64,000 nucleotides of DNA, taken from Lysinibacillus macroides (lineage in GTDB: Bacteria; Bacillota; Bacilli; Bacillales_A; Planococcaceae). The first letter of the stretch is position 1; the number at the start of each line of letters is the position of its first letter. Positions 1 to 64,000 of this stretch are shown here, in pieces. Under the pieces are notes generated by a model. That model was not told the DNA's origin, did not search any database, and saw only the letters and a list, made by a program, of their open reading frames with translations. The position numbers and the translations under genes are program-made. The stretch is taken from NCBI RefSeq assembly GCF_001281525.1, contig NZ_LGCI01000005.1:478545-542544 (forward strand). The letters are read 5' to 3'.

Positions 1-1
1 T

Positions 2-532
2 GTCGTACCTAAAATTCAAAATTTTATTGATGTAGGAGCAACCGTTATTCCCATTATTACACACTCGGTCTTACATGCTGCTACGCGCTTTGGCACAGGA
101 GAGGAGTGGATAGCAAAAATAGAGGCATTAACAGGCGAAAAGGTGATTTCTTCTATCAAGGAGGCAGAGCCATTTGGACCATCCAATCCATTAGATGCAA
201 TGGTCATTGCACCAATGACAGGTAATAGCATTAGTAAATTTGCTAATGCGGCAACAGATAGCCCTGTATTAATGGCTGCAAAGGCAACATTGCGTAATGG
301 TTCACCTGTTGTTTTAGGGATTTCCACAAATGATGCTCTTGGTTTAAATGGCATTAATATTATGAAATTATTAAATGCCAAAAATATTTATTTTATCCCA
401 TTTGGTCAGGATGCTCCCCAAACAAAACCAAATTCATTAATTGCTGATTTTGATCAAATGGTAGCAACGGTTCATGCAGCAATTACGCAAAAAAAACAAT
501 TACAACCACTATTGATACAATATTTTAAATAA
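2..532 (+). CDS. spoVFB: Dipicolinate synthase subunit B (partial, 5' end outside window)
   Basis: The reading frame is open from base 2 to the TAA at 530-532, so the gene enters from the left with its N-terminus missing. The visible part is a flavoprotein-like Rossmann fold with the segments PMTGNSISKFANAATDS and IYFIPFGQDAP, typical of the DpaB/SpoVFB family. SpoVFB works with SpoVFA to make dipicolinic acid from a lysine-pathway intermediate in the mother cell during sporulation. The downstream asd and dapA genes match the B. subtilis spoVFA-spoVFB-asd-dapG-dapA order and support the call. The ATG at 143 is internal, not the start, because homologous-looking sequence continues upstream of it. 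Confidence 0.93.
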   Translation, partial: VVPKIQNFIDVGATVIPIITHSVLHAATRFGTGEEWIAKIEALTGEKVISSIKEAEPFGPSNPLDAMVIAPMTGNSISKFANAATDSPVLMAAKATLRNGSPVVLGISTNDALGLNGINIMKLLNAKNIYFIPFGQDAPQTKPNSLIADFDQMVATVHAAITQKKQLQPLLIQYFK

Positions 533-614
533 ATTATAGATTACACACAATTTTCAGTATTTTTATGATACAATAGCACACATTATGGAACTTGTATTCA
601 AGGAGAGATGATAG

Positions 615-1652
615 ATGACAAAGCAGTTAACAGTTGCGGTTGTTGGGGCAACGGGGGCAGTAGGCTCAAAAATGATGGAGCAATTAATTAAACGTAACTT
701 TCCAATAGGAACAATTAAATTTTTAGCCTCTGCGCGTTCAGCAGGCAAACCAATCGAATTTAATGGTCAAACATATACAATTGAAGAAGCGACACCTGAA
801 GCTTTTGAAGGCGTCAATGTCGCTTTATTCTCCGCTGGTGGTTCGGTATCGGCTGTACTTGCACCAGAGGCAGCTAAGCGTGGAGCAGTTGTGATTGATA
901 ATACGAGTCATTTCCGTATGGATCCAGAGGTACCGCTTGTTGTACCTGAAGTGAATCGTGGCGACCTTGCAAAGCATAAAGGCATTATCGCCAATCCAAA
1001 CTGTTCGACAATTCAAATGGTTGCTGCGTTAGAACCAATTCGACAAGCATTTGGATTAACAAAAGTAATTGTTTCAACATATCAAGCTGTTTCAGGTGCG
1101 GGTGTTTCGGCTATCCAAGAATTAAAAGCACAAAGCGAAAACTGGGAAGCTGGCAAAAATGTAGAAGCAAATATTTTACCAGCTGCTAGCGATCAACGTC
1201 ATTACCCAATCGCTCGTAATGTTATCCCACAAATTGATAAATTCACAGATAATGGATTTACATACGAAGAAATGAAAATGATTAATGAGACAAAAAAAAT
1301 CATGCATGCACCAGCACTAAAAGTAGCTGCTACTTGCGTTCGTGTGCCAGTTGTTTCAGGTCACTCTGAATCTGTTTATATTGAAGTAGAGAAAGAAGTA
1401 TCAGTCGAAGATATTTTTGACGTGTTACGCAATGCACCAGGTGTGGTATTGCAGGACGATATTACAACGCAAACTTACCCAATGCCAATTTATGCAGAAG
1501 GTGAGGATGCTACTTTTGTAGGACGTATCCGTCAAGATTTAGATAATAAAAAAGGATTCCATCTATGGATCGTTTCTGACAATCTATTAAAAGGCGCGGC
1601 ATTAAACTCTATTCAAATTGCAGAGGCAATGCTTGAGGATAACTTACTATAA
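615..1652 (+). CDS. asd: Aspartate-semialdehyde dehydrogenase
   Basis: This 345-residue enzyme reduces aspartyl phosphate to aspartate semialdehyde with NADPH, the branch-point step for lysine, diaminopimelate, dipicolinate, threonine and methionine. The N-terminal NADP-binding loop VVGATGAVGSKM is at about residues 9-20. The catalytic cysteine is Cys130 in IIANPNCSTIQ, and a substrate-binding region CVRVPVVSGHSE follows near residue 240. Length is normal for the family. A good ribosome site (AGGAGAG at 601-607) lies 7 bases before ATG 615. It sits 82 bases after spoVFB and 13 bases before dapA, so the three are probably one diaminopimelate/dipicolinate operon. Confidence 0.97.
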   Translation: MTKQLTVAVVGATGAVGSKMMEQLIKRNFPIGTIKFLASARSAGKPIEFNGQTYTIEEATPEAFEGVNVALFSAGGSVSAVLAPEAAKRGAVVIDNTSHFRMDPEVPLVVPEVNRGDLAKHKGIIANPNCSTIQMVAALEPIRQAFGLTKVIVSTYQAVSGAGVSAIQELKAQSENWEAGKNVEANILPAASDQRHYPIARNVIPQIDKFTDNGFTYEEMKMINETKKIMHAPALKVAATCVRVPVVSGHSESVYIEVEKEVSVEDIFDVLRNAPGVVLQDDITTQTYPMPIYAEGEDATFVGRIRQDLDNKKGFHLWIVSDNLLKGAALNSIQIAEAMLEDNLL

Positions 1653-1665
1653 GAGGGGTGTAAGG

Positions 1666-2565
1666 ATGAATTTAGGTCGAATTGGAACAGCCATGATTAC
1701 GCCATTTAAAGATGATGGCACAATTAATTACCCAGAATTAGAACGTATTATTAATCATTTAATCGACAATGGTACAGATTGTATTGTTGCTTGCGGTACA
1801 ACTTCTGAAAATCCAACAATGTCGACTGAGGAAAAAATTGAGGTTGTACGCTTTACTGTCGAGAAAGCAGCAGGTCGAGTACCTGTCATTGCAGGTACAG
1901 GAGATAATGAAACAGCCTACTCAATTATGATGACACATAAGGCAGAGGAAAATGGTGCAGATGGTATTATGCTAGTAGCACCATACTATAATAAGCCAAA
2001 TCAACGAGGTATTTTTGCCCACTTTGAAACAATTGCCAAACAAACAAATTTACCAGTTATGCTCTATAATGTTCCTGGACGAACAGGTGTGAATGTGACC
2101 TATGAAACTTCTGTTGCCTTAAGCAAGATTCCTAACATTGCTTGGATCAAGGAAGCAAGTGGCAATTTAGATCAGATGGGCGATATTATTGAAAATGTTG
2201 ATCCTGTTGATGATTTCTTAGTGTATAGTGGGGATGATGGTTTAACATTGCCGCTCATGGCAATTGGCGGAGCAGGCGTTATTTCGGTAGCTGCCCATGT
2301 AGTAGGTAATGATATGCAATTAATGATTAAAGCGTTTGAAGAAGGGAACCATGAGCTAGCAGCTAAAATTCATCGGGCTTTATTACCGCTAGTACGTGCG
2401 CTGTTTGCTCAACCAAATCCATCGCCTATTAAATACGCGATGACTAAATTAGGCTTTGACACACTTAATGTTCGTCTACCAATGATGGAAATGACGGATG
2501 AAGAAAAGGCGAACTTTGACCGAATTTGGGATACGTATCAAGAAAAAGCGAAAAATTTTAGATAA
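1666..2565 (+). CDS. dapA: 4-hydroxy-tetrahydrodipicolinate synthase
   Basis: DapA condenses pyruvate with aspartate semialdehyde, the first committed step to lysine and diaminopimelate. From ATG 1666 the protein has 299 residues. It shows the GTTSE motif at 44-48, the catalytic tyrosine at 134 (VMLYNVPGRTG) and the Schiff-base lysine at 162 (AWIKEASG). I chose ATG 1666 because AGAGGGG lies just before it (1652-1658); the frame extends 16 codons further upstream but into asd. In B. subtilis the aspartokinase gene dapG lies between asd and dapA; here the gap is only 13 bases, so dapG is absent from this locus. Confidence 0.96.
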   Translation: MNLGRIGTAMITPFKDDGTINYPELERIINHLIDNGTDCIVACGTTSENPTMSTEEKIEVVRFTVEKAAGRVPVIAGTGDNETAYSIMMTHKAEENGADGIMLVAPYYNKPNQRGIFAHFETIAKQTNLPVMLYNVPGRTGVNVTYETSVALSKIPNIAWIKEASGNLDQMGDIIENVDPVDDFLVYSGDDGLTLPLMAIGGAGVISVAAHVVGNDMQLMIKAFEEGNHELAAKIHRALLPLVRALFAQPNPSPIKYAMTKLGFDTLNVRLPMMEMTDEEKANFDRIWDTYQEKAKNFR

Positions 2566-2580
2566 TAGCTCAAAATAAGG

Positions 2581-2627
2581 CTAGTAGAAAAATCAGATCC
2601 TATCTCTGATTTTCTACTAGCTTTTTA
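2581..2627 (+). terminator. Rho-independent terminator after dapA
   Basis: A 16-17 bp stem with one bulged base (arms 2581-2597 and 2605-2620) is followed by CTTTTTAT. It ends the spoVFB-asd-dapA unit. The rest of the gap up to the rnjB promoter near 2893 shows nothing I can assign. Confidence 0.9.
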
Positions 2628-2892
2628 TAATGAACAGATTCAGATTCAACAAAGGGCATGGAGTCATTCAAGCTCAATGTCTTTTAGTATTTTTTTACAG
2701 GGTAGAAGTTTTGTTCATAAACAACTATATATGAAGAGCTTTGATAGAGGGCGTGATAGCAACCCTGACCCTTGTTTCAATTAATGGCTTTGATGATACT
2801 AAATAAAAGCCCTTCAGTTGGTGTTTTTCCAGCTACTAGCAGTATAAAATTTCAGGAAAATCTATTTTCACTGTGAAACATGTATTTTTAAT

Positions 2893-2921
2893 TTGTGCAA
2901 AAGCTGTGCAAACCGTATAAT
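2893..2921 (+). promoter_or_regulatory. Sigma-A promoter for rnjB
   Basis: TTGTGC (2893-2898) and a perfect TATAAT (2916-2921) are separated by 17 bases, about 45 bases before the TTG start of rnjB. Its position rules out a longer protein starting at 2893. Confidence 0.7.
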
Positions 2922-2967
2922 AAATGTTAAGTGGTTGCTGTTCGGGATATTTTTAGGAGGAAATAAA

Positions 2968-4638
2968 TTGACAAAAAAGAAAAATGAATTAATCCGTATC
3001 ATCCCTCTTGGGGGCGTGGGCGAGATTGGAAAAGCAATGTACGTAGTAGAAATTGATGAAGAGCTATTTGTGGTGGATAGTGGTTTAATGTTCCCAGAAG
3101 ACGAGATGCTTGGTATCGATATCGTCATTCCTGATATTACGTACTTAGAAGAAAACAAAGAACGTGTAAAAGGTATTTTCTTAACACATGGCCATGAAGA
3201 TGCTATTGGCTCTATTGCCTATGTGTTACAAAAAGTAAAGGCTCCTGTGTACGGATCGAAATTAACAATTGCTCTAGCAAAAGAACATTTAAAAGAATTA
3301 CCTGCACCCTATCAGGTAAAGTTTTTTGAAGTAACCAACCGTAGTCGTATGAATTTTAACTCAACGTATGTAACATTCTTCCATACAACACATAGTATTC
3401 CCGATTCGTTAGGGGTAGTGTTCCATACATCTGAAGGCGCAATTGTTCATACAGGAGAGTTTAAATTTGATCAATCCGCGACAGGAAAATTTAAGCCTGA
3501 TTTAGCAAAAATGGCCCAATTAGGGGAAGAAGGCGTCTTTATTTTGTTATCTGAGTCGTGTGAAGCAGAGCGACCAGGCTATACGACATCGGAGATTGTG
3601 ATTGAAGAACAATTATCAAAAACATTCCACTCAGCACCAGGTCGTATTTTAGTAGCTGTCTATGCATCAAACTTTATTCGTATTCAACAAGTGTTTGCTC
3701 AAGCTCAAAAGTCATTCCGTAAAGTAGTAATTGTTGGTAAACCTTTAGAAAAAGCTGTAGATTTAGGTGTTCAGTTGGGCTATTTAACGGTGGATGAAGA
3801 GACGATTATTCCAATTTCAGAAATGCAAAAATATCAAGATGATGAAATTATTATTATTATTACAACAGGAAATCGAGGAGAGCCACTGGATGCATTAGAA
3901 AAAATTGTGCGTAAGCATCATCGTGATATTAAAATTAAGCAGGGCGATACAGTATTAATTACATTTACACCTTCTCCTGGTATGGAGGTGCAAATGGCAA
4001 ATACGATGAACGCTCTGTCAAAAGCAGGCGCTGAAATTTTGACTTCCAGCAAAAATGTCCATGTATCAGGGCATGGCAGTCAGGAAGATCTAAAGCTTAT
4101 GCTCAATTTAATGCAGCCAAAGTATTTTATCCCTGTGCAAGGTGAATACCGTATGCTTATTGCACACTCTAAGCTTGCGCAGCAGCTAGGTATGCAAAAA
4201 TCACAAATATTTATCGCTGATAAAGGGGATATCGTAGAATATAAAAATAATAAAATGCGTATGAGTGGACGTGTACAAGCTGGTAATGTCTTAATTGACG
4301 GGATTGGTGTAGGTGATGTAGGCAATATTGTGCTGCGTGATCGTAAATTATTGTCGCAGGATGGGATTTTTATTGTCGTCGTGACATTAAATCGAGCACA
4401 AAAGAAAATTGCCTCTGGTCCAGAAATATTATCACGAGGCTTTGTCTATGTACGTGAGTCAGAGGAATTAATGATTGAGGCATCTGATATTGCTAAAAAT
4501 GTCATTGAAAAATATGTTGGCAAAGATACATTTGAATGGACAAATATTAAGCAGGAAATTCGAGACACATTAAATACGTATTTATTCCAAAAAACAAAGC
4601 GTCGTCCGATGATTATCCCAATTATTATGGAGTATTAA
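2968..4638 (+). CDS. rnjB: Ribonuclease J2-type metallo-beta-lactamase RNase
   Basis: This is a 556-residue RNase J family protein for mRNA decay and rRNA processing: a metallo-beta-lactamase domain, a beta-CASP domain and a C-terminal domain. The metal motif reads LTHGHEDAIG, where RNase J1 has a second histidine after the aspartate (HxHxDH). That final histidine is alanine here, as in RNase J2, which is a weaker nuclease partnering J1. Later motifs are IVHTGEFKFD and VHVSGHGS. The place right after dapA is that of B. subtilis rnjB (ymfA). The start is TTG 2968, with AGGAGG at 2955-2960 placed correctly; a longer frame from 2893 would begin inside the promoter. Confidence 0.93.
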   Translation: MTKKKNELIRIIPLGGVGEIGKAMYVVEIDEELFVVDSGLMFPEDEMLGIDIVIPDITYLEENKERVKGIFLTHGHEDAIGSIAYVLQKVKAPVYGSKLTIALAKEHLKELPAPYQVKFFEVTNRSRMNFNSTYVTFFHTTHSIPDSLGVVFHTSEGAIVHTGEFKFDQSATGKFKPDLAKMAQLGEEGVFILLSESCEAERPGYTTSEIVIEEQLSKTFHSAPGRILVAVYASNFIRIQQVFAQAQKSFRKVVIVGKPLEKAVDLGVQLGYLTVDEETIIPISEMQKYQDDEIIIIITTGNRGEPLDALEKIVRKHHRDIKIKQGDTVLITFTPSPGMEVQMANTMNALSKAGAEILTSSKNVHVSGHGSQEDLKLMLNLMQPKYFIPVQGEYRMLIAHSKLAQQLGMQKSQIFIADKGDIVEYKNNKMRMSGRVQAGNVLIDGIGVGDVGNIVLRDRKLLSQDGIFIVVVTLNRAQKKIASGPEILSRGFVYVRESEELMIEASDIAKNVIEKYVGKDTFEWTNIKQEIRDTLNTYLFQKTKRRPMIIPIIMEY

Positions 4639-4669
4639 GAATCAGATAATTATTAAAGCTTTGCAAAAG

Positions 4670-4709
4670 AAAGGATTTTCTCCCAATTACGGTGGAAAAT
4701 CCTTTTTTT
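4670..4709 (+). terminator. Rho-independent terminator after rnjB
   Basis: Arms AAGGATTTTC (4671-4680) and GAAAATCCTT (4695-4704) with a 14-base loop are followed by a run of T. Confidence 0.88.
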
Positions 4710-4751
4710 GAAATTATTAGGTTCTACATGCTATGATTAGCTGCATATATA

Positions 4752-4864
4752 AAGTGAACCTTCAATCAATGGGAGGCTGTATGGTCCCTCTGATTGGACA
4801 TTTCACTAATCGGGTTTTTACAGGCTGCCCGCCCTCACTTCAACTTTGAAGTAGAGGTCTGACG
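4752..4864. repeat. Structured intergenic element between rnjB and spoIIIE
   Basis: This non-coding stretch can fold into two consecutive imperfect hairpins. The first pairs AAGTGAA..CAATCA..GGGAGG (about 4757-4785) with CCCTC..GATTG..TTCACT (about 4794-4810). The second pairs CCTC-ACTTC with GAAGT-A-GAGG (about 4832-4857). The compact folding and position resemble dispersed intergenic repeats or a relic of an IS200/IS605-type end. I cannot tell which from one copy. Confidence 0.35.
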
Positions 4865-4931
4865 CTACGCTTTCGGTACAAAAAAGATTGTTAATACGGG
4901 ATAAAATGGATTGCAGAAGAAGGTGAAATAG

Positions 4932-7226
4932 ATGGCAGTAAGTAAGAAAAAAAAAGCGACTAAAAGCAAGGCAACAACTGAGAAAAAAGAAATGCATCCG
5001 CTTATGTATGAAATTCTAGGTTTACTCTTCATTGCGTTAGCAATCATTATGATTTTTGAATATGGTGTGATTGGGCGTACGTTACAAACGATCGCCATGT
5101 TTTTTTTAGGCAATTTGCATTTTGCTGTGCCATTTATGCTCGTATTTATTGCACTATTATTGATGATTGGCCGTAAAAAAGTAGGGATGAAGGATCGTTT
5201 AATACTGGGGATGTTGCTGATTATTATGAGTTTAACCATTTTTAGTCATGGGATCTTATTTGAGCAATTATCAAAATCAGGTGGTTTATTATCTGACTCT
5301 GTGTTACGTGAATCATGGCGAATTTTAATCAGTACAGATGGCATTATACACCGTAGTAACGCTTTAGGTGGTGGGATGCTTGGGGCGCTTTTATACAGTG
5401 GATTGCATGTTCTCTTCGAAGCAACAGGCGCAAAGGTTGTAGCGTGGGTTATTTTCTTTATTGGCTTAATTCTTGTTACAGGAAAAGCATTAGTGCCTTA
5501 TTTAGCAGAAAAAATGCCTGATTTATTTGGGAAATGGAAAAAAAAGCATCATGAAAAGAAGAAAAATACACCTAAAAAGCCAAATAATCGTCGCTCGAGA
5601 GCAGAACATACAGATGAAATAGCTGCAGAGGAGCAAACTACTGATCATCCAGTATATGAAGAGGAAGAACCTTCTCATGAGCCAATTATTTCTGCCTTTA
5701 CGCAAAACGTGTCACAGGAGAGAGATGGGTTTGATATTCCACATATGGTGGAAAATGAACTGGAAGAAGCAGTGGAGGATGTCCATATCCAAGGTACGGA
5801 CGCTGTAGAAAATGCAGATTATCAATTGCCGTCTTATCATTTATTACAATTACCACCTCAGCATGATCAAAGTGGTGAATATTCGGTGATTCAAGCAAAT
5901 GCTAAAAAACTTGAACAGACATTGCAAAGCTTTGGTGTCAAGGCGAAGGTGACACAGGTTCATTTAGGACCAGCCGTTACAAAATATGAAATTTTACCTG
6001 ACATAGGTGTAAAAGTAAGTAAAATCGTTAATTTACAAGATGACCTTGCTTTAGCGCTTGCTGCAAAAGATATTCGGATGGAGGCACCCATTCCGGGAAA
6101 ATCGGCTATTGGCATTGAAGTTCCAAACAGTGAGGTAGCTATTGTGACATTGCGCGAGGTATTAGAATCGAAGGATGGTGCAAAGCCGGAAGCTTTATTG
6201 CAAGTAGCACTAGGGCGTGATATTACGGGACAGGCTGTTTTAGCAGAGCTTAATAAAATGCCTCATTTACTTGTAGCAGGTTCAACAGGGAGTGGGAAAA
6301 GTGTCTGTATAAATGGCATTATTGTCTCTATACTAATGCGTACGAAACCACATGAAGTAAAATTAATGATGATTGACCCAAAAATGGTGGAATTAAATGT
6401 CTACAATGGGATACCTCATTTATTAGCACCTGTTGTGACGGATGCGCGCAAAGCTTCGCAAGCACTAAAAAAAGCAGTTGCTGAAATGGAACGTCGTTAT
6501 GATCTATTTTCTCATACAGGGACGCGAAATATTGAAGGCTATAATGCACATGTCCAAAGAATGAATGACCAAACAGATGAAAAGCATCCAAAATTACCAT
6601 ATATTATAGTGATTGTGGATGAGTTAGCAGACCTCATGATGGTTGCGTCCAATGATGTGGAGGATTCCATTACACGATTAGCACAAATGGCACGAGCGGC
6701 AGGGATTCATTTGATTATTGCCACGCAAAGACCAAGCGTTGATGTTTTAACAGGTGTAATTAAAGCGAATATTCCTTCGAGAATTGCCTTTGCTGTATCC
6801 TCAGCCATTGATTCAAGAACGATCCTAGATATGGGTGGGGCAGAGCGCCTACTTGGTCGTGGCGATATGTTATTTTTACCTGCTGGTGCTTCCAAGCCAA
6901 AAAGGGTACAAGGCGCCTTTTTATCCGATCAAGAAGTTGAATCAGTTGTTAATTTTGTTATAGAACAGCAAAAGGCACAGTACCAAGAGGAAATGATTCC
7001 TACTGAGGAGGAAACAATTTTAGAGGAAACGGATGAATTATATGATGAAGCTGTACAATTAGTGGTCAATATGCAAACAGCATCTGTTTCTATGCTTCAG
7101 CGCCGCTTCCGTATCGGCTACTCAAGGGCTGCACGTATTGTTGATCAAATGGAGCAACGTGGAATTGTTGGGCCACCTGAGGGCAGTAAGCCTCGTCAAG
7201 TGCTTATCCATCAATATGAAAGCTAA
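4932..7226 (+). CDS. spoIIIE: DNA translocase FtsK/SpoIIIE family
   Basis: This 764-residue membrane ATPase pumps DNA through closing septa, notably moving the chromosome into the forespore. The N-terminus has four hydrophobic segments (about residues 23-45, 51-80, 88-110 and 145-190). An acidic, low-complexity linker follows (about 200-300). The motor domain has Walker A GSTGSGKS at 450-457 and Walker [13 protein letters not shown]. The C-terminal winged-helix gamma domain (about 695-760, [20 protein letters not shown]) recognises polar DNA sequences. Location after rnjB matches B. subtilis spoIIIE, although tepA and ylzJ, which usually lie between them, are not here. ATG 4932 has GAAGGTG 5 bases upstream. 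Confidence 0.95.
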
Positions 7227-7387
7227 ACAAAAAATAGGCTATTAAAAAAGGCTGCTTCTGACTCCTTGTCCATTTATTTGTAATGGAAATTAAAAATGAA
7301 TGAATTCTATAACAGATTTTATGCAAAACTATTTATTTCATGATGTAAAAGTGTTATATTTATGAACGATTAGTAGGAATGTTGTAC

Positions 7388-7401
7388 ATCAGATGTCTGA
7401 T
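7388..7401. promoter_or_regulatory. Possible GntR operator upstream of the regulator gene
   Basis: ATCAGA-TG-TCTGAT is a 6+6 inverted repeat located 23 bases before the regulator's start. GntR-family proteins bind such short palindromes and often regulate their own gene, so autoregulation is plausible. No binding data are available. Confidence 0.4.
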
Positions 7402-7424
7402 CTCTGATTTTGGTGGTGATATAT

Positions 7425-8153
7425 GTGACTATTAAAGCAGATCATCGTCATCTCTATCTTCAAGTAATTGATCGTTTAAAATCTGATATTGAGGCTGGCA
7501 TTTTCAAGGAAAATGAAAAGCTGCCTTCAGAATTTGAATTATCGAAATCACTAGGAGTCAGTCGAGCAACACTTAGAGAAGCACTTCGACTGTTGGAAGA
7601 GGAAAATGTAATTGTGCGCCGACATGGGGTTGGGACTTTTGTTAATCCTAAGCCGTTGTTTACATCAGGCATTGAGCAGTTATCAAGCATTTCTTCTATG
7701 ATCGAGGCAGCGGGTATGGAGCCGGGTTCGCGTTTTTTAAAGGCAACGGAGCACATTCCTTCTGAGGAAGATTTAAAACGCTTCCAATGTGATGACGAAG
7801 ATAAAATACTCACAATTGAACGTGTCAGAACAGCGGATGGTGAGCCAGTCGTTTATTGTATAGATAGACTACCAGCACGCTTCCTGCCTACTGACTTTGT
7901 TGACAAAAAAGAAGTTTCACTGTTCTCTGCTCTCGAACAATCTGGGAAAATTCATGTTGCCTATGCGATTACCTATATTGATCCAGTTGGCTATCATGAG
8001 CAAGCTTCACCGATTTTAGACTGTGGACGTGAAACAGCGCTTTTAGTATTAAAACAATTGCATTACGATGAGCATGATCAAGTAGTGCTTTATTCAAAAA
8101 ATTATTTCCGAGCTGATAAATTCAGCTTCCATGTAGTTCGTAAACGGGTGTAG
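7425..8153 (+). CDS. ymfC: GntR/HutC-type transcriptional regulator
   Basis: This is a 242-residue repressor of the HutC subfamily. The N-terminal winged helix-turn-helix (about residues 8-75, with [20 protein letters not shown] and RRHGVGTFV) is followed by a UTRA ligand-sensing domain (about 95-240, with [18 protein letters not shown]). I chose GTG 7425 because GGTGGTGA lies 5 bases before it; the frame extends five codons further, but only over that ribosome site. It matches ymfC by position upstream of ymfF. It lies 52 bases before the ABC-transporter lipoprotein gene on the same strand, so it probably controls that transporter. Its ligand is unknown. Confidence 0.85.
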
Positions 8154-8205
8154 AACATTTCTAAATTTTTTCCTGCTAATTACAATACCTTTGGGGGGTT
8201 AAAAC

Positions 8206-9291
8206 ATGAAAAAACGTAAATTTGGTTTAGTATTAACATCAGTATTAGCGGCAAGTGCTATTTTAGGTGCATGTGGTGCAAAAGACGACGACAAACCTGC
8301 AAAAGACAATGATAATGCTTCAGGTGGTAACAACACAGAAGAAGCTTTCTCAGTAGCGATGGTTACGGACGTAGGTGGCGTTGATGACAAATCATTCAAC
8401 CAATCTGCATGGGAAGGTGTTCAAGCTTACGGTAAAGAACACGGATTATCAAAAGGTGATGGTGGCTTCGACTACTTACAATCAAAATCAGATGCAGACT
8501 ATGATGCAAACTTAAACGCATTATTACGTCGTGACTTTAATTTAATTTTCGGTATTGGTTATATGATGGAGGACGCGATGGCTGCTATTGCGGATGAAAA
8601 TCCAGAGGGTCAATTCGCGATTATTGATGCGGAAGTACCAGCAGATAACGTTGTATCCGTACTGTTTAAAGAGCAAGAGGGAGCGTTCTTAGCAGGTGTA
8701 GCAGCTGCTAAAATGTCCCAATCAGGTAAAATTGGTTTCGTAGGTGGCGTAGATATTCCAGTTATTAATCGCTTTGAAGCTGGGTTTATTGAAGGGGCAA
8801 AAGCTGTAAATCCTGATATCGTGATCGAAGATAAATATACAGGTGCATTCGATAAAGCAGATGTTGGTAAAATTACAGCAAACAGCATGTATTCTTCAGG
8901 TGTTGATGTAATCTTCCATGCTGCTGGTGCAACTGGTAATGGTGTATTCTCTGAAGCAAAAGAACGTAAGAAAAAAGATCCTGATGCGAATATTTGGGTA
9001 ATCGGTGTAGATGCTGACCAATACGAAGAAGGTAAAGTGGATGACCAAACAAACGTTACATTAACTTCTATGTTAAAAGGTGTTAATACAGCAGTAGTTG
9101 ATATTTCAAATAAAGCAAAAAATGGTGAATTCCCAGGTGGAGAAACGCTTGTATACGGTTTAGCTGAAGAAGGCGTTAAACTTGCAGATTCACGAGGTGC
9201 AATTCCAGAAGATGTACAAAAGGTAATCGATGAATATAAAGAAAAAATTGCTAAGGGTGAAATTGTCGTTCCAGAAAAAGTGGAAAAATAA
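8206..9291 (+). CDS. BMP-family substrate-binding lipoprotein of an ABC importer
   Basis: This 361-residue protein begins with a lipoprotein signal peptide and lipobox LGAC (Cys23), so it should be anchored outside the membrane. The rest is a BMP/PnrA-like periplasmic-binding domain with the family motifs [17 protein letters not shown] and [10 protein letters not shown]. This family mostly binds purine nucleosides (for example B. subtilis NupN/YufN, Treponema PnrA). A strong GGGGGG ribosome site precedes ATG 8206. A terminator separates it from the ATPase and permease genes downstream, giving more lipoprotein than membrane components. The substrate is inferred from the family. Confidence 0.93.
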
Positions 9292-9302
9292 TTCATCTTT
9301 TG

Positions 9303-9346
9303 ATCATCATAAGGGACTTCTTGAAGGACCTTATGATGATTTTTCA
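9303..9346 (+). terminator. Terminator/attenuator after the BMP lipoprotein
   Basis: A perfect 12-bp stem, ATCATCATAAGG (9303-9314) with CCTTATGATGAT (9329-9340), is followed by TTTT. It probably lets only part of the transcripts continue into the ATPase gene. Confidence 0.85.
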
Positions 9347-9690
9347 ATCTATCGTTATATTTAGATTATTTGCAATTCTCTATTTGATGACCATATGAGG
9401 TAGTCATAAAGAAAAAATATTGATGGGAACAAATTAATAGAAGAAAGGTTTCAACGATGACCTTTCCTGTGTTAATTTAGCAAAACACCTACCTCTATAG
9501 GTGGGATTAAATCAGTGAATAAAGTATAGCCTCTGGTAATGAAAGAAGGCACAAGGGTTTGTTAGCCAGCACTACATATTAAGCGACAAACTTGCGAAGC
9601 CTTATCCATTTCAAGCACTGGACGTATTGCTAATCTGTACCATCAGTCATTGTATGCGCTAAGGCAAAATTACTTACTATAGTGCCTATT
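9347..9690. other. Gene-free gap with a possible IS200/IS605-like end
   Basis: About 340 bases separate the lipoprotein gene from its ATPase and hold no convincing reading frame. At 9486-9503 a small hairpin (CACCTA with TAGGTG) followed by GGGATTAAATCAG resembles the short terminal hairpins of IS200/IS605 elements. No transposase or partner end is visible, so at most it is a relic. Confidence 0.25.
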
Positions 9691-9705
9691 AAGGGAGTGA
9701 CAAAA

Positions 9706-11253
9706 TTGGAATATGTGATTGAAATGCTAGGAATCCGTAAAGAATTCGGACAGTTCGTGGCGAATGATAACATCACCCTCCAACTGAAACAAGGCGAAAT
9801 CCATGCATTGCTAGGTGAAAATGGTGCAGGTAAATCGACTTTAATGAACGTCCTTTTTGGTTTGTATCAACCAGAGGGTGGCGAAATCCGTGTTCGTGGG
9901 AAGGCTGTTAAAATTACAAACCCGAATGTTGCCAATGATTTAGGAATTGGTATGGTGCATCAACACTTTATGTTGGTAGAAAACTTTACAGTAACAGAGA
10001 ATATTATTTTAGGTTCTGAGCCTACTAAAATGGGAATTGTTAATATCAAGGATGCGGCAAAAAAGGTACAAGCCCTTTCTGAAAAATATGGATTAGATGT
10101 TGATCCGTATGCCAAAATTGAAGATATTACGGTGGGGATGCAGCAACGTGTTGAAATTTTAAAAACATTGTATCGTGGTGCTGAAATTTTAATTTTTGAT
10201 GAACCAACAGCATCCTTAACACCACAAGAAATTACAGAGTTAATCCAAATTATGCGACGCCTTATTGCAGAGGGGAAATCCATTATTTTAATTACCCATA
10301 AGCTGAAGGAAATTATGGAAGTATCTGATCGTGTCACAATTATTCGTAAGGGTGAAGGGATAGGCACAGTTGTAACCGCTAACACAAACCCTAATCAGCT
10401 TGCTGAAATGATGGTTGGCCGTCAGGTTGAATTTAAAACGAAAAAAATTGAGGCAAACCCAACGGAAGAAGTGCTAGCCATTGAGAACTTGGTTGTAACG
10501 GATTATCGAAACATTGATAAAGTAAAAGGACTTCATCTGAATGTTCGCAAAGGTGAAATCGTAGGTATTGCTGGTATTGATGGTAACGGTCAGTCCGAGT
10601 TAATTGAGGCCATTACAGGTCTACGTAAAATTAAAAGTGGTACTGTGAAGCTAAACGGTCAAGATATTACAAACATGAAGCCTCGTAAAATTACAGAGGA
10701 AGGCGTTGGTCATATTCCACAAGACCGTCATAAGCATGGCTTAGTATTAGATTTTCCGATTGGTCATAATATTGTGTTGCAGACATATTACCAAGCCCCA
10801 ATTGCTAAAGGCTTTGTGATGGATTATAAAAAAGTATCAGAGAAAGCTCGTCAAATCATTAAAGAATATGATGTGCGTACAGGAAATGGTGAAATGACAC
10901 CAGCACGTGCGCTATCTGGTGGTAACCAACAAAAGGCGATTATTGGTCGTGAAATAGACCGAAACCCAGATTTATTAATTGCAGCTTTACCAACGCGTGG
11001 TCTCGATGTAGGGGCTATTGAATTTATTCACTCCCGCCTGATTGAGCAGCGTGATAAAGGAAAAGCTGTTCTGTTAATCTCATTTGAATTAGATGAGGTT
11101 ATGAATGTATCAGATCGTATTGCTGTTATTTATGATGGACAAATTGTCGATGAGTTAAATCCAAAACAAACAACAGAACAAGAGCTTGGCTTACTAATGG
11201 CAGGGCAAAGTAAAAAAAATAACAAGCGTGATGTGAAGGAGGGGAACGACTAA
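9706..11253 (+). CDS. yufO: Nucleoside-type ABC importer, duplicated ATPase subunit
   Basis: This 515-residue protein carries two ATP-binding cassettes. The first has Walker A GENGAGKST near residues 40-48 and Walker B LIFDEPTASL. The second is degenerate, with GIDGNGQSE in the Walker A place, the signature LSGGNQQK and no canonical DEP box (LIAALPTRGLDVG). This asymmetry is typical of RbsA/YufO-type importers. I chose TTG 9706 because AAGGGAG lies 8 bases before it and the protein then starts EYVIEMLGIRKEF as in YufO. A GTG eight codons upstream lacks a ribosome site. The stop overlaps the next gene by one base (TAATG). Confidence 0.93.
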   Translation: MEYVIEMLGIRKEFGQFVANDNITLQLKQGEIHALLGENGAGKSTLMNVLFGLYQPEGGEIRVRGKAVKITNPNVANDLGIGMVHQHFMLVENFTVTENIILGSEPTKMGIVNIKDAAKKVQALSEKYGLDVDPYAKIEDITVGMQQRVEILKTLYRGAEILIFDEPTASLTPQEITELIQIMRRLIAEGKSIILITHKLKEIMEVSDRVTIIRKGEGIGTVVTANTNPNQLAEMMVGRQVEFKTKKIEANPTEEVLAIENLVVTDYRNIDKVKGLHLNVRKGEIVGIAGIDGNGQSELIEAITGLRKIKSGTVKLNGQDITNMKPRKITEEGVGHIPQDRHKHGLVLDFPIGHNIVLQTYYQAPIAKGFVMDYKKVSEKARQIIKEYDVRTGNGEMTPARALSGGNQQKAIIGREIDRNPDLLIAALPTRGLDVGAIEFIHSRLIEQRDKGKAVLLISFELDEVMNVSDRIAVIYDGQIVDELNPKQTTEQELGLLMAGQSKKNNKRDVKEGND

Positions 11254-12299
11254 TGTCAAATCGTGTCATTAATATCCTCGTTCCTATCGTCTCTATTATT
11301 ATCGGTTTAATTGTAGGCGCTATCGTTATGGTAGTGAGTGGCTATGATCCAATACAAGGTTATATCGCTCTTTGGACAGGTATTTTTGGAGATTCATATT
11401 CAATCGGGAACACAATTCGTCAAATTACACCGTATATATTGGCAGGTCTTGCAGTAGCATTTGCCTTCCGCACAGGCTTATTTAATATTGGGGTTGAAGG
11501 TCAGCTGATTTTGGGCTGGCTAGCAGCGGCTTGGGTAGGCTATGCATTTGAATTACCGAAAGTCATTCACTTACCCTTAGCATTGCTAGCGGCAGCAGCT
11601 GCAGGGGCGTTTTGGGCCTTTATTGCAGGTTTCTTAAAAGCGAAATTTAAAGTACATGAAGTTATTGCGACAATTATGCTGAACTATACGGCGCTTTATA
11701 TTGCGAACGCTGTGATTAAAAAATTGTCAGATGGCGGTTTTAAAACAGAACGTGTTCTTGAGTCGGCTTCATTACGTTCTCCATTTTTAAGAGAGCTTAC
11801 AGACAACTCAAGTCTTCACTATGGAATCATTGTGGCCCTTTTAATGGTCGTAGTGATGTGGTTTATTTTAGAAAAAACAACGCGTGGCTATGAGCTAAAG
11901 GCAGTAGGTTTTAACAAAAATGCGGCTGATTATGCAGGTATGAGCGTTAACAAAAATATTATTTTAGCCATGACGATTTCAGGTATGTTCGCAGGTCTTG
12001 GTGGTGCGATGGAAGCGCTAGGTACGTTCCAAAACGCATCCATTAAACCAGGCTTTACAGGTATTGGCTTTGATGGAATCGCCGTTGCTCTGCTTGGTGC
12101 GAATACACCGCTTGGGGTAGTATTCGGTGCTTCTCTTTTTGGTTCTTTGAAATATGGCGCTCTTAATATGCCAAACGCTGCAGGTATTCCAGAAGAAATT
12201 GTATCGATTATTATCGCATTAATTATTTTCTTCGTTGCATCAGGTTACATTATTCGAGTAGGCTTACAGAAGCTGAGCAAGAAAAAGGAGGGACAATAA
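11253..12299 (+). CDS. yufP: Nucleoside-type ABC importer permease 1
   Basis: This 348-residue, strongly hydrophobic protein of the BPD_transp_2 (branched-chain/ribose/nucleoside permease) family has about nine to ten predicted membrane segments. A conserved cytoplasmic-loop region reads GYELKAVGFNKNAADYAGM near residue 212. Its ATG shares a base with the ATPase stop and it ends one base before the second permease, indicating tight translational coupling. It should pair with that permease to form the channel. The name follows B. subtilis yufP by order and sequence style. Confidence 0.92.
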   Translation: MSNRVINILVPIVSIIIGLIVGAIVMVVSGYDPIQGYIALWTGIFGDSYSIGNTIRQITPYILAGLAVAFAFRTGLFNIGVEGQLILGWLAAAWVGYAFELPKVIHLPLALLAAAAAGAFWAFIAGFLKAKFKVHEVIATIMLNYTALYIANAVIKKLSDGGFKTERVLESASLRSPFLRELTDNSSLHYGIIVALLMVVVMWFILEKTTRGYELKAVGFNKNAADYAGMSVNKNIILAMTISGMFAGLGGAMEALGTFQNASIKPGFTGIGFDGIAVALLGANTPLGVVFGASLFGSLKYGALNMPNAAGIPEEIVSIIIALIIFFVASGYIIRVGLQKLSKKKEGQ

Positions 12300-12300
12300 C

Positions 12301-13260
12301 ATGAGCTTTTTAGAAATGTTATATTTCATCATCCCTTCAGCAATTCTTTATGCAACACCTTTAATATTTACAGCTATCGGTGGTGTATTCTCTGAACGCT
12401 CTGGTGTTGTCAACATCGGACTAGAAGGCTTAATGATTATTGGCGCTTTTGTTGGGATATATGTAAATTTAGAGTATGCTTCACAATTAGGTGCAGCAAC
12501 CATTTGGATAGCGATGTTAGCGGCTGTTGTAATTGGTGGGATTTTCTCTCTTTTCCATGCAGTAGCTTCCATTTCCTTCCGTGCTGATCAAACGGTATCA
12601 GGGGTGGCTATCAACTTATTGGGCTTAGCTGTTTCTGTCTTTTTAGTAAAAATGATTTATGATAAAGGTCAAACAGATATGATTACACGACCAATTGGCC
12701 GCTTTGCTATTCCCTATTTAGAGAATATTCCATTCTTTGGACCTTTATTATTCCGTGATGTTTATAGTACATCGATTTTAGCCTTTGCAGTAGCCATTGG
12801 TGCATGGTTTATTATTTATAAAACGCCATTTGGCTTACGTCTTCGCGCAGTTGGTGAGCATCCAATGGCAGCAGATACAATGGGGATCAATGTTAATAAA
12901 ATGCGTTATATTGCCGTTGTCATTTCTGGGGCATTAGGCGGGCTTGGCGGTGCAGTCTATGCACAAACAATTACAGGTGATTTCTCACATGCAACAATTG
13001 CTGGACAGGGCTTTATGGCCATTGCAGCGATGATTTTTGGGAAATGGCATCCAATTGGTGCATTAGGTGCGGCCCTATTCTTTGGGTTAGCACAAACATT
13101 AAGTATTGCAGGAAGTCAGATTCCATTTATCGAAAATGTGCCAGCTGTCTATCTGCAAATTTTACCATATGTGCTAACAATTCTTGCATTAGCAGGCTTT
13201 ATTGGTAAAGCAAATGCACCAAAAGCTAGCGGACAACCATATATTAAAGGGAAACGCTAG
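12301..13260 (+). CDS. yufQ: Nucleoside-type ABC importer permease 2
   Basis: This 319-residue membrane protein is the second BPD_transp_2 permease. Segments ERSGVVNIGLEGLMIIGAF near the N-terminus and GLRLRAVGEHPMAADTMG near residue 180 are typical of the family. It follows the first permease after one base, with AAGGAGGG as ribosome site inside the preceding gene. It is the last gene of the importer unit, which ends in a strong terminator at 13278. Confidence 0.92.
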   Translation: MSFLEMLYFIIPSAILYATPLIFTAIGGVFSERSGVVNIGLEGLMIIGAFVGIYVNLEYASQLGAATIWIAMLAAVVIGGIFSLFHAVASISFRADQTVSGVAINLLGLAVSVFLVKMIYDKGQTDMITRPIGRFAIPYLENIPFFGPLLFRDVYSTSILAFAVAIGAWFIIYKTPFGLRLRAVGEHPMAADTMGINVNKMRYIAVVISGALGGLGGAVYAQTITGDFSHATIAGQGFMAIAAMIFGKWHPIGALGAALFFGLAQTLSIAGSQIPFIENVPAVYLQILPYVLTILALAGFIGKANAPKASGQPYIKGKR

Positions 13261-13277
13261 GAACAAGGTCACGCTTT

Positions 13278-13309
13278 AAAAGACTGAGCGAAAGATGCTC
13301 AGTCTTTTT
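13278..13309 (+). terminator. Rho-independent terminator after the importer genes
   Basis: A perfect 12-bp stem AAAAGACTGAGC / GCTCAGTCTTTT with a 7-base loop merges into a T run. Confidence 0.93.
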
Positions 13310-13372
13310 GCTATGTCAACTTAGCTAGTACAGTGTATTTTTTAATTTTTCCATACATACTTTGGATTCTTT

Positions 13373-13402
13373 TTGCAATTATAGACAATAGACATGTATA
13401 GT
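13373..13402 (+). promoter_or_regulatory. Likely sigma-A promoter of the ymfF operon
   Basis: TTGCAA (13373-13378), 18 bases, then TATAGT (13397-13402), about 45 bases before ymfF. Confidence 0.45.
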
Positions 13403-13446
13403 ATGTGTAGTACATCGTTATATTAAGAAGGATAGGAGGGTTTCAT

Positions 13447-14718
13447 ATGTTTAAAACAATACCTTTTGCAAAAGGTGTCAATTTGCATATCCGACAAACG
13501 ACCCAATTTAAAACCGTAAATTTTTCAATTAAATGGAGAAGAGCATTAACAGCTAAAAGTGCATCAGAACGTACAGTGTTAACAAATGTACTACAGCACA
13601 GTAATGCTAAATATAAGACAACGGCTGCTTTTCGAAGCTTTTTAGACGACTTGTATGGCACTGTGTTATATTTTGATACATCAAAGCGTGGCAATGAACA
13701 TACAGTGCTGATGAATGTTGAGACTGTGAATGATCATTATTTAGCCAATACAAGTGTGTTAAACCATGTACTTGATTTATTACACACAGCAATTTTTGAG
13801 CCAAATTTAGAAAACGGTGTCTTTAAGGAATCCATTGTAGAACGTGAGAAGCAAACCGTTATTCAACGTATTGAATCGATTTTTGATGATAAATCTCGTT
13901 TTGCACAGGTTCGTTTGCAACAAATTTTAAGACCAAATGAGCCTGCCTCCATTTCAGCAAATGGTAGTGTAGAGGAAATTCGAAAAATTACACCTGACTC
14001 GCTATTTGAAGCCTATCAATCCATGCTTGCTGATGATAAAATAGATATTTATGTCGCTGGCGATATTAATGAAGCAGAAATTGTAGCAAAATTACAGCAA
14101 GCGCTACCATTTAAAGACCGCACACCAGAGGAAGTGCCAGCAGTGTTGCCACAACAGCACCCTGACAATGATTATGTAAGAGAACAGCATGAGATGAAGC
14201 AAGGGAAATTGCATATTGGCTTTAGTACAGCCGTTAAATTCGGTGATCCAGACTTTGCCAAAATGCAAATTTTTAATGGTATTTTTGGCGGCTATCCACA
14301 TGCTAAATTATTTATGAATGTCCGTGAAAAAGAAAGCTTGGCTTATTATGCCTCAAGTGCCTATGCTTCACATTATGGTTTAATTTTTGTGGTTTCTGGT
14401 ATTGAGGCTAAAAATGAAGAAAAAGCATTGTCATTAATTAAAGAACAATTAGTTGCTATGCAGACAGGAACTATTTCAGATTTAGAGCTGGAGCAAACAA
14501 AGGCAATGCTGACGAATCAGTTAAAGGAATCCTTAGATTCTGCACGTGGACAAATTGAAATTTTTGATCAATATAAAAATTTACCCGAGGAGTTCTCTGT
14601 GGAAGCTTGGGCGAATAAGTGGAAAGCTGTGACGAAGGAAGATGTTGTGGAGATGGCGAAGCAAGTGCAGCTTGAAGCGGTCTATTTCTTATATGGAAAG
14701 GAGCAAGCCGCCCAATGA
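13447..14718 (+). CDS. ymfF: M16-family (insulinase-like) protein without the zinc motif
   Basis: This 423-residue member of the M16 peptidase superfamily lacks the zinc-binding HxxEH box where active members carry it. It is therefore the likely non-catalytic half of a heterodimer with the next gene product, as in processing peptidase alpha/beta pairs. The C-terminal half contains the family segment FNGIFGGYPHAKLFMNVREK. The strong site AGGAGGG precedes ATG 13447. The stop overlaps the ymfH start (ATGA), implying equal, coupled synthesis. Its substrate is unknown. Confidence 0.9.
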   Translation: MFKTIPFAKGVNLHIRQTTQFKTVNFSIKWRRALTAKSASERTVLTNVLQHSNAKYKTTAAFRSFLDDLYGTVLYFDTSKRGNEHTVLMNVETVNDHYLANTSVLNHVLDLLHTAIFEPNLENGVFKESIVEREKQTVIQRIESIFDDKSRFAQVRLQQILRPNEPASISANGSVEEIRKITPDSLFEAYQSMLADDKIDIYVAGDINEAEIVAKLQQALPFKDRTPEEVPAVLPQQHPDNDYVREQHEMKQGKLHIGFSTAVKFGDPDFAKMQIFNGIFGGYPHAKLFMNVREKESLAYYASSAYASHYGLIFVVSGIEAKNEEKALSLIKEQLVAMQTGTISDLELEQTKAMLTNQLKESLDSARGQIEIFDQYKNLPEEFSVEAWANKWKAVTKEDVVEMAKQVQLEAVYFLYGKEQAAQ

Positions 14719-16016
14719 AGACAATTGAATTTAAGCAATTAGATGAAACACTTTATTATGAAAAACTAGCGAATGGCTTAGACGTTTATATTTTACCGAA
14801 AAAAGGTTTTTCAAAAACCTTTGTAACATTTACAACTAAATATGGCTCTGTTGATCGTACATTTGTGCCAATTGGTGAAACGGAAAGCGTAACAGTACCA
14901 GATGGTATTGCTCATTTTTTAGAGCATAAAATGTTTGAAAAAGAAGACGGCGATGTTTTTCAGAAATTTAGCGAGTATGGTGCTTCTGCCAATGCCTTTA
15001 CATCATTTACACGTACGGCTTATTTATTTTCATCCACGGATCATATTTATAAAAGTACAGAAACATTATTAAATTTTGTCCAGGAGCCATACTTTACAGA
15101 AGCGACTGTTAACAAGGAAAAGGGTATTATTGGGCAGGAAATTACCATGTATGATGACCAGCCTGATTGGCGTTTATATTTTGGGACAATTGAAAATATG
15201 TACCATCAGCATCCTGTGAAAATTGATATCGCAGGGACAATTGAATCCATTGACGGGATTACGGCAGATCATTTATATACATGCTACAATACTTTTTACC
15301 ATCCATCCAATATGTTATTATTTGTAATTGGGGCAGTAGATCCAGAGGAAATGATGACCTTTATTCGTGAAAATCAAGGGAAAAAGGAATTCTCTGAACC
15401 TACACCCATTCAACGCTTCTTTGACAAAGAGCCGACAGAGGTAGCCATTAAAGAACGTACATTAAATATGGATGTACAAAAGCCTAAGGTATATGTTGGC
15501 CTAAAGGCAAAGGAAACAAATTTATCCGGTCGTGACATGTTGAAACATGAGCTAGCTGTTCAAATTGCGCTTGAGATTATTTTTGGACGTACCTCTAAAT
15601 TTTATGAACATGTTTATGAAGTAGGCTTAATTGATGAAACCTATGCCTTTGATTTTACATTAGAAAAGGGCTTTGGCTTTGCTATGATTGGATCTGATTC
15701 AACAGAGCCGAATCAATTGGCACAGGCCATTCTAGCAGAATTAGCAAAATATGAGGGAGATGCTAAGTTTGAAAGTGCTGATTTAGAGCGAATAAAGCGT
15801 AAAAAAATCGGCTTCTTCTTACGTGCACTCAATTCTATTGAGTTTATTGCAAACCAATTTACACGTTATTCATTTAACGATATGAATTTATTTGATGTAG
15901 TCCCAGTTCTCGAAGAATTAACGACTGATGATTTGCATAAGGCTTTTGCTTCGATTCAAGGTGAATCTCAACAAACTATATTCAAAATTTTACCAACCAA
16001 GCAGGCTGCACAGTGA
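14715..16016 (+). CDS. ymfH: M16-family zinc peptidase
   Basis: This 433-residue peptidase has the inverted zinc motif HFLEH at residues 67-71, with further glutamates downstream, so it should be the active partner of the preceding protein. The middle and C-terminal parts show M16 features such as FGRTSKFYEHVYEVGLID. It overlaps ymfF by four bases and ymfI by four bases (GTGA), making one operon. Natural substrates in Bacillales are not established. Confidence 0.93.
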   Translation: MKTIEFKQLDETLYYEKLANGLDVYILPKKGFSKTFVTFTTKYGSVDRTFVPIGETESVTVPDGIAHFLEHKMFEKEDGDVFQKFSEYGASANAFTSFTRTAYLFSSTDHIYKSTETLLNFVQEPYFTEATVNKEKGIIGQEITMYDDQPDWRLYFGTIENMYHQHPVKIDIAGTIESIDGITADHLYTCYNTFYHPSNMLLFVIGAVDPEEMMTFIRENQGKKEFSEPTPIQRFFDKEPTEVAIKERTLNMDVQKPKVYVGLKAKETNLSGRDMLKHELAVQIALEIIFGRTSKFYEHVYEVGLIDETYAFDFTLEKGFGFAMIGSDSTEPNQLAQAILAELAKYEGDAKFESADLERIKRKKIGFFLRALNSIEFIANQFTRYSFNDMNLFDVVPVLEELTTDDLHKAFASIQGESQQTIFKILPTKQAAQ

Positions 16017-16741
16017 AAAAGTTTGCGCTTATCTTAGGTGCATCGGGTGAGATTGGTCACGCTATTTGTCGAAGTTTAGCGGAAGATGGCTGGTCCCTCT
16101 ATATACATTATTCGCAAAATCTTCCAGCAGCACAGGCTTTATACGATTTTCTGTCGAATAATTTCCCTGCACAAGAGTTTATGCTTGTACAGGGAGATTT
16201 TTCAACATCCACTGGTGCTGATATGGTAGCTCCACAGATTTTTAATGTGCAAGCTATTGTTTTTGCAAATGGGCAAGCACATTATGCATTGCTGGAGGAA
16301 ACAGCAGTGGAGGATATGGATGCCTTATGGCGCGTTCATGTACAAAACCCTATGCGACTAACAGCTCTACTTGCTGGCAAACTTCGCAAACATGCTGTTA
16401 GTTATGTGCTATTTATTGGCTCTATTTGGGGAGAAGCAGGCTCAGCAGGAGAAGCACTGTATGCGACTGTCAAAGGGGCACAGCATGCCTTTGTTAAATC
16501 TTTTGCAAAAGAGGCTGCATTATCTCGTATCAGAGTGAATGCAATTGCTCCAGGTTTTATCAATACATCTATGAACAGCCATTTAAGTCAAGAGGAACTC
16601 GATTATATTTTAGAAGATATTCCACTAGGCGAGATTGGACAAACAAAGGATGTAGCTGAAATGGTACGTTTTTATTTGTCAGGGAAGGCTGATTATGTAA
16701 CAGGACAAATTCTTCGATTAAATGGAGGTTGGTACATATAA
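16013..16741 (+). CDS. ymfI: SDR-family reductase, likely EF-P 5-aminopentanone reductase
   Basis: This 242-residue short-chain dehydrogenase has the glycine-rich cofactor loop GASGEIG at 9-15, catalytic Ser137, and the Tyr150-x3-Lys154 pair. B. subtilis YmfI reduces the 5-aminopentanone modification on elongation factor P, and the same position after ymfH supports that role here. FabG-like ketoacyl reductase activity is the alternative reading from sequence alone. It starts with GTG 16013 overlapping the ymfH stop. Confidence 0.88.
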   Translation: MKKFALILGASGEIGHAICRSLAEDGWSLYIHYSQNLPAAQALYDFLSNNFPAQEFMLVQGDFSTSTGADMVAPQIFNVQAIVFANGQAHYALLEETAVEDMDALWRVHVQNPMRLTALLAGKLRKHAVSYVLFIGSIWGEAGSAGEALYATVKGAQHAFVKSFAKEAALSRIRVNAIAPGFINTSMNSHLSQEELDYILEDIPLGEIGQTKDVAEMVRFYLSGKADYVTGQILRLNGGWYI

Positions 16742-16785
16742 TACTGTCCTTTGCACATACTACATGTGTAAAGGAGGAGGAGCAT

Positions 16786-17043
16786 ATGACCATTTTAGAA
16801 AACTGGCAAAAATGGACATCGTTTTTAGGACAAAATGTGATGCAAGCAGAATCAAGCGGTATGCCAAAGCAAATGATTCAACAAGCTGCTGTACAAATTG
16901 GTGAATATTTGGCGGCCAATGTCGATCCTAAAAATGAACAAGAGCGCGTGCTGTCGGATTTATGGGGCGTTGCCTCTGAAGATGAAAAGCATGCCTTGGC
17001 GAATTGTGTCGTAAAGCTTGTACAAAATAAGCATGTACAGTAA
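16786..17043 (+). CDS. ymfJ: DUF3243 small protein
   Basis: This 85-residue, probably helical protein corresponds to YmfJ by size and position. The start is ATG 16786, 6 bases after a near-perfect AAGGAGGAGG site; longer frames begin inside ymfI. It ends just before a terminator, so it closes the ymfF-J unit. No function is known. Confidence 0.88.
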   Translation: MTILENWQKWTSFLGQNVMQAESSGMPKQMIQQAAVQIGEYLAANVDPKNEQERVLSDLWGVASEDEKHALANCVVKLVQNKHVQ

Positions 17044-17073
17044 AAAAGAGGAGAGCTAATCTCCTCTTTTTTC
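17044..17073 (+). terminator. Rho-independent terminator after ymfJ
   Basis: AAAAGAGGAGA (17044-17054) pairs with TCTCCTCTTTT (17060-17070), loop GCTAA, followed by more T. Confidence 0.93.
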
Positions 17074-17253
17074 TATACACTTCCACTAAAAACGGGAACG
17101 TATGTAAGCCTATCTAATACGCATCTAAAAAAATTAGTATGTTTTTAAAAATAACGCTGTAATTCCATGCATTCTAACTTTCCATTACATAAAAAATCAG
17201 CTATGATGGAACTTATAAAGGATTTTTTACGTTAACTAATAGGAAGGGAACGA

Positions 17254-18045
17254 GTGTGTTTGAGCGATTGGTACTTTGAATATGAAATTCAGGTGAATCG
17301 CCCTGGATTATTAGGAGATATTGCTTCACTTTTAGGGATGCTTCGTGTCAATATTATATCAATAAATGGCGTTGATGAGGATCGACGTGGTATGTTAGTG
17401 CATACAGACAATGATGAAGCAATTGAACGTTTTCGGACAATTGTTTCGACAATGGAACATATTAACGTAACCAAATTTCGACAGCCAAAACTTCGAGACC
17501 GTTTAGCGCTTAGACATGGTCATTATATTCCTCGAGATGCGGACGAAAAAAATACCTTCCACTTTGTGCGGGATGAGCTGGGAATTTTAGTCGATTTTAT
17601 GGCAGAACTCTTTAAAAAAGAGGGACATAAACTGATTGGTATACGTGGGATGCCACGTGTGGGGAAAACGGAATCAGTTGTTGCAGCAAGTGTTTGTGCC
17701 AATAAAAAGTGGATTTTCCTATCATCTACAATGATTAAGCAAACTGTTCGTAATAAGCTTGTGGGAGATGAATTTAGTAGTAATAATATTTTTATATTAG
17801 ATGGTATTGTAACACGCCGTTCATCCGATGAGCGCCATATGCAGTTAGTGCGTGAAATGATGAACATGCCATGTATCAAAGTAGTAGAGCATCCTGACAT
17901 GTTTGTTCAGCATTCAGAATATAAGATAGAAGATTTTGACTATATTATTGAACTACGTCATCACAACGATGAAGAAATTACTTATGAAATAATGGAAAAA
18001 AATCATATGTCCGAATCTGATTCATTTGGAGGATTTAATTTTTAA
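17254..18045 (+). CDS. ymfK: DUF3388 protein with N-terminal ACT-like domain
   Basis: This 263-residue protein matches YmfK by position. The first 70 residues look like an ACT ligand-binding domain (EYEIQVNRPGLLGDIASLLG). A later segment, IRGMPRVGKTESVVAAS, resembles a P-loop and suggests nucleotide binding, although this has not been shown. GTG 17254 has AGGAAGGG 5 bases upstream; a TTG two codons later is possible. The role is unknown. Confidence 0.85.
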   Translation: MCLSDWYFEYEIQVNRPGLLGDIASLLGMLRVNIISINGVDEDRRGMLVHTDNDEAIERFRTIVSTMEHINVTKFRQPKLRDRLALRHGHYIPRDADEKNTFHFVRDELGILVDFMAELFKKEGHKLIGIRGMPRVGKTESVVAASVCANKKWIFLSSTMIKQTVRNKLVGDEFSSNNIFILDGIVTRRSSDERHMQLVREMMNMPCIKVVEHPDMFVQHSEYKIEDFDYIIELRHHNDEEITYEIMEKNHMSESDSFGGFNF

Positions 18046-18070
18046 TTTGATGTTAAAGTAGGTGTTATTA

Positions 18071-18982
18071 GTGGCAGAATTAGGGACTCGACTGAAAGAG
18101 GCGAGACTGTCTAAAGGCTACAGTTTAGACGATTTACAGGAAATAACGAAAATTCAAAAACGTTATTTAGTAGGAATTGAAGAGGGCAATTATTCCATTA
18201 TGCCTGGTTCGTTTTATGTACGAGCTTTTATTAAGCAATATGCAGAGGCTGTTGGTTTAAACGCAGAAGAAATTTTAGAGACTTATAAAAATGAACTGCC
18301 AAGTACACCAAACGATCAAGTAAGCCAATCCATAACAAATAGTCCTAGCAGACGTAAGGTAACAAAAGGCCCTTCCAATAAATTAATGGAGGCCATGCCC
18401 AAAATTATTGTCGCTTTATTTATTATTGTGATTATTGTGGTAATATGGGTGCTATGGCAATCCAGAAATAGCCCAGCATCGACAGAAGTTGACAATGCAA
18501 CGCCTGAAATGGAATACGATACGCAAGTCAAACCAATTGATAGCGAAAAAGATAAAAAAGACAATAAAGATGCTCAGACAGATGATAAACAGGATACAAA
18601 TGCTACAGAAGAAACACCAGCTGATGAAGAACAACCTGAAGATGAAGAAACGAAGCAAACAATTTCCGCGGGTACTGTTGAAGCAGACGGAGCAACAACT
18701 TCTTATACGTTAACAGGTACAGATGCACTCAAAATTCGCATTGAAGTTTCAGGTCCTACATTTATTGGGATTCGTAACCAACAGCAACAGGAGTTATTGG
18801 AGAGGACAGATGTCTATAATGCTGGAGAGGTAGTGGAATTTGATGCCACTGCTGAAAGCTATGTGCGTATCCGTCTTGGTAATTCAACGCAGGCGAAAAT
18901 CTTTATTAATGACGAGCCTCTAACGTATGCACAGCAAATTGTCACGCAAAATATCGTCATCAATTTCAATAAAGAACAGTAG
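18071..18982 (+). CDS. rodZ: RodZ-like membrane protein with N-terminal helix-turn-helix
   Basis: This 303-residue protein has an N-terminal Xre-type HTH (about residues 3-70: LGTRLKEARLSKGYSLDDLQ). One transmembrane helix follows (about 111-130), then a charged Asp/Lys/Glu-rich linker and a C-terminal DUF4115-like beta domain (about 210-303). This is the RodZ layout, which links the MreB cytoskeleton to the cell-wall machinery; B. subtilis YmfM is the counterpart just before pgsA. I chose GTG 18071, with GTAGGTG 6 bases upstream, over the GTG three codons earlier that lies inside that site. Confidence 0.9.
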   Translation: MAELGTRLKEARLSKGYSLDDLQEITKIQKRYLVGIEEGNYSIMPGSFYVRAFIKQYAEAVGLNAEEILETYKNELPSTPNDQVSQSITNSPSRRKVTKGPSNKLMEAMPKIIVALFIIVIIVVIWVLWQSRNSPASTEVDNATPEMEYDTQVKPIDSEKDKKDNKDAQTDDKQDTNATEETPADEEQPEDEETKQTISAGTVEADGATTSYTLTGTDALKIRIEVSGPTFIGIRNQQQQELLERTDVYNAGEVVEFDATAESYVRIRLGNSTQAKIFINDEPLTYAQQIVTQNIVINFNKEQ

Positions 18983-19029
18983 TCATCCTGTGGTGACTAC
19001 TTTCTTTCATCATGAAAGGTGTTAGAAAA

Positions 19030-19608
19030 ATGAACATTCCAAATAAAATTACCATCTCTCGAATCTTGCTTATTCCATTTTTTGTTATTGTGATGATGTT
19101 TGATTTTGGCTGGGGAACATTGACATTGTTTGGTGCGGAGATGCCCGTCCATCATTTTGTAGGAGCACTTATTTTTATCCTAGCTTCCACAACGGATTGG
19201 GTGGATGGTTATTACGCACGTAAATATAATCTTGTCACAACATTTGGGAAATTTTTAGATCCACTCGCTGATAAATTGCTTGTATCAGCTGCTTTTATTT
19301 TAATGGTAGAACTAAAGATGGCACCAGCTTGGATCATCATTCTTATTATTAGCCGTGAATTTGCAGTAACAGGTTTGCGACTAATTTTGGCAGGTGGAGG
19401 AGAAGTCGTTGCTGCCAATCAGCTAGGAAAAATAAAAACATGGGCACAAATTGTAGCGATTGCGGCAGCTCTTTTACACAATACAATCTTTACACTTATT
19501 GGTATTCCCTTCGATATCATTATGCTTTATATTGCATTGTTCTTTACATTATGGTCTGGGTGGGATTATTTCTATCTAAATCGACGTGTTTTACTTGAGT
19601 CTAAATAA
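19030..19608 (+). CDS. pgsA: CDP-diacylglycerol-glycerol-3-phosphate 3-phosphatidyltransferase
   Basis: This 192-residue integral membrane enzyme makes phosphatidylglycerol phosphate. The full CDP-alcohol phosphotransferase signature is present: Asp56, Asp59-Gly60, Ala63-Arg64, Gly73, Asp77 and Asp81. ATG 19030 fits AAAGGTG at 19015-19021; the ATG six codons earlier overlaps that ribosome site. Position between rodZ and cinA is as in other Bacillales. Confidence 0.95.
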   Translation: MNIPNKITISRILLIPFFVIVMMFDFGWGTLTLFGAEMPVHHFVGALIFILASTTDWVDGYYARKYNLVTTFGKFLDPLADKLLVSAAFILMVELKMAPAWIIILIISREFAVTGLRLILAGGGEVVAANQLGKIKTWAQIVAIAAALLHNTIFTLIGIPFDIIMLYIALFFTLWSGWDYFYLNRRVLLESK

Positions 19609-19625
19609 GAAAGGTCTTGTGTATC

Positions 19626-20885
19626 ATGAATGCTGAAATTCTTGCAGTTGGCTCTGAACTATTATTAGGTCAAATTACGAATACAAATGCAAAATTTATC
19701 TCGAGCCAGCTTTCTGAGCTAGGCATAAATGTTTTTTACCATACTGTAGTTGGCGATAATGCTAAACGTTTAGAGCAGGCTATTGAAGTGGCTGAGTCTC
19801 GTGCAGATTTAATTATTTTTTCGGGTGGGCTTGGTCCTACAAAGGATGATTTAACAAAGGAGACAATCGCTCGTCATGTTGGTGTCCAGCTTAAAATGGA
19901 TGAAGTTGCCTTAACGTATATTGAGCAATTTTTTGCTAAACGAGGTCGTTCAATGACGGATAATAATCGTAAACAGGCATTGGTTTTAGCAGGCAGTGAA
20001 GTGTTAGCAAATCATCATGGCATGGCGCCTGGCATGATTTTTAAAAAGGATCAACACACTTATATTTTACTGCCAGGGCCACCGAAAGAGCTAGAGCCAA
20101 TGTTCCAATTTGAGGCAAAGCCAAAGCTCGCTGCTATGCTTAATGATGGAGGAACGATTGCTTCTCATGTTATGCGCTTTTATGGGATTGGTGAGGCTGA
20201 GCTTGAGGTACGCGTTCAAGCTATTTTAGATGCTCAAACAAATCCCACTGTTGCACCACTCGCGTCAGATGGTGAGGTAACGTTGCGTGTCACAGCTAAA
20301 GCACCAACAGAACAGCAAGCACACCAGCTGATTGATGCCAAAGTTGCAGAGATACAGGCACTTGTGGGTGACTATCAATATGGGGTCAATGATGATTCGC
20401 TGGCCTCCAAAACGGTTGAAATGCTGCTGGATAATGAGCTAACAATTGCTGCTGCGGAAAGTTTAACAGCTGGGTTATTTCAATCTGAGCTTGCGGAAAT
20501 TCCTGGGGTAGGCAATGCGCTGATAGGAGGCGTTGTTACCTATACAGCTGATGCGAAAGTAAAACAGCTCGGCATTGCACAAAAACTAATTGATACACAT
20601 GGTGTGGTAAGTAGCGAGTGTGCAGCGGCAATGGCAAGTGCTGTGCGTGAAAAATTTGCTACAAATATTGGGATTGGTCTTACAGGAGAAGCAGGTCCCA
20701 CAGCACATGATCATCAGCCAGTAGGTACGGTTTGGATTGGTATTGCCATTAATGATGAAAAGCCTCTTACATATTTACTGCACCTATCTGGTATGCGGAA
20801 TACGAATCGACTGCGCGCAGTGAAATTTGCGTGTCATTATTTAATGCAACAGTTAGAAGAACGTGGTTATAAAAAGCGTTATTAA
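19626..20885 (+). CDS. cinA: Competence/damage-inducible protein CinA
   Basis: This 419-residue protein has an N-terminal MoCF/molybdopterin-binding-like domain (about 1-170: ILAVGSELLLGQITNTN, FSGGLGPTKDDLT). Its C-terminal CinA domain (about 255-415: AAESLTAGLFQSELAEIPG, GLTGEAGP) has nicotinamide-nucleotide amidase activity in relatives. ATG 19626 is 11 bases after AAAGG; an upstream TTG is too close to that site. CinA is associated with RecA during competence, and recA follows directly, although a terminator and its own promoter separate it. Confidence 0.94.
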   Translation: MNAEILAVGSELLLGQITNTNAKFISSQLSELGINVFYHTVVGDNAKRLEQAIEVAESRADLIIFSGGLGPTKDDLTKETIARHVGVQLKMDEVALTYIEQFFAKRGRSMTDNNRKQALVLAGSEVLANHHGMAPGMIFKKDQHTYILLPGPPKELEPMFQFEAKPKLAAMLNDGGTIASHVMRFYGIGEAELEVRVQAILDAQTNPTVAPLASDGEVTLRVTAKAPTEQQAHQLIDAKVAEIQALVGDYQYGVNDDSLASKTVEMLLDNELTIAAAESLTAGLFQSELAEIPGVGNALIGGVVTYTADAKVKQLGIAQKLIDTHGVVSSECAAAMASAVREKFATNIGIGLTGEAGPTAHDHQPVGTVWIGIAINDEKPLTYLLHLSGMRNTNRLRAVKFACHYLMQQLEERGYKKRY

Positions 20886-20902
20886 AATAAGGTGAAAAAT
20901 AG

Positions 20903-20939
20903 AAATTTGGGTAGAAGAAAACTATCCAAATTTTTATTT
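20903..20939 (+). terminator. Terminator between cinA and recA
   Basis: AAATTTGGGTAG pairs with CTATCCAAATTT (one G-U pair) around a 7-base loop, then TTATTTT. It gives recA an independent transcript. Confidence 0.8.
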
Positions 20940-20950
20940 TGAAGAATAAA

Positions 20951-20964
20951 CGAATAAATGTTCG
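20951..20964. promoter_or_regulatory. LexA (DinR) box of recA
   Basis: CGAAT-AAAT-GTTCG differs at one base from the Gram-positive SOS box CGAAC-N4-GTTCG. It lies just upstream of the -35 element of recA, so LexA should repress recA until DNA damage. Confidence 0.85.
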
Positions 20965-20972
20965 CTTTTTTC

Positions 20973-21001
20973 TTGCGTGATTTCTTAAAAGCAAGTATAG
21001 T
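20973..21001 (+). promoter_or_regulatory. Sigma-A promoter of recA
   Basis: TTGCGT (20973-20978), a 17-base spacer and TATAGT (20996-21001), about 45 bases before the start codon. Confidence 0.7.
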
Positions 21002-21046
21002 AGAGATAGACAAAAACAATGAACCGTTTTCGAAGGAGGAAAATGA

Positions 21047-22108
21047 ATGAGTGATCGTAAAGCAGCCTTAGAACAGGCACTAAAACAAATTGAAAAGAAT
21101 TTTGGTAAAGGTTCCATCATGAAGCTTGGGGAAAAAACCGACTTAGAAATTGCGACATCTTCAAGTGGATCGTTAGCGCTTGATGCAGCATTAGGTGTAG
21201 GTGGTTATCCGCGTGGACGAATTATTGAAGTATATGGACCTGAATCATCAGGTAAAACAACTGTTGCACTACACGCTATTGCTGAAGTGCAAGCGACAGG
21301 TGGACAAGCAGCATTTATCGATGCTGAGCATGCGCTGGACCCAATCTATGCCCAGAAATTAGGGGTTAATATTGATGAGTTACTATTATCACAGCCAGAT
21401 ACAGGGGAACAGGCACTTGAAATCGCAGAAGCTTTAGTACGCAGTGGAGCGATTGATATTATTGTTATTGACTCTGTTGCAGCCTTAGTGCCAAAAGCAG
21501 AAATTGAAGGGGATATGGGGGATTCTCATGTCGGCTTACAAGCTCGTCTAATGTCACAAGCTTTACGTAAACTGTCAGGAGCGATTAATAAATCCAAAAC
21601 AATTGCTATTTTTATTAACCAAGTTCGTGAAAAAATTGGTGTCATGTTTGGCAATCCAGAGACAACACCAGGTGGACGTGCGCTTAAATTCTATAGCTCT
21701 GTGCGTTTAGAGGTACGTCGTGCAGAGGCAATTAAGCAAGGTAATGATATTATGGGTAACCGTACAAAGGTAAAAATTGTGAAAAATAAAGTAGCGCCAC
21801 CTTTCCGTACAGCAGAGGTAGATATTATGTATGGAGAAGGGATTTCTAAAGAGGGCGAAACAGTCGATTTAGGTGTAGAATTAGATATTGTGCAAAAAAG
21901 TGGTTCTTGGTACGCATATGGGGATGAGCGTTTAGGTCAAGGACGAGAAAATGCGAAACAATATTTAAAAGAAAATCCTGCAGTAATGGAGGAAATCGCT
22001 AACAAAATTCGTTCTTCCTATGGTATTGCTGCTGCTTCTTATACAATTGCTGCACATGAAGAGGAAGAAATGGACGAAGAATTACTGTCTCTTCTCGAAG
22101 AAGAATAG
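21047..22108 (+). CDS. recA: Recombinase RecA
   Basis: This 353-residue strand-exchange ATPase performs homologous recombination and triggers LexA self-cleavage. Walker [10 protein letters not shown] lies near residues 64-72; Walker [13 protein letters not shown] and the DNA-binding loop [20 protein letters not shown] follow. The C-terminus is acidic ([16 protein letters not shown]), as in other RecA proteins. AAGGAGGA precedes ATG 21047. No intein interrupts it. Confidence 0.98.
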
Positions 22109-22112
22109 GATC

Positions 22113-22157
22113 AATGCATTGCTCTTGCGCTAAAAGTAGGAGCAATGCATTTTTTAG
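22113..22157 (+). terminator. Rho-independent terminator after recA
   Basis: A perfect 12-bp stem (22113-22124 with 22140-22151) is followed by TTTTAG. Confidence 0.9.
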
Positions 22158-22480
22158 TTATCAGCGCTTCTAGCGGTGTGCAAGAAATGGAATTCAGATC
22201 CATAATCCTGCTCTGTTGTCTATATTATTGAATTTTTGTGTAGAATAAAGTAGAGGCAACGCTACAATGACTCCATAAATACTGTTGCCTAAAATAGGGC
22301 TTGGTAAAAAAGCCATGAAATAGCTGCTATATCTCTTGAAAATATTTCTTATGTACTGGTTTTAAATAAATACTAGAATGCATAAAATATTTTCTAGTGT
22401 AAAAGTATTAGGAAAAATATTCAGTGAATGGATAGGACTTACTTTTTTCTTGATGAAGGCGCACAGACGCCCGTCTATCC
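22158..22480. other. Gene-free gap upstream of the rny promoter
   Basis: No reading frame is convincing here. One 7-bp inverted pair (AGGCAAC near 22254, GTTGCCT near 22283) could form a hairpin. Otherwise AT-rich and unassigned. Confidence 0.3.
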
Positions 22481-22509
22481 TTGACAGAGCTTGAGGCTAG
22501 CTATACAAT
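22481..22509 (+). promoter_or_regulatory. Strong sigma-A-type promoter 300 bases upstream of rny
   Basis: A consensus TTGACA (22481-22486), 17 bases, then TACAAT (22504-22509). It would give rny a leader of about 290 bases, or drive a small transcript within it. Confidence 0.65.
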
Positions 22510-22555
22510 AAAATATGTATAATTTCTGAATTATGACTTTAAATAGGCAGTACAT

Positions 22556-22714
22556 TTGATTATATCTTCATTAAATAACTATTTTAATAAAGAGAAATTA
22601 CAACTTTCAAAGCTTCCTAGTGAAGGGTCTAACGTTGTGATTCCTTTCCAGTGGATAACTAAATATCTACTGGATGAAGATACAGCCTTTGTGAATAGAG
22701 TGGATTTTAGGTAA
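22556..22714 (+). CDS. Possible 52-residue small protein or gene remnant in the rny leader
   Basis: A TTG-started frame of 52 codons shows protein-like composition (VVIPFQWITKYLLDEDTAF) rather than random sequence. It has no clear ribosome site, so it may be the remains of a lost gene. The same DNA can form a 10-bp stem (CCAGTGGATA / TATCTACTGG), so it may instead be a structured leader. I do not recognise a family. Confidence 0.25.
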   Translation: MIISSLNNYFNKEKLQLSKLPSEGSNVVIPFQWITKYLLDEDTAFVNRVDFR

Positions 22715-22809
22715 GTGTAACAAAAATCCCATGTTTTTTCACTAAGGATAACATTGATGTATGCGCCGACTGAAACTGTATTACCCAAATAGCAAGAGGA
22801 GGTGTTCAT

Positions 22810-24369
22810 ATGGATGGAATTACTATCATCTCCGCTTTGCTTGGACTCATCGTTGGTGCCGCTGTTAGCTATATCTACATGAAAAAAGTGAATGACTCAA
22901 AAATCACTGGTGCTAAACATGTTGCTGAAACAATTGTTGAAGAAGGAAAACGACAAGCGGAGGCAATGAAAAAAGAAGCACTACTTGAAGCCAAAGATGA
23001 AACTCACAAATTTCGTACTGAAGCAGAAAATGACATTCGTGAACGTCGTTTAGAACTTCAAAAACAAGAGAACCGTTTATTGCAAAGAGAAGAGAATCTT
23101 GACCGCAAGGATGATACTCTAAATAAGAGAGAAGCAGGCTTAGAGCGTAAAGAACATGCTCTAGCTGAAAGACAACAGCATATTGAACAGATGGAGAGCA
23201 AAGTGGACGAGCTCGTTGCATCACAAAAAACAGAGCTAGAACGTATTTCTGCTTTAACAAGAGATGAAGCAAAAACAATTATCTTAAATGAAGTAGAAAA
23301 AGAGCTAGCAACAGATATTGCTGTGATGACGAAGGAAGCTGAAACACGTGCGAAAGAAGATTCCGATAAAAAAGCACGTGAAATTTTATCATTAGCACTA
23401 CAACGCTTTGCTGCAGATCACGTAGCAGAAACAACTGTATCTGTTGTGAATTTGCCAAATGATGAAATGAAGGGACGTATTATTGGTCGCGAAGGCCGTA
23501 ATATCCGTACATTGGAAACATTAACAGGAATTGATTTAATTATTGATGATACGCCAGAAGCGGTTATATTATCAGGCTTTGATCCAATTCGTCGTGAAAC
23601 AGCTCGACTTGCACTTGAAAAACTTGTCCAGGACGGCCGTATTCACCCTGCTCGCATAGAGGAAATGGTTGAAAAAGCTCGTCGTGAAGTGGATGAACAA
23701 ATCCGTGAAACAGGTGAGCAAACAACATTTGAAATTGGTATTCATAATTTACATCCTGATTTAATGAAAATTTTAGGTCGTATGAAATATCGTACAAGCT
23801 ATGGACAAAACGTCCTAAAACATTCAATTGAAGTCGCCTATTTAGCCGGTTTACTTGCTGCTGAACTTGGTGAAGATGTAGCACTAGCTCGCCGTGCAGG
23901 CTTATTACATGATATTGGTAAAGCAATTGACCATGAAGTGGAAGGTAGTCACGTTGAAATTGGCGTGGAATTAGCAACAAAATATAAGGAACATCCTGTC
24001 GTTATTAATAGTATTGCTTCGCATCATGGTGATACAGAGGCAACTTCTGTGATCGCAGTATTAGTGGCTGCAGCGGATGCTTTGTCAGCGGCTCGTCCAG
24101 GTGCGCGAAGTGAAACACTTGAAAACTATATCCGCAGACTTGAAAAACTAGAGGAAATTTCAGAAAGCTATGATGGCGTAGAAAAATCTTATGCGATTCA
24201 AGCTGGACGTGAAATCCGCATCATTGTACAACCTGAAAAAATTGATGACTTAGCTTCCCATCGTCTTGCACGTGATATCCGCAAACGTATTGAGGAAGAA
24301 CTAGACTATCCAGGTCACATTAAAGTAACAGTCATTCGCGAAACACGTGCTGTGGAGTACGCGAAATAA
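22810..24369 (+). CDS. rny: Ribonuclease Y
   Basis: This 519-residue membrane-anchored endoribonuclease initiates mRNA turnover. It has an N-terminal transmembrane helix (about residues 2-24), a long charged coiled coil (about 30-200), a KH RNA-binding domain ([17 protein letters not shown] near 217-233) and an HD phosphohydrolase domain whose metal pair is His367-Asp368 ([10 protein letters not shown]). AGGAGGTG precedes ATG 22810. Length and order match the family exactly. Confidence 0.97.
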
Positions 24370-24380
24370 TATTGAAAGTT

Positions 24381-24422
24381 AGAGGTTTCTTTAGATAAAT
24401 ATCTGGAGAGCCTCTTTTTTAC
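24381..24422 (+). terminator. Terminator after rny
   Basis: AGAGG...AGAT pairs with ATCT...CCTCT (24381-24415) with some G-U pairs, then a T6 run. Confidence 0.75.
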
Positions 24423-24462
24423 TGGAGTAGAAAGCTTTATTGACAACAGGATTATTATATTT

Positions 24463-24491
24463 TTGCTTAATTATCCTCCTAGCGTTACAAT
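24463..24491 (+). promoter_or_regulatory. Possible sigma-A promoter of ymdB
   Basis: TTGCTT (24463-24468), 17 bases, TACAAT (24486-24491), about 80 bases before ymdB. Confidence 0.45.
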
Positions 24492-24574
24492 TAGGAATGT
24501 TATTCTAGGAGCGTTATGAACATAGCCTTATAATCGAAGAAAAGGCGTAATGGAAAGAAAGAGTGGTTGAAAAA

Positions 24575-25372
24575 ATGAAGGTTTTATTTATTGGTGATAT
24601 TGTTGGTTCGATTGGTCGAGATGCAGTAGAAAAATATTTACCTCGCTTAAAAAAGAAATACAATGCTGATGTGGTCATTGCAAATGGTGAAAATGCAGCA
24701 GCAGGACGTGGCATTACTCATAATATTTACAACAGCCTTTTACAAATGGGTGTAGATGTCATTACAATGGGCAATCATACATGGGATAATAAAGAGATTT
24801 TTGATTTTATTGATGACGCAGATTATTTAATACGTCCTGCCAACTTTTCTAGTGAGGCTCCAGGGAAAGGCATGGTGCAAATTTCTAAAAACGGTGTGAC
24901 ATTATCGGTGATTAATTTACATGGTCGTGTCTTTTTGCCTCCGCATGAAGATCCATTTGCGATGGCAGATCAATTAATTGAAGAGGCTCATCAAATATCG
25001 CCACTTGTCTTCGTGGATTTTCATGCAGAAGCGACAAGTGAAAAGATTGCGCTTGGTTGGCATTTAGATGGTAAGGCTTCAGCCGTTGTTGGTACGCATA
25101 CACATGTACAGACAGCCGATGCAAGAATTTACCCAAATGGTACAGCGTATATTACAGATGTCGGTATGACAGGCCCATATGATGAAATTTTAGGCATGAT
25201 AAAGGATAGTGTGATTTATAAATTCCAAACAAATATGCCAGCTCGCTTTGAAGTGCCGAAAAAAGGACGCGAGGTATTAAGTGGCTTCTTTGTAGAGATC
25301 AATGATAAAACAGGAAAAGCTACTTATTGTGAACGCATTTACATTAATGAAGATTACCCATTTCAAGGGTAG
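24575..25372 (+). CDS. ymdB: YmdB-family metallophosphoesterase
   Basis: This 265-residue dinuclear metal phosphodiesterase has motifs IGDIVGSIGRD (residues 5-15), NGENAAAGRG, MGNHTWDN, DFHAEATSEK and GTHTHVQTAD. B. subtilis YmdB hydrolyses 2',3'-cyclic nucleotides and affects biofilm and motility choices. ATG 24575 gives the family's normal length; a GTG four codons earlier lacks a ribosome site. It follows rny and precedes spoVS as in B. subtilis. Confidence 0.93.
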   Translation: MKVLFIGDIVGSIGRDAVEKYLPRLKKKYNADVVIANGENAAAGRGITHNIYNSLLQMGVDVITMGNHTWDNKEIFDFIDDADYLIRPANFSSEAPGKGMVQISKNGVTLSVINLHGRVFLPPHEDPFAMADQLIEEAHQISPLVFVDFHAEATSEKIALGWHLDGKASAVVGTHTHVQTADARIYPNGTAYITDVGMTGPYDEILGMIKDSVIYKFQTNMPARFEVPKKGREVLSGFFVEINDKTGKATYCERIYINEDYPFQG

Positions 25373-25539
25373 AGAAGTCGAAATATGTTTGTGAACGGGT
25401 GTGGTAGGTTTCTTTGTCAAACTAGTCTATTTCCTTCTTGCGGAGCATAAAATGTGCTACGGACAATAACTTGAGGTCCAAAAAGGGGGACATAAGTTGT
25501 TGAGCGTAAACACTATTCGCGAAACGGGGAGGAATAATT

Positions 25540-25806
25540 GTGGATTCATTAAAAGTATCATCACGCTCTAATCCAAATTCAGTTGCAGGTGCATTAGTCG
25601 CGGTAATCAGAGAAAAAGGGCAAGCAGAAATGCAAGCAGTTGGGGCAGGTGCACTTAACCAAGCCGTGAAAGCAGTGGCCATTGCACGCGGATTTGTAGC
25701 GCCAAGTGGCACAGATTTAATTTGCGCGCCAGCGTTTGCCGATATTTTAATTGCTGGTGAAGAACGTACAGCCTTGAAGTTGCTAGTGGAAAAACGTATT
25801 CGATAA
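25540..25806 (+). CDS. spoVS: Stage V sporulation protein S
   Basis: This 88-residue Alba-like protein has the highly conserved SpoVS sequence (VGAGALNQAVKAVAIARGFV; APSGTDLIC). SpoVS promotes coat assembly and septation during sporulation. GTG 25540 has GGGGAGG 6 bases upstream. In B. subtilis spoVS is sigma-H dependent; I could not pick out a clear sigma-H promoter here. Confidence 0.96.
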   Translation: MDSLKVSSRSNPNSVAGALVAVIREKGQAEMQAVGAGALNQAVKAVAIARGFVAPSGTDLICAPAFADILIAGEERTALKLLVEKRIR

Positions 25807-25821
25807 AAAAGTAATGAAGTA

Positions 25822-25861
25822 AAATGCCTTGTCACATAATAATGTGGCGAGGCATTTTTTC
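25822..25861 (+). terminator. Rho-independent terminator after spoVS
   Basis: AATGCCTTGTCACAT pairs with ATGTGGCGAGGCATT (two G-U pairs), followed by T6. Confidence 0.92.
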
Positions 25862-26069
25862 GTCTTCCTGTTTACATATGATAGATGTCACTTGAAATAG
25901 GAACTTGATTTTGCTTAGATTTGAAAATTACAACTTTTTGAACAGGATGTTCAGTCAAAGGTCTGATTTTCGCCTAAATCGTTGAGAAACAATAGTGCAG
26001 AAGGGTTTCTTCGTGTTAAACTTATGAAGGAAAAATAATAGTATACATTGGATTTAAGGAGTTGTTGAC

Positions 26070-27809
26070 ATGTTACATCAGCTTTCATGGAAAGTCGGTG
26101 GGCAACAGGGTGAAGGGATTGAGAGTACAGGCGAAATTTTCTCAATGGCAATGAATCGTTTAGGTTATTTCCTATATGGTTATCGTCACTTCTCTTCTCG
26201 AATTAAAGGTGGCCATACGAATAATAAGATTACAGTTCGTCCAACAGAAGTACGTGCAATTGCGGATGATTTAGATATTTTAGTGGCGTTTGATCAAGAA
26301 ACAATCGATGTCAATTATCAAGAGCTAACAAACACAGGTATTATTTTAGCCGATGCAAAATTTGACCCTGTGAAGCCAGAAGATTCACAGGCGCCATTAT
26401 TTGCTGTGCCATTTACAGAAATAGCAGCGGAGCTTGGTACATCGTTAATGAAAAACATGGTGGCTATCGGAGCAACAGCTTCATTGCTTAATTTAGAGGA
26501 TGCAGTGTTCCAAAATGTAGTCGATGATATTTTTGGCAGAAAAGGTGAAGAGGTTGTTCAAAAAAATATGGAGGCGATTGCACACGGCCATCAGATTATG
26601 AATGAGCTTTTAGGGGATCGTGTTGGAGAATGGGCGCTTGCCCCAGCAGATGGCAAACGTCGTATGTTTATGATTGGCAATGATGCCGTGGCACTTGGCG
26701 CATTAGCTGCTGGTACACGCTTTATGGCAGCATATCCAATTACGCCAGCCTCTGAAATTATGGAATACTTAATTAAAAAATTACCAAAATTCGGTGGTGC
26801 AGTCATTCAAACAGAAGATGAGATTGCCGCAGCAACAATGGCGATTGGCGCTAACTTCGGTGGTGTTCGTTCCTTTACCGCTTCTGCAGGTCCTGGTCTA
26901 TCATTGATGATGGAGGCGATTGGTCTTTCAGGGATGACAGAGCAGCCATTAGTGATTGTTGATACACAGCGTGGAGGTCCTTCAACGGGCTTACCAACAA
27001 AGCAAGAGCAATCGGATTTAATGGCAATGCTGTATGGCACACATGGAGAAATTCCAAAAGTGGTCATTGCACCTTCTACAATGGAGGAAGCATTCTTTGA
27101 TACGATTCAAGCGTTTAATATTGCAGAGGAGCTACAATTACCTGTTATCTTAATGACGGATTTACAATTATCATTAGGTAAACAATCTGTAGAGCCATTT
27201 GATTACAGCAAAATTGACATTCGCCGTGGTAAAATTGTGACAGATGAGCTGGAAGAAGCGGCAGATAAAGCTTATTTCAAGCGTTATAAAGATACAGAGG
27301 ATGGGGTTTCTCCTCGTGTGCTTCCTGGTACATTACATGGCATTCACCATGTGACAGGTGTGGAGCATGATGAAACAGGGAAGCCATCTGAAGCAACAGG
27401 CAACCGTCAAGTACAAATGGACAAACGTTTCCGTAAGCTAGCTCATTTAAAATTTGAGCAGCCTGTCTATACAAATACACCATATGATGACGCTGATATT
27501 TTATTAGTCGGCTTTAACTCAACGCGTGGAGCGATTGAAGAGGTGCGGGAACGATTAATTGCACAGGGTATAAAGGTTAATCATGCCCATATTCGCTTAA
27601 TTCACCCATTCCCATCTGCGGAAATGGCGCCTCTGATAGCACAGGCGAAAAAAGTCATTGTTGTAGAAAATAACTATACTGGCCAATTAGCTAATATTAT
27701 GAAGATGAATGTTGGGGGTCACGATAAGATCGCAACAATCACTAAATATAATGGTACACCATTCTTGCCAGGTGAATTAGAAAATCGTGTGAAGGAGTTG
27801 ACTCGCTAA
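26070..27809 (+). CDS. korA: 2-oxoacid:ferredoxin oxidoreductase, fused gamma-alpha subunit
   Basis: This 579-residue protein fuses the gamma domain (about 1-180: WKVGGQQGEGIESTGEIFS) to the pyrimidine-binding alpha domain (about 195-579: FMAAYPITPASEIMEYL, TASAGPGLSLMMEAIGL). With KorB it should convert 2-oxoglutarate, or another 2-oxoacid, to the acyl-CoA while reducing ferredoxin. The substrate preference cannot be read from sequence. AAGGAG precedes ATG 26070. Its stop overlaps the korB start by one base (TAATGG), so the subunits are coupled. Confidence 0.93.
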   Translation: MLHQLSWKVGGQQGEGIESTGEIFSMAMNRLGYFLYGYRHFSSRIKGGHTNNKITVRPTEVRAIADDLDILVAFDQETIDVNYQELTNTGIILADAKFDPVKPEDSQAPLFAVPFTEIAAELGTSLMKNMVAIGATASLLNLEDAVFQNVVDDIFGRKGEEVVQKNMEAIAHGHQIMNELLGDRVGEWALAPADGKRRMFMIGNDAVALGALAAGTRFMAAYPITPASEIMEYLIKKLPKFGGAVIQTEDEIAAATMAIGANFGGVRSFTASAGPGLSLMMEAIGLSGMTEQPLVIVDTQRGGPSTGLPTKQEQSDLMAMLYGTHGEIPKVVIAPSTMEEAFFDTIQAFNIAEELQLPVILMTDLQLSLGKQSVEPFDYSKIDIRRGKIVTDELEEAADKAYFKRYKDTEDGVSPRVLPGTLHGIHHVTGVEHDETGKPSEATGNRQVQMDKRFRKLAHLKFEQPVYTNTPYDDADILLVGFNSTRGAIEEVRERLIAQGIKVNHAHIRLIHPFPSAEMAPLIAQAKKVIVVENNYTGQLANIMKMNVGGHDKIATITKYNGTPFLPGELENRVKELTR

Positions 27810-28675
27810 TGGCAACATTTAAGGATTTTCGTAATACAGTGAAACCAAACTGGTGCCCAGGCTGTGGAGACTTCTCCGTACAAGCAGCTATTCAACGTGC
27901 TGCTGCAAATGTCGGCATTGAGCCAAATGAACTTGCTGTTATTTCAGGGATTGGCTGCTCAGGTCGAATTTCAGGCTATATCAATTCCTACGGTTTCCAC
28001 GGGATTCATGGTCGTGCATTGCCAATTGCACAGGGTTTAAAAATGGCTAATCGTGATTTACATGTCATCGCTTCTGGTGGTGATGGCGACGGCTTTGCTA
28101 TTGGTATGGGGCATACAATTCATGCCATCCGCCGTAATATTGATATTACGTATGTTGTGATGGACAACCAAATTTATGGCTTAACAAAAGGTCAAACTTC
28201 GCCACGCTCTGCTGCTGGATTTATTACCAAATCTACACCAGGTGGTGCGATTGAGCCATCATTGAAACCATTAGAGGTAGCATTAACAAGTGGTGCGACA
28301 TTTGTGGCACAGGGCTTCTCTACAGACATTAAAGAATTAACAGCACTAATTGAAGCTGGTATTAACCATAAAGGCTTCTCGTTTATCAATGTCTTTTCAC
28401 CCTGTGTAACGTATAACAAAGTGAACACATATGATTGGTTTAAAGAAAACCTAACAAAATTAGCGGATGTTGAAGGTTATGACCACTCAGATCGTGGTAT
28501 GGCGATGCGTACGGTGATGGAGCACGAGGGCTTAGTAACAGGTATTATTTATCATGATACTGAAACAACATCGTATCAAGAAAAAGTACCTGGCTATTCT
28601 GAGCTACCATTAACAGATATTGATATTAAAATGAGTGAGCATGATTTTAATAAGCTTGTACAAGAATTTATGTAA
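27809..28675 (+). CDS. korB: 2-oxoacid:ferredoxin oxidoreductase, beta subunit
   Basis: This 288-residue thiamine-diphosphate-binding subunit has GGDGDGFAIG (about 90-99), which binds TPP-Mg. Cys16, Cys19, Cys50 and Cys199 match the four ligands of the single [4Fe-4S] cluster in this family. Together with KorA it forms the complete two-gene enzyme; the ferredoxin partner is elsewhere. The same korAB pair follows spoVS in other Bacillaceae, in place of tdh-kbl of B. subtilis. Confidence 0.94.
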   Translation: MATFKDFRNTVKPNWCPGCGDFSVQAAIQRAAANVGIEPNELAVISGIGCSGRISGYINSYGFHGIHGRALPIAQGLKMANRDLHVIASGGDGDGFAIGMGHTIHAIRRNIDITYVVMDNQIYGLTKGQTSPRSAAGFITKSTPGGAIEPSLKPLEVALTSGATFVAQGFSTDIKELTALIEAGINHKGFSFINVFSPCVTYNKVNTYDWFKENLTKLADVEGYDHSDRGMAMRTVMEHEGLVTGIIYHDTETTSYQEKVPGYSELPLTDIDIKMSEHDFNKLVQEFM

Positions 28676-28684
28676 AACAAGAGG

Positions 28685-28722
28685 AAAAGCATTTGGGATG
28701 ATTGTATCTCAAATGCTTTTTT
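28685..28722 (+). terminator. Rho-independent terminator after korB
   Basis: AAAAGCATTTGGGA pairs with TCTCAAATGCTTTT around an 8-base loop, then TT. Confidence 0.9.
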
Positions 28723-28928
28723 GTATTCGTGAATTGAACAAGAATAAATCATTGCTTTTATAGGTGAGCATTGCGCTTGCTGAGGTTGGCAATTTCCACC
28801 CAAATGAAGTTAGTAACAGAAGTTCAATTTGTAGCGTTTTTATGTCATAAGGTATCATTCGCACCTGAGTAAACAAAATTGTATAATAAGGGTAATAACA
28901 ACTGTTCATAAGTGAGGTGATACCATAC

Positions 28929-29936
28929 GTGAAATTGCGAAATCCACATGATAAGTTTTTTAAGGAATCCTTTGGAAATGTCGCTGTAGCGAGGGATTTT
29001 TTGTTGAATTATTGCCCACAGGAAGTATTGCAAGTATTAGATTTAAGCACACTAGAACCACAGAAGGATAGCTTTTTAACACCTGAATTAGAGGAAAGCT
29101 TCTCAGATTTATTATTTAAGGTAAATATTTGTCAGCGAGAAGGCTATTTATATTTATTGTTTGAACATAAGGGTTATCCAGATAAGGGTACAACCTTGCA
29201 GCTCTTGCGGTATATGTTGGATATTTGGGAAGCCAAGCGCGTAAAAGAACGTGCAAAGAAGCTCCCAATTGTCCTGCCATTGGTGATTTATCATGATGAA
29301 AGGCAATGGAATTCACCAACCAGTTTGGGGGAACTACTTGATGGCTATGAGGAATTGCCAGAGGCAGTAAAGGCTTATGTACCAAATTTTAACTATTTAT
29401 TTTACGATTTATCTAACTATACAGATGAAGAAATACGAGGAGAAGTCCAAACACGTATTTTATTGACCTTATTCCGCGATATAAAAATTAAAAGCGGGGA
29501 AGCAGTTCTTTTATCTGTATTTCGCGCCTTTCGTTATTTAGAGGAGCTAGAAGACAAACAATCGGCAGTTGGTTATGTGGAAACGATGTTACGCTATATT
29601 TATGAAGGCGGAAACGATTTAACAAAAGAAGATATGAGCAAAATCATCAAACGTCTTGAAAACCATGAATTGAAGGGAAGTGACCTAGCAATGACATTGG
29701 CGGAGATTTTAAGAAATGAGGGTCGTGAGGAAGGCAGACAAGAAGGTAGACAAGAAGGCGAAATGCAAGCTTTATCGAGAATGACAATTATTCAACTAAC
29801 ACAAAAATTCGGTGAGCTACCTGAGGAGCTAAAGCATAGAATTAGCCAAGCAAATATCGAAGCCCTCAATCAAATTGTATCCAATATTTTTACAATTAGT
29901 GATTTGGATGAAGTAAAGGGCTATTTATTTCAATAA
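28929..29936 (+). CDS. Rpn-family recombination-promoting nuclease / putative transposase
   Basis: This 335-residue protein has the PD-(D/E)XK nuclease layout of the Rpn/PDDEXK_2 group: N-terminal NPHDKFFKESFGN, central acidic residues, and the E-x-K core LLFEHKG near residue 75, with a QLLRYMLDIWE helix after it. The C-terminal part has the charged repeat EGREEGRQEGRQEG and a helical tail typical of these proteins. E. coli RpnA-type enzymes cleave DNA and promote RecA-independent recombination. GTG 28929 sits 9 bases after GTGAGGTG; a GTG at 28917 lies inside that site. It begins the accessory stretch. Confidence 0.88.
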   Translation: MKLRNPHDKFFKESFGNVAVARDFLLNYCPQEVLQVLDLSTLEPQKDSFLTPELEESFSDLLFKVNICQREGYLYLLFEHKGYPDKGTTLQLLRYMLDIWEAKRVKERAKKLPIVLPLVIYHDERQWNSPTSLGELLDGYEELPEAVKAYVPNFNYLFYDLSNYTDEEIRGEVQTRILLTLFRDIKIKSGEAVLLSVFRAFRYLEELEDKQSAVGYVETMLRYIYEGGNDLTKEDMSKIIKRLENHELKGSDLAMTLAEILRNEGREEGRQEGRQEGEMQALSRMTIIQLTQKFGELPEELKHRISQANIEALNQIVSNIFTISDLDEVKGYLFQ

Positions 29937-29971
29937 ACAAGACGAGGTTGTAGTTACCTCGTCTTGTTTTT
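29937..29971 (+). terminator. Rho-independent terminator after the Rpn gene
   Basis: A perfect 12-bp stem ACAAGACGAGGT / ACCTCGTCTTGT with a 7-base loop and T run directly after the stop codon. Confidence 0.93.
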
Positions 29972-30151
29972 AGTATAACAACGCCATTGCATGTTTTTGA
30001 ACAATTTGTAAAAAGCGAAAAGCCTTTCTTTTCTTTTTAGAAGAATAGTGTAAAACCAGAATCGAAAATTGCTATATAAATTGAACTAAAGCTTCTATCT
30101 CCTTCAAAATGGGTAAAGTATACAAACTTATTGTCGAAAGGATGATCCCAC

Positions 30152-30667
30152 ATGTTACGCAATGAACAACGAGAAGAACTTCAAACGGCGATGCGACAAA
30201 CAAAGGATAAGCGACTATTTGAGCGGTATCAGACTGTATTTCTACACCTTGAAGGAAAAAATAACGTTGAAATTGCGATGATCATTCAACGCAATCGAGC
30301 AACTGTTGGTGAATATATTAAAGCCTATAAAAAAGAAGGCATAACAGGTTTACGCATGGGGATTTCTACAGGTAAACCACATCGTTTGACCATCGAACAA
30401 CGTGCTGAGTTGGCTGAGATTGTCACAACGAAAACGCCTGCTGATGTGGGATTTGCACCGTATACGAATTGGACGCTCGCGTTACTCGTTTCACTCGTGA
30501 AACGTGAATGGGCTGTGTCCTATTCTTTACGTGGCATGTCTAAATTATTAGAACGCATGCAATTTAGTCATACGCGCCCTACCTATACGTTGGCGAATGC
30601 GGACCCAGAAAAGCAAAAAACATTTAAAGAAGAAACATTTCCTGCTTTAAAAAAAGCTATTGTATGA
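30152..30667 (+). CDS. IS630 transposase, N-terminal part (orfA)
   Basis: These 171 residues carry the DNA-binding half: a helix-turn-helix (NVEIAMIIQRNRATVGEYIK, about 35-55) and a winged-helix segment. The frame stops at TGA 30665, and the catalytic half continues in another frame starting at 30660. The overlap contains an A7 tract (30649-30655). A +1 shift, or loss of one A, joins the halves into a complete enzyme. The common -1 shift would not. Confidence 0.92.
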   Translation: MLRNEQREELQTAMRQTKDKRLFERYQTVFLHLEGKNNVEIAMIIQRNRATVGEYIKAYKKEGITGLRMGISTGKPHRLTIEQRAELAEIVTTKTPADVGFAPYTNWTLALLVSLVKREWAVSYSLRGMSKLLERMQFSHTRPTYTLANADPEKQKTFKEETFPALKKAIV

Positions 30668-31190
30668 GGAAATCGATCACCTTCTCTTTCAAGATGAGTC
30701 CATGATTCGTGACTACCAAGCCATTCAAAAGTCATGGTTTCCAAAAGGGAAACAGCGTCAAATCCCCACATACGGTAAGCATCAAGGCGTGAAATTAATC
30801 GGTACGTTAAATTATGAAACAGGTGAAATCTTCTGCGTCGAAGAAGAGAAATACGATGCAGAAGTCTTCCTGCGTTTCTTAGAAAAAGTCATTGCTCATT
30901 ACCCAAATGGAAAAATTGTCATGATCCTCGATAACGCTCGCATTCATCATGCGAAGCTCATTCAGCCTTTTTTAAAGCTGCATCAAAATCGATTACAACT
31001 GGTGTTTTTACCACCTTACAGCCCGCAATTGAATTTAATTGAGGGGCTATGGAAATGGTTGAAAGACAGCGTCATTCATAATGTCTTTTTTTCAAGTACA
31101 TCGCAAATCAAACTCGCTGTTCGTGAATTTATCCGTTGTCAAAGTGAAGATACACAAGGTATAATCGACCGACTTTGTGTTAGGTTCTAA
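30660..31190 (+). CDS. IS630 transposase, catalytic part (orfB)
   Basis: These 176 residues hold the DDE catalytic domain: first Asp in LLFQDESMIRD, second Asp in MILDNARIHHAK, and Glu in LPPYSPQLNLIEGLWKW. The TTG at 30660 has no ribosome site, so it is probably expressed only by frameshifting from orfA. The frame is open just from 30651, which places the shift within the A tract or the next few codons. Confidence 0.92.
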   Translation: MYEEIDHLLFQDESMIRDYQAIQKSWFPKGKQRQIPTYGKHQGVKLIGTLNYETGEIFCVEEEKYDAEVFLRFLEKVIAHYPNGKIVMILDNARIHHAKLIQPFLKLHQNRLQLVFLPPYSPQLNLIEGLWKWLKDSVIHNVFFSSTSQIKLAVREFIRCQSEDTQGIIDRLCVRF

Positions 31191-31385
31191 AGTTCAATCT
31201 ATATATATAACAATTTTGGATAGAATATTATTGTTATTAGACATGGAGCCTTTTCATATATGGGTTATTATAATATTTGAGCAATAGGACATTCGTATTT
31301 TTGAGTACACAAGCAAAGATGAGACGATACAAGCACTACAGATATTCCATAAAAATACATATTATCATATGCAAAGTAAACCAAA

Positions 31386-31421
31386 GAGTAACAGGTGAGT
31401 GTAGCTGTTACTCCTTTTTGT
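31386..31421 (+). terminator. Terminator-like hairpin in the gap after IS630 copy 1
   Basis: GAGTAACA (31386-31393) pairs with TGTTACTC (31406-31413), followed by CTTTTTGTTT. The surrounding gap (31209-31750) holds no credible gene. Confidence 0.5.
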
Positions 31422-31751
31422 TTGTCTTTTCATTTTTTTCTCCGCTATTGCCTATCATGAAGACGATAAATAGGTAGCTATATAGCAATAAATCCTGTAG
31501 AAATACAGGTCACAACAATTTTCATAGATAACACTAGCATTAAAATTTCATAAGATGCCGCACAACATGGCAGATAATTGACAAGGGTTTAAATGATTCT
31601 AGTGTTGATATCTATTTTTATATTCGCGAGTATTGCCTCTGCTTGCAAATGTTCGCTTCAGCTTTGTGGGTATTTTAAAAAAAGATAAGTTTTTTCATTT
31701 TTATAATTAAATATTACTAACAAATAATATATTATAAAGATAGAAAATATT

Positions 31752-32015
31752 GTGGCAATCCGCTCTGTAACAGCTTTCTCTGATAGAGTCTTTCATCCAG
31801 CAGATAATATCACACGCGCACAATTAGCGAAAATTTCAGCAAATTGGCTCATAACTGAAGGTACAAGTTCTGCTAAGGATGTAGCTAGCTATCATTGGAG
31901 TGCAAGCTATATTGTAGCACTAGAGCGAGCAGGGATTACATTGGGGGATAATAGAAAATTCCACCCTGAAGCATCTATGACAAGAACCCAATTGGTAGCG
32001 TTTTATACTGAGTAA
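31752..32015 (+). pseudogene. Fragment of an SLH-domain surface protein
   Basis: The 87 residues correspond to the end of an S-layer-homology region: FHPADNITRAQLAKIS, a linker, then HWSASYIVALERAGITLGD and FHPEASMTRTQLVAFYTE. They match the last one and a half SLH repeats of the two large proteins downstream. There is no signal peptide, no ribosome site and no upstream coding sequence, so this is the decayed 3' end of a third paralogue. SLH domains attach proteins to pyruvylated cell-wall polymer. Confidence 0.75.
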
Positions 32016-32294
32016 TGCAGCAATAAATAGTGAGGCTATCTGACAGCTTCACATCATTATGATCATAGCAAAAAATTTTTATATTGTTTTATATTATTTT
32101 ATAGTAATATAAAATCAGAAATAGATAATGATACTATTTCTGATGGGGCACGGAATTAAAGAAGAAGGAGGGAATTACAACTAAGGTATTTATTTGTTTA
32201 CTGTCTAGTTATTCTTGTACATGAATTCTATATAACTAATATTTGTAAAAAAGTTATTGTCAGATGAGGCATAATAAGTGAAGGAAGTGGTTCA

Positions 32295-33293
32295 ATGGAG
32301 ATTGATATTGATTTTTCAAGTATTCATACTTTTTGGAGATCAACGCATTCTACCTCAAATTGGTTGATAGAAGATATCTATACGAGTCTATATTCTAAAT
32401 TTGTACATCGACTTGTTGCTGCTGATACAGATGGTTTTGCGACTATTCAGGGAAAACCTGTTATTTATGTAGCGAATCATCAGACAGCTATTGAGTCGAT
32501 GTTGTTTTCTATGATTGTAGGGGGTCTGACCCAAACGCCGATTTGCTCATTAGCGAAGATGGAACATCAACAAAGCTGGTTAGGTCAATTGATTTCGCAT
32601 AGCTCGTTATATCCAGGCTATCATCCCCATCGTAGCATGATTTTGTTTGACAGAAGGAAGCCTCGGACATTTTTTAAAATTTTAAAACAGATGTCAACTA
32701 TTTTACAGCAGGAACAGACTTCCCTGTTGATTCATGTTGAGGGTACGAGAGCGATAAGCTGTCGCGAAGCATCAACACAAATGAATAGGAATGTGATTCA
32801 GATAGCCATGGAAGCTAATGTGCCAATTGTTCCAGTCCGTTTTACGGGAGGGTTGCCAGTAGAGCCCTTATTAGAGCGCATTGATTTCCCTGTCGGCTTC
32901 GGATGCCAAGATTATTACATCGGTACACCTATTTTGCCCGATAAATTGCGGTTACTTTCCATAGAAGAACAAAAAAATATTATTTTGCAAAGTATCCAGC
33001 AATTGGGTATTCCCAATGACAAGGAAGTTCCTTATGCCCCTGACAAAGATTTTACAGAAAAAGTAAAGAACTGGATGGATAAAACAGGAGCTTTAGAACC
33101 CTATGCGGTTCTTCTGCATACACTTGCTACCTACAGTGATGTGGGGCCTGAAAGCAAGGCGCTGATTGCTGGAATGGAGCAAAGAAAGTTGAATTATCCA
33201 GCAAATGAGGTAGCACAATGGTTAAATCAGTTTGCACATTGGATGTATGGAAACAAGAATCTTGACAATAACATACAGGCAAATAGAAGCTGA
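32295..33293 (+). CDS. PlsC-like glycerolipid acyltransferase
   Basis: This 332-residue protein has the acyltransferase block I as VANHQTAIES, so the usual HX4D is HX4E. Further blocks are LFDRRKPR and HVEGTRAIS (EGTR), then PIVPVRFTGG. These place it in the 1-acylglycerol-phosphate acyltransferase superfamily, but the Glu for Asp change and the long C-terminal extension (about 230-332) set it apart from housekeeping PlsC. AAGGAAGTGG precedes ATG 32295. The next gene, an MFS transporter, starts about 20 bases after it. The pair recalls acyltransferase/lysophospholipid-flippase couples such as Aas-LplT; the true acceptor is unknown. Confidence 0.8.
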   Translation: MEIDIDFSSIHTFWRSTHSTSNWLIEDIYTSLYSKFVHRLVAADTDGFATIQGKPVIYVANHQTAIESMLFSMIVGGLTQTPICSLAKMEHQQSWLGQLISHSSLYPGYHPHRSMILFDRRKPRTFFKILKQMSTILQQEQTSLLIHVEGTRAISCREASTQMNRNVIQIAMEANVPIVPVRFTGGLPVEPLLERIDFPVGFGCQDYYIGTPILPDKLRLLSIEEQKNIILQSIQQLGIPNDKEVPYAPDKDFTEKVKNWMDKTGALEPYAVLLHTLATYSDVGPESKALIAGMEQRKLNYPANEVAQWLNQFAHWMYGNKNLDNNIQANRS

Positions 33294-33315
33294 AATTTCG
33301 ATTGATAAGAAAGAG

Positions 33316-34557
33316 GTGGGAACGATAGCTTCCTATTATCGACGCAGTTTACTCTATTTTTTTATTTCCTTTATTGGAACGGGGCTGCAAAACGTAATCC
33401 CACAAGCCTTCTTTTCAGTGACATATCCTGATTCCAAAGAACTGTGGCTTTCCATTTGTCTTGTGGCAGGCTCGTTGGGAAGTATCGGGGCTGTGCAGAT
33501 TTCTCATAAACATCAACTTTTCGTCAGTGACTTGCTAGGAGTAAGACGAACTATTTTCACAATCGGAGGGTTTGTCACCTTGCTTCTTGCGCTTATTCTT
33601 GTACTTGAGACAGGCAATGTTACATGGTTTATATGTTCGTTTATTTGGGCACGTGCGATTTCGCAATGGCTTGTTAACGGGCTGGATCAACATTATGTTC
33701 AGTCTACATCGGAAGCAGGAATTAAAGCGCATGCGAACAGTGTTACCTTGATGCAACTGCTTGGTATGATAGCTGCACCAGTATATTTTTCCTTTTTTGC
33801 TGACATAGGCTGGCCGAATATCCTGTTAATGCTGATATTGACGGGCTTTATTACGTTTGAAGTGTGGAAACAGCTTCAGCATAAGCAGTCTATTGTGGTT
33901 CCTACTGTAGGAGTTCCGTTAGATCAAAGACGACACAAACTGGAGTATCAGGACTGGTTGTTTCTTATTTATGTCATCAGCACTGCAACGGGCTCACTAC
34001 TATTTTCAAGCAATGCGATATTTATTGTCACGGATTTTTATCATCTGAAACACCCGATTGTACAAGGTGGTTTATTATTGACCATTATGAATTTGACCGC
34101 AATCATTTCAGTCATTATCAATAAAAGAACAATCCAAATAAAACAAAGTATGGAATATCGGGGAGTCTTGCTATATGCTCATAAACTTGTCATACTTTCT
34201 TCTGTATTGATTGTCCAAATATTTTGTCTATGGCTTCGTCCGGTTGATGCCTATGTCTTTTTGGTGGGCTGGGGAATCGTCATTGGATATTTCTATGGAT
34301 TGTTCTATTTATTTACTCGATTACTCGTGACCCATCTTGCTGTGACAGAAAACAAACAGTGGGTGCTGTCCCTCTATAATAATCAATCTAGTTACTCAGT
34401 TGTTCTTTCATCTGTGGTCCTACTGTTTCTTTCAATTGCTACCCATTTTGCTGGAGTTGATATGATTCCATACGTTCTGGCTGCGATTGCGTTTTTCATT
34501 ATAAGTGGCTTCGTGGCAGCCATCCTACTACGGTATAGAATTCACCTAAGTAACTGA
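33316..34557 (+). CDS. MFS-type transporter paired with the acyltransferase
   Basis: This protein of about 413 residues has 11-12 predicted membrane segments and an LGVRRTIFTIGG loop in the place of the MFS signature between helices 2 and 3. It is a major-facilitator transporter, perhaps for a lipid or lipid-like product given its neighbour. The start is uncertain: GTG 33316 is the first plausible codon clear of the upstream gene. The best ribosome site, AGAGGTGGG at 33312-33320, overlaps it, and the frame stays open back to 33232. Not recognised as a named transporter. Confidence 0.75.
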   Translation: MGTIASYYRRSLLYFFISFIGTGLQNVIPQAFFSVTYPDSKELWLSICLVAGSLGSIGAVQISHKHQLFVSDLLGVRRTIFTIGGFVTLLLALILVLETGNVTWFICSFIWARAISQWLVNGLDQHYVQSTSEAGIKAHANSVTLMQLLGMIAAPVYFSFFADIGWPNILLMLILTGFITFEVWKQLQHKQSIVVPTVGVPLDQRRHKLEYQDWLFLIYVISTATGSLLFSSNAIFIVTDFYHLKHPIVQGGLLLTIMNLTAIISVIINKRTIQIKQSMEYRGVLLYAHKLVILSSVLIVQIFCLWLRPVDAYVFLVGWGIVIGYFYGLFYLFTRLLVTHLAVTENKQWVLSLYNNQSSYSVVLSSVVLLFLSIATHFAGVDMIPYVLAAIAFFIISGFVAAILLRYRIHLSN

Positions 34558-34636
34558 AATTGTAAATATTGTGTGGGGAAAATTGTATAACTATATATTA
34601 CTTTTTAATAATATTAACTAAGGAGGTGGAATTATC

Positions 34637-37600
34637 ATGATAAGCTTAAAGAAGCTTAGCTTTTTCATGATGCTGTATGTCGTTATCCAGTTTTCTCTTA
34701 TCGTTTCACCAACTGTAGAGGCTTCAGAGGCAGGTCAATTTAACCCGATTCGACTACAGACAGGTTTTTTTGGACCTAGTTTTGGGGGCATCATGGGGAT
34801 GGATATAGATAAAGATGGCAATATTTATGTCGTTGATCACCACACACACAGTTTGGAAATTTGATTCAGATGGTAATTATCTAAAAGATTGGTATAATGC
34901 TGATCCAAATTGGAATATTGACCCATTTCATAGACCTGCCTGTATTGCCGTAGATGCGGCAGGGAATATGTATATTACAGATTATGACAATCATCGCATT
35001 CAAAAATTCGCATCAGATGATACTTGGATAAAGAGCTGGGGAAAGTATGGGAAGGGCAATGGTCAATTTGACTACTCTTGGGGAATTACAATCGATTCAG
35101 CAGGGCATGTTTATGTGGCGGATGCTAGAAATAATCGCGTCCAAAAATTTACATCAGATGGTACATATATAACGCAATTCGGTGGGCTTTCGGAACCTCT
35201 TTATGTTGCAATAGATAAAGATGGCAATGTGTATGCGACGAATCGTGATTATTATAGTGATAATCAATGGGTGCAAAAATATAAAGCAGATGGCACATTT
35301 TTGACCCAGTGGACTGGGGATTTTAAGGAAGTAGCTGGCATTGTTATTGATGCAGAGGGCAATGTTTATGTGGCGGATGCTGGTAATCATAGCATTAAAA
35401 AATTCACATCAAATGGTGAATATTTAACGGAATGGGGTGGATTTGGTACGGGCAATGGTCAATTTAACTATCCAACTGATCTCGCAATGGATTCGGCAGG
35501 GAATATATATGTAACCGATACACGGAACAAGCGTGTGCAAAAAATGACGCCCTTACCATCTACAGCAACTTTAAGCAGCCTAACTGTGAATACAGGCACT
35601 CTAAATCCAGCCTTTTCATCCACAAGAGATAACTATTCAATCAATGTAGCTCATAATGTATCCACATTGACCATTACGGCAAAAGCTGAGGATGCGCTTG
35701 CAAAAATCAATGTAGAAGGAAAGACGCCAGCTACGGGCACATTGAGCGAGCAAGTCGATCTAGATGTGGGGAATAATAGTATTCCTATTATTGTTACGGC
35801 TCAAGATGGTCATAGCAAAAAAACCTATATGCTAACTGTAAAGCGAGCACCATCGACAGACGCGACCTTAAAAAGCTTAACGCTAGACCACGGTACATTA
35901 AGCCCAGCTTTCTCAGCGAATCGAGAGACTTATACCGTGCAGGTAGCACACACGGTATCCGCCCTCCAAATTACAGCTTCGACCACAAATAATGGCGCAA
36001 GTACGACGATTAATGGGAGTAAGAAAACAACGGAAACGGTATCGTTAGTAGCGGGGCAAACAAAGACTATTCCAATTGTCGTCACAGCTCAGGATGGCAA
36101 CACGAAAAAGACTTATACACTAACAGTAACAAGAGCACCATCAAGTGATGCGACCTTAAAAAGTTTAACGACGAGTAGTGGGACAGTAAGCCCGTTGTTT
36201 ACACCGAGTGAAGAAAATTACACGGTGCAAGTAGACACTAGCGTCACGACAGTAGATGTTGCGGCTATTACAATGGATAGTCAAGCGAACTTCACCATAA
36301 ATGGCAAGCAAATAATGTTGGAAACCATCTCGCTAGCAGTAGGGCAAACAAAGATCATCCCGATTGTTGTGACCGCTCAGGACGGGAAAACAACAAAAAC
36401 GTATACATTAACAGTCACACGTGCGCCATCAAGCGATGCCACGTTGCAAAGTTTAACGGTCAGTAATGGTATGGTAAGCCCGACATTCACGGCACAGGAA
36501 GAAAATTACACGGTGCAGGTAGAGCATCATGTGACGACAGTGGATGTTGCCGCTATTACAACAGATAACCAAGCAAGTCTCACTATAAATGGAAAACATA
36601 CAACAGTGGAAACAGTGACACTAGTGGCAGGGCAAGCCGTGTCGATTCCACTTGTCGTCACAGCCCAAGACGGTATAAACCAAAAGACCTATACAGTGAT
36701 TATAGCACGTGCACCATCAAGCGATGCGACCCTGCAAAGCTTGCTTGTAGATAATGGCATCCTAAGTCCAAGCTTCCAGCCAACAACCACGATCTATACC
36801 GTGCAGCCAGCTATTGCTGCTTCTACAATACAAGTGACAGCGCTGCCAACGAACATGGATGCAAGCGTGATGATAAACGGGTATACTACGACAGCAGATA
36901 CGATTACGTTAACAATGAGCCAACCGATGACCATTCCCATCGTTGTGACAGCTCAAAATGGGGAACGAAGTGTCTACACATTGCTTGTGCAAGAAACGAT
37001 TATCCCTGTTGCAAGTGTGATGATTCAGCCGACACAATTACGGCTACAAGTAGGGGGGAACCCAGTTGCATTGACAGCAACAGTCTATCCAATAAATGCG
37101 AGTAATCAGCGTGTGAGCTGGCGAAGCAATAACCCAAGTGTGGCCACTGTCGATGAACATGGCAGAATCACACCAAAATCGGCAGGTCAAGCAGAAATTG
37201 ACGTCACAACAGTAGATGGGGGGCAAACAGCCACAGCTTTTATCACCGTGGGGCAGGTAGTAGTTGGGAATGAATCAACACCAAGTCCAGCACCGATGGA
37301 AGAGCCAACAAGCGGCAATAATCCCTCTCCACCAACCTCTATGACAATTACATTTTATACAAATGGAGGTACAGCGCTGGAGTCGATTGAGGTGGCTTAC
37401 AATATGAAAGTAAGTAATTTACCAGTGCCTACAAGAGAGGGCTACCAATTTGATGGCTGGTATTGGGATGAAGCATTGACTATTGAGTGGACTAAGGAAA
37501 CAGCTATAAGGGAAAACCTGACACTCTATGCAAAATGGACAGCATTACCAGCGAAGGAATCGGAACCTCCAAAAGAATCACAGCCTAAGCCATCAATTGT

Positions 37601-38117
37601 AACTTTCCGAGATATTGACAAGCACTGGGCACAGGAAATGATTGAGGCATTAGCAACGCAGGGGATTATTCAAGGCTATGAGGATGGCACCTTCCGTCCA
37701 AATGAGTCGATCAGTCGGCAGCATGTGGCAGCGCTAGTAACAAGAGCTTTTTCATTTGAATCGGTACGAACAACAGATGATCTTTCTGATGTTACCCCAA
37801 TGAATCCATATTATGGGGCAATACGCACATTACAGCAGGCTGGAATGATAGATGGCACAGAAGAGGGGTTGTTCCTGCCAACCGAAAAAATGACACGCGC
37901 TCAGCTAGCGAAGGTGCTTGTTGGGATGATGGGGCTAAAGCCAGAAGGAACAACTTCATTTAGCGATGTAAGTAGCGATCATTGGGGGGCAGGCTATATT
38001 GCCTTATTAGAGCGTGAAGGCATTGCACTTGGCGACAATGGCTATTTCTATCCAAATAAACCTGTGACCCGTGCACAGTTCGTTACATTTTTATATCGTA
38101 TCATGTATATGCAGTAG
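34637..38117 (+). pseudogene. Large SLH surface protein interrupted by a frameshift at a CA repeat
   Basis: A strong AAGGAGGTGG leads into ATG 34637 and a signal peptide ending near VEASEAG. Frame 1 stops at 34864. The protein continues in the frame open from before 34815 to 38117, about 1,160 residues in all. Order: NHL-type beta-propeller repeats (34790-35560), five cadherin-like beta-sandwich repeats (35560-36990), a BIG2 Ig-like domain (37000-37260), an InlB-type repeat (about 37340-37550), and three SLH domains (37605-38115). The shift lies at a (CA)5 tract (34841-34850); one more CA unit would join the frames as DHHTHTVWKFD. It may be phase-variable, a true pseudogene, or a sequencing error. 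The intact paralogue is at 40970-44386. Confidence 0.85.
34841..34850. repeat. (CA)5 dinucleotide tract at the frameshift
   Basis: Five CA units lie just where the reading frame of the surface protein breaks. Gain of one unit, or loss of two, restores the frame. Confidence 0.9.
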
Positions 38118-38162
38118 GGATTGGTTCAAAAGAACCCCCCGTTCTGCATGAACAACAAAAGT

Positions 38163-38196
38163 GCTTGGAAGTATCTAGTTTCTTCCAAGCTTTTCA
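38163..38196 (+). terminator. Terminator after the first SLH protein
   Basis: GCTTGGAAG pairs perfectly with CTTCCAAGC (38182-38190), then TTTTCATTT. Confidence 0.8.
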
Positions 38197-38284
38197 TTTG
38201 ATCCATTCTATTCAGTATATTGTTTGTGTAAAGTTTTTCATGGTATCCTATTAATAGCTTTTATTTTTAAGGGAGGTATCTGTG

Positions 38285-38893
38285 ATGGCAGAAAGAGGAA
38301 GACCTAAAGGCGCAAGTGGAGAAGAAAGTCGGGCATTACTACTTGAAATAGCAGCAAAAGAATTTGCACAGCATGGATACCACGAAACAAAGGTGAGTTC
38401 GATTGTAAAAGGTGCATCATTAAGTCAGCCTACATTTTATTTATATTTTAAAAATAAAGAGGCTATTTTTGAAGAATTAGAAAATTTATTTTACCTACGA
38501 CTAATGGAGTATGCAAAGAAAAGTCGTTTACAGCCTCAGCTAGAGTCACCAACAGTTAAAGCGCGTATTGTCCATAATTTAAAGGAATTATTAACATTCT
38601 TTTGCAAGAACCCAAATTTAACGCGCATCGGGTTTTATTTGTCTACAAAGGCAAATGATATCAAGACACAAATTGTTCAGCAAATTAAAGGAAATCTTGA
38701 TTTTGAAGTAAGTGCAGGCTATTTTCGTAAAAATCTGGATACACAAATGGTTGCAGAGTGTTTAATCGGTATGATTGAACGATTAACGTTTATCCAATTA
38801 CTGCCTAAGAAAAAAGGGCCAGAAGAAATAGCCAATGATATTGTAGACTTATTAATAGAGGGTATGTTGGATAGAGAAAATAATAGAAAATAG
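38285..38893 (+). CDS. TetR/AcrR-family transcriptional regulator
   Basis: This 202-residue protein has an N-terminal TetR helix-turn-helix (about 12-58: FAQHGYHETKVSSIVKGASL, then SQPTFYLYFKNKEAIFEEL) and a helical ligand-binding C-terminal part of no recognisable type. GGGAGG lies 8 bases before ATG 38285. It stands alone between surface-protein genes with its own terminator, so its targets cannot be inferred; the adjacent surface proteins are the nearest candidates. Confidence 0.88.
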   Translation: MAERGRPKGASGEESRALLLEIAAKEFAQHGYHETKVSSIVKGASLSQPTFYLYFKNKEAIFEELENLFYLRLMEYAKKSRLQPQLESPTVKARIVHNLKELLTFFCKNPNLTRIGFYLSTKANDIKTQIVQQIKGNLDFEVSAGYFRKNLDTQMVAECLIGMIERLTFIQLLPKKKGPEEIANDIVDLLIEGMLDRENNRK

Positions 38894-38995
38894 CTTAAAA
38901 GAAGCTGGAACAGAACGCTATTATTTTGAAAAATAGCGAAAATGGATAATAATTTTTTTATTTCATTAAGTTGAATATTCCTCTCTAAATAAAAA

Positions 38996-39033
38996 AGTGT
39001 CAGACTTATTGTAACTTGGTCTAACATTTTTTC
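38996..39033 (+). terminator. Terminator after the TetR gene
   Basis: TGTCAGAC (38998-39005) pairs with GTCTAACA (39019-39026) with one mismatch, followed by T6. Flanking AAGCTGG (38902) and CCAGCTT (39042) could extend the fold. Confidence 0.6.
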
Positions 39034-39058
39034 TTTTTGTCCCAGCTTTTTTGTATAG

Positions 39059-39570
39059 TCGGAAGCATTAGACAAGGAAAATGTAGGCGACCAAATAGGA
39101 ATATATAAACCAACTAAAAGGTCAGATAGAACAGATGCACGTAGCATAGCCTTCCGTATGAAAAAGAGTGTAGAAATTTTGGGAGGATTTAAAGGGAATG
39201 AAACAGTATTCACACACCGAAATTTCGAAACACACAAAACTATATTAAGTGGTGATTTTTTTCGTGAAACAAATGCTTATAGTGTATTCTATCATTTATT
39301 TAATCCGTCAAATATATTAGATGAAACAGCACTTCTTAATGGTGTCACAATTACGGATGGGCGTGCGAATAAATCTTGAATTTATTGGAGATAAAGCATT
39401 AACAGCAGGCAGTGATGGTGACTATGGAGGTGCTGTCTATAATACTATAGACCCTCTTTCATAAATTGAAACCTAATGAATGTTGAATTTAATGGAAATT
39501 CAACAGCCTTAGGTGGCGGAATTTACAATGGAGCAAGCAGTCTGCTCTTGACAAAGGAAAAGTTTATCTT
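39059..39570 (+). pseudogene. Decayed parallel beta-helix surface adhesin
   Basis: An open frame from 39059 to the TGA at 39379 reads like the start of pectin-lyase-fold adhesins: GDQIGIYKPTKRSDRTDARS, SVEILGGFKGNE, NFETHKTILSGDF, ALLNGVTITDGRANKS. The following bases hold more pieces of the same fold in shifted frames: AGSDGDYGGAVYN near 39400-39440 and NVEFNGNSTALGGGIYNG near 39480-39530. There is no signal peptide, and stops interrupt it repeatedly. This is what remains of a larger surface protein, cut before the IS630 copy. Confidence 0.75.
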
Positions 39571-39785
39571 GGTTCAGCAAATGTCTTTTGTACCGAAAGT
39601 ATTAGCGATAGGCACAATTCTCCTGAGACATAATTGATTGTTTCTTATATTACGCTGGCGTTCATATAATTCTATATGCTCAGGCTTTAATGCCATTTTT
39701 TGTTATTATTGGTTTGTTGCGGCCATTTTTTTAATTTAAGGGATTTCCTAAATAACTGAAATTACTTATATATATAGATTGAACT

Positions 39786-40316
39786 TTAGAACCTAACACA
39801 AAGTCGGTCGATTATACCTTGTGTATCTTCACTTTGACAACGGATAAATTCACGAACAGCGAGTTTGATTTGCGATGTACTTGAAAAAAAGACATTATGA
39901 ATGACGCTGTCTTTCAACCATTTCCATAGCCCCTCAATTAAATTCAATTGCGGGCTGTAAGGTGGTAAAAACACCAGTTGTAATCGATTTTGATGCAGCT
40001 TTAAAAAAGGCTGAATGAGCTTCGCATGATGAATGCGAGCGTTATCGAGGATCATGACAATTTTTCCATTTGGGTAATGAGCAATGACTTTTTCTAAGAA
40101 ACGCAGGAAGACTTCTGCATCGTATTTCTCTTCTTCGACGCAGAAGATTTCACCTGTTTCATAATTTAACGTACCGATTAATTTCACGCCTTGATGCTTA
40201 CCGTATGTGGGGATTTGACGCTGTTTCCCTTTTGGAAACCATGACTTTTGAATGGCTTGGTAGTCACGAATCATGGACTCATCTTGAAAGAGAAGGTGAT
40301 CGATTTCCTCATACAA
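39786..40316 (-). CDS. IS630 transposase, catalytic part (orfB), copy 2
   Basis: Identical 176 residues to the copy at 30660-31190, with the DDE residues in FQDESM, LDNARIHH and NLIEGLW. It is read in a different frame from orfA, as in copy 1. Confidence 0.92.
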   Translation of the reverse strand: MYEEIDHLLFQDESMIRDYQAIQKSWFPKGKQRQIPTYGKHQGVKLIGTLNYETGEIFCVEEEKYDAEVFLRFLEKVIAHYPNGKIVMILDNARIHHAKLIQPFLKLHQNRLQLVFLPPYSPQLNLIEGLWKWLKDSVIHNVFFSSTSQIKLAVREFIRCQSEDTQGIIDRLCVRF

Positions 40317-40824
40317 TAGCTTTTTTTAAAGCAGGAAATGTTTCTTCTTTAAATGTTTTTTGCTTTTCTGGGTCCGCATTCGCCAACGTATAGGTAGGGC
40401 GCGTATGACTAAATTGCATGCGTTCTAATAATTTAGACATGCCACGTAAAGAATAGGACACAGCCCATTCACGTTTCACGAGTGAAACGAGTAACGCGAG
40501 CGTCCAATTCGTATACGGTGCAAATCCCACATCAGCAGGCGTTTTCGTTGTGACAATCTCAGCCAACTCAGCACGTTGTTCGATGGTCAAACGATGTGGT
40601 TTACCTGTAGAAATCCCCATGCGTAAACCTGTTATGCCTTCTTTTTTATAGGCTTTAATATATTCACCAACAGTTGCTCGATTGCGTTGAATGATCATCG
40701 CAATTTCAACGTTATTTTTTCCTTCAAGGTGTAGAAATACAGTCTGATACCGCTCAAATAGTCGCTTATCCTTTGTTTGTCGCATCGCCGTTTGAAGTTC
40801 TTCTCGTTGTTCATTGCGTAACAT
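40309..40824 (-). CDS. IS630 transposase, N-terminal part (orfA), copy 2
   Basis: Identical 171 residues to the copy at 30152-30667, with the same HTH region and the same A7 tract before its stop. That both copies keep the two-frame layout means it was either present in the copied parent or is a functional frameshift signal. Confidence 0.92.
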   Translation of the reverse strand: MLRNEQREELQTAMRQTKDKRLFERYQTVFLHLEGKNNVEIAMIIQRNRATVGEYIKAYKKEGITGLRMGISTGKPHRLTIEQRAELAEIVTTKTPADVGFAPYTNWTLALLVSLVKREWAVSYSLRGMSKLLERMQFSHTRPTYTLANADPEKQKTFKEETFPALKKAIV

Positions 40825-40969
40825 GTGGGATCATCCTTTCGACAATAAGTTTGTATACTTTACCCATTTTGAAGGAGATAGAAGCTTTAGTTCAATTTAT
40901 ATAGTTTGAAAAAATTTTATATAAACATATATTACTTTCTGATAATATATGTTTTAGGAGGTGATGGCG

Positions 40970-43900
40970 TTGAGTGGAAAAAAGCTACGTTTATTTGTCC
41001 TGTTATATATAGTTCTGCAGTTTTCTTTGGTCGTTTTCTCCTCTGTGGAAGCTTCGGAGGCAGGGAAGTTTAGAACGGTATTAACAGGTTTTAATCAGCC
41101 AGAAGGAATTGCGGTAGATAAAGACGGTAATATTTACGTTATTGATGCACGTGACAATTGTATTTTGAAATTCAAATCGGATAACTCATTTCTTAATAAA
41201 TGGTGTAATCAAATAGGTGGACAGTCAATTTCTTATCCAAAAGGAATTGCGGTGGATGCTGCAGGGAATATTTATATCACAAACTCAAATAACTCAACTA
41301 TACAAAAATTTAGGGCAGATGGTACGCATATAATGGATTGGGGAGGCTATGGAACAGCTATTGGTCAATTTAATAATCCTAGCAGTATTGCCATAGATAC
41401 AGCGGGCAATCTTTATATTGCAGATACGTATAATAAACGTATTCAAAAATTTACATCGAATGGCGTATATGTAATGCATTTTGATATAGAGTACTCCCCC
41501 TATAATATTACAGTAGATAAATTGGGAAATATATATACTACGAATTTGGACGTTTTACGAAAATATAGAGCAGATGGCACATATTTAATGAAATTTAATG
41601 GGAGTTTCAACTTTCCAGATGGGATAGCTACCGATGCAGATAATAATATCTATGTTGTGGATAAAATGAGACATTGCATACAAAAATACGCGGCAAACGG
41701 AACGTATTTAGCTCAATGGGGGGCTCAGGGGAAGGGGGATGGTCAGTTTCTTTATCCTACTCAAATAGCAAGCGATACAGCAGGGAGTTTGTATGTGACA
41801 GATAGGGATAATAAACGTGTGCAAAAGATGACTCCGTTACCATCTAATACAAACTTAGCTAGCCTAAAGGTGGGAGAAGCCACATTATCACCTTCATTGA
41901 ATTATCAGGTAGAGGTAGGGAATGATGTTTCGATGCAAACCATTATAGCAACATCATCAGATCCTCTTGCGAAAATTAACATAGAAGGGCAGCCACCATC
42001 TATTGGCACATTGAGTTATCAGGCAAATCTAAATGTTGGTGATAATGTGATTCCAATTGTTGTGACGGCTCAGGATGGGTATAGTAAAAAAACGTACACG
42101 CTTACGATAAAGAGATTGCCATCAAATGAAGCCACCTTAAAAAGCTTAACAGTCAATCATGGTACATTAAATCCAATGTTTGCAGCAAATGAAGAAACTT
42201 ACACGTTACAAGTAGAGCATGCTGTAGCAGCGCTTCAAATTACAGCAGAAACAACAAATAATGGAGCACGTATGACCATCAATGGCAATCGGAAAACATC
42301 GGAAACGATAGCACTGGTAGCAGGTCAAACCACAACGATACCGATTGTAGTAACAGCCCAAAATGGCATGACGCAAAAAACCTACACATTGGCAGTAACA
42401 AGGGCGTTATCAGATGAAGCCACCTTAAAAAGCATAATGGTAGATCATGGTACGTTAAGCCCAGCATTCATGGCAAGCGAAGAAACCTACACGTTACAGG
42501 TAGCGCATGCTGTAGCAGCGCTTCAAATTACAGCGGAAACAACAAATAATGGAGCAAGTATGACTATCAATGGCAGTGAGAAAACATCGGAAACGATAGC
42601 GCTAGTAGCAGGTCAAACCATAACGATACCGATTGTAGTAACAGCCCAAAATGGCATGATACAAAAAACCTACACATTGGCAATAACCCGAGCGTTGTCA
42701 GATGATGCGACCTTAAAAAGCATAACGGTAGATCATGGTACGTTAAGCCCAGCATTTACGGCAAATGAAGAAACCTATACGTTACAGGTAGAACATAGCG
42801 TTCCAGCAATAAATGTTGTCGCACTCCCATTAGATAATCAAGCAAGTGTGACTATTAATGGACGTCAAAAAACATCGGAAATAATCCTACTGATAGCAGG
42901 GCAAGCAACTCAAGTTCCGATAGTTGTAACAGCCCAAGATGGAGAAACGCAAAAGACCTACACAATGATAGTAATGCGAGCACCATCAAATGATGCCACC
43001 TTACAAAGTTTAATAGTAGAACATGGTATATTAAATCCAAGCTTCAATTCATCTGTAACAATGTATACCGTCCAGCCTGATCTTACTGCTGCTACCTTAC
43101 AAGTGACAGCACTGCCAACGAATGTTGATGCAAGTGTGATGATTAATGGAAAAACCACTACAGCAGATACAGTTACTTTAACAACAGAACATTCTATGAC
43201 CATTCCAATTGTAGTTACCGCACAAAGCGGTGAGCAGAGTGTCTACACATTGCTTGTACAAGCACCATCTATCCCTGTGACCAGTGTTCGATTACAGCCA
43301 GAAAAGTTCCAATTACAGGTAGGTAGTAATCCAGTAGCATTGACAGCAACGATATATCCAAGCAATGCGAGTAATCAGCGTGTTAGTTGGAGAAGTACTA
43401 ACCCAGTTATTGCCACTGTTGATGAATACGGAATGGTTACAGCTAAATCGGCGGGAAAAACAGAAATTGTAGTAACAACGGCGGATGGTGGTCAAACAGC
43501 AACAGCTCTAGTAGTAGTGGAAGAAATTCCAACTAGGAATGAGCCGCTACCAAGCCCAACACCTACACAGCAGCCAATAAACGATAATGATTTTTCTCCA
43601 CCATCAACTGTAAAAATTATATTGTATGCAAATAATGGTACAGTACTAGAGCCAATTGAAATTACCTATAATACAAGAGTTAGTGATTTACCAGTGCCAA
43701 CAAGAGAGGGCTACCAATTTGATGGCTGGTATCAGGATGAATCGCTGACAACACCATGGGTTGTGGAGATGCTTGTGCGAGAGGATATAGTACTTTATGC
43801 CAAGTGGATAGCATTGCCGGTGGAAGAACTAGAACCACTGCAAGAATCACAGCAACCACCAAAGCCAGTCGAGAGGTTTGAAGATATTGAACGCCATTGG

Positions 43901-44386
43901 GCACAAGAGATGATTGAGGAACTAGTGACACGTGATATTATTCAAGGCTATGAGGATGGCACTTTCCGTCCGAATGAAGCGATTAGTCGTCAGCATGTTG
44001 TCGCACTATTAACAAGAGCCTTTTCATTTGAATCGGTGCGATCAACAGATGATTTTTCAGATGTTTCACCAATGAATCCATATTATGAGGCAATACGTAC
44101 ATTACAGCAGGCTGGAATTATTGATGGCGCAGAGGGGATGTTCCTACCAACAGAAAATACGACACGTGCCCAGCTAGCAAAGGTACTGGTTGGTGTAATG
44201 GGACTAACGCCAGCAGGAACAACTTCATTTAGCGATGTAAGTAGCAATCATTGGGGAGCAGGCTATATTGCAGTATTAGAGCGTGAAGGTATTGCGCTTG
44301 GTGATCATGGTAAATTCCATCCAAATGTGCCTGTCACACGTGCAGAATTTGTAGCATTTTTATATCGAATCATAGAAAAAGAATAA
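40970..44386 (+). CDS. Large SLH-anchored surface protein (NHL, cadherin-like, BIG2, InlB-type repeats)
   Basis: This intact protein of 1,138 residues is a paralogue of the frameshifted gene at 34637. It has a signal peptide (ending near VEASEAG) and NHL propeller repeats (GIAVDKDGNIYVIDAR and similar, 41090-41840). Five cadherin-like beta-sandwich repeats follow (41850-43260), then a BIG2 domain (43280-43520), an InlB-type repeat (about 43610-43810) and three C-terminal SLH domains (43875-44380). SLH domains bind secondary cell-wall polymer, so the protein is displayed on the surface. I chose TTG 40970 because AGGAGGTG (40956-40963) is 6 bases before it; the GTG at 40961 lies inside that site. 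Function may be adhesion; the ligand is unknown. Confidence 0.88.
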   Translation: MSGKKLRLFVLLYIVLQFSLVVFSSVEASEAGKFRTVLTGFNQPEGIAVDKDGNIYVIDARDNCILKFKSDNSFLNKWCNQIGGQSISYPKGIAVDAAGNIYITNSNNSTIQKFRADGTHIMDWGGYGTAIGQFNNPSSIAIDTAGNLYIADTYNKRIQKFTSNGVYVMHFDIEYSPYNITVDKLGNIYTTNLDVLRKYRADGTYLMKFNGSFNFPDGIATDADNNIYVVDKMRHCIQKYAANGTYLAQWGAQGKGDGQFLYPTQIASDTAGSLYVTDRDNKRVQKMTPLPSNTNLASLKVGEATLSPSLNYQVEVGNDVSMQTIIATSSDPLAKINIEGQPPSIGTLSYQANLNVGDNVIPIVVTAQDGYSKKTYTLTIKRLPSNEATLKSLTVNHGTLNPMFAANEETYTLQVEHAVAALQITAETTNNGARMTINGNRKTSETIALVAGQTTTIPIVVTAQNGMTQKTYTLAVTRALSDEATLKSIMVDHGTLSPAFMASEETYTLQVAHAVAALQITAETTNNGASMTINGSEKTSETIALVAGQTITIPIVVTAQNGMIQKTYTLAITRALSDDATLKSITVDHGTLSPAFTANEETYTLQVEHSVPAINVVALPLDNQASVTINGRQKTSEIILLIAGQATQVPIVVTAQDGETQKTYTMIVMRAPSNDATLQSLIVEHGILNPSFNSSVTMYTVQPDLTAATLQVTALPTNVDASVMINGKTTTADTVTLTTEHSMTIPIVVTAQSGEQSVYTLLVQAPSIPVTSVRLQPEKFQLQVGSNPVALTATIYPSNASNQRVSWRSTNPVIATVDEYGMVTAKSAGKTEIVVTTADGGQTATALVVVEEIPTRNEPLPSPTPTQQPINDNDFSPPSTVKIILYANNGTVLEPIEITYNTRVSDLPVPTREGYQFDGWYQDESLTTPWVVEMLVREDIVLYAKWIALPVEELEPLQESQQPPKPVERFEDIERHWAQEMIEELVTRDIIQGYEDGTFRPNEAISRQHVVALLTRAFSFESVRSTDDFSDVSPMNPYYEAIRTLQQAGIIDGAEGMFLPTENTTRAQLAKVLVGVMGLTPAGTTSFSDVSSNHWGAGYIAVLEREGIALGDHGKFHPNVPVTRAEFVAFLYRIIEKE
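42127..42990 (+). repeat. Tandem 288-bp coding repeats in the SLH protein
   Basis: Three successive cadherin-like repeats, each 96 codons, start near 42127, 42415 and 42703. The first two are nearly identical at DNA level (for example GTAGCAGCGCTTCAAATTAC in both), while the third diverges in its second half. The shared stretches allow repeat gain or loss by recombination. Confidence 0.8.
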
Positions 44387-44437
44387 CCAATAAAGGGCTT
44401 GAAGAGGGAGTGATTTCCTTATCGAGCCATAAAGTAA

Positions 44438-44469
44438 GGGACGTCTGAATTCGATGGCGTCTCTTTTTA
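44438..44469 (+). terminator. Terminator after the second SLH protein
   Basis: GGGACGTC (44438-44445) pairs with GGCGTCTC (44456-44463) with two G-U pairs, then T5. Confidence 0.7.
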
Positions 44470-44565
44470 TTTCGTAGGAATAAGTGGTTGGTAAACTGCG
44501 AGTATTCGTATATCACATCAGATAATACATTATGCTACAATAAAAGAAAAAAAGAGGCGATGACT

Positions 44566-44937
44566 GTGAATAACGTCATTGATTTTATTGCAAAGAAAAG
44601 AGAACGTGAGGAAAGGCAGCGCGCTCAGGATTTGGAACACTATGTAGCTACGCGCTGTAATTTTCAGCAGCCTGAAAACATTGATGCGCTTGTAGAGGAA
44701 AGGCTTATTGAGGTCAAGGATCATTCATTATTTCTGGGCTTTTTATCCATTTTAAAGGACGAGCAAATAGAGCCGCTCGCTATTTTTCAGGATGTATTTC
44801 TGTTAGAGCCTGCGCGCTTTGAAATGTCCTACAATATGAAATGGTGGTCAGTAGTTCAGTTGGCGTTTACATTTTTAACAATTCTAAAGGAAAATGAGCC
44901 ACATACATATGCTCAATTTTTAGGTCTTTCCACATAA
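44566..44937 (+). CDS. Hypothetical protein
   Basis: I do not recognise this 123-residue soluble protein. It begins NNVIDFIAKKREREERQRAQ, a charged helix, and continues with mostly helical, leucine-rich sequence; no membrane segment or signal peptide is seen. GTG 44566 has AAGAGG 8 bases upstream; ATG 44560 is possible but too close to that site. It stands alone with its own terminator between the surface-protein region and miaB. Confidence 0.65.
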   Translation: MNNVIDFIAKKREREERQRAQDLEHYVATRCNFQQPENIDALVEERLIEVKDHSLFLGFLSILKDEQIEPLAIFQDVFLLEPARFEMSYNMKWWSVVQLAFTFLTILKENEPHTYAQFLGLST

Positions 44938-44970
44938 TCTAGGTAGATAGCGTATACCTAGATTTTCTTT
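44937..44970 (+). terminator. Rho-independent terminator after the hypothetical gene
   Basis: ATCTAGGTA pairs perfectly with TACCTAGAT (44955-44963), then TTTCTTT. Confidence 0.85.
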
Positions 44971-45100
44971 GTATATGAAGTGATGGATAGAGCGGCAAAA
45001 CGGCTGGATAGCAATGGATAGAACTGAACGATAGACGGATAGCTAGCCATGCTCAAGCTTGCTAATTTAAGTCGAAAACACGACATTTCATGCACAAACC

Positions 45101-45130
45101 TTGTAGGATATAGCAACTATTCAGTATAAT
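45101..45130 (+). promoter_or_regulatory. Sigma-A promoter of miaB-ricA
   Basis: TTGTAG (45101-45106), 18 bases, then TATAAT (45125-45130), 57 bases before the miaB start. Confidence 0.6.
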
Positions 45131-45186
45131 AGTAAAATGGAAATTCAAGTGCATGGATTTCGTTTGAAAGGAGTTACCTGATTGCG

Positions 45187-46731
45187 ATGAATGAGGAACA
45201 ACGCTTAGCTAATCAACAAGTCAATCAACCAAAAAAAGAAGACAAGCCTGAAAAGGATTATAGTAAATATTTTGAGAAGGTTTTTACAGCGCCTTCGTTA
45301 AAGGATGCTAAAAAGCGTGGGAAAGAAGAGGTCAAGTACCACAAAGATTTTAGTATAGCAGAAGAATTCACAGGGATGGGCAAAGATCGTACCTTCTATA
45401 TTCGTACGTATGGCTGTCAAATGAATGAACATGACACAGAAGTAATGGCTGGGATTTTTATGCAGCTTGGCTATACAGCAACAGATAAGATTGAAGAAGC
45501 AGATATAGTGCTACTGAATACATGTGCTATTCGTGAAAATGCAGAAAACAAAGTATTTGGCGAGCTGGGCTTTCTGCTAAAATATAAACGTAAAAATCCA
45601 GAAATGCTGATTGGTGTTTGTGGCTGTATGTCACAAGAGGAATCCGTTGTTAATAAAATTTTAAGAAGCTACCCGCATGTAGATATGGTGTTTGGTACAC
45701 ATAATATTCACCGTCTACCAAATATTTTAAAAGAAGCCTACATGTCGAAGGAAATGGTGATAGAGGTTTGGTCTAAAGAAGGCGATGTTATTGAAAACTT
45801 GCCGAAAAAACGTCTGGGCTCCATTAAGGCTTGGGTGAATATTATGTATGGCTGCGATAAATTCTGTACGTATTGTATCGTTCCATATACACGTGGTAAA
45901 GAGCGTAGTCGCCGTCCAGAGGAAATTATTGCTGAAGTTCGTGAGCTAGCAGCGGCAGGCTACAAAGAAATTATGTTGCTGGGCCAAAATGTCAACGCTT
46001 ACGGCAAGGATTTTGAGGATATCGATTATCGTCTTGGCGATTTAATGGATGAATTAAGAAAGATTGATATTCCACGGATTCGTTTTACAACGAGTCATCC
46101 GCGCGATTTCGATGATCATTTAATTGAAGTGCTTGCAAAACGGGGCAACCTAGTGGAGCATATTCATTTACCAGTGCAATCTGGCTCAAATGATGTGCTA
46201 AAAATTATGGCGCGTAAATATACACGCGAGCATTTCCTTGGATTAGTGGACAAGATCAAAGCCGCAATACCTGAAGTGACATTAACAACGGATATTATTG
46301 TTGGCTATCCAAATGAAACAGAGGAGCAGTTTGAGGAAACATTGTCTTTATACCGTGAAGTCGGCTTTGAGGCAGCGTTTACGTATATTTATTCTCCACG
46401 TGAAGGCACACCAGCTGCAAAAATGGTTGATAATGTCCCTGAAGAAGTAAAAAAAGAGCGTCTGCAACGTTTAAATGAAGTGGTGGGTGAATACTCACGT
46501 AAAGCATTAGAGCGTTTAAATGGTGAAATTGTCGAAGTACTAGTTGAAGGTACAAGTAAACGACGCGACGATGTGCTAGCAGGCTATACGCGGAAAAATC
46601 GTTTAGTTAACTTTAAAGCACCAGCAGAGGTAATTGGTCAATTAGTAAAAGTAAAAATAACAGAGACTACATCTTATTCACTTACTGGTGAATTTGTGGA
46701 AGTCGTAAAAAATGAAAAGGTGGAAGCGTAA
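45187..46731 (+). CDS. miaB: tRNA-2-methylthio-N6-dimethylallyladenosine synthase
   Basis: This 514-residue radical-SAM methylthiotransferase modifies A37 of tRNAs after MiaA has added the isopentenyl group; miaA is also in this window. Cys77, Cys113 and Cys147 bind the auxiliary cluster. Cys223, Cys227 and Cys230 ([10 protein letters not shown]) bind the SAM cluster. A TRAM domain ends the protein (about 440-507). A 60-residue charged N-terminal extension is typical of the Bacillus type. The stop directly abuts the ricA start codon. ATG 45187 lies 13 bases after AAAGGAG, a little far, but no better in-frame start exists. Confidence 0.96.
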
Positions 46732-47169
46732 ATGACACAAGTTTTATATACAAAAGAGGATTTAATTAAAAAATCACATGAAATTGCACATATGATTGCC
46801 AATACGCCAGAGGTTGAATTTTTTAAAAAGGCAGAAGCACAAATTAATGAAAATCAACAAGTACGTGAACGCATTGCCAGTTTAAAAAGCTTACAAAAAC
46901 AAGCGGTTAATTTCCAACACTTAGGGAAAGAAAAAGCATTAAAAATGATTGAAGATAAAATTGCTAAAATCGAAGAGGAAATTAATGATATTCCTGTTGT
47001 GCAGCAATTTAAAGAATCACAAGGTGATGTGAATGATTTATTGCAACTTGTATCGAATACAATTGCCAATAATGTAACAAATGAAATTGTTCGTTCAACA
47101 GGCGGTGATGTACTGCGCGGTGAGACAGGTTCACAAGTAGCTAACTCTCAGCCAGGTAGCTGCTCTTAA
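46732..47169 (+). CDS. ricA: RicA (YmcA) regulator of RNase Y activity
   Basis: This 145-residue, mostly helical YlbF/YmcA-family protein has a cysteine next to the end (Cys144). In B. subtilis it forms an iron-sulphur complex with YlbF and YaaT that binds RNase Y and supports mRNA maturation, biofilm, competence and sporulation. The start follows the miaB stop with no gap, so translation is coupled. RNase Y itself is encoded at 22810-24369. Confidence 0.93.
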   Translation: MTQVLYTKEDLIKKSHEIAHMIANTPEVEFFKKAEAQINENQQVRERIASLKSLQKQAVNFQHLGKEKALKMIEDKIAKIEEEINDIPVVQQFKESQGDVNDLLQLVSNTIANNVTNEIVRSTGGDVLRGETGSQVANSQPGSCS

Positions 47170-47185
47170 TAAATCCTAGCAATCA

Positions 47186-47216
47186 AAGCTCGAATGACAG
47201 CATTCGAGCTTTTTCA
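47186..47216 (+). terminator. Rho-independent terminator after ricA
   Basis: AAGCTCGAATG pairs with CATTCGAGCTT around loop ACAG, followed by TTT. Confidence 0.92.
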
Positions 47217-47246
47217 TGTCTTCTTCTATTAAAGCATTCTCTTGTT

Positions 47247-47274
47247 ATAGCGAAAAAGATTTGGACAATACATT
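47247..47274 (+). promoter_or_regulatory. Possible sigma-E promoter of cotE
   Basis: ATA (47247-47249), 17 bases, then AATACATT (47267-47274) resembles the sigma-E pattern ATA-N16-18-CATACANT with one mismatch. cotE of B. subtilis is transcribed from a sigma-E promoter early in the mother cell, so type and place agree. Confidence 0.5.
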
Positions 47275-47354
47275 TCATTCTCTAAAAATATATGTTCACC
47301 CAATGGGCGCTACCTGCATATGATGAAGTGAAAAGAGTCGAAGGAGGAATTGCG

Positions 47355-47945
47355 CTGAAACGTTTACGACAAATCGTGACGAAAGCAGTAGTTGCCAAGG
47401 GGAAGAAAAGAACGGAAGAGCGTGTTACATTATCACCGACAAATAAACCGACAAGTATTTTAGGATGCTGGGTGATTAATCATACTTGCTCCGCGAAAAA
47501 AGTCGGCAAGTTTGTGGAGGTAACAGGAAAGTTTGATGTCAATGTGTGGTATGCCTATAGTAATCACTCGAAGACAGCTGTATTTTCCGAAACGGTTCAT
47601 TATAAAGACAAAGTAAAGCTGCATTATCGAGAAGGCGAAATTAGTGTTGGTGATGATGTACGAGTACGTGTTCTTCAGGAGCCAAATTGTATTGAAGCCA
47701 TCATTTCTCCATGTGGTACGAAATTTGAAATTGTTGTAGAGCGTGAAGTCATTGTCGAGGTAATGGGTGAAACAACGATTTGTATCAGTGTGCATCCACT
47801 AGACTATGAAGAAGATTGGAGCTTTAAAGATGAGAGTTCATCATCCTCCTCTTCAAGCTCTAGTTCAAGCTCCTCTTCAAGCTCTGATGGAGAAGGCAGG
47901 TATGTGTTAGAGTCGTCATCGTTTCCTGATGAACGCCCAAGATAA
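47355..47945 (+). CDS. cotE: Spore coat morphogenetic protein CotE (likely CTG start)
   Basis: About 196 residues with the CotE core: LRQIVTKAVVAKGKK at the start, SILGCWVINHTCSAKKVG, VNVWYAYSNHSKT and an acidic C-terminus. CotE organises the outer coat around the forespore. The only good ribosome site is AAGGAGG at 47341-47347, and the in-frame codon at the right distance is CTG 47355. An ATG at 47292 gives 217 residues but has no ribosome site and adds an N-terminus unlike CotE. A run of 17 serines in mixed codons (47835-47885) lies near the end. It is followed by a strong terminator. Confidence 0.85.
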   Translation: MKRLRQIVTKAVVAKGKKRTEERVTLSPTNKPTSILGCWVINHTCSAKKVGKFVEVTGKFDVNVWYAYSNHSKTAVFSETVHYKDKVKLHYREGEISVGDDVRVRVLQEPNCIEAIISPCGTKFEIVVEREVIVEVMGETTICISVHPLDYEEDWSFKDESSSSSSSSSSSSSSSSSDGEGRYVLESSSFPDERPR

Positions 47946-47966
47946 GTTTATCAAACATCATTTTTT

Positions 47967-48029
47967 GATACATGCGAAATGCTAGCATCTTAAAAAAAGG
48001 TGAAAAAAGCGTTTCGCATGTATCTTTTG
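47967..48029 (+). terminator. Long hairpin terminator between cotE and mutS
   Basis: GATACATGCGAAATGCT (47967-47983) pairs with AGCGTTTCGCATGTATC (48008-48024) with one mismatch, followed by TTTTG. Confidence 0.88.
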
Positions 48030-48073
48030 TTATAATAAAAGTATCTATTAGGCAAGAGTGAGGGATTTTGAAG

Positions 48074-50644
48074 ATGACGATATATACGCCAATGATGCAA
48101 CAGTATCTACAGGTAAAAGAAGATTATAAAGATGCCTTTTTATTTTTTAGATTAGGCGACTTTTATGAAATGTTTTTTGAGGATGCCATTCATGCCTCGC
48201 AAATTTTAGAGATTACATTAACAAGCCGAGATGCAGGCGCGAAAGAGCGCATTCCTATGTGTGGCGTGCCGCATCATTCGGCTAAAAACTATATTGAAAC
48301 ACTTGTGCAAAAGGGCTATAAAGTGGCGATCTGTGAGCAAACAGAGGACCCGAAACAAGCAAAAGGGGTGGTCAAGCGTGAAGTTGTTCAGCTGATTACA
48401 CCAGGAACCATTATGGAAGGCAAGGCGCTTGAAGGGAAATCTAATCATTTTATTGGAGCAGCCGAGCAACTGGATGATCAGACATTTGGCTATGCTTATT
48501 TGGATTTATCAACAGGTGAAGCAGTGGCTTCTTCGATTAAAGGCGATGGCAAGGCGCTGTTAATGCAAATGCAGGCGTATGGTATTTGTGAGCTTATTGT
48601 TACAGAAAGTTTGCAGTTGTTATTGGCTGAGCATGCGGTGAATGTGGGAATTGTTCTTTCTATTGAAGAAGATGAAATGACATTGGAGCAAGCGATAAGC
48701 TATTTAGAGGCTGTACCACAAGCATTACAAATTCCATGTCTTCGATTGCTCGCGTATATCGATAAAACACAGATGCGTTCCTTATCACATATTCAGGCAT
48801 TCACATTTCATGAAATCAAAAATTATTTACACATTGATTCCAGCTCCAAACGCAATTTAGAGCTCATTCAATCCATTCGCGGTGGGGATCAAAAGGGAAC
48901 ACTATTATGGCTACTGGATGATACGGTGACAGCAATGGGAGGACGTAAATTAAAGCAATGGCTACATCAGCCGCTTGCTACACGTTCAGCTATCGAAATG
49001 AGACTAGCCATTGTGACAGATTTATTGGAGGAATATTTCGTTAGAACAGAGCTACAGGCCTCTTTAAAACAAGTATATGATTTAGAGCGTTTAGCTGGTC
49101 GTGTGGCTTTTGGCAATGTAGGTGGGCGTGATTTAGCACAGCTACGCGACTCATTACGACAGGTGCCGATGATTCAGCAGCAGCTACTGGACGCTGATAA
49201 GGACACACTTCAACGATTAGGCACAGCACTAGATAGTTGTGCAGATGTTGAGGCATTCTTAGCACGGGCCATTACAGATAATCCACCCATTACCATTAAA
49301 GAGGGAGATGTGATTCGTGATGGCTATAATGAGCGCTTAGACGAGCTGCGTTATGCTGCTCGCAATGGCAAGGATTGGATTGCCCAGCTTGAGCAGGAGG
49401 AGCGTGCAAAAACAGGCATTAAAAATTTAAAAATTGGCTATAACCGTATTTTTGGTTATTACATTGAAATTACAAAATCCAATATTCATTTGGCTGATTT
49501 AACACGTTATGAGCGTAAGCAAACATTGGCAAATGCTGAGCGTTATATTACGCAGGAATTAAAAGAAAAGGAAGCATTAATTTTAAATGCAGAGGAAGAA
49601 AGTCTAACATTAGAATATAACCTATTTGTAGAAATTCGTGATACATTAAAGGCATTTATTCCACGTGTACAAGCGCTAGCAGCAAGTATTAGTGAATTAG
49701 ATGTATTACTAAGCTTTGCAAGTGTTTCGGAAAAATATCGTTTTACAAAGCCCGAATTTCACGAGGGACGTACTCTTGAAATTATAGAGGGGCGGCACCC
49801 TGTAGTGGAAAAAATGTTAAATAAACAAATGTATGTGCCAAACGATTGTGTTCTCGAAGAAGCCCATAATATGATGCTTATTACAGGGCCCAATATGTCT
49901 GGTAAAAGTACTTATATGCGTCAGGTAGCCTTAATTGTTGTGATGGCACAGATGGGCTGTTATGTGCCTGCTGAAAGGGCGAAGCTGCCGATTACCGATC
50001 AAATTTTTACACGTATTGGCGCAGCGGACGATTTAGCAGCAGGACAATCAACCTTTATGGTGGAGATGCTTGAATCCCAGCATGCTATTACCCATGCTAC
50101 GAAAAACAGTCTGCTGCTATTTGATGAAATAGGGCGTGGTACTTCCACTTATGATGGGATGAGTCTTGCACAGGCTATGATGGAATATATTCATCATAAT
50201 ATCGGCGCAAATACTTTATTTTCCACGCATTATCATGAATTAACAGCACTTGAAAAGGATTTGCCACGTCTGCAAAATGTGCATGTTTCTGCTACTGAAA
50301 AAAATGGGATGGTTGTCTTCCTGCATAAGGTGAAGAAGGGTGCGGCTGATAAATCCTATGGTATTCATGTAGCACAGCTTGCTCAATTGCCAGAGGAGAT
50401 TTTAGCAAGGGCGCGTGTTTTACTGGAAAACTTTGAAGCAGGTAAAGAGGTAGTGGCTGAAGTGCAACAAGTAACGGAGCAGCCTGTACAGATGTCATTA
50501 TTTGCAGAGGAGGAGCCTCTTTCACCAGCTGAGGCAGAGGTGCTAAAAAAATTAGAAAAGATCAATATTTTAGGCACTTCACCCATGCAGGCGATGAATA
50601 TTTTATATGAGCTACAGCAGGAATTAGTCAACGCTAAAAAATAA
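48074..50644 (+). CDS. mutS: DNA mismatch repair protein MutS
   Basis: This 856-residue mismatch-recognition ATPase has the mismatch-reading motif DAFLFFRLGDFYEMF near the N-terminus with its Phe-x-Glu pair, the connector, lever and clamp regions, and an ATPase domain with GPNMSGKST at 605-613 and LLLFDEIGRGTSTYDG. I chose ATG 48074, 8 bases after GTGAGGGA, over a TTG two codons earlier that is too close. It lies 15 bases before mutL in a repair operon. Confidence 0.97.
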   Translation: MTIYTPMMQQYLQVKEDYKDAFLFFRLGDFYEMFFEDAIHASQILEITLTSRDAGAKERIPMCGVPHHSAKNYIETLVQKGYKVAICEQTEDPKQAKGVVKREVVQLITPGTIMEGKALEGKSNHFIGAAEQLDDQTFGYAYLDLSTGEAVASSIKGDGKALLMQMQAYGICELIVTESLQLLLAEHAVNVGIVLSIEEDEMTLEQAISYLEAVPQALQIPCLRLLAYIDKTQMRSLSHIQAFTFHEIKNYLHIDSSSKRNLELIQSIRGGDQKGTLLWLLDDTVTAMGGRKLKQWLHQPLATRSAIEMRLAIVTDLLEEYFVRTELQASLKQVYDLERLAGRVAFGNVGGRDLAQLRDSLRQVPMIQQQLLDADKDTLQRLGTALDSCADVEAFLARAITDNPPITIKEGDVIRDGYNERLDELRYAARNGKDWIAQLEQEERAKTGIKNLKIGYNRIFGYYIEITKSNIHLADLTRYERKQTLANAERYITQELKEKEALILNAEEESLTLEYNLFVEIRDTLKAFIPRVQALAASISELDVLLSFASVSEKYRFTKPEFHEGRTLEIIEGRHPVVEKMLNKQMYVPNDCVLEEAHNMMLITGPNMSGKSTYMRQVALIVVMAQMGCYVPAERAKLPITDQIFTRIGAADDLAAGQSTFMVEMLESQHAITHATKNSLLLFDEIGRGTSTYDGMSLAQAMMEYIHHNIGANTLFSTHYHELTALEKDLPRLQNVHVSATEKNGMVVFLHKVKKGAADKSYGIHVAQLAQLPEEILARARVLLENFEAGKEVVAEVQQVTEQPVQMSLFAEEEPLSPAEAEVLKKLEKINILGTSPMQAMNILYELQQELVNAKK

Positions 50645-50659
50645 AGGAGTGATACGAGC

Positions 50660-52504
50660 GTGGGAAACATACAAATTATGGACGAGTGGCTCTCCAATAA
50701 AATTGCAGCAGGGGAAGTGGTAGAACGACCAGCTTCTGTTGTCAAAGAGCTTGTTGAAAATGCGATTGATGCTGGTAGTACGTCCATTGATGTTTTTTTA
50801 CTAGAAGCGGGGCTTACTTCTATTCAAGTGATTGATAATGGTAGTGGGATGGATGAGGAGGATGCTTTAAAATCATTTTCTCGCCATGCTACAAGTAAAA
50901 TTTATCAGGAGCATGATTTATTTCGCATTCGTACACTCGGCTTTCGTGGAGAGGCACTAGCCTCCATTGCCTCCGTTTCTAAAATGACGGTGATTACATC
51001 TGATGGTGAATCGGGTACATATGTAGAGCTTGAGGGTGGACATATGATGACACATAAGCCTGGCCCTTTACGCAAGGGAACAGATATTACCGTCTCACAG
51101 TTATTTTTTAACACACCTGCTCGCCTAAAATATATGAAAACGATTCAAACCGAGCTTGGACATACCATTGACCTGATAAACCGTCTGGCCCTTGGCAATC
51201 CACAAATTGCGTTTCGGCTATTGCATAACGGTCAGCAATTGCTGCAAACAAATGGACGGGGCGATGTGCAGCAAGTGCTTGCTGCGATTTATGGTGTACA
51301 CAATGCCAAGAAAATGGTGTCCTTCCAGGGCGAGTCACATGATTATAAAGTTTCTGGCTTTTTGTCGTTACCAGAGATAACACGCGCTTCGAAAAATTAT
51401 ATGACCATTTTTGTCAATGGCCGTTGGGTGAAGCATTATTTAGTGCAAAAAACCATTGTGGATTCCTACCATACGTATTTACCCATTGAGCGCTTTCCAA
51501 TTGTTGTTCTTTATATAGAGGGCGATCCCTATTTAACAGATGTGAACGTCCATCCTGCTAAACACCAAATCCGTTTAAGTAAGGAGCCGGAGCTTTTAAC
51601 ATTAATTGGGGAAACAATAAGAGGGGCAATCCGTTCAGTGATGCGTGTACCACAAATGGAGAAAAAAGAAAAGGTTGTAAAGCCTGCCACTGAGCAATTA
51701 AATATATGGAAGCCAGCACCTAAAATGGATGTTGACAAAATGAATGTCATTGTAGAAAAGTTATACGATGTACAAGCTGTCAAGGAATCCGCACTTGATA
51801 ATAGTATAGAGCCAGCGCCTATTGCTACGGTGATGGAGGATAGCTGGCAGCCAATGCTACAGCAGGAGACGGCAGCAGTTGAAGAAGTGCTAGATGTAGA
51901 ACAACCAACCACGAAAGAACCTTTTCCAGAGCTTGAGGTTGTGGGGCAAATTCATGGCACCTATATTGTTGCACAAATGGAGGACGGGTTTTATCTCATA
52001 GATCAACATGCTGCACAGGAGCGCATTAAATACGAATTTTTCCGTGAAAAGGTTGGTCAAGTGAATCCGCATGAACGTCAGGCATTATTGCTGCCACTTA
52101 CATTCCACTATGCAGCTGATGAAGCCCTTATTTTACGAGAAAATAAGCATGAATTGGAGGCTGTAGGGGTGTTTTTAGAGGAATTTGGACAGTCCTCCTT
52201 TGTGGTACGTGAGCATCCAAGCTGGTTTCCTACAGGCGAGGAGCAAGAAATTATTGAGGATTTAATTGAACAAGTGCTTACAACGAAAAAGACAGATGTT
52301 AAAAAGCTACGTGAGGATGCAGCCATCATGATGAGCTGTAAAAAATCGATTAAAGCGAATCATTATTTAACAAAGGAGCAAATGGAGGCATTGCTGCGAG
52401 ATTTACGCAGGGCAGCGAATCCATTTACATGCCCACATGGCCGTCCAGTGCTGATTCATTTTACAACCTATGAAGTAGAAAAAATGTTCAAACGAGTGAT
52501 GTAG
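50660..52504 (+). CDS. mutL: DNA mismatch repair protein MutL
   Basis: This 614-residue GHKL ATPase and nicking endonuclease acts after MutS. ATPase motifs: VKELVENAIDAGS, DNGSGM and TLGFRGEALASI. The linker (about 330-425) is acidic and variable. The C-terminal endonuclease has DQHAAQERIKYE, CKKSIKANHYL and CPHGRP metal-site motifs, as in organisms lacking MutH. GTG 50660 has AAAGGAG 11 bases upstream. Confidence 0.97.
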   Translation: MGNIQIMDEWLSNKIAAGEVVERPASVVKELVENAIDAGSTSIDVFLLEAGLTSIQVIDNGSGMDEEDALKSFSRHATSKIYQEHDLFRIRTLGFRGEALASIASVSKMTVITSDGESGTYVELEGGHMMTHKPGPLRKGTDITVSQLFFNTPARLKYMKTIQTELGHTIDLINRLALGNPQIAFRLLHNGQQLLQTNGRGDVQQVLAAIYGVHNAKKMVSFQGESHDYKVSGFLSLPEITRASKNYMTIFVNGRWVKHYLVQKTIVDSYHTYLPIERFPIVVLYIEGDPYLTDVNVHPAKHQIRLSKEPELLTLIGETIRGAIRSVMRVPQMEKKEKVVKPATEQLNIWKPAPKMDVDKMNVIVEKLYDVQAVKESALDNSIEPAPIATVMEDSWQPMLQQETAAVEEVLDVEQPTTKEPFPELEVVGQIHGTYIVAQMEDGFYLIDQHAAQERIKYEFFREKVGQVNPHERQALLLPLTFHYAADEALILRENKHELEAVGVFLEEFGQSSFVVREHPSWFPTGEEQEIIEDLIEQVLTTKKTDVKKLREDAAIMMSCKKSIKANHYLTKEQMEALLRDLRRAANPFTCPHGRPVLIHFTTYEVEKMFKRVM

Positions 52505-54016
<1,512 letters not shown>

Positions 54017-54034
54017 TTACTGGGGGAGAAAAGT

Positions 54035-55681
54035 ATGTTTTCATTTGAGCAGCGTCCTAAAATTTTACACTATTTAGAGCACTATAGTTTTGATGTACTC
54101 GTTATAGGTGGAGGCATAACAGGAGCAGGAATTGCACTGGATGCTGCATCGAGAGGTCTATCTGTGGCATTAATGGAGATGCAAGATTTTTCAGCTGGTA
54201 CATCAAGTCGTTCAACAAAGCTTATTCATGGAGGGTTACGCTATTTAAAGCAATTCGATGTGAGCGTAGTGGCAGAAGTAGGACGCGAGCGTGAGATTGT
54301 ATATGATAATGCTGTTCATGTTACAACACCTGAAAAAATGCTCTTACCCTTATATAAAAAGGGCTCACTTGGCCCACTTACTACATCTTTGGCATTAAAG
54401 GTTTATGACCGTTTAGCTGGTGTTAAAAAGGATGAACGCAGAACAATGCTAGATGCTCAGGAAACGCTGGCATTAGAGCCCTTACTAAATCCAGAGGGAC
54501 TAATTGGTGGCGGCTATTATGTAGAATACCGTACAGATGATGCACGACTTACCATTGAAGTATTGAAAAAAGCCGTAGAGTATGGGGCTCTGTGTGTCAA
54601 TTATGCTGAGATGACAGCGTTTATTTATGATAAGAAAAAACTTGTTGGGGTTAAGGTAAAGGATCATATAACAGGCAGAATTCTTGATGTACATGCCGCA
54701 CAAATTGTAAATGCAACAGGACCTTGGGTAGATCAAGTACGACAAAAGGATAAAGTGACAGATAACAAGCAATTACGTCTAACAAAGGGCGTTCATATTG
54801 TCCTTAGTCAAAAGAATTTTCCATTAAAGCAGGCTGTTTATTTTGATATTGCTGATGGACGAATGGCTTTCGCTATTCCACGTGATGGCAAAACATATAT
54901 TGGTACAACGGATACGATTTTTGAGGGGGATCCACTTCATCCTGTTGCTACGACAAAAGACGTCGATTATTTAATAGAAGCAGCCAAAAGGGTATTTCCG
55001 ATGGCTACGATTACAAAAGAAACAATTGAATCGACTTGGGCAGGTGTACGCCCACTTATCTATGAAAAAGGTAAAGACCCCTCTGAAATCTCCAGAAAAG
55101 ATGAAATTTGGACAGCCTCAAGTGGTTTAATGACCATTGCAGGTGGGAAATTAACAGGCTATCGTCAAATGGCAGAAACCATCGTGGATAAAATTGTGAA
55201 GCTTCGTCGTTATAAGCATGCAGGCCCTTGTCTAACACGTGAACTTTCACTTTCAGGTGCAAAAGGCATCAATGCTATTAATTTCCCTGACTATATTGCC
55301 TATAAAGCGCGAGAAGGTGTGCAATATGGCTTGAACTATGATGAAGCAAAGCAGCTTGTGCAAAAATATGGCACAAATGTCGATGCATTATTTGACCGTG
55401 TAAAATATTTACATGAACATGGCAGCACAATGCCTCTAGCCTTACATGCGATGCTGCTCTATGGTATTGAAGCGGAAATGGTCTATACACCAAGTGACTT
55501 CTTTATTCGTCGTACAGGCTTATTGTATTTTGATATTGAGGCGGTCAAACTGTATAAACAGCAGGTCGCACAGGTGATGCAGCAGCGTTTAAATTATACA
55601 GAGGCACAAAAAAATATTTATATGGCACAACTAGATGAAGCAATTATGGATGCAATATACTTTGCGAAAGAGAGTGAGTAA
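54035..55681 (+). CDS. glpD: Aerobic glycerol-3-phosphate dehydrogenase
   Basis: This 548-residue membrane-associated flavoprotein oxidises glycerol-3-phosphate to dihydroxyacetone phosphate and passes electrons to menaquinone. The FAD-binding motif VIGGGITGAGIALDAASRG starts near residue 23, and GTSSRSTKLIHGGLRYL follows. The C-terminal DAO_C region is complete. It stands between glpK and an alpha/beta-hydrolase gene that begins 3 bases after its stop. Confidence 0.96.
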   Translation: MFSFEQRPKILHYLEHYSFDVLVIGGGITGAGIALDAASRGLSVALMEMQDFSAGTSSRSTKLIHGGLRYLKQFDVSVVAEVGREREIVYDNAVHVTTPEKMLLPLYKKGSLGPLTTSLALKVYDRLAGVKKDERRTMLDAQETLALEPLLNPEGLIGGGYYVEYRTDDARLTIEVLKKAVEYGALCVNYAEMTAFIYDKKKLVGVKVKDHITGRILDVHAAQIVNATGPWVDQVRQKDKVTDNKQLRLTKGVHIVLSQKNFPLKQAVYFDIADGRMAFAIPRDGKTYIGTTDTIFEGDPLHPVATTKDVDYLIEAAKRVFPMATITKETIESTWAGVRPLIYEKGKDPSEISRKDEIWTASSGLMTIAGGKLTGYRQMAETIVDKIVKLRRYKHAGPCLTRELSLSGAKGINAINFPDYIAYKAREGVQYGLNYDEAKQLVQKYGTNVDALFDRVKYLHEHGSTMPLALHAMLLYGIEAEMVYTPSDFFIRRTGLLYFDIEAVKLYKQQVAQVMQQRLNYTEAQKNIYMAQLDEAIMDAIYFAKESE

Positions 55682-55684
55682 GGG

Positions 55685-56602
55685 ATGACACGTTATATTC
55701 AAATGTCAGATAAACATTTTATTTTTACTCGCACATTACAGCCTACAGCGCCCTGCATTGGTCATATTCATATTTTACATGGCATGGCAGAGCATAGTGG
55801 ACGCTATCTTAAATTTGCACAAACACTTACTGCAGCAGGCTATGCTGTGACGATGCATGATCATCGTGGGCATGGAGAAACTGCTGCCTATAATGGCACT
55901 TTAGGCTTTTTTGGTGAACACAATGGTTTTGAGCGCGTTGTAAAAGATGTACATGAAATTATTACGTTGTTACACAAGCAATTTGCTGATGTCCCATTAA
56001 TACTTTTTGGCCATAGTATGGGATCATTTATTACAAGACGCTATATTCAACTATATGGCGATGAAGCGGATAGAGTGATTTTATGCGGAACAGGTAATGT
56101 GACAGCATTTCATGCGGTGGGGAATCTTCTTGCTAGGGCATTAGCAAAAGGGCTTGGCAAAGAAACAGAGAGTCAGCTATTAAATCAGCTTAGCTTTGGT
56201 AGTTTTAATAGGCAATTCCCAAATCCAAAAACGGCTTACGACTGGCTAACTTCTGTCCAGCAAGAGGTTCAAAAATATATTGACGATCCGTATTGTGGCT
56301 TTATTCCCACTAATCAATTTTTCGTTGATTTAACAACAGGCTTTACAACATTGAATCGTAAAAAAGAAATTGCTAAAGCAAGAAAGGATTTGCCGATTCT
56401 TTTGATAAGCGGTAGCAAGGACCCTGTTGGTGAACAAGGCTTAGGTGTTTATACAGTTGCTGAGCAATTCGCAGCAGCAGGGATACAGGACGTAACGGTT
56501 TATTTATTTGAGAATAAACGCCATGAAATTTTAAATGAAGATAATCAACAAGCAGTTTTCCAAGTTTTATTACGGTGGTTAGAAAAATATGATACAAACT
56601 AA
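55685..56602 (+). CDS. Alpha/beta hydrolase, likely monoacylglycerol lipase or lysophospholipase
   Basis: This 305-residue serine hydrolase of the Hydrolase_4 group has the oxyanion segment [13 protein letters not shown], the nucleophile elbow GHSMGS (Ser111), an aspartate in ISGSKDPVG (about 240-248) and the histidine in KRHEILNED near the end. B. subtilis YtpA is a relative by layout. It follows glpD after 3 bases and overlaps miaA by 14 bases, so it is part of one transcript with the glycerol genes. It could release glycerol from lipids for GlpK and GlpD; this is inferred from neighbours. Confidence 0.85.
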
Positions 56603-57491
56603 AATACAGCAGGCTGAAGTGGTAGCCATCGTTGGCCCCACTGCCTCTGGTAAAACAGCCTTAAGCATTGAATTAGCCAAAAAATATAATGGAGAAATTA
56701 TTAATGGTGACGCCATGCAAATTTATAAAGGGCTAGATATTGGTACAGCTAAAATTACAGAGCAGGAGATGGAGGGAATTCCCCATCATTTACTTAGCTT
56801 TTTAGAGCCAACGGAAGCTTTTTCTGTGGCAGATTATCAAAGGTTAGTACGGGACAAAATTGCAGAAATTCAAGCTAGGCAGAAGCTACCCATTATAGTT
56901 GGCGGCTCAGGCTTATATATCCAAGCTGTACTTTATGATTTCCAATTTACTGAGGAACGGGTAGATGAAGCGGCACGTAAAGCTTACTATAATGAGCTAG
57001 CAGCACTTGGTCCAGAGGCAATGCATCATAAGCTCCAAAAGCTAGATCCAAAAACAGCAGAAACCATTCACCCTAATAATACACGCCGTGTGATTCGAGC
57101 ATTGGAAATGTTAGAGTTAAGTGGTGTATCAAAGGCGGCTGAAGCGCAAAATCGTGGACAAGTTCCGCTGTATAAGCATGTTATTATTGGGTTAGGGCAA
57201 AATATGCCACGCGAAATGCTATATGAGCGTATTAACCGTCGTGGTGATATTATGATGGAGCAGGGACTTTTAGAGGAAGTAAAAGGCTTATGGCGGCAAA
57301 ATATTCGAGGTGTGCAGTCCATTCAAGCAATTGGCTACAAGGAATTATATGATTACTTAGATGGCAAATGCTCACTAGAGGATGCCATTGACAGCTTAAA
57401 ACAAAACTCGCGCCGTTATGCCAAAAGACAGCTCACCTATTTCCGCAATAAAATGGACGTATATTTTATTGCGGTGAATGAGCAATTATAA
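56589..57491 (+). CDS. miaA: tRNA dimethylallyltransferase
   Basis: This 300-residue enzyme adds the dimethylallyl group to A37 of tRNAs, the substrate of MiaB. P-loop GPTASGKT is at 16-23; [16 protein letters not shown] and [14 protein letters not shown] are further family motifs. Its ATG lies inside the end of the hydrolase gene (14-base overlap), implying translational coupling. Order miaA-hfq is conserved widely. Confidence 0.96.
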
Positions 57492-57535
57492 TCTAATGTT
57501 TTTCTCTATAACGAGAAAATTCCTTAAATTACTAA

Positions 57536-57563
57536 TTGATAAGTTGGCAGAACATGCTACTAT
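57536..57563 (+). promoter_or_regulatory. Possible sigma-A promoter of hfq
   Basis: TTGATA (57536-57541), 16 bases, TACTAT (57558-57563), 39 bases before hfq. Confidence 0.5.
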
Positions 57564-57602
57564 AGGAATGAAGAGGTAGAAAGTTAGCAGGGAGGCTATT
57601 GG

Positions 57603-57833
57603 ATGAAATCAGTTAATTTGCAAGATGCGTTTTTAAATCAACTACGCAAAAACAATATTTTTGTAACTGTCTTTTTATTAAATGGATTTCAGCTAAAGGG
57701 AACGGTGAAATCCTATGACAATTTTACCGTTTTATTAATGGATGCTGAACAAAAGCAACATCTTATCTACAAGCATGCCATTTCTACATTCGTTCCAGCA
57801 AAGCAGGTAGAAGTTTTGGAGACAGAAGGATAA
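57603..57833 (+). CDS. hfq: RNA chaperone Hfq
   Basis: This 76-residue Sm-like protein forms hexameric rings that bind small RNAs and A-rich tracts. It has the Sm1 segment [20 protein letters not shown] and the Sm2 motif YKHAIST. GGGAGG is 8 bases before ATG 57603. Short, without a C-terminal tail, as in other Firmicutes. Confidence 0.97.
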
Positions 57834-57843
57834 AAGATTATGA

Positions 57844-57879
57844 AACAGCTAGTGGGTTCTTCGCACTAGCTGTTTTTTA
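57844..57879 (+). terminator. Rho-independent terminator after hfq
   Basis: ACAGCTAGTG (57845-57854) pairs with CACTAGCTGT (57864-57873), then T6. Confidence 0.92.
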
Positions 57880-57931
57880 GGCTTCAGGCTATAATAAGAG
57901 AGGAATTTGATATTTTGGAGGATAATTAACG

Positions 57932-58234
57932 ATGAAATTAATGGAAACAACACAATTATTAGAGCTATTAGATGCAAATGAGGATCTATATATTATTGAT
58001 GTGCGTGAAGACGATGAAGTAGTACATGGTATGATTCCTGGCGCACAGCATATCGCCCTTGCTACAATCCCTGAACGCCTAGAAGAATTAGATGCAACAA
58101 AGCCATATATTATTGTTTGTAAAGCAGGAGGACGCTCTGCCAATGCCTGTGCGTATTTAGAAGCTCAAGGATTTGATGTAACAAACCTAGAAGGTGGCAT
58201 GCTTGCTTATGATGGCGAGCTAGAGTTTAAATAA
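57932..58234 (+). CDS. Single-domain rhodanese-like sulfurtransferase
   Basis: This 100-residue protein has the catalytic loop CKAGGRS with Cys63 and the N-terminal IIDVRED motif. Such single-domain rhodaneses carry persulfide sulphur for thiolation or detoxification. TTTGGAGGA precedes ATG 57932. It forms its own unit, with terminators on both sides. The physiological partner is unknown. Confidence 0.92.
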   Translation: MKLMETTQLLELLDANEDLYIIDVREDDEVVHGMIPGAQHIALATIPERLEELDATKPYIIVCKAGGRSANACAYLEAQGFDVTNLEGGMLAYDGELEFK

Positions 58235-58244
58235 TATTGATTTT

Positions 58245-58280
58245 AAAGCCCTCCTGTTAGTATGCGAGGGCTTTTTGTTT
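58245..58280 (+). terminator. Rho-independent terminator after the rhodanese gene
   Basis: AAAGCCCTC (58245-58253) pairs with GAGGGCTTT (58266-58274), followed by TTGTTTTG. Confidence 0.88.
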
Positions 58281-58493
58281 TGTAAAATATGTGCAGGATT
58301 GAATAATATTTACTACTAGATAGAAGGCGACTTATGCTTGATAGGAAGAGAAAAATACACGATTGCACAACTGATATGATAGATACAAGAAGGGGAATGA
58401 CAAATTGTAAACAATCCAGCGAAAAAAGCTCCATTAATTGTTAAAGCTTGAAACGATATTACGCAGACTTCCAAAAATATCCGCAAATTATCT

Positions 58494-58502
58494 GTTTAAA
58501 AT
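58494..58502. repeat. Target-site duplication, left copy
   Basis: GTTTAAAAT directly borders the left end of the IS4-type element and recurs exactly at 59906-59914. Confidence 0.9.
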
Positions 58503-59905
58503 CACTAGCGTCGCATAAACAAAGTCTGAATTTTCAGTTTTGGTTTTTCCCGATTTTAATGAAAAATCGAAAACACTAAAACCGAGGTAGTAAACATCCA
58601 TTTTTTTACTATAACCTTTGACGAGTGCAACAGAGACTAGAAAGCTTTATGGGACGCTATTTTCTTGGATTTTGCGTAACCAAATGTGTGCGGATTTCCA
58701 TAAAGCAGCTTTTAAATACCGACTAATTTGTAAGTAGGTTCGCTTACTTTTCGTGTTCAACTGGGCCAGTACATTCAAACAGTATACAATCATCGCGATG
58801 TAAACTTGGTTATGCACAGCTTGCTCGCTCTGCCCGTAAAACTTTTTGATATTCAAATGTTGTTTCATCCATTTGAAAAACAATTCGATTGCCCAGCGTG
58901 ATTTGTATAGTTCAGCGATTTCATCTGCACTTAAATCAAATCGATTCGTGAGTAATTGTAACTCGTTTCCTTTTGTATCCAGTACTTTTATCAAACGAAA
59001 CACATTCTCAGGTCGATTTTGCGTCGTTCCGATGACGACCATTTCATCGGATAAAACCGGTGAATTTTCCGCTAACTCAAATGGTTCAATCAGGCGTATA
59101 ACCGCATTTTTTCTCAAACGAGAGACGAAGAAGTAGCCTTCATCTGTCATGCGATCGAACCGTTCATAATCCAAATAGCCACGGTCAAACACATACATGC
59201 ATTCTTTGTCATCAACGAGTACTTCAAGCTGACCGCGATCATGTTCAACCGCGTTTGTAAGCACCGCTTTGTCTGGATAGGAACAACCTTTTTCCATAAA
59301 GACAAGGCGCAAATGAAGTTTGATTCCAGATTTGGTTTTACGAAATTTTGCCCATCTATGATTATTCAGGTTCAATGGTAAAGTGCTTGAATCAATGATT
59401 TTCGGTGGAGTCGTCATTTTTCGTCTATTTTGAAAATCTGTCTTTTCATGAATTTGTGCAACTAAGTCTAGAAAAATCGTTTGAAAAAACTCAGTCGGAA
59501 TTTGATTCAGTCGTCTACCTAATTGAGAGAAACTGATCGAATTGAGGTTCGTTGCGTTCTGCAATTCTTCCGAAAAGACACAATCACTTAATGCCCGCAA
59601 ACTCTCCGTTTCGTGGAGTTGTGCAAATAGTAATAATCTCATAAATGAAGCCATATGAAGCTTCTTTGTATAGTAATTTAATCGGGAGGCTTTCACCAGT
59701 TCTTCAACTAAGTCAGTCGAAATAGGTGAAAACCATTGTTCAAATGATGTTTTTCGTGTAAACTTATCCATGCGATGTCCTTTATTTTGGATTTGGATAG
59801 GTACCTACCACCAAACCATTATAAAGGCTTTTTTTATGCGATTGATAAGTTACAGAAAATTCTAATTATAATAGTAGGCTTAATTATTTTAATGCGACGC
59901 TAGTG
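58503..59905 (-). mobile_element. IS4-family insertion sequence with 9-bp target duplication
   Basis: This 1,403-bp element starts CACTAGCGTCGCAT (58503) and ends with the complement ATGCGACGCTAGTG (59892-59905). It is flanked by perfect 9-bp direct repeats, which fits IS4-group transposition. One intact transposase lies on the minus strand. Perfect ends and duplication point to a fairly recent insertion. The 200 bases to its left (58290-58493) contain no credible intact gene. Confidence 0.93.
58647..59771 (-). CDS. IS4-family DDE transposase
   Basis: This 374-residue enzyme has the three acidic residues in IIDSSTLPLN, MYVFDRGYLDYERF and the IS4 signature YKSRWAIELFFKWMK, which fits Y-x2-R-x3-E-x6-K. 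The N-terminal DUF4372-type domain is present (SFMRLLLFAQLHETESLRAL). The frame is complete, so the element may be active. Confidence 0.94.
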   Translation of the reverse strand: MDKFTRKTSFEQWFSPISTDLVEELVKASRLNYYTKKLHMASFMRLLLFAQLHETESLRALSDCVFSEELQNATNLNSISFSQLGRRLNQIPTEFFQTIFLDLVAQIHEKTDFQNRRKMTTPPKIIDSSTLPLNLNNHRWAKFRKTKSGIKLHLRLVFMEKGCSYPDKAVLTNAVEHDRGQLEVLVDDKECMYVFDRGYLDYERFDRMTDEGYFFVSRLRKNAVIRLIEPFELAENSPVLSDEMVVIGTTQNRPENVFRLIKVLDTKGNELQLLTNRFDLSADEIAELYKSRWAIELFFKWMKQHLNIKKFYGQSEQAVHNQVYIAMIVYCLNVLAQLNTKSKRTYLQISRYLKAALWKSAHIWLRKIQENSVP

Positions 59906-59914
59906 GTTTAAAAT
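59906..59914. repeat. Target-site duplication, right copy
   Basis: GTTTAAAAT, identical to the copy at 58494-58502. Confidence 0.9.
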
Positions 59915-60062
59915 ATATAAAAATTACTAATGTGATTAGTGATAATAAAGTCGTTTAAAAACGCATCATGAACCTCTTGTTTTTACACTGTTTTTCTGTA
60001 ACTTTCTAAAATAAAGATGTTTAAAATGAGGGAGAATATTAATTACAAAAGAAAAATATTGA

Positions 60063-60185
60063 AATTCAGAATACAATTGGAGCAATTTTATAAACGCCTA
60101 CATTATTTCTTCAGAGGTTTTGAGTGCAAGGGAGCGAGCTTTGGATTTTGCACATAAAGGGACATTGGAAAAATTAAAGCAGTAG
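60063..60185 (+). pseudogene. Possible 3' remnant of an unrecognised gene
   Basis: A 40-codon open stretch ends at TAG 60183 and reads like a genuine protein terminus (SSEVLSARERALDFAHKGTL). It has no start codon with a ribosome site and is closed by a TGA just upstream. A 9-bp hairpin (AAGCAGTAG / CTACTGCTT) overlaps its stop as a gene-end terminator would. The family is not recognised. The rest of the gap (59915-60060) shows nothing. Confidence 0.3.
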
Positions 60186-60217
60186 CGTCTAATTACACTA
60201 CTGCTTAAGAACTGGTC

Positions 60218-60255
60218 GCCCCCTTATAGATTCAGTATTGAATCTATAAGGGGGC
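60218..60255. terminator. Perfect 17-bp hairpin downstream of comP
   Basis: GCCCCCTTATAGATTCA (60218-60234) pairs fully with its complement (60239-60255) around loop GTAT. It lies 20 bases after the comP stop and should end or stabilise that transcript, although no long U run follows in either direction. Confidence 0.6.
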
Positions 60256-60275
60256 ATAACAATTAATTTTGAGCA

Positions 60276-62546
60276 TTAAACTTCATTTACTTGAATACGA
60301 ATAGTCATCCCTTCACCAACTTTCGAATCTAGTGTGAATTTTCCATTAAAAGCTTGAACGCGCTCCTGCATACCACGAATACCCATCGAATCAGTACGTA
60401 TAAGATCATCCACGTTATAGCCTACACCATCATCTGTATAAAGAATTTCAAAGCCTTTCTCTGTGCTTAGTAACTGCACATCCACTGTATCAGCATACGC
60501 ATGTTTGAGCGCATTGTTTAATAGCTCCTGGAACAGTCGATAAATCATTAAATTTAAACGTTCATCCTCTAAATAAAGACGGTCTGTCGTATAAATTAAC
60601 ATAAAATCCACACGTTTATGAATTTTTTGAATCAGCTTTTCTAGTGCTGCATTTAATCCCAATGTATCCAATAATGGCGGCTTTAAACTCTCGCAATACT
60701 CTCTTAAATCATTTAAGGAAATCACCATCTGTTCATGCACCTTTTCAAGCTGTGACGGGATCATTTCTACGTCCTTCCAATGTACTAGCGCATCCATTTC
60801 TCTAGCGATATGAAGCTGTTCCTGTAAAATCGTATCATGCAGTTCTTGGGCCAATTGATATTTTTCTTCCTCAAAACGTAGCCATAGTAATTTATTGAGC
60901 CATGATAATTCTTGATTACCAGATGCTTTCTTATGCTTGAGCTGCTGTAAAAGCTCCTCGATCATTTTGGTATTTTCAATAAAATTATTTAAGTATAACA
61001 GTAATAATTCAAGCCAGAGCAATTCCTCATCTTTCAGGTAAATGGCTTGACGATGGTCGATGACAAGAATTCGTTTAAAGCGAGCATCCTGATGAATAAA
61101 GGCTAGGTAAAAATAATCTGTTTTTTGAATATCCCCTAAGCTTAATCGTTCCAGCAATGCCTCATCAATGTGCTCCATATATTCCTTGGATGGATTGTTC
61201 AAGATAACCTGATGAGTGTGAAAATCGTAGGTAAGCACAGAAACATGTTCTACCTCAAGCTGTAGCGCCACTTCCTGAGCAAATCGTGCCAACAAATCTT
61301 CAATTTTCACCACTCTACCAATACTATCGATAGTAGTATGCAGATGATGAATATAGTCATCTTTGGTCGAGAATAGAATCTTGCGCTTATGATAATCCAG
61401 CCGCTCCTTTATATAAAACAGTGCCATTAACGAAAGAAAGGTAAAAAGGAAAATCTCTGTGAGGCGGGCCAACGATAGGCCCGTTAAAAAATAAAGCCCT
61501 AGTAATAGCCAAAGGGCAAAGATAAAGGAAAAATAAGAATAATAGCGTAACCTCGAAATATAATACTCCATATCAAAGATCCGTTCAGTAAGCTGTGTGA
61601 AAATAAAGCTAAAAGGGATGAACATTAGGAATATTGAACATATATCGGCTGACAATAAAAAATTATGGAAAAAAATTTTTGGTAACGCATAAAGAAAAAG
61701 GAATGGTATAAAAGGGATAATAATACTACCTAACAATATTTTTAATTGTGGTACTTTGTATTTAATATAACTAATCACCATTATACTCAGAATAATTACG
61801 AGTAATAAGAAAAATAAACCTAAAATAATATTAGATACTGCATAATGTATACTATTGGCAATAATACCAAAAATACTCAAACCTATTACAATTAGCGGAA
61901 GTACATAAAAGATTTTAATGTTTTTTATAAATAACCATCTAGTATTCAAAAAGTCAAAGTATTCTTTTAAAAAATGTAATAAAAGCACTAGGCAAAGTAG
62001 CATACTACCGCGATTTACTATAATTCCAAAGATATTTAATACTCCTGAAGCGCCAATACTTAAGTAGGCTAGAGAAACAGTTAAAATAAATAATATTAAT
62101 AAATTAATTAAAATGGTATTTTTAGGTTTTAAATATAAGTATATAGAAATTATTAATGATAATAAGTAAAAAATTGTTGGGACAAGAAAAACAGAATAAA
62201 ACAGTTGGATGATATCAAAGGATTTAATATTTATGTTGATTGAATTGCCATCAGACTTCATTAAAGTCAATTCATTTGCAGTACGAATCACTAAATCATA
62301 CTTAATAGTAGCAATTTCATCTACATTTTTCCCATTTATATTTAATACGATATCTCCAGGTGATATTTGATGTTTTACTGCCCACTCTTTATAATAGGGA
62401 TTCGTTATTATCCAAGCGCCATTTTCTTCTTTAACTTCTATATTAATAAAAGGCTTACTATAAATGATAAATAATAGATATAGCCCTATTATTAAATATA
62501 CACTTATAGTAAGCCAAAACCATTTATTAGTTGATTTTAATTCCAC
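60276..62546 (-). CDS. comP: ComP-type quorum-sensing sensor histidine kinase
   Basis: This 756-residue protein has one N-terminal helix (about 10-28), an outside loop with a PDZ-like stretch (about 35-108: ISPGDIVLNINGKNVDEI) and eight to nine more membrane segments to about 380. A GAF-like region (about 405-515) leads to a HisKA_3 dimerisation box with phospho-acceptor His570 (LAQELHDTILQEQL). The HATPase domain has N box ELLNNALKHA (674-683), DDGVG (705-709) and MGIRGM (721-726). Length and layout are those of ComP, the receptor for the ComX pheromone. GTG 62546 overlaps the comX-like gene by 10 bases. No response-regulator gene follows. Confidence 0.9.
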   Translation of the reverse strand: MELKSTNKWFWLTISVYLIIGLYLLFIIYSKPFINIEVKEENGAWIITNPYYKEWAVKHQISPGDIVLNINGKNVDEIATIKYDLVIRTANELTLMKSDGNSININIKSFDIIQLFYSVFLVPTIFYLLSLIISIYLYLKPKNTILINLLILFILTVSLAYLSIGASGVLNIFGIIVNRGSMLLCLVLLLHFLKEYFDFLNTRWLFIKNIKIFYVLPLIVIGLSIFGIIANSIHYAVSNIILGLFFLLLVIILSIMVISYIKYKVPQLKILLGSIIIPFIPFLFLYALPKIFFHNFLLSADICSIFLMFIPFSFIFTQLTERIFDMEYYISRLRYYSYFSFIFALWLLLGLYFLTGLSLARLTEIFLFTFLSLMALFYIKERLDYHKRKILFSTKDDYIHHLHTTIDSIGRVVKIEDLLARFAQEVALQLEVEHVSVLTYDFHTHQVILNNPSKEYMEHIDEALLERLSLGDIQKTDYFYLAFIHQDARFKRILVIDHRQAIYLKDEELLWLELLLLYLNNFIENTKMIEELLQQLKHKKASGNQELSWLNKLLWLRFEEEKYQLAQELHDTILQEQLHIAREMDALVHWKDVEMIPSQLEKVHEQMVISLNDLREYCESLKPPLLDTLGLNAALEKLIQKIHKRVDFMLIYTTDRLYLEDERLNLMIYRLFQELLNNALKHAYADTVDVQLLSTEKGFEILYTDDGVGYNVDDLIRTDSMGIRGMQERVQAFNGKFTLDSKVGEGMTIRIQVNEV

Positions 62547-62695
62547 AAACGATTGTCAACGCCTAAATCTTCATTAAACGAATCCAAAATTGCCTTTTGC
62601 TCTAGTGCTGTCAAACCAATTAGAGAAGCCTTTTTTTCTTTTAACAATGTCACTAATGCTGGATTTTGCTCTAAATATTGAATCATGTTAATCAT
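62537..62695 (-). CDS. comX: ComX-like pheromone precursor (short gene overlapping comP)
   Basis: This 52-codon gene is read from ATG 62695 to TAA 62539-62537, with GGGGAG 5 bases before the start. The protein aligns along its length with B. subtilis ComX: MIQYLEQNPALVTLLKEKKA and SLIG in the middle correspond to [20 protein letters not shown] and CLIG. It ends DLGVDNRLWN with Trp51 next to last, where ComX precursors carry the tryptophan that ComQ prenylates. It overlaps comP by 10 bases, as expected for a comX-comP pair. The alignment with B. subtilis ComX is from memory. comQ is not found upstream. Confidence 0.85.
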   Translation of the reverse strand: MINMIQYLEQNPALVTLLKEKKASLIGLTALEQKAILDSFNEDLGVDNRLWN

Positions 62696-62793
62696 AAAAT
62701 CTCCCCATTCTTCTAGTTTTTTATAGTCACAACTATTAGCTACTAAATCTCTAAAACAAAGGAATTATTAACCATATTTGAAACTATATTTTT

Positions 62794-62821
62794 ATTATAC
62801 TATCTATTCCCAATAATTCAA
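62794..62821 (-). promoter_or_regulatory. Sigma-A promoter of comX-comP
   Basis: On the minus strand, TTGAAT (62821-62816), 16 bases, then TATAAT (62799-62794), giving a leader of about 90 bases before comX. Confidence 0.6.
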
Positions 62822-62951
62822 CATTATTTTCTGTAAATTCCAAAAAACTCCAAAATTCACTATATTTCTTCTTATATATTTTTCATTTTAAAGAACTATT
62901 TTATTTTTAAGAGAACTTTAATATTTTTTAATATAATGAGAAAATTGAAGT

Positions 62952-62997
62952 AAAAAGCAGCTATTTTTTGTGTTTATTTAAAAAATAGCTGCTTTTT
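62952..62997. terminator. Perfect 18-bp hairpin between divergent comX and deacetylase genes
   Basis: AAAAAGCAGCTATTTTTT (62952-62969) pairs fully with 62980-62997. T runs on both strands make it a possible bidirectional terminator or attenuator, although it lies between divergent genes where none is needed. Confidence 0.65.
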
Positions 62998-63069
62998 AAT
63001 TTTTTGCATTTTTAAAAATAATCAGAATTATGTATATTTTTGTTGTAATGAAATGAAGGAGGAATGAAC

Positions 63070-63924
63070 ATGCAAAGTACTGGGAAAGTGAGAATTCCTG
63101 AGGGAAAGAAAGTCGCAGTAAACATTGGTGTAGATTTTGATGCAGCATCTGTATGGTATGGCACGTTTGGTCAAACATCTCCAGCCTATTTAGCAAGAGG
63201 AGAGTTTGGAGCTGAGGTCGGTGTGCCAAGGTTACTAAATTTATTTGAGAAATATAATATTACCACAACATTTTGTATTCCAGGACATACGGTAGATACA
63301 CACACAAAGACAGTTAAAGACATTATTAGAGCTGGACACGAAATATGTCATCACGGCTATGCCCATGAAAATCCAACAGATATGAGCTATGAGCAAGAGG
63401 AATCCATTATGTTAAAGGGTTTAGAGGCTTTAAAACGAGTTGGGGTTGAGCCAGTGGGTTATCGTTCCCCAGCATGGGATTATAGTCCAAATACATTAAA
63501 GCTATTAGAAAAATATAATTTTAAATATGATAGTAGTTTAATGGGGAATGATTTACATCCATATCGACCAAGAGAAGTAAATGTCGATTTTGACAATGGC
63601 AACACGTTTGGCGCTCCAAGTCACATTATTGAAATTCCCGTTTCATGGTATTTAGATGATTTCCCAACCCAAGAATATGTGATTGGAGGGGGAGAGGGCC
63701 TTCGCTCAAACGTAGAAGTATATGAGCGCTGGAAATCTATTTTCGATTATGCAGTCGAGCATGAAAAGGGGGCCTGCTATATTTTAACTGTTCATCCTCA
63801 AACAATAGGACGAGCACATAATATTCAAATGCTGGAAAGGCTAATTCGATATATGGAAGAGAAGGGAGCTTGGTTTACAACGCTTGAAAATATTTGCTCA
63901 GCATACGAGGAAAGCGCAAATTAA
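63070..63924 (+). CDS. Polysaccharide deacetylase-family (NodB-like) protein
   Basis: This 284-residue protein has the NodB fold: NIGVDFDAASVWYG (first metal Asp), FCIPGHTVDTH, HEICHHGYAHENP (the H-x3-H metal box), GYRSPAWDYSP and the late LTVHPQ. The acidic-tip and DFD pattern resemble the PuuE-allantoinase and peptidoglycan-deacetylase branch rather than chitin deacetylases. No signal peptide is visible, which favours a cytoplasmic substrate. AAGGAGGA is 6 bases before ATG 63070; the ATG two codons earlier abuts that site. Its downstream neighbour (63956) has not been identified. Confidence 0.85.
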   Translation: MQSTGKVRIPEGKKVAVNIGVDFDAASVWYGTFGQTSPAYLARGEFGAEVGVPRLLNLFEKYNITTTFCIPGHTVDTHTKTVKDIIRAGHEICHHGYAHENPTDMSYEQEESIMLKGLEALKRVGVEPVGYRSPAWDYSPNTLKLLEKYNFKYDSSLMGNDLHPYRPREVNVDFDNGNTFGAPSHIIEIPVSWYLDDFPTQEYVIGGGEGLRSNVEVYERWKSIFDYAVEHEKGACYILTVHPQTIGRAHNIQMLERLIRYMEEKGAWFTTLENICSAYEESAN

Positions 63925-63955
63925 ATGATCGGACAAAAAAGGAGGAAATATATCC

Positions 63956-64000
63956 ATGCAAGTAAAGGTTTCGAATGTACAATTTAAATTTGAAAGCTAT
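63956..64000 (+). CDS. Start of an unidentified gene (partial, 3' end outside window)
   Basis: GGAGGAAATATATCC leads into ATG 63956 and 15 codons (MQVKVSNVQFKFESY) to the window end, 31 bases after the deacetylase, so probably the same operon. Too short to identify. Confidence 0.6.
   Translation, partial: MQVKVSNVQFKFESY

Follow-up and report, generated by a model that had tools for sequence, protein, structure and literature searches.

In the 64,000-nucleotide stretch of the Lysinibacillus macroides genome that we analysed (the window), a small comX gene overlaps the gene of a ComP-type kinase, and neither comQ nor comA stands beside them, so the locus does not make up a ComX system by itself. 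It is probably a split ("satellite") pheromone-receptor pair, to which ComQ and ComA would be supplied in trans by the complete comQXPA locus of the same genome. As five such pairs (hereafter XP) accompany one complete set in this genome, and as XP pairs occur in most of the sampled species of the genus, several private signals may use a single enzyme and a single output. The reading is supported by 33 XP loci whose fetched surroundings gave no comQ or comA match, by the arrangement of these genes in L. piscis KH24 (G016), by the covariation of ComX tails with ComP sensors, by the identity of the phosphoacceptor domains and by the constraint on the ComX core.

The initial annotation had proposed a 52-codon ComX-like gene directly before a ComP-type kinase, overlapping it by 10 bases and having its own ribosome site, and all of this was borne out (Table 1). 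The resemblance to ComX, for which a profile search had been advised, also held: the product matches the Pfam ComX family (PF05952) with 40.2 bits (E 3.1e-10), above the curated cut-off of 25, and the NCBIfam profiles gave no ComX match on it. The tryptophan said to adjoin the C-terminus is indeed the penultimate residue, and the host, described as Lysinibacillus-like, is a genome of the Lysinibacillus group. However, the DNRLWN tail is not as singular as it had been thought to be, as ENRLWN ends a ComX in two other genomes (loci L081 and L102). The ComX-ComP reading itself stood as far as the ComX gene upstream of a ComP-type kinase is concerned, and it had overlooked that comQ and comA are absent from the locus. 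Over the 39 core codons of the 33 XP genes, the pooled dN/dS is 0.14 (the pairs are not independent), versus 0.48 for the tail. This core constraint, the occurrence of the XP type in five copies in the genome and the presence of ComX in 32 of 32 genomes of the genus make the window comX a real gene, beyond chance, and we infer that its product is a putative secreted, prenylated quorum-sensing peptide.

Table 1. Features of the window locus, and CGCCA-N5-TGGCG sites of the L. macroides genome.
Feature	Position	Strand	Basis
comX (XP type), 52 aa, ATG start, C-terminus DNRLWN	62537..62695	-	ORF, PF05952, core dN/dS
comX-comP overlap, 10 bases	62537..62546	-	ORF coordinates, comP GTG start at 62546
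GGGGAG, ribosome-binding-like (Shine-Dalgarno-like) site of comX	62701..62706	-	sequence; 5 bases before ATG
comP (XP type), 756 aa, His570, HisKA_3 + HATPase_c, putative multi-helix membrane sensor with possible PDZ-like first loop	60276..62546	-	Pfam, relatives, model
Promoter-like TTGAAT-16-TATAAT, conserved among XP loci	62794..62821	-	10/12 consensus matches
Leader stem 5' arm, TATAGTTTCA	62779..62788	-	sequence, XP leader comparison
Leader stem 3' arm, TGTGACTATA, 9/10 pairs	62722..62731	-	sequence, XP leader comparison
Transposase-like ORF downstream of comP, where comA stands in comQXPA	58647..59771	-	named by eye from sequence
CGCCA-N5-TGGCG site of L020, upstream of comQ	C13:232668		
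CGCCA-N5-TGGCG site of L020, after comA	C13:236906		
Further CGCCA-N5-TGGCG sites	C8:442768, C8:561027, C8:561090, C8:965561, C11:323916, C11:323980		

The kinase domains of the window ComP exceed their Pfam cut-offs (HisKA_3 27.8 bits for a cut-off of 24, HATPase_c 39.4 bits for 26.4), and both are found in 18 of 18 relatives. On the sensor side, the PDZ profile reaches 18.9 bits, under its cut-off of 23.2, and at a loose threshold (E<=0.1) PDZ_2 and PDZ match 12 and 11 of the 18 relatives, respectively. The structure model of residues 1-335 (pLDDT 82.4, from a 53-sequence alignment) retrieved nothing from the PDB at E<=0.001 with Foldseek; the top ranks were GPCR chains, CtpB came at rank 5 with a weak E of 0.015, and the PDZ proteins CtpB and CtpA were matched weakly (E 0.015 and above) over about 85 columns. 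The first extracellular loop of the B. amyloliquefaciens ComP was modelled as PDZ-like, according to the accessible part of that report (PMC9620489).

Neither a ComQ nor a ComA match was found in the 18 kb around the window locus. Elsewhere in the window, two insertion sequences (30152-31190 and 39786-40824) carry the same two ORFs in opposite orientation and bracket about 8.6 kb containing a large repeat-rich protein gene, in a composite-transposon-like fashion. A long hairpin with a T-run (62951-62998), which looks like a terminator, lies between comX and the divergent gene.

When the genome was searched with the DNA of the window region, similar DNA was found at four other loci, and the profile search detected six ComX genes over the cut-off. 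Only one of them belongs to a complete comQ-comX-comP-comA locus (L020); the other five, window copy included, are XP pairs without a comQ or comA match in the 10-18 kb fetched around each. Their ComX cores are much alike and their tails differ (DNRLWN in the window, EFGVWY, SQDLIWF, LESTIWY and LENGFWF elsewhere), and the ComX of L020 ends in ESQIWN. In two of the five pairs (L024 and L025), comP is broken by a transposase-like ORF (named by eye), and an intact comP accompanies four of the six ComX genes. Across the genus, a gene family (F2) precedes 11 XP loci, L022 included, and 14 XP loci stand before F0; L022 is the only one of the five own-genome copies to have these neighbours. The only thing that the surroundings of the window copy share with these neighbourhoods is one small ORF family (F27), found at L088 of G016; most likely, therefore, the window pair is an additional copy in a different place. 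Among the neighbours, sequence alone suggests glycine cleavage genes, a gene for an S-layer-type protein and a rhodanese-like ORF. The DNA of the window copy is 99-100% identical to that of L023 along some 700 bases, which cover the linker and the start of the kinase (comP codons about 350-580), then 84-92% in the next four 100-base windows, and 53-73% in the sensor, a patchwork such as gene conversion could leave.

A comparison within the genus had also been advised by the initial annotation: ComX matched at E<=0.001 in 32 of 32 Lysinibacillus genomes, the one under study included, and the comQ-less pair type is found in 26 of them. These counts are lower bounds, since the profile misses divergent ComX: at the same threshold it had no match in the 14 control genomes, which included B. 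subtilis, and it may have overlooked ComX genes in G016 and elsewhere. The 73 ComX matches that were fetched (67 with about 4 kb on each side, except that L083 runs into a contig end, plus six from the own genome) fall into 38 comQXPA loci, 33 XP loci with neither comQ nor comA, and 2 loci with comQ and no recognised comP or comA; four matches are under the Pfam cut-off (21.7-23.4 bits), none of them XP. The XP pairs are distributed as five in the own genome, three in G021, two in G013 and one in each of 23 others. Their comP is full length in 29 loci and broken in 4, two of which are in the own genome, and all 33 XP ComX have a tryptophan within their last three residues, second to last in 31. 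A search for relatives with the window ComP alone found none; with an alignment as the query, it found 58 loci, the close ones bearing Lysinibacillus titles and a few of lower identity coming from Solibacillus, Ureibacillus, Viridibacillus, Sutcliffiella and Bacillus.

All 26 XP genomes have comQ and comA elsewhere. One strong ComQ match (59-100% identity) is found in each of the 32 genomes, and exactly one ComQ match at E<=1e-4 in 18 of the 26 XP genomes. In G016, an intact comQ is separated from an intact comA by about 100 bp that contain nothing else, comX-comP is absent from this place, and the sole ComX detected is that of the XP pair L088, on another contig. From their pN/pS against five genomes (comA 0.14-0.27 and comQ 0.33-0.40, the two reference pairs giving 0.23-0.26 and 0.24-0.27), both genes look kept in G016, though the constraint on comQ is somewhat looser. 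A ComP-ComA system of a third type (L213, see below) is present in L. piscis too, and an unrecognised signal may exist there. In the own genome, L021 (4507-8093) has a kinase gene and a regulator gene after a distant ComQ-like gene; no ComX was recognised there, and the locus is reminiscent of the unusual com-like loci described in the accessible part of Dogsa et al. 2014 (PMC4008528). We rejected this gene as the enzyme of the satellites, because a second ComQ match is absent from 18 of the 26 XP genomes.

The sensors of the 29 full-length XP ComP form one clade in a FastTree of 67 sensor sequences (support 0.917), which the tree of the kinase part did not recover. Across these 29 pairs, in Mantel tests that remove shared ancestry only partly, tail distance follows sensor distance when the kinase is controlled (partial r 0.496, p 0.0001), and no residual link is left between tail and kinase given the sensor (r 0.018, p 0.43). 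ComX tail and ComP sensor thus covary, which is the property of pherotype pairs. The correlation is 0.491 without the own genome (n=26), 0.542 with one pair per genome (n=25) and 0.561 with one per kinase cluster (n=15), and it reaches 0.735 in 31 comQXPA loci. The trees and Mantel tests cover the XP loci with a full-length comP, the four others being left out, and the comQXPA Mantel tests, dN/dS and promoter-array counts omit seven divergent loci (L066, L079, L086, L112, L113, L117 and L118). When ComP N-termini (first 140 residues) were compared by blastp, each of four own-genome XP copies went with a tail group of its own in other species: the window copy with ENRLWN/LDLRLWN (L081 and L102, both ENRLWN, being among its best matches), L024 with STIWY, L025 with TGFWH/SSGFWF and L023 with SLIWY/GLIWY. 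The whole-sensor tree, in which L024 and L025 were not included, agrees with blastp for L023 and groups L022 with copies of G006 and G007, but it places the window ComP beside L060 (tail EWGLWN), unlike the blastp grouping.

In XP genomes (one pair per genome, n=25), comA distance correlates more with kinase distance (r 0.85) than with sensor distance (r 0.47), and the corresponding values in 31 comQXPA loci are 0.82 and 0.72. In its phosphoacceptor (DHp) domain, XP ComP has a mean identity of 78% with comQXPA ComP, versus 58% with the third ComP type (15 of 16 loci used, L214 omitted), which favours ComA as the target. This third type, with an adjacent ComA-like regulator, was observed in 16 loci (L209, L211-L220, L222-L225 and L227), where no ComX or ComQ was recognised and where a divergent gene alongside looks secreted by eye; such a kinase is also encoded in the own genome (C1:1375540-1377717).

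The sigma-A-like promoter described by the initial annotation is present, with a matching -10 ahead of 33 of 33 XP comX and a -35 block visible in their alignment; the window match taken alone is no evidence, since the scan gave 4 sites overall versus 4.1 in shuffles. In all 33 XP loci, the promoter is directly followed by the 10-base 5' arm of a leader stem; the 3' arm that pairs with it begins 34-51 bases ahead of the ATG, and 32-100 bases separate the two arms. Pairing is seen at 319 of 330 positions, versus a mean of 313.0 (sd 1.4) with 5' arms shuffled between the loci, none of 500 being as high. As the 3' arm was picked as the best complement in real and shuffled leaders alike, and as the arms are conserved, the covariation is modest; position 2 pairs as A-T in 19 loci, G-T in 7, G-C in 5 and otherwise in 2. 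All nine folded leaders close on the paired stem, and one may guess that a stem at the 5' end could protect the messenger. No Rfam family reached its gathering score at or beside the leader over 62400-63100. On the hairpin at 62951-62998, microRNA families of eukaryotes gave the lowest E-values, and on the 3' part of the leader a PreQ1 match stayed sub-threshold (20.4 bits for a gathering score of 39); both were taken as chance.

The XP promoter and leader are unlike the comQ promoter region. Indeed, at least 5 CGCCA/TGGCG half-sites are found in the 350 bases before comQ in 30 of the 31 main comQXPA loci, and 0-2 in XP loci; the seven divergent comQXPA loci also have 0-2, and G005 and G016 none. 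The 420 bp after comA hold 5-7 half-sites in 30 of the 31 main loci, for a density of 0.14 per 420 bp within the body of the locus. The own genome contains 8 CGCCA-N5-TGGCG sites, versus 0 for the reversed pattern, so that these arrays can be put forward, on their sequence and placement, as a candidate ComA operator. A ComA-operator pattern with a spacing of 4 was discarded, as its 2 sites both lie away from the comQ promoter, and the spacing of 5 gave 8 sites, one of them at that promoter. Three genes near the arrays look secreted by eye, and Pfam gave nothing over cut-off on five proteins encoded near them.

In the satellite arrangement, the ComX prepeptide made from comX would have a receptor kinase of its own, encoded by comP. 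The ComQ of the comQXPA locus would most likely recognise the conserved ComX core, modify the tryptophan before the last residue and allow the variable tail to be released. This tail would then be bound by the PDZ-like loop and the membrane sensor of its cognate ComP. The satellite ComP would pass phosphate to the shared ComA, or withhold it, and the satellite pairs would add private signals (pherotypes) to one common output. That the XP pair works as a signal, the prenylation by the comQXPA ComQ, the phosphotransfer to its ComA and the sign of the signal are what we infer from these comparisons. It is conceivable, and we propose it only tentatively, that these pairs are plug-in pherotype cassettes, in which an unliganded satellite ComP would drain phosphate from the shared ComA, so that each pair would add the requirement of a private signal (an AND-like gate). 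If this were true, a lineage that acquires a pair would take advantage of neighbours without it, and the pair would become fixed; tail and sensor would move between species as one module, the promoter, prepeptide core and remaining comP staying more alike. Lysinibacillus would then display a proliferation of ComX-ComP that is selected against in B. subtilis theory and experiment for activating-only receptors.

Several points stand against the satellite reading, namely the 4 broken comP out of 33, the insensitivity of the ComX profile, the absence of the XP clade from the kinase tree, a comQ less constrained in G016 than in the reference pairs, and the lack of the operator array in G016 and G005. 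The third ComP-ComA regulator, present in the own genome and in L. piscis, could also be the target. One alternative is that only ComQ is shared and the XP pairs signal to another regulator, either that of the third system, whose 16 loci lack a recognised ComX or ComQ and whose kinase the own genome encodes, or an unlinked one of the LuxR type. We find this unlikely, as the phosphoacceptor domain of XP ComP is closer to that of comQXPA ComP than to that of the third type, and as the comA of G016 stays beside comQ although comP is gone from there. The absence of comQ from all 33 XP loci could otherwise mean that XP ComX act unmodified or through another enzyme, for which the second, distant ComQ-like gene of L021 would be at hand. 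This is quite unlikely, given the tryptophan near the end of every XP ComX, the core that these peptides share with those of comQXPA, the single ComQ match of 18 of the 26 XP genomes, and the comQ that G016 keeps without an adjacent comX.

The pairs could finally be decaying remnants, that is, comQXPA duplicates that lost comQ and comA, were spread by insertion sequences and are drifting out. The transposase-like insertions in two of the five own-genome comP, the two further loci broken elsewhere, and the location of four of the five own-genome copies outside the XP neighbourhood common to other species all go in this direction. It is nevertheless improbable, since 29 comP are full length, the ComX core is constrained, tails covary with sensors, promoter and leader are conserved, XP pairs occur in 26 of 32 genomes, and the only ComX detected in G016 sits in such a pair.

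The satellite pairs can be compared with known systems, as far as the accessible parts of the reports describe them. B. subtilis comQXPA resembles XP in its ComX prepeptide with a C-terminal tryptophan, in the order comX then comP, and in the variability of ComX tail and ComP sensor among pherotypes (PMC6334282); XP differs by the lack of comQ and comA at the locus, by a promoter region unlike that of comQ, and by the presence of several pairs in one genome, a B. subtilis isolate having a single ComP-ComX (PMC4771773). The Rap-Phr systems of B. subtilis also feed ComA through several paralogous signal-receptor pairs, but the Rap receptors, which respond to Phr, repress ComA in their unbound state, whereas XP consists of membrane kinases and ComX peptides (PMC4771773, PMC6334282). 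In the same genus, the complete comQXPA locus reported by Dogsa et al. 2014 is a relative of the XP pairs; this survey, which scored loci as full or incomplete, found that two Lysinibacillus species have two com loci each, and it may have seen comQ-less, comA-less pairs, which its accessible part does not mention (PMC4008528). No report of comQ-less comX-comP pairs was found in the open-licence literature, and such a pair, lacking comA as well, appears to be new as a repeated genus-wide module. According to the accessible part of Even-Tov et al. 2016, each B. subtilis isolate has one ComP-ComX, an added one is disadvantageous, and no bacterium was known with parallel activating quorum systems (PMC4771773). 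The 26 of 32 genomes with extra ComX-ComP pairs are a natural system for testing this rule: either XP receptors repress when empty, or parallel activating systems exist. In the shared-enzyme, shared-output design that is suggested here, a new private signal would cost two genes, and G016 is a natural trans-only case.

Beyond the genus, the family search gave a ComX match in 60 of 261 genomes, 28 of these outside Lysinibacillus, and no comX-comP lacking both comQ and comA was found in 20 stretches from 17 of these 28. Three loci of another genus, g10 (L151, L154 and L155), consist of comX-comP-comA and gave no comQ match. A fourth, L156, lies at a contig end and has this order together with comQ remnants; a ComQ match exists in 5 of 5 g10 genomes, in G066 and G067 only at another place. 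As these loci lack an intact comQ and ComQ is found elsewhere, the supply of ComQ in trans may have evolved on two occasions. We rejected the idea that XP is an element of plasmids or phages: the phage search gave no match and the plasmid search three, two of which are annotated as a comQXPA-type locus and a ComP-ComA locus, the third being H1. The public record of the comQXPA-type locus has a 159-bp gene annotated 'competence protein ComX'. This comQXPA-type locus (L169), with its annotated ComX, stands in a plasmid record labelled Stenotrophomonas rhizophila (CP031730.1), whose label or assembly may be wrong. In a genus other than Lysinibacillus, a single comQXPA locus (L149) contains two nearly identical comX in tandem, at 5127-5285 and 5600-5758.
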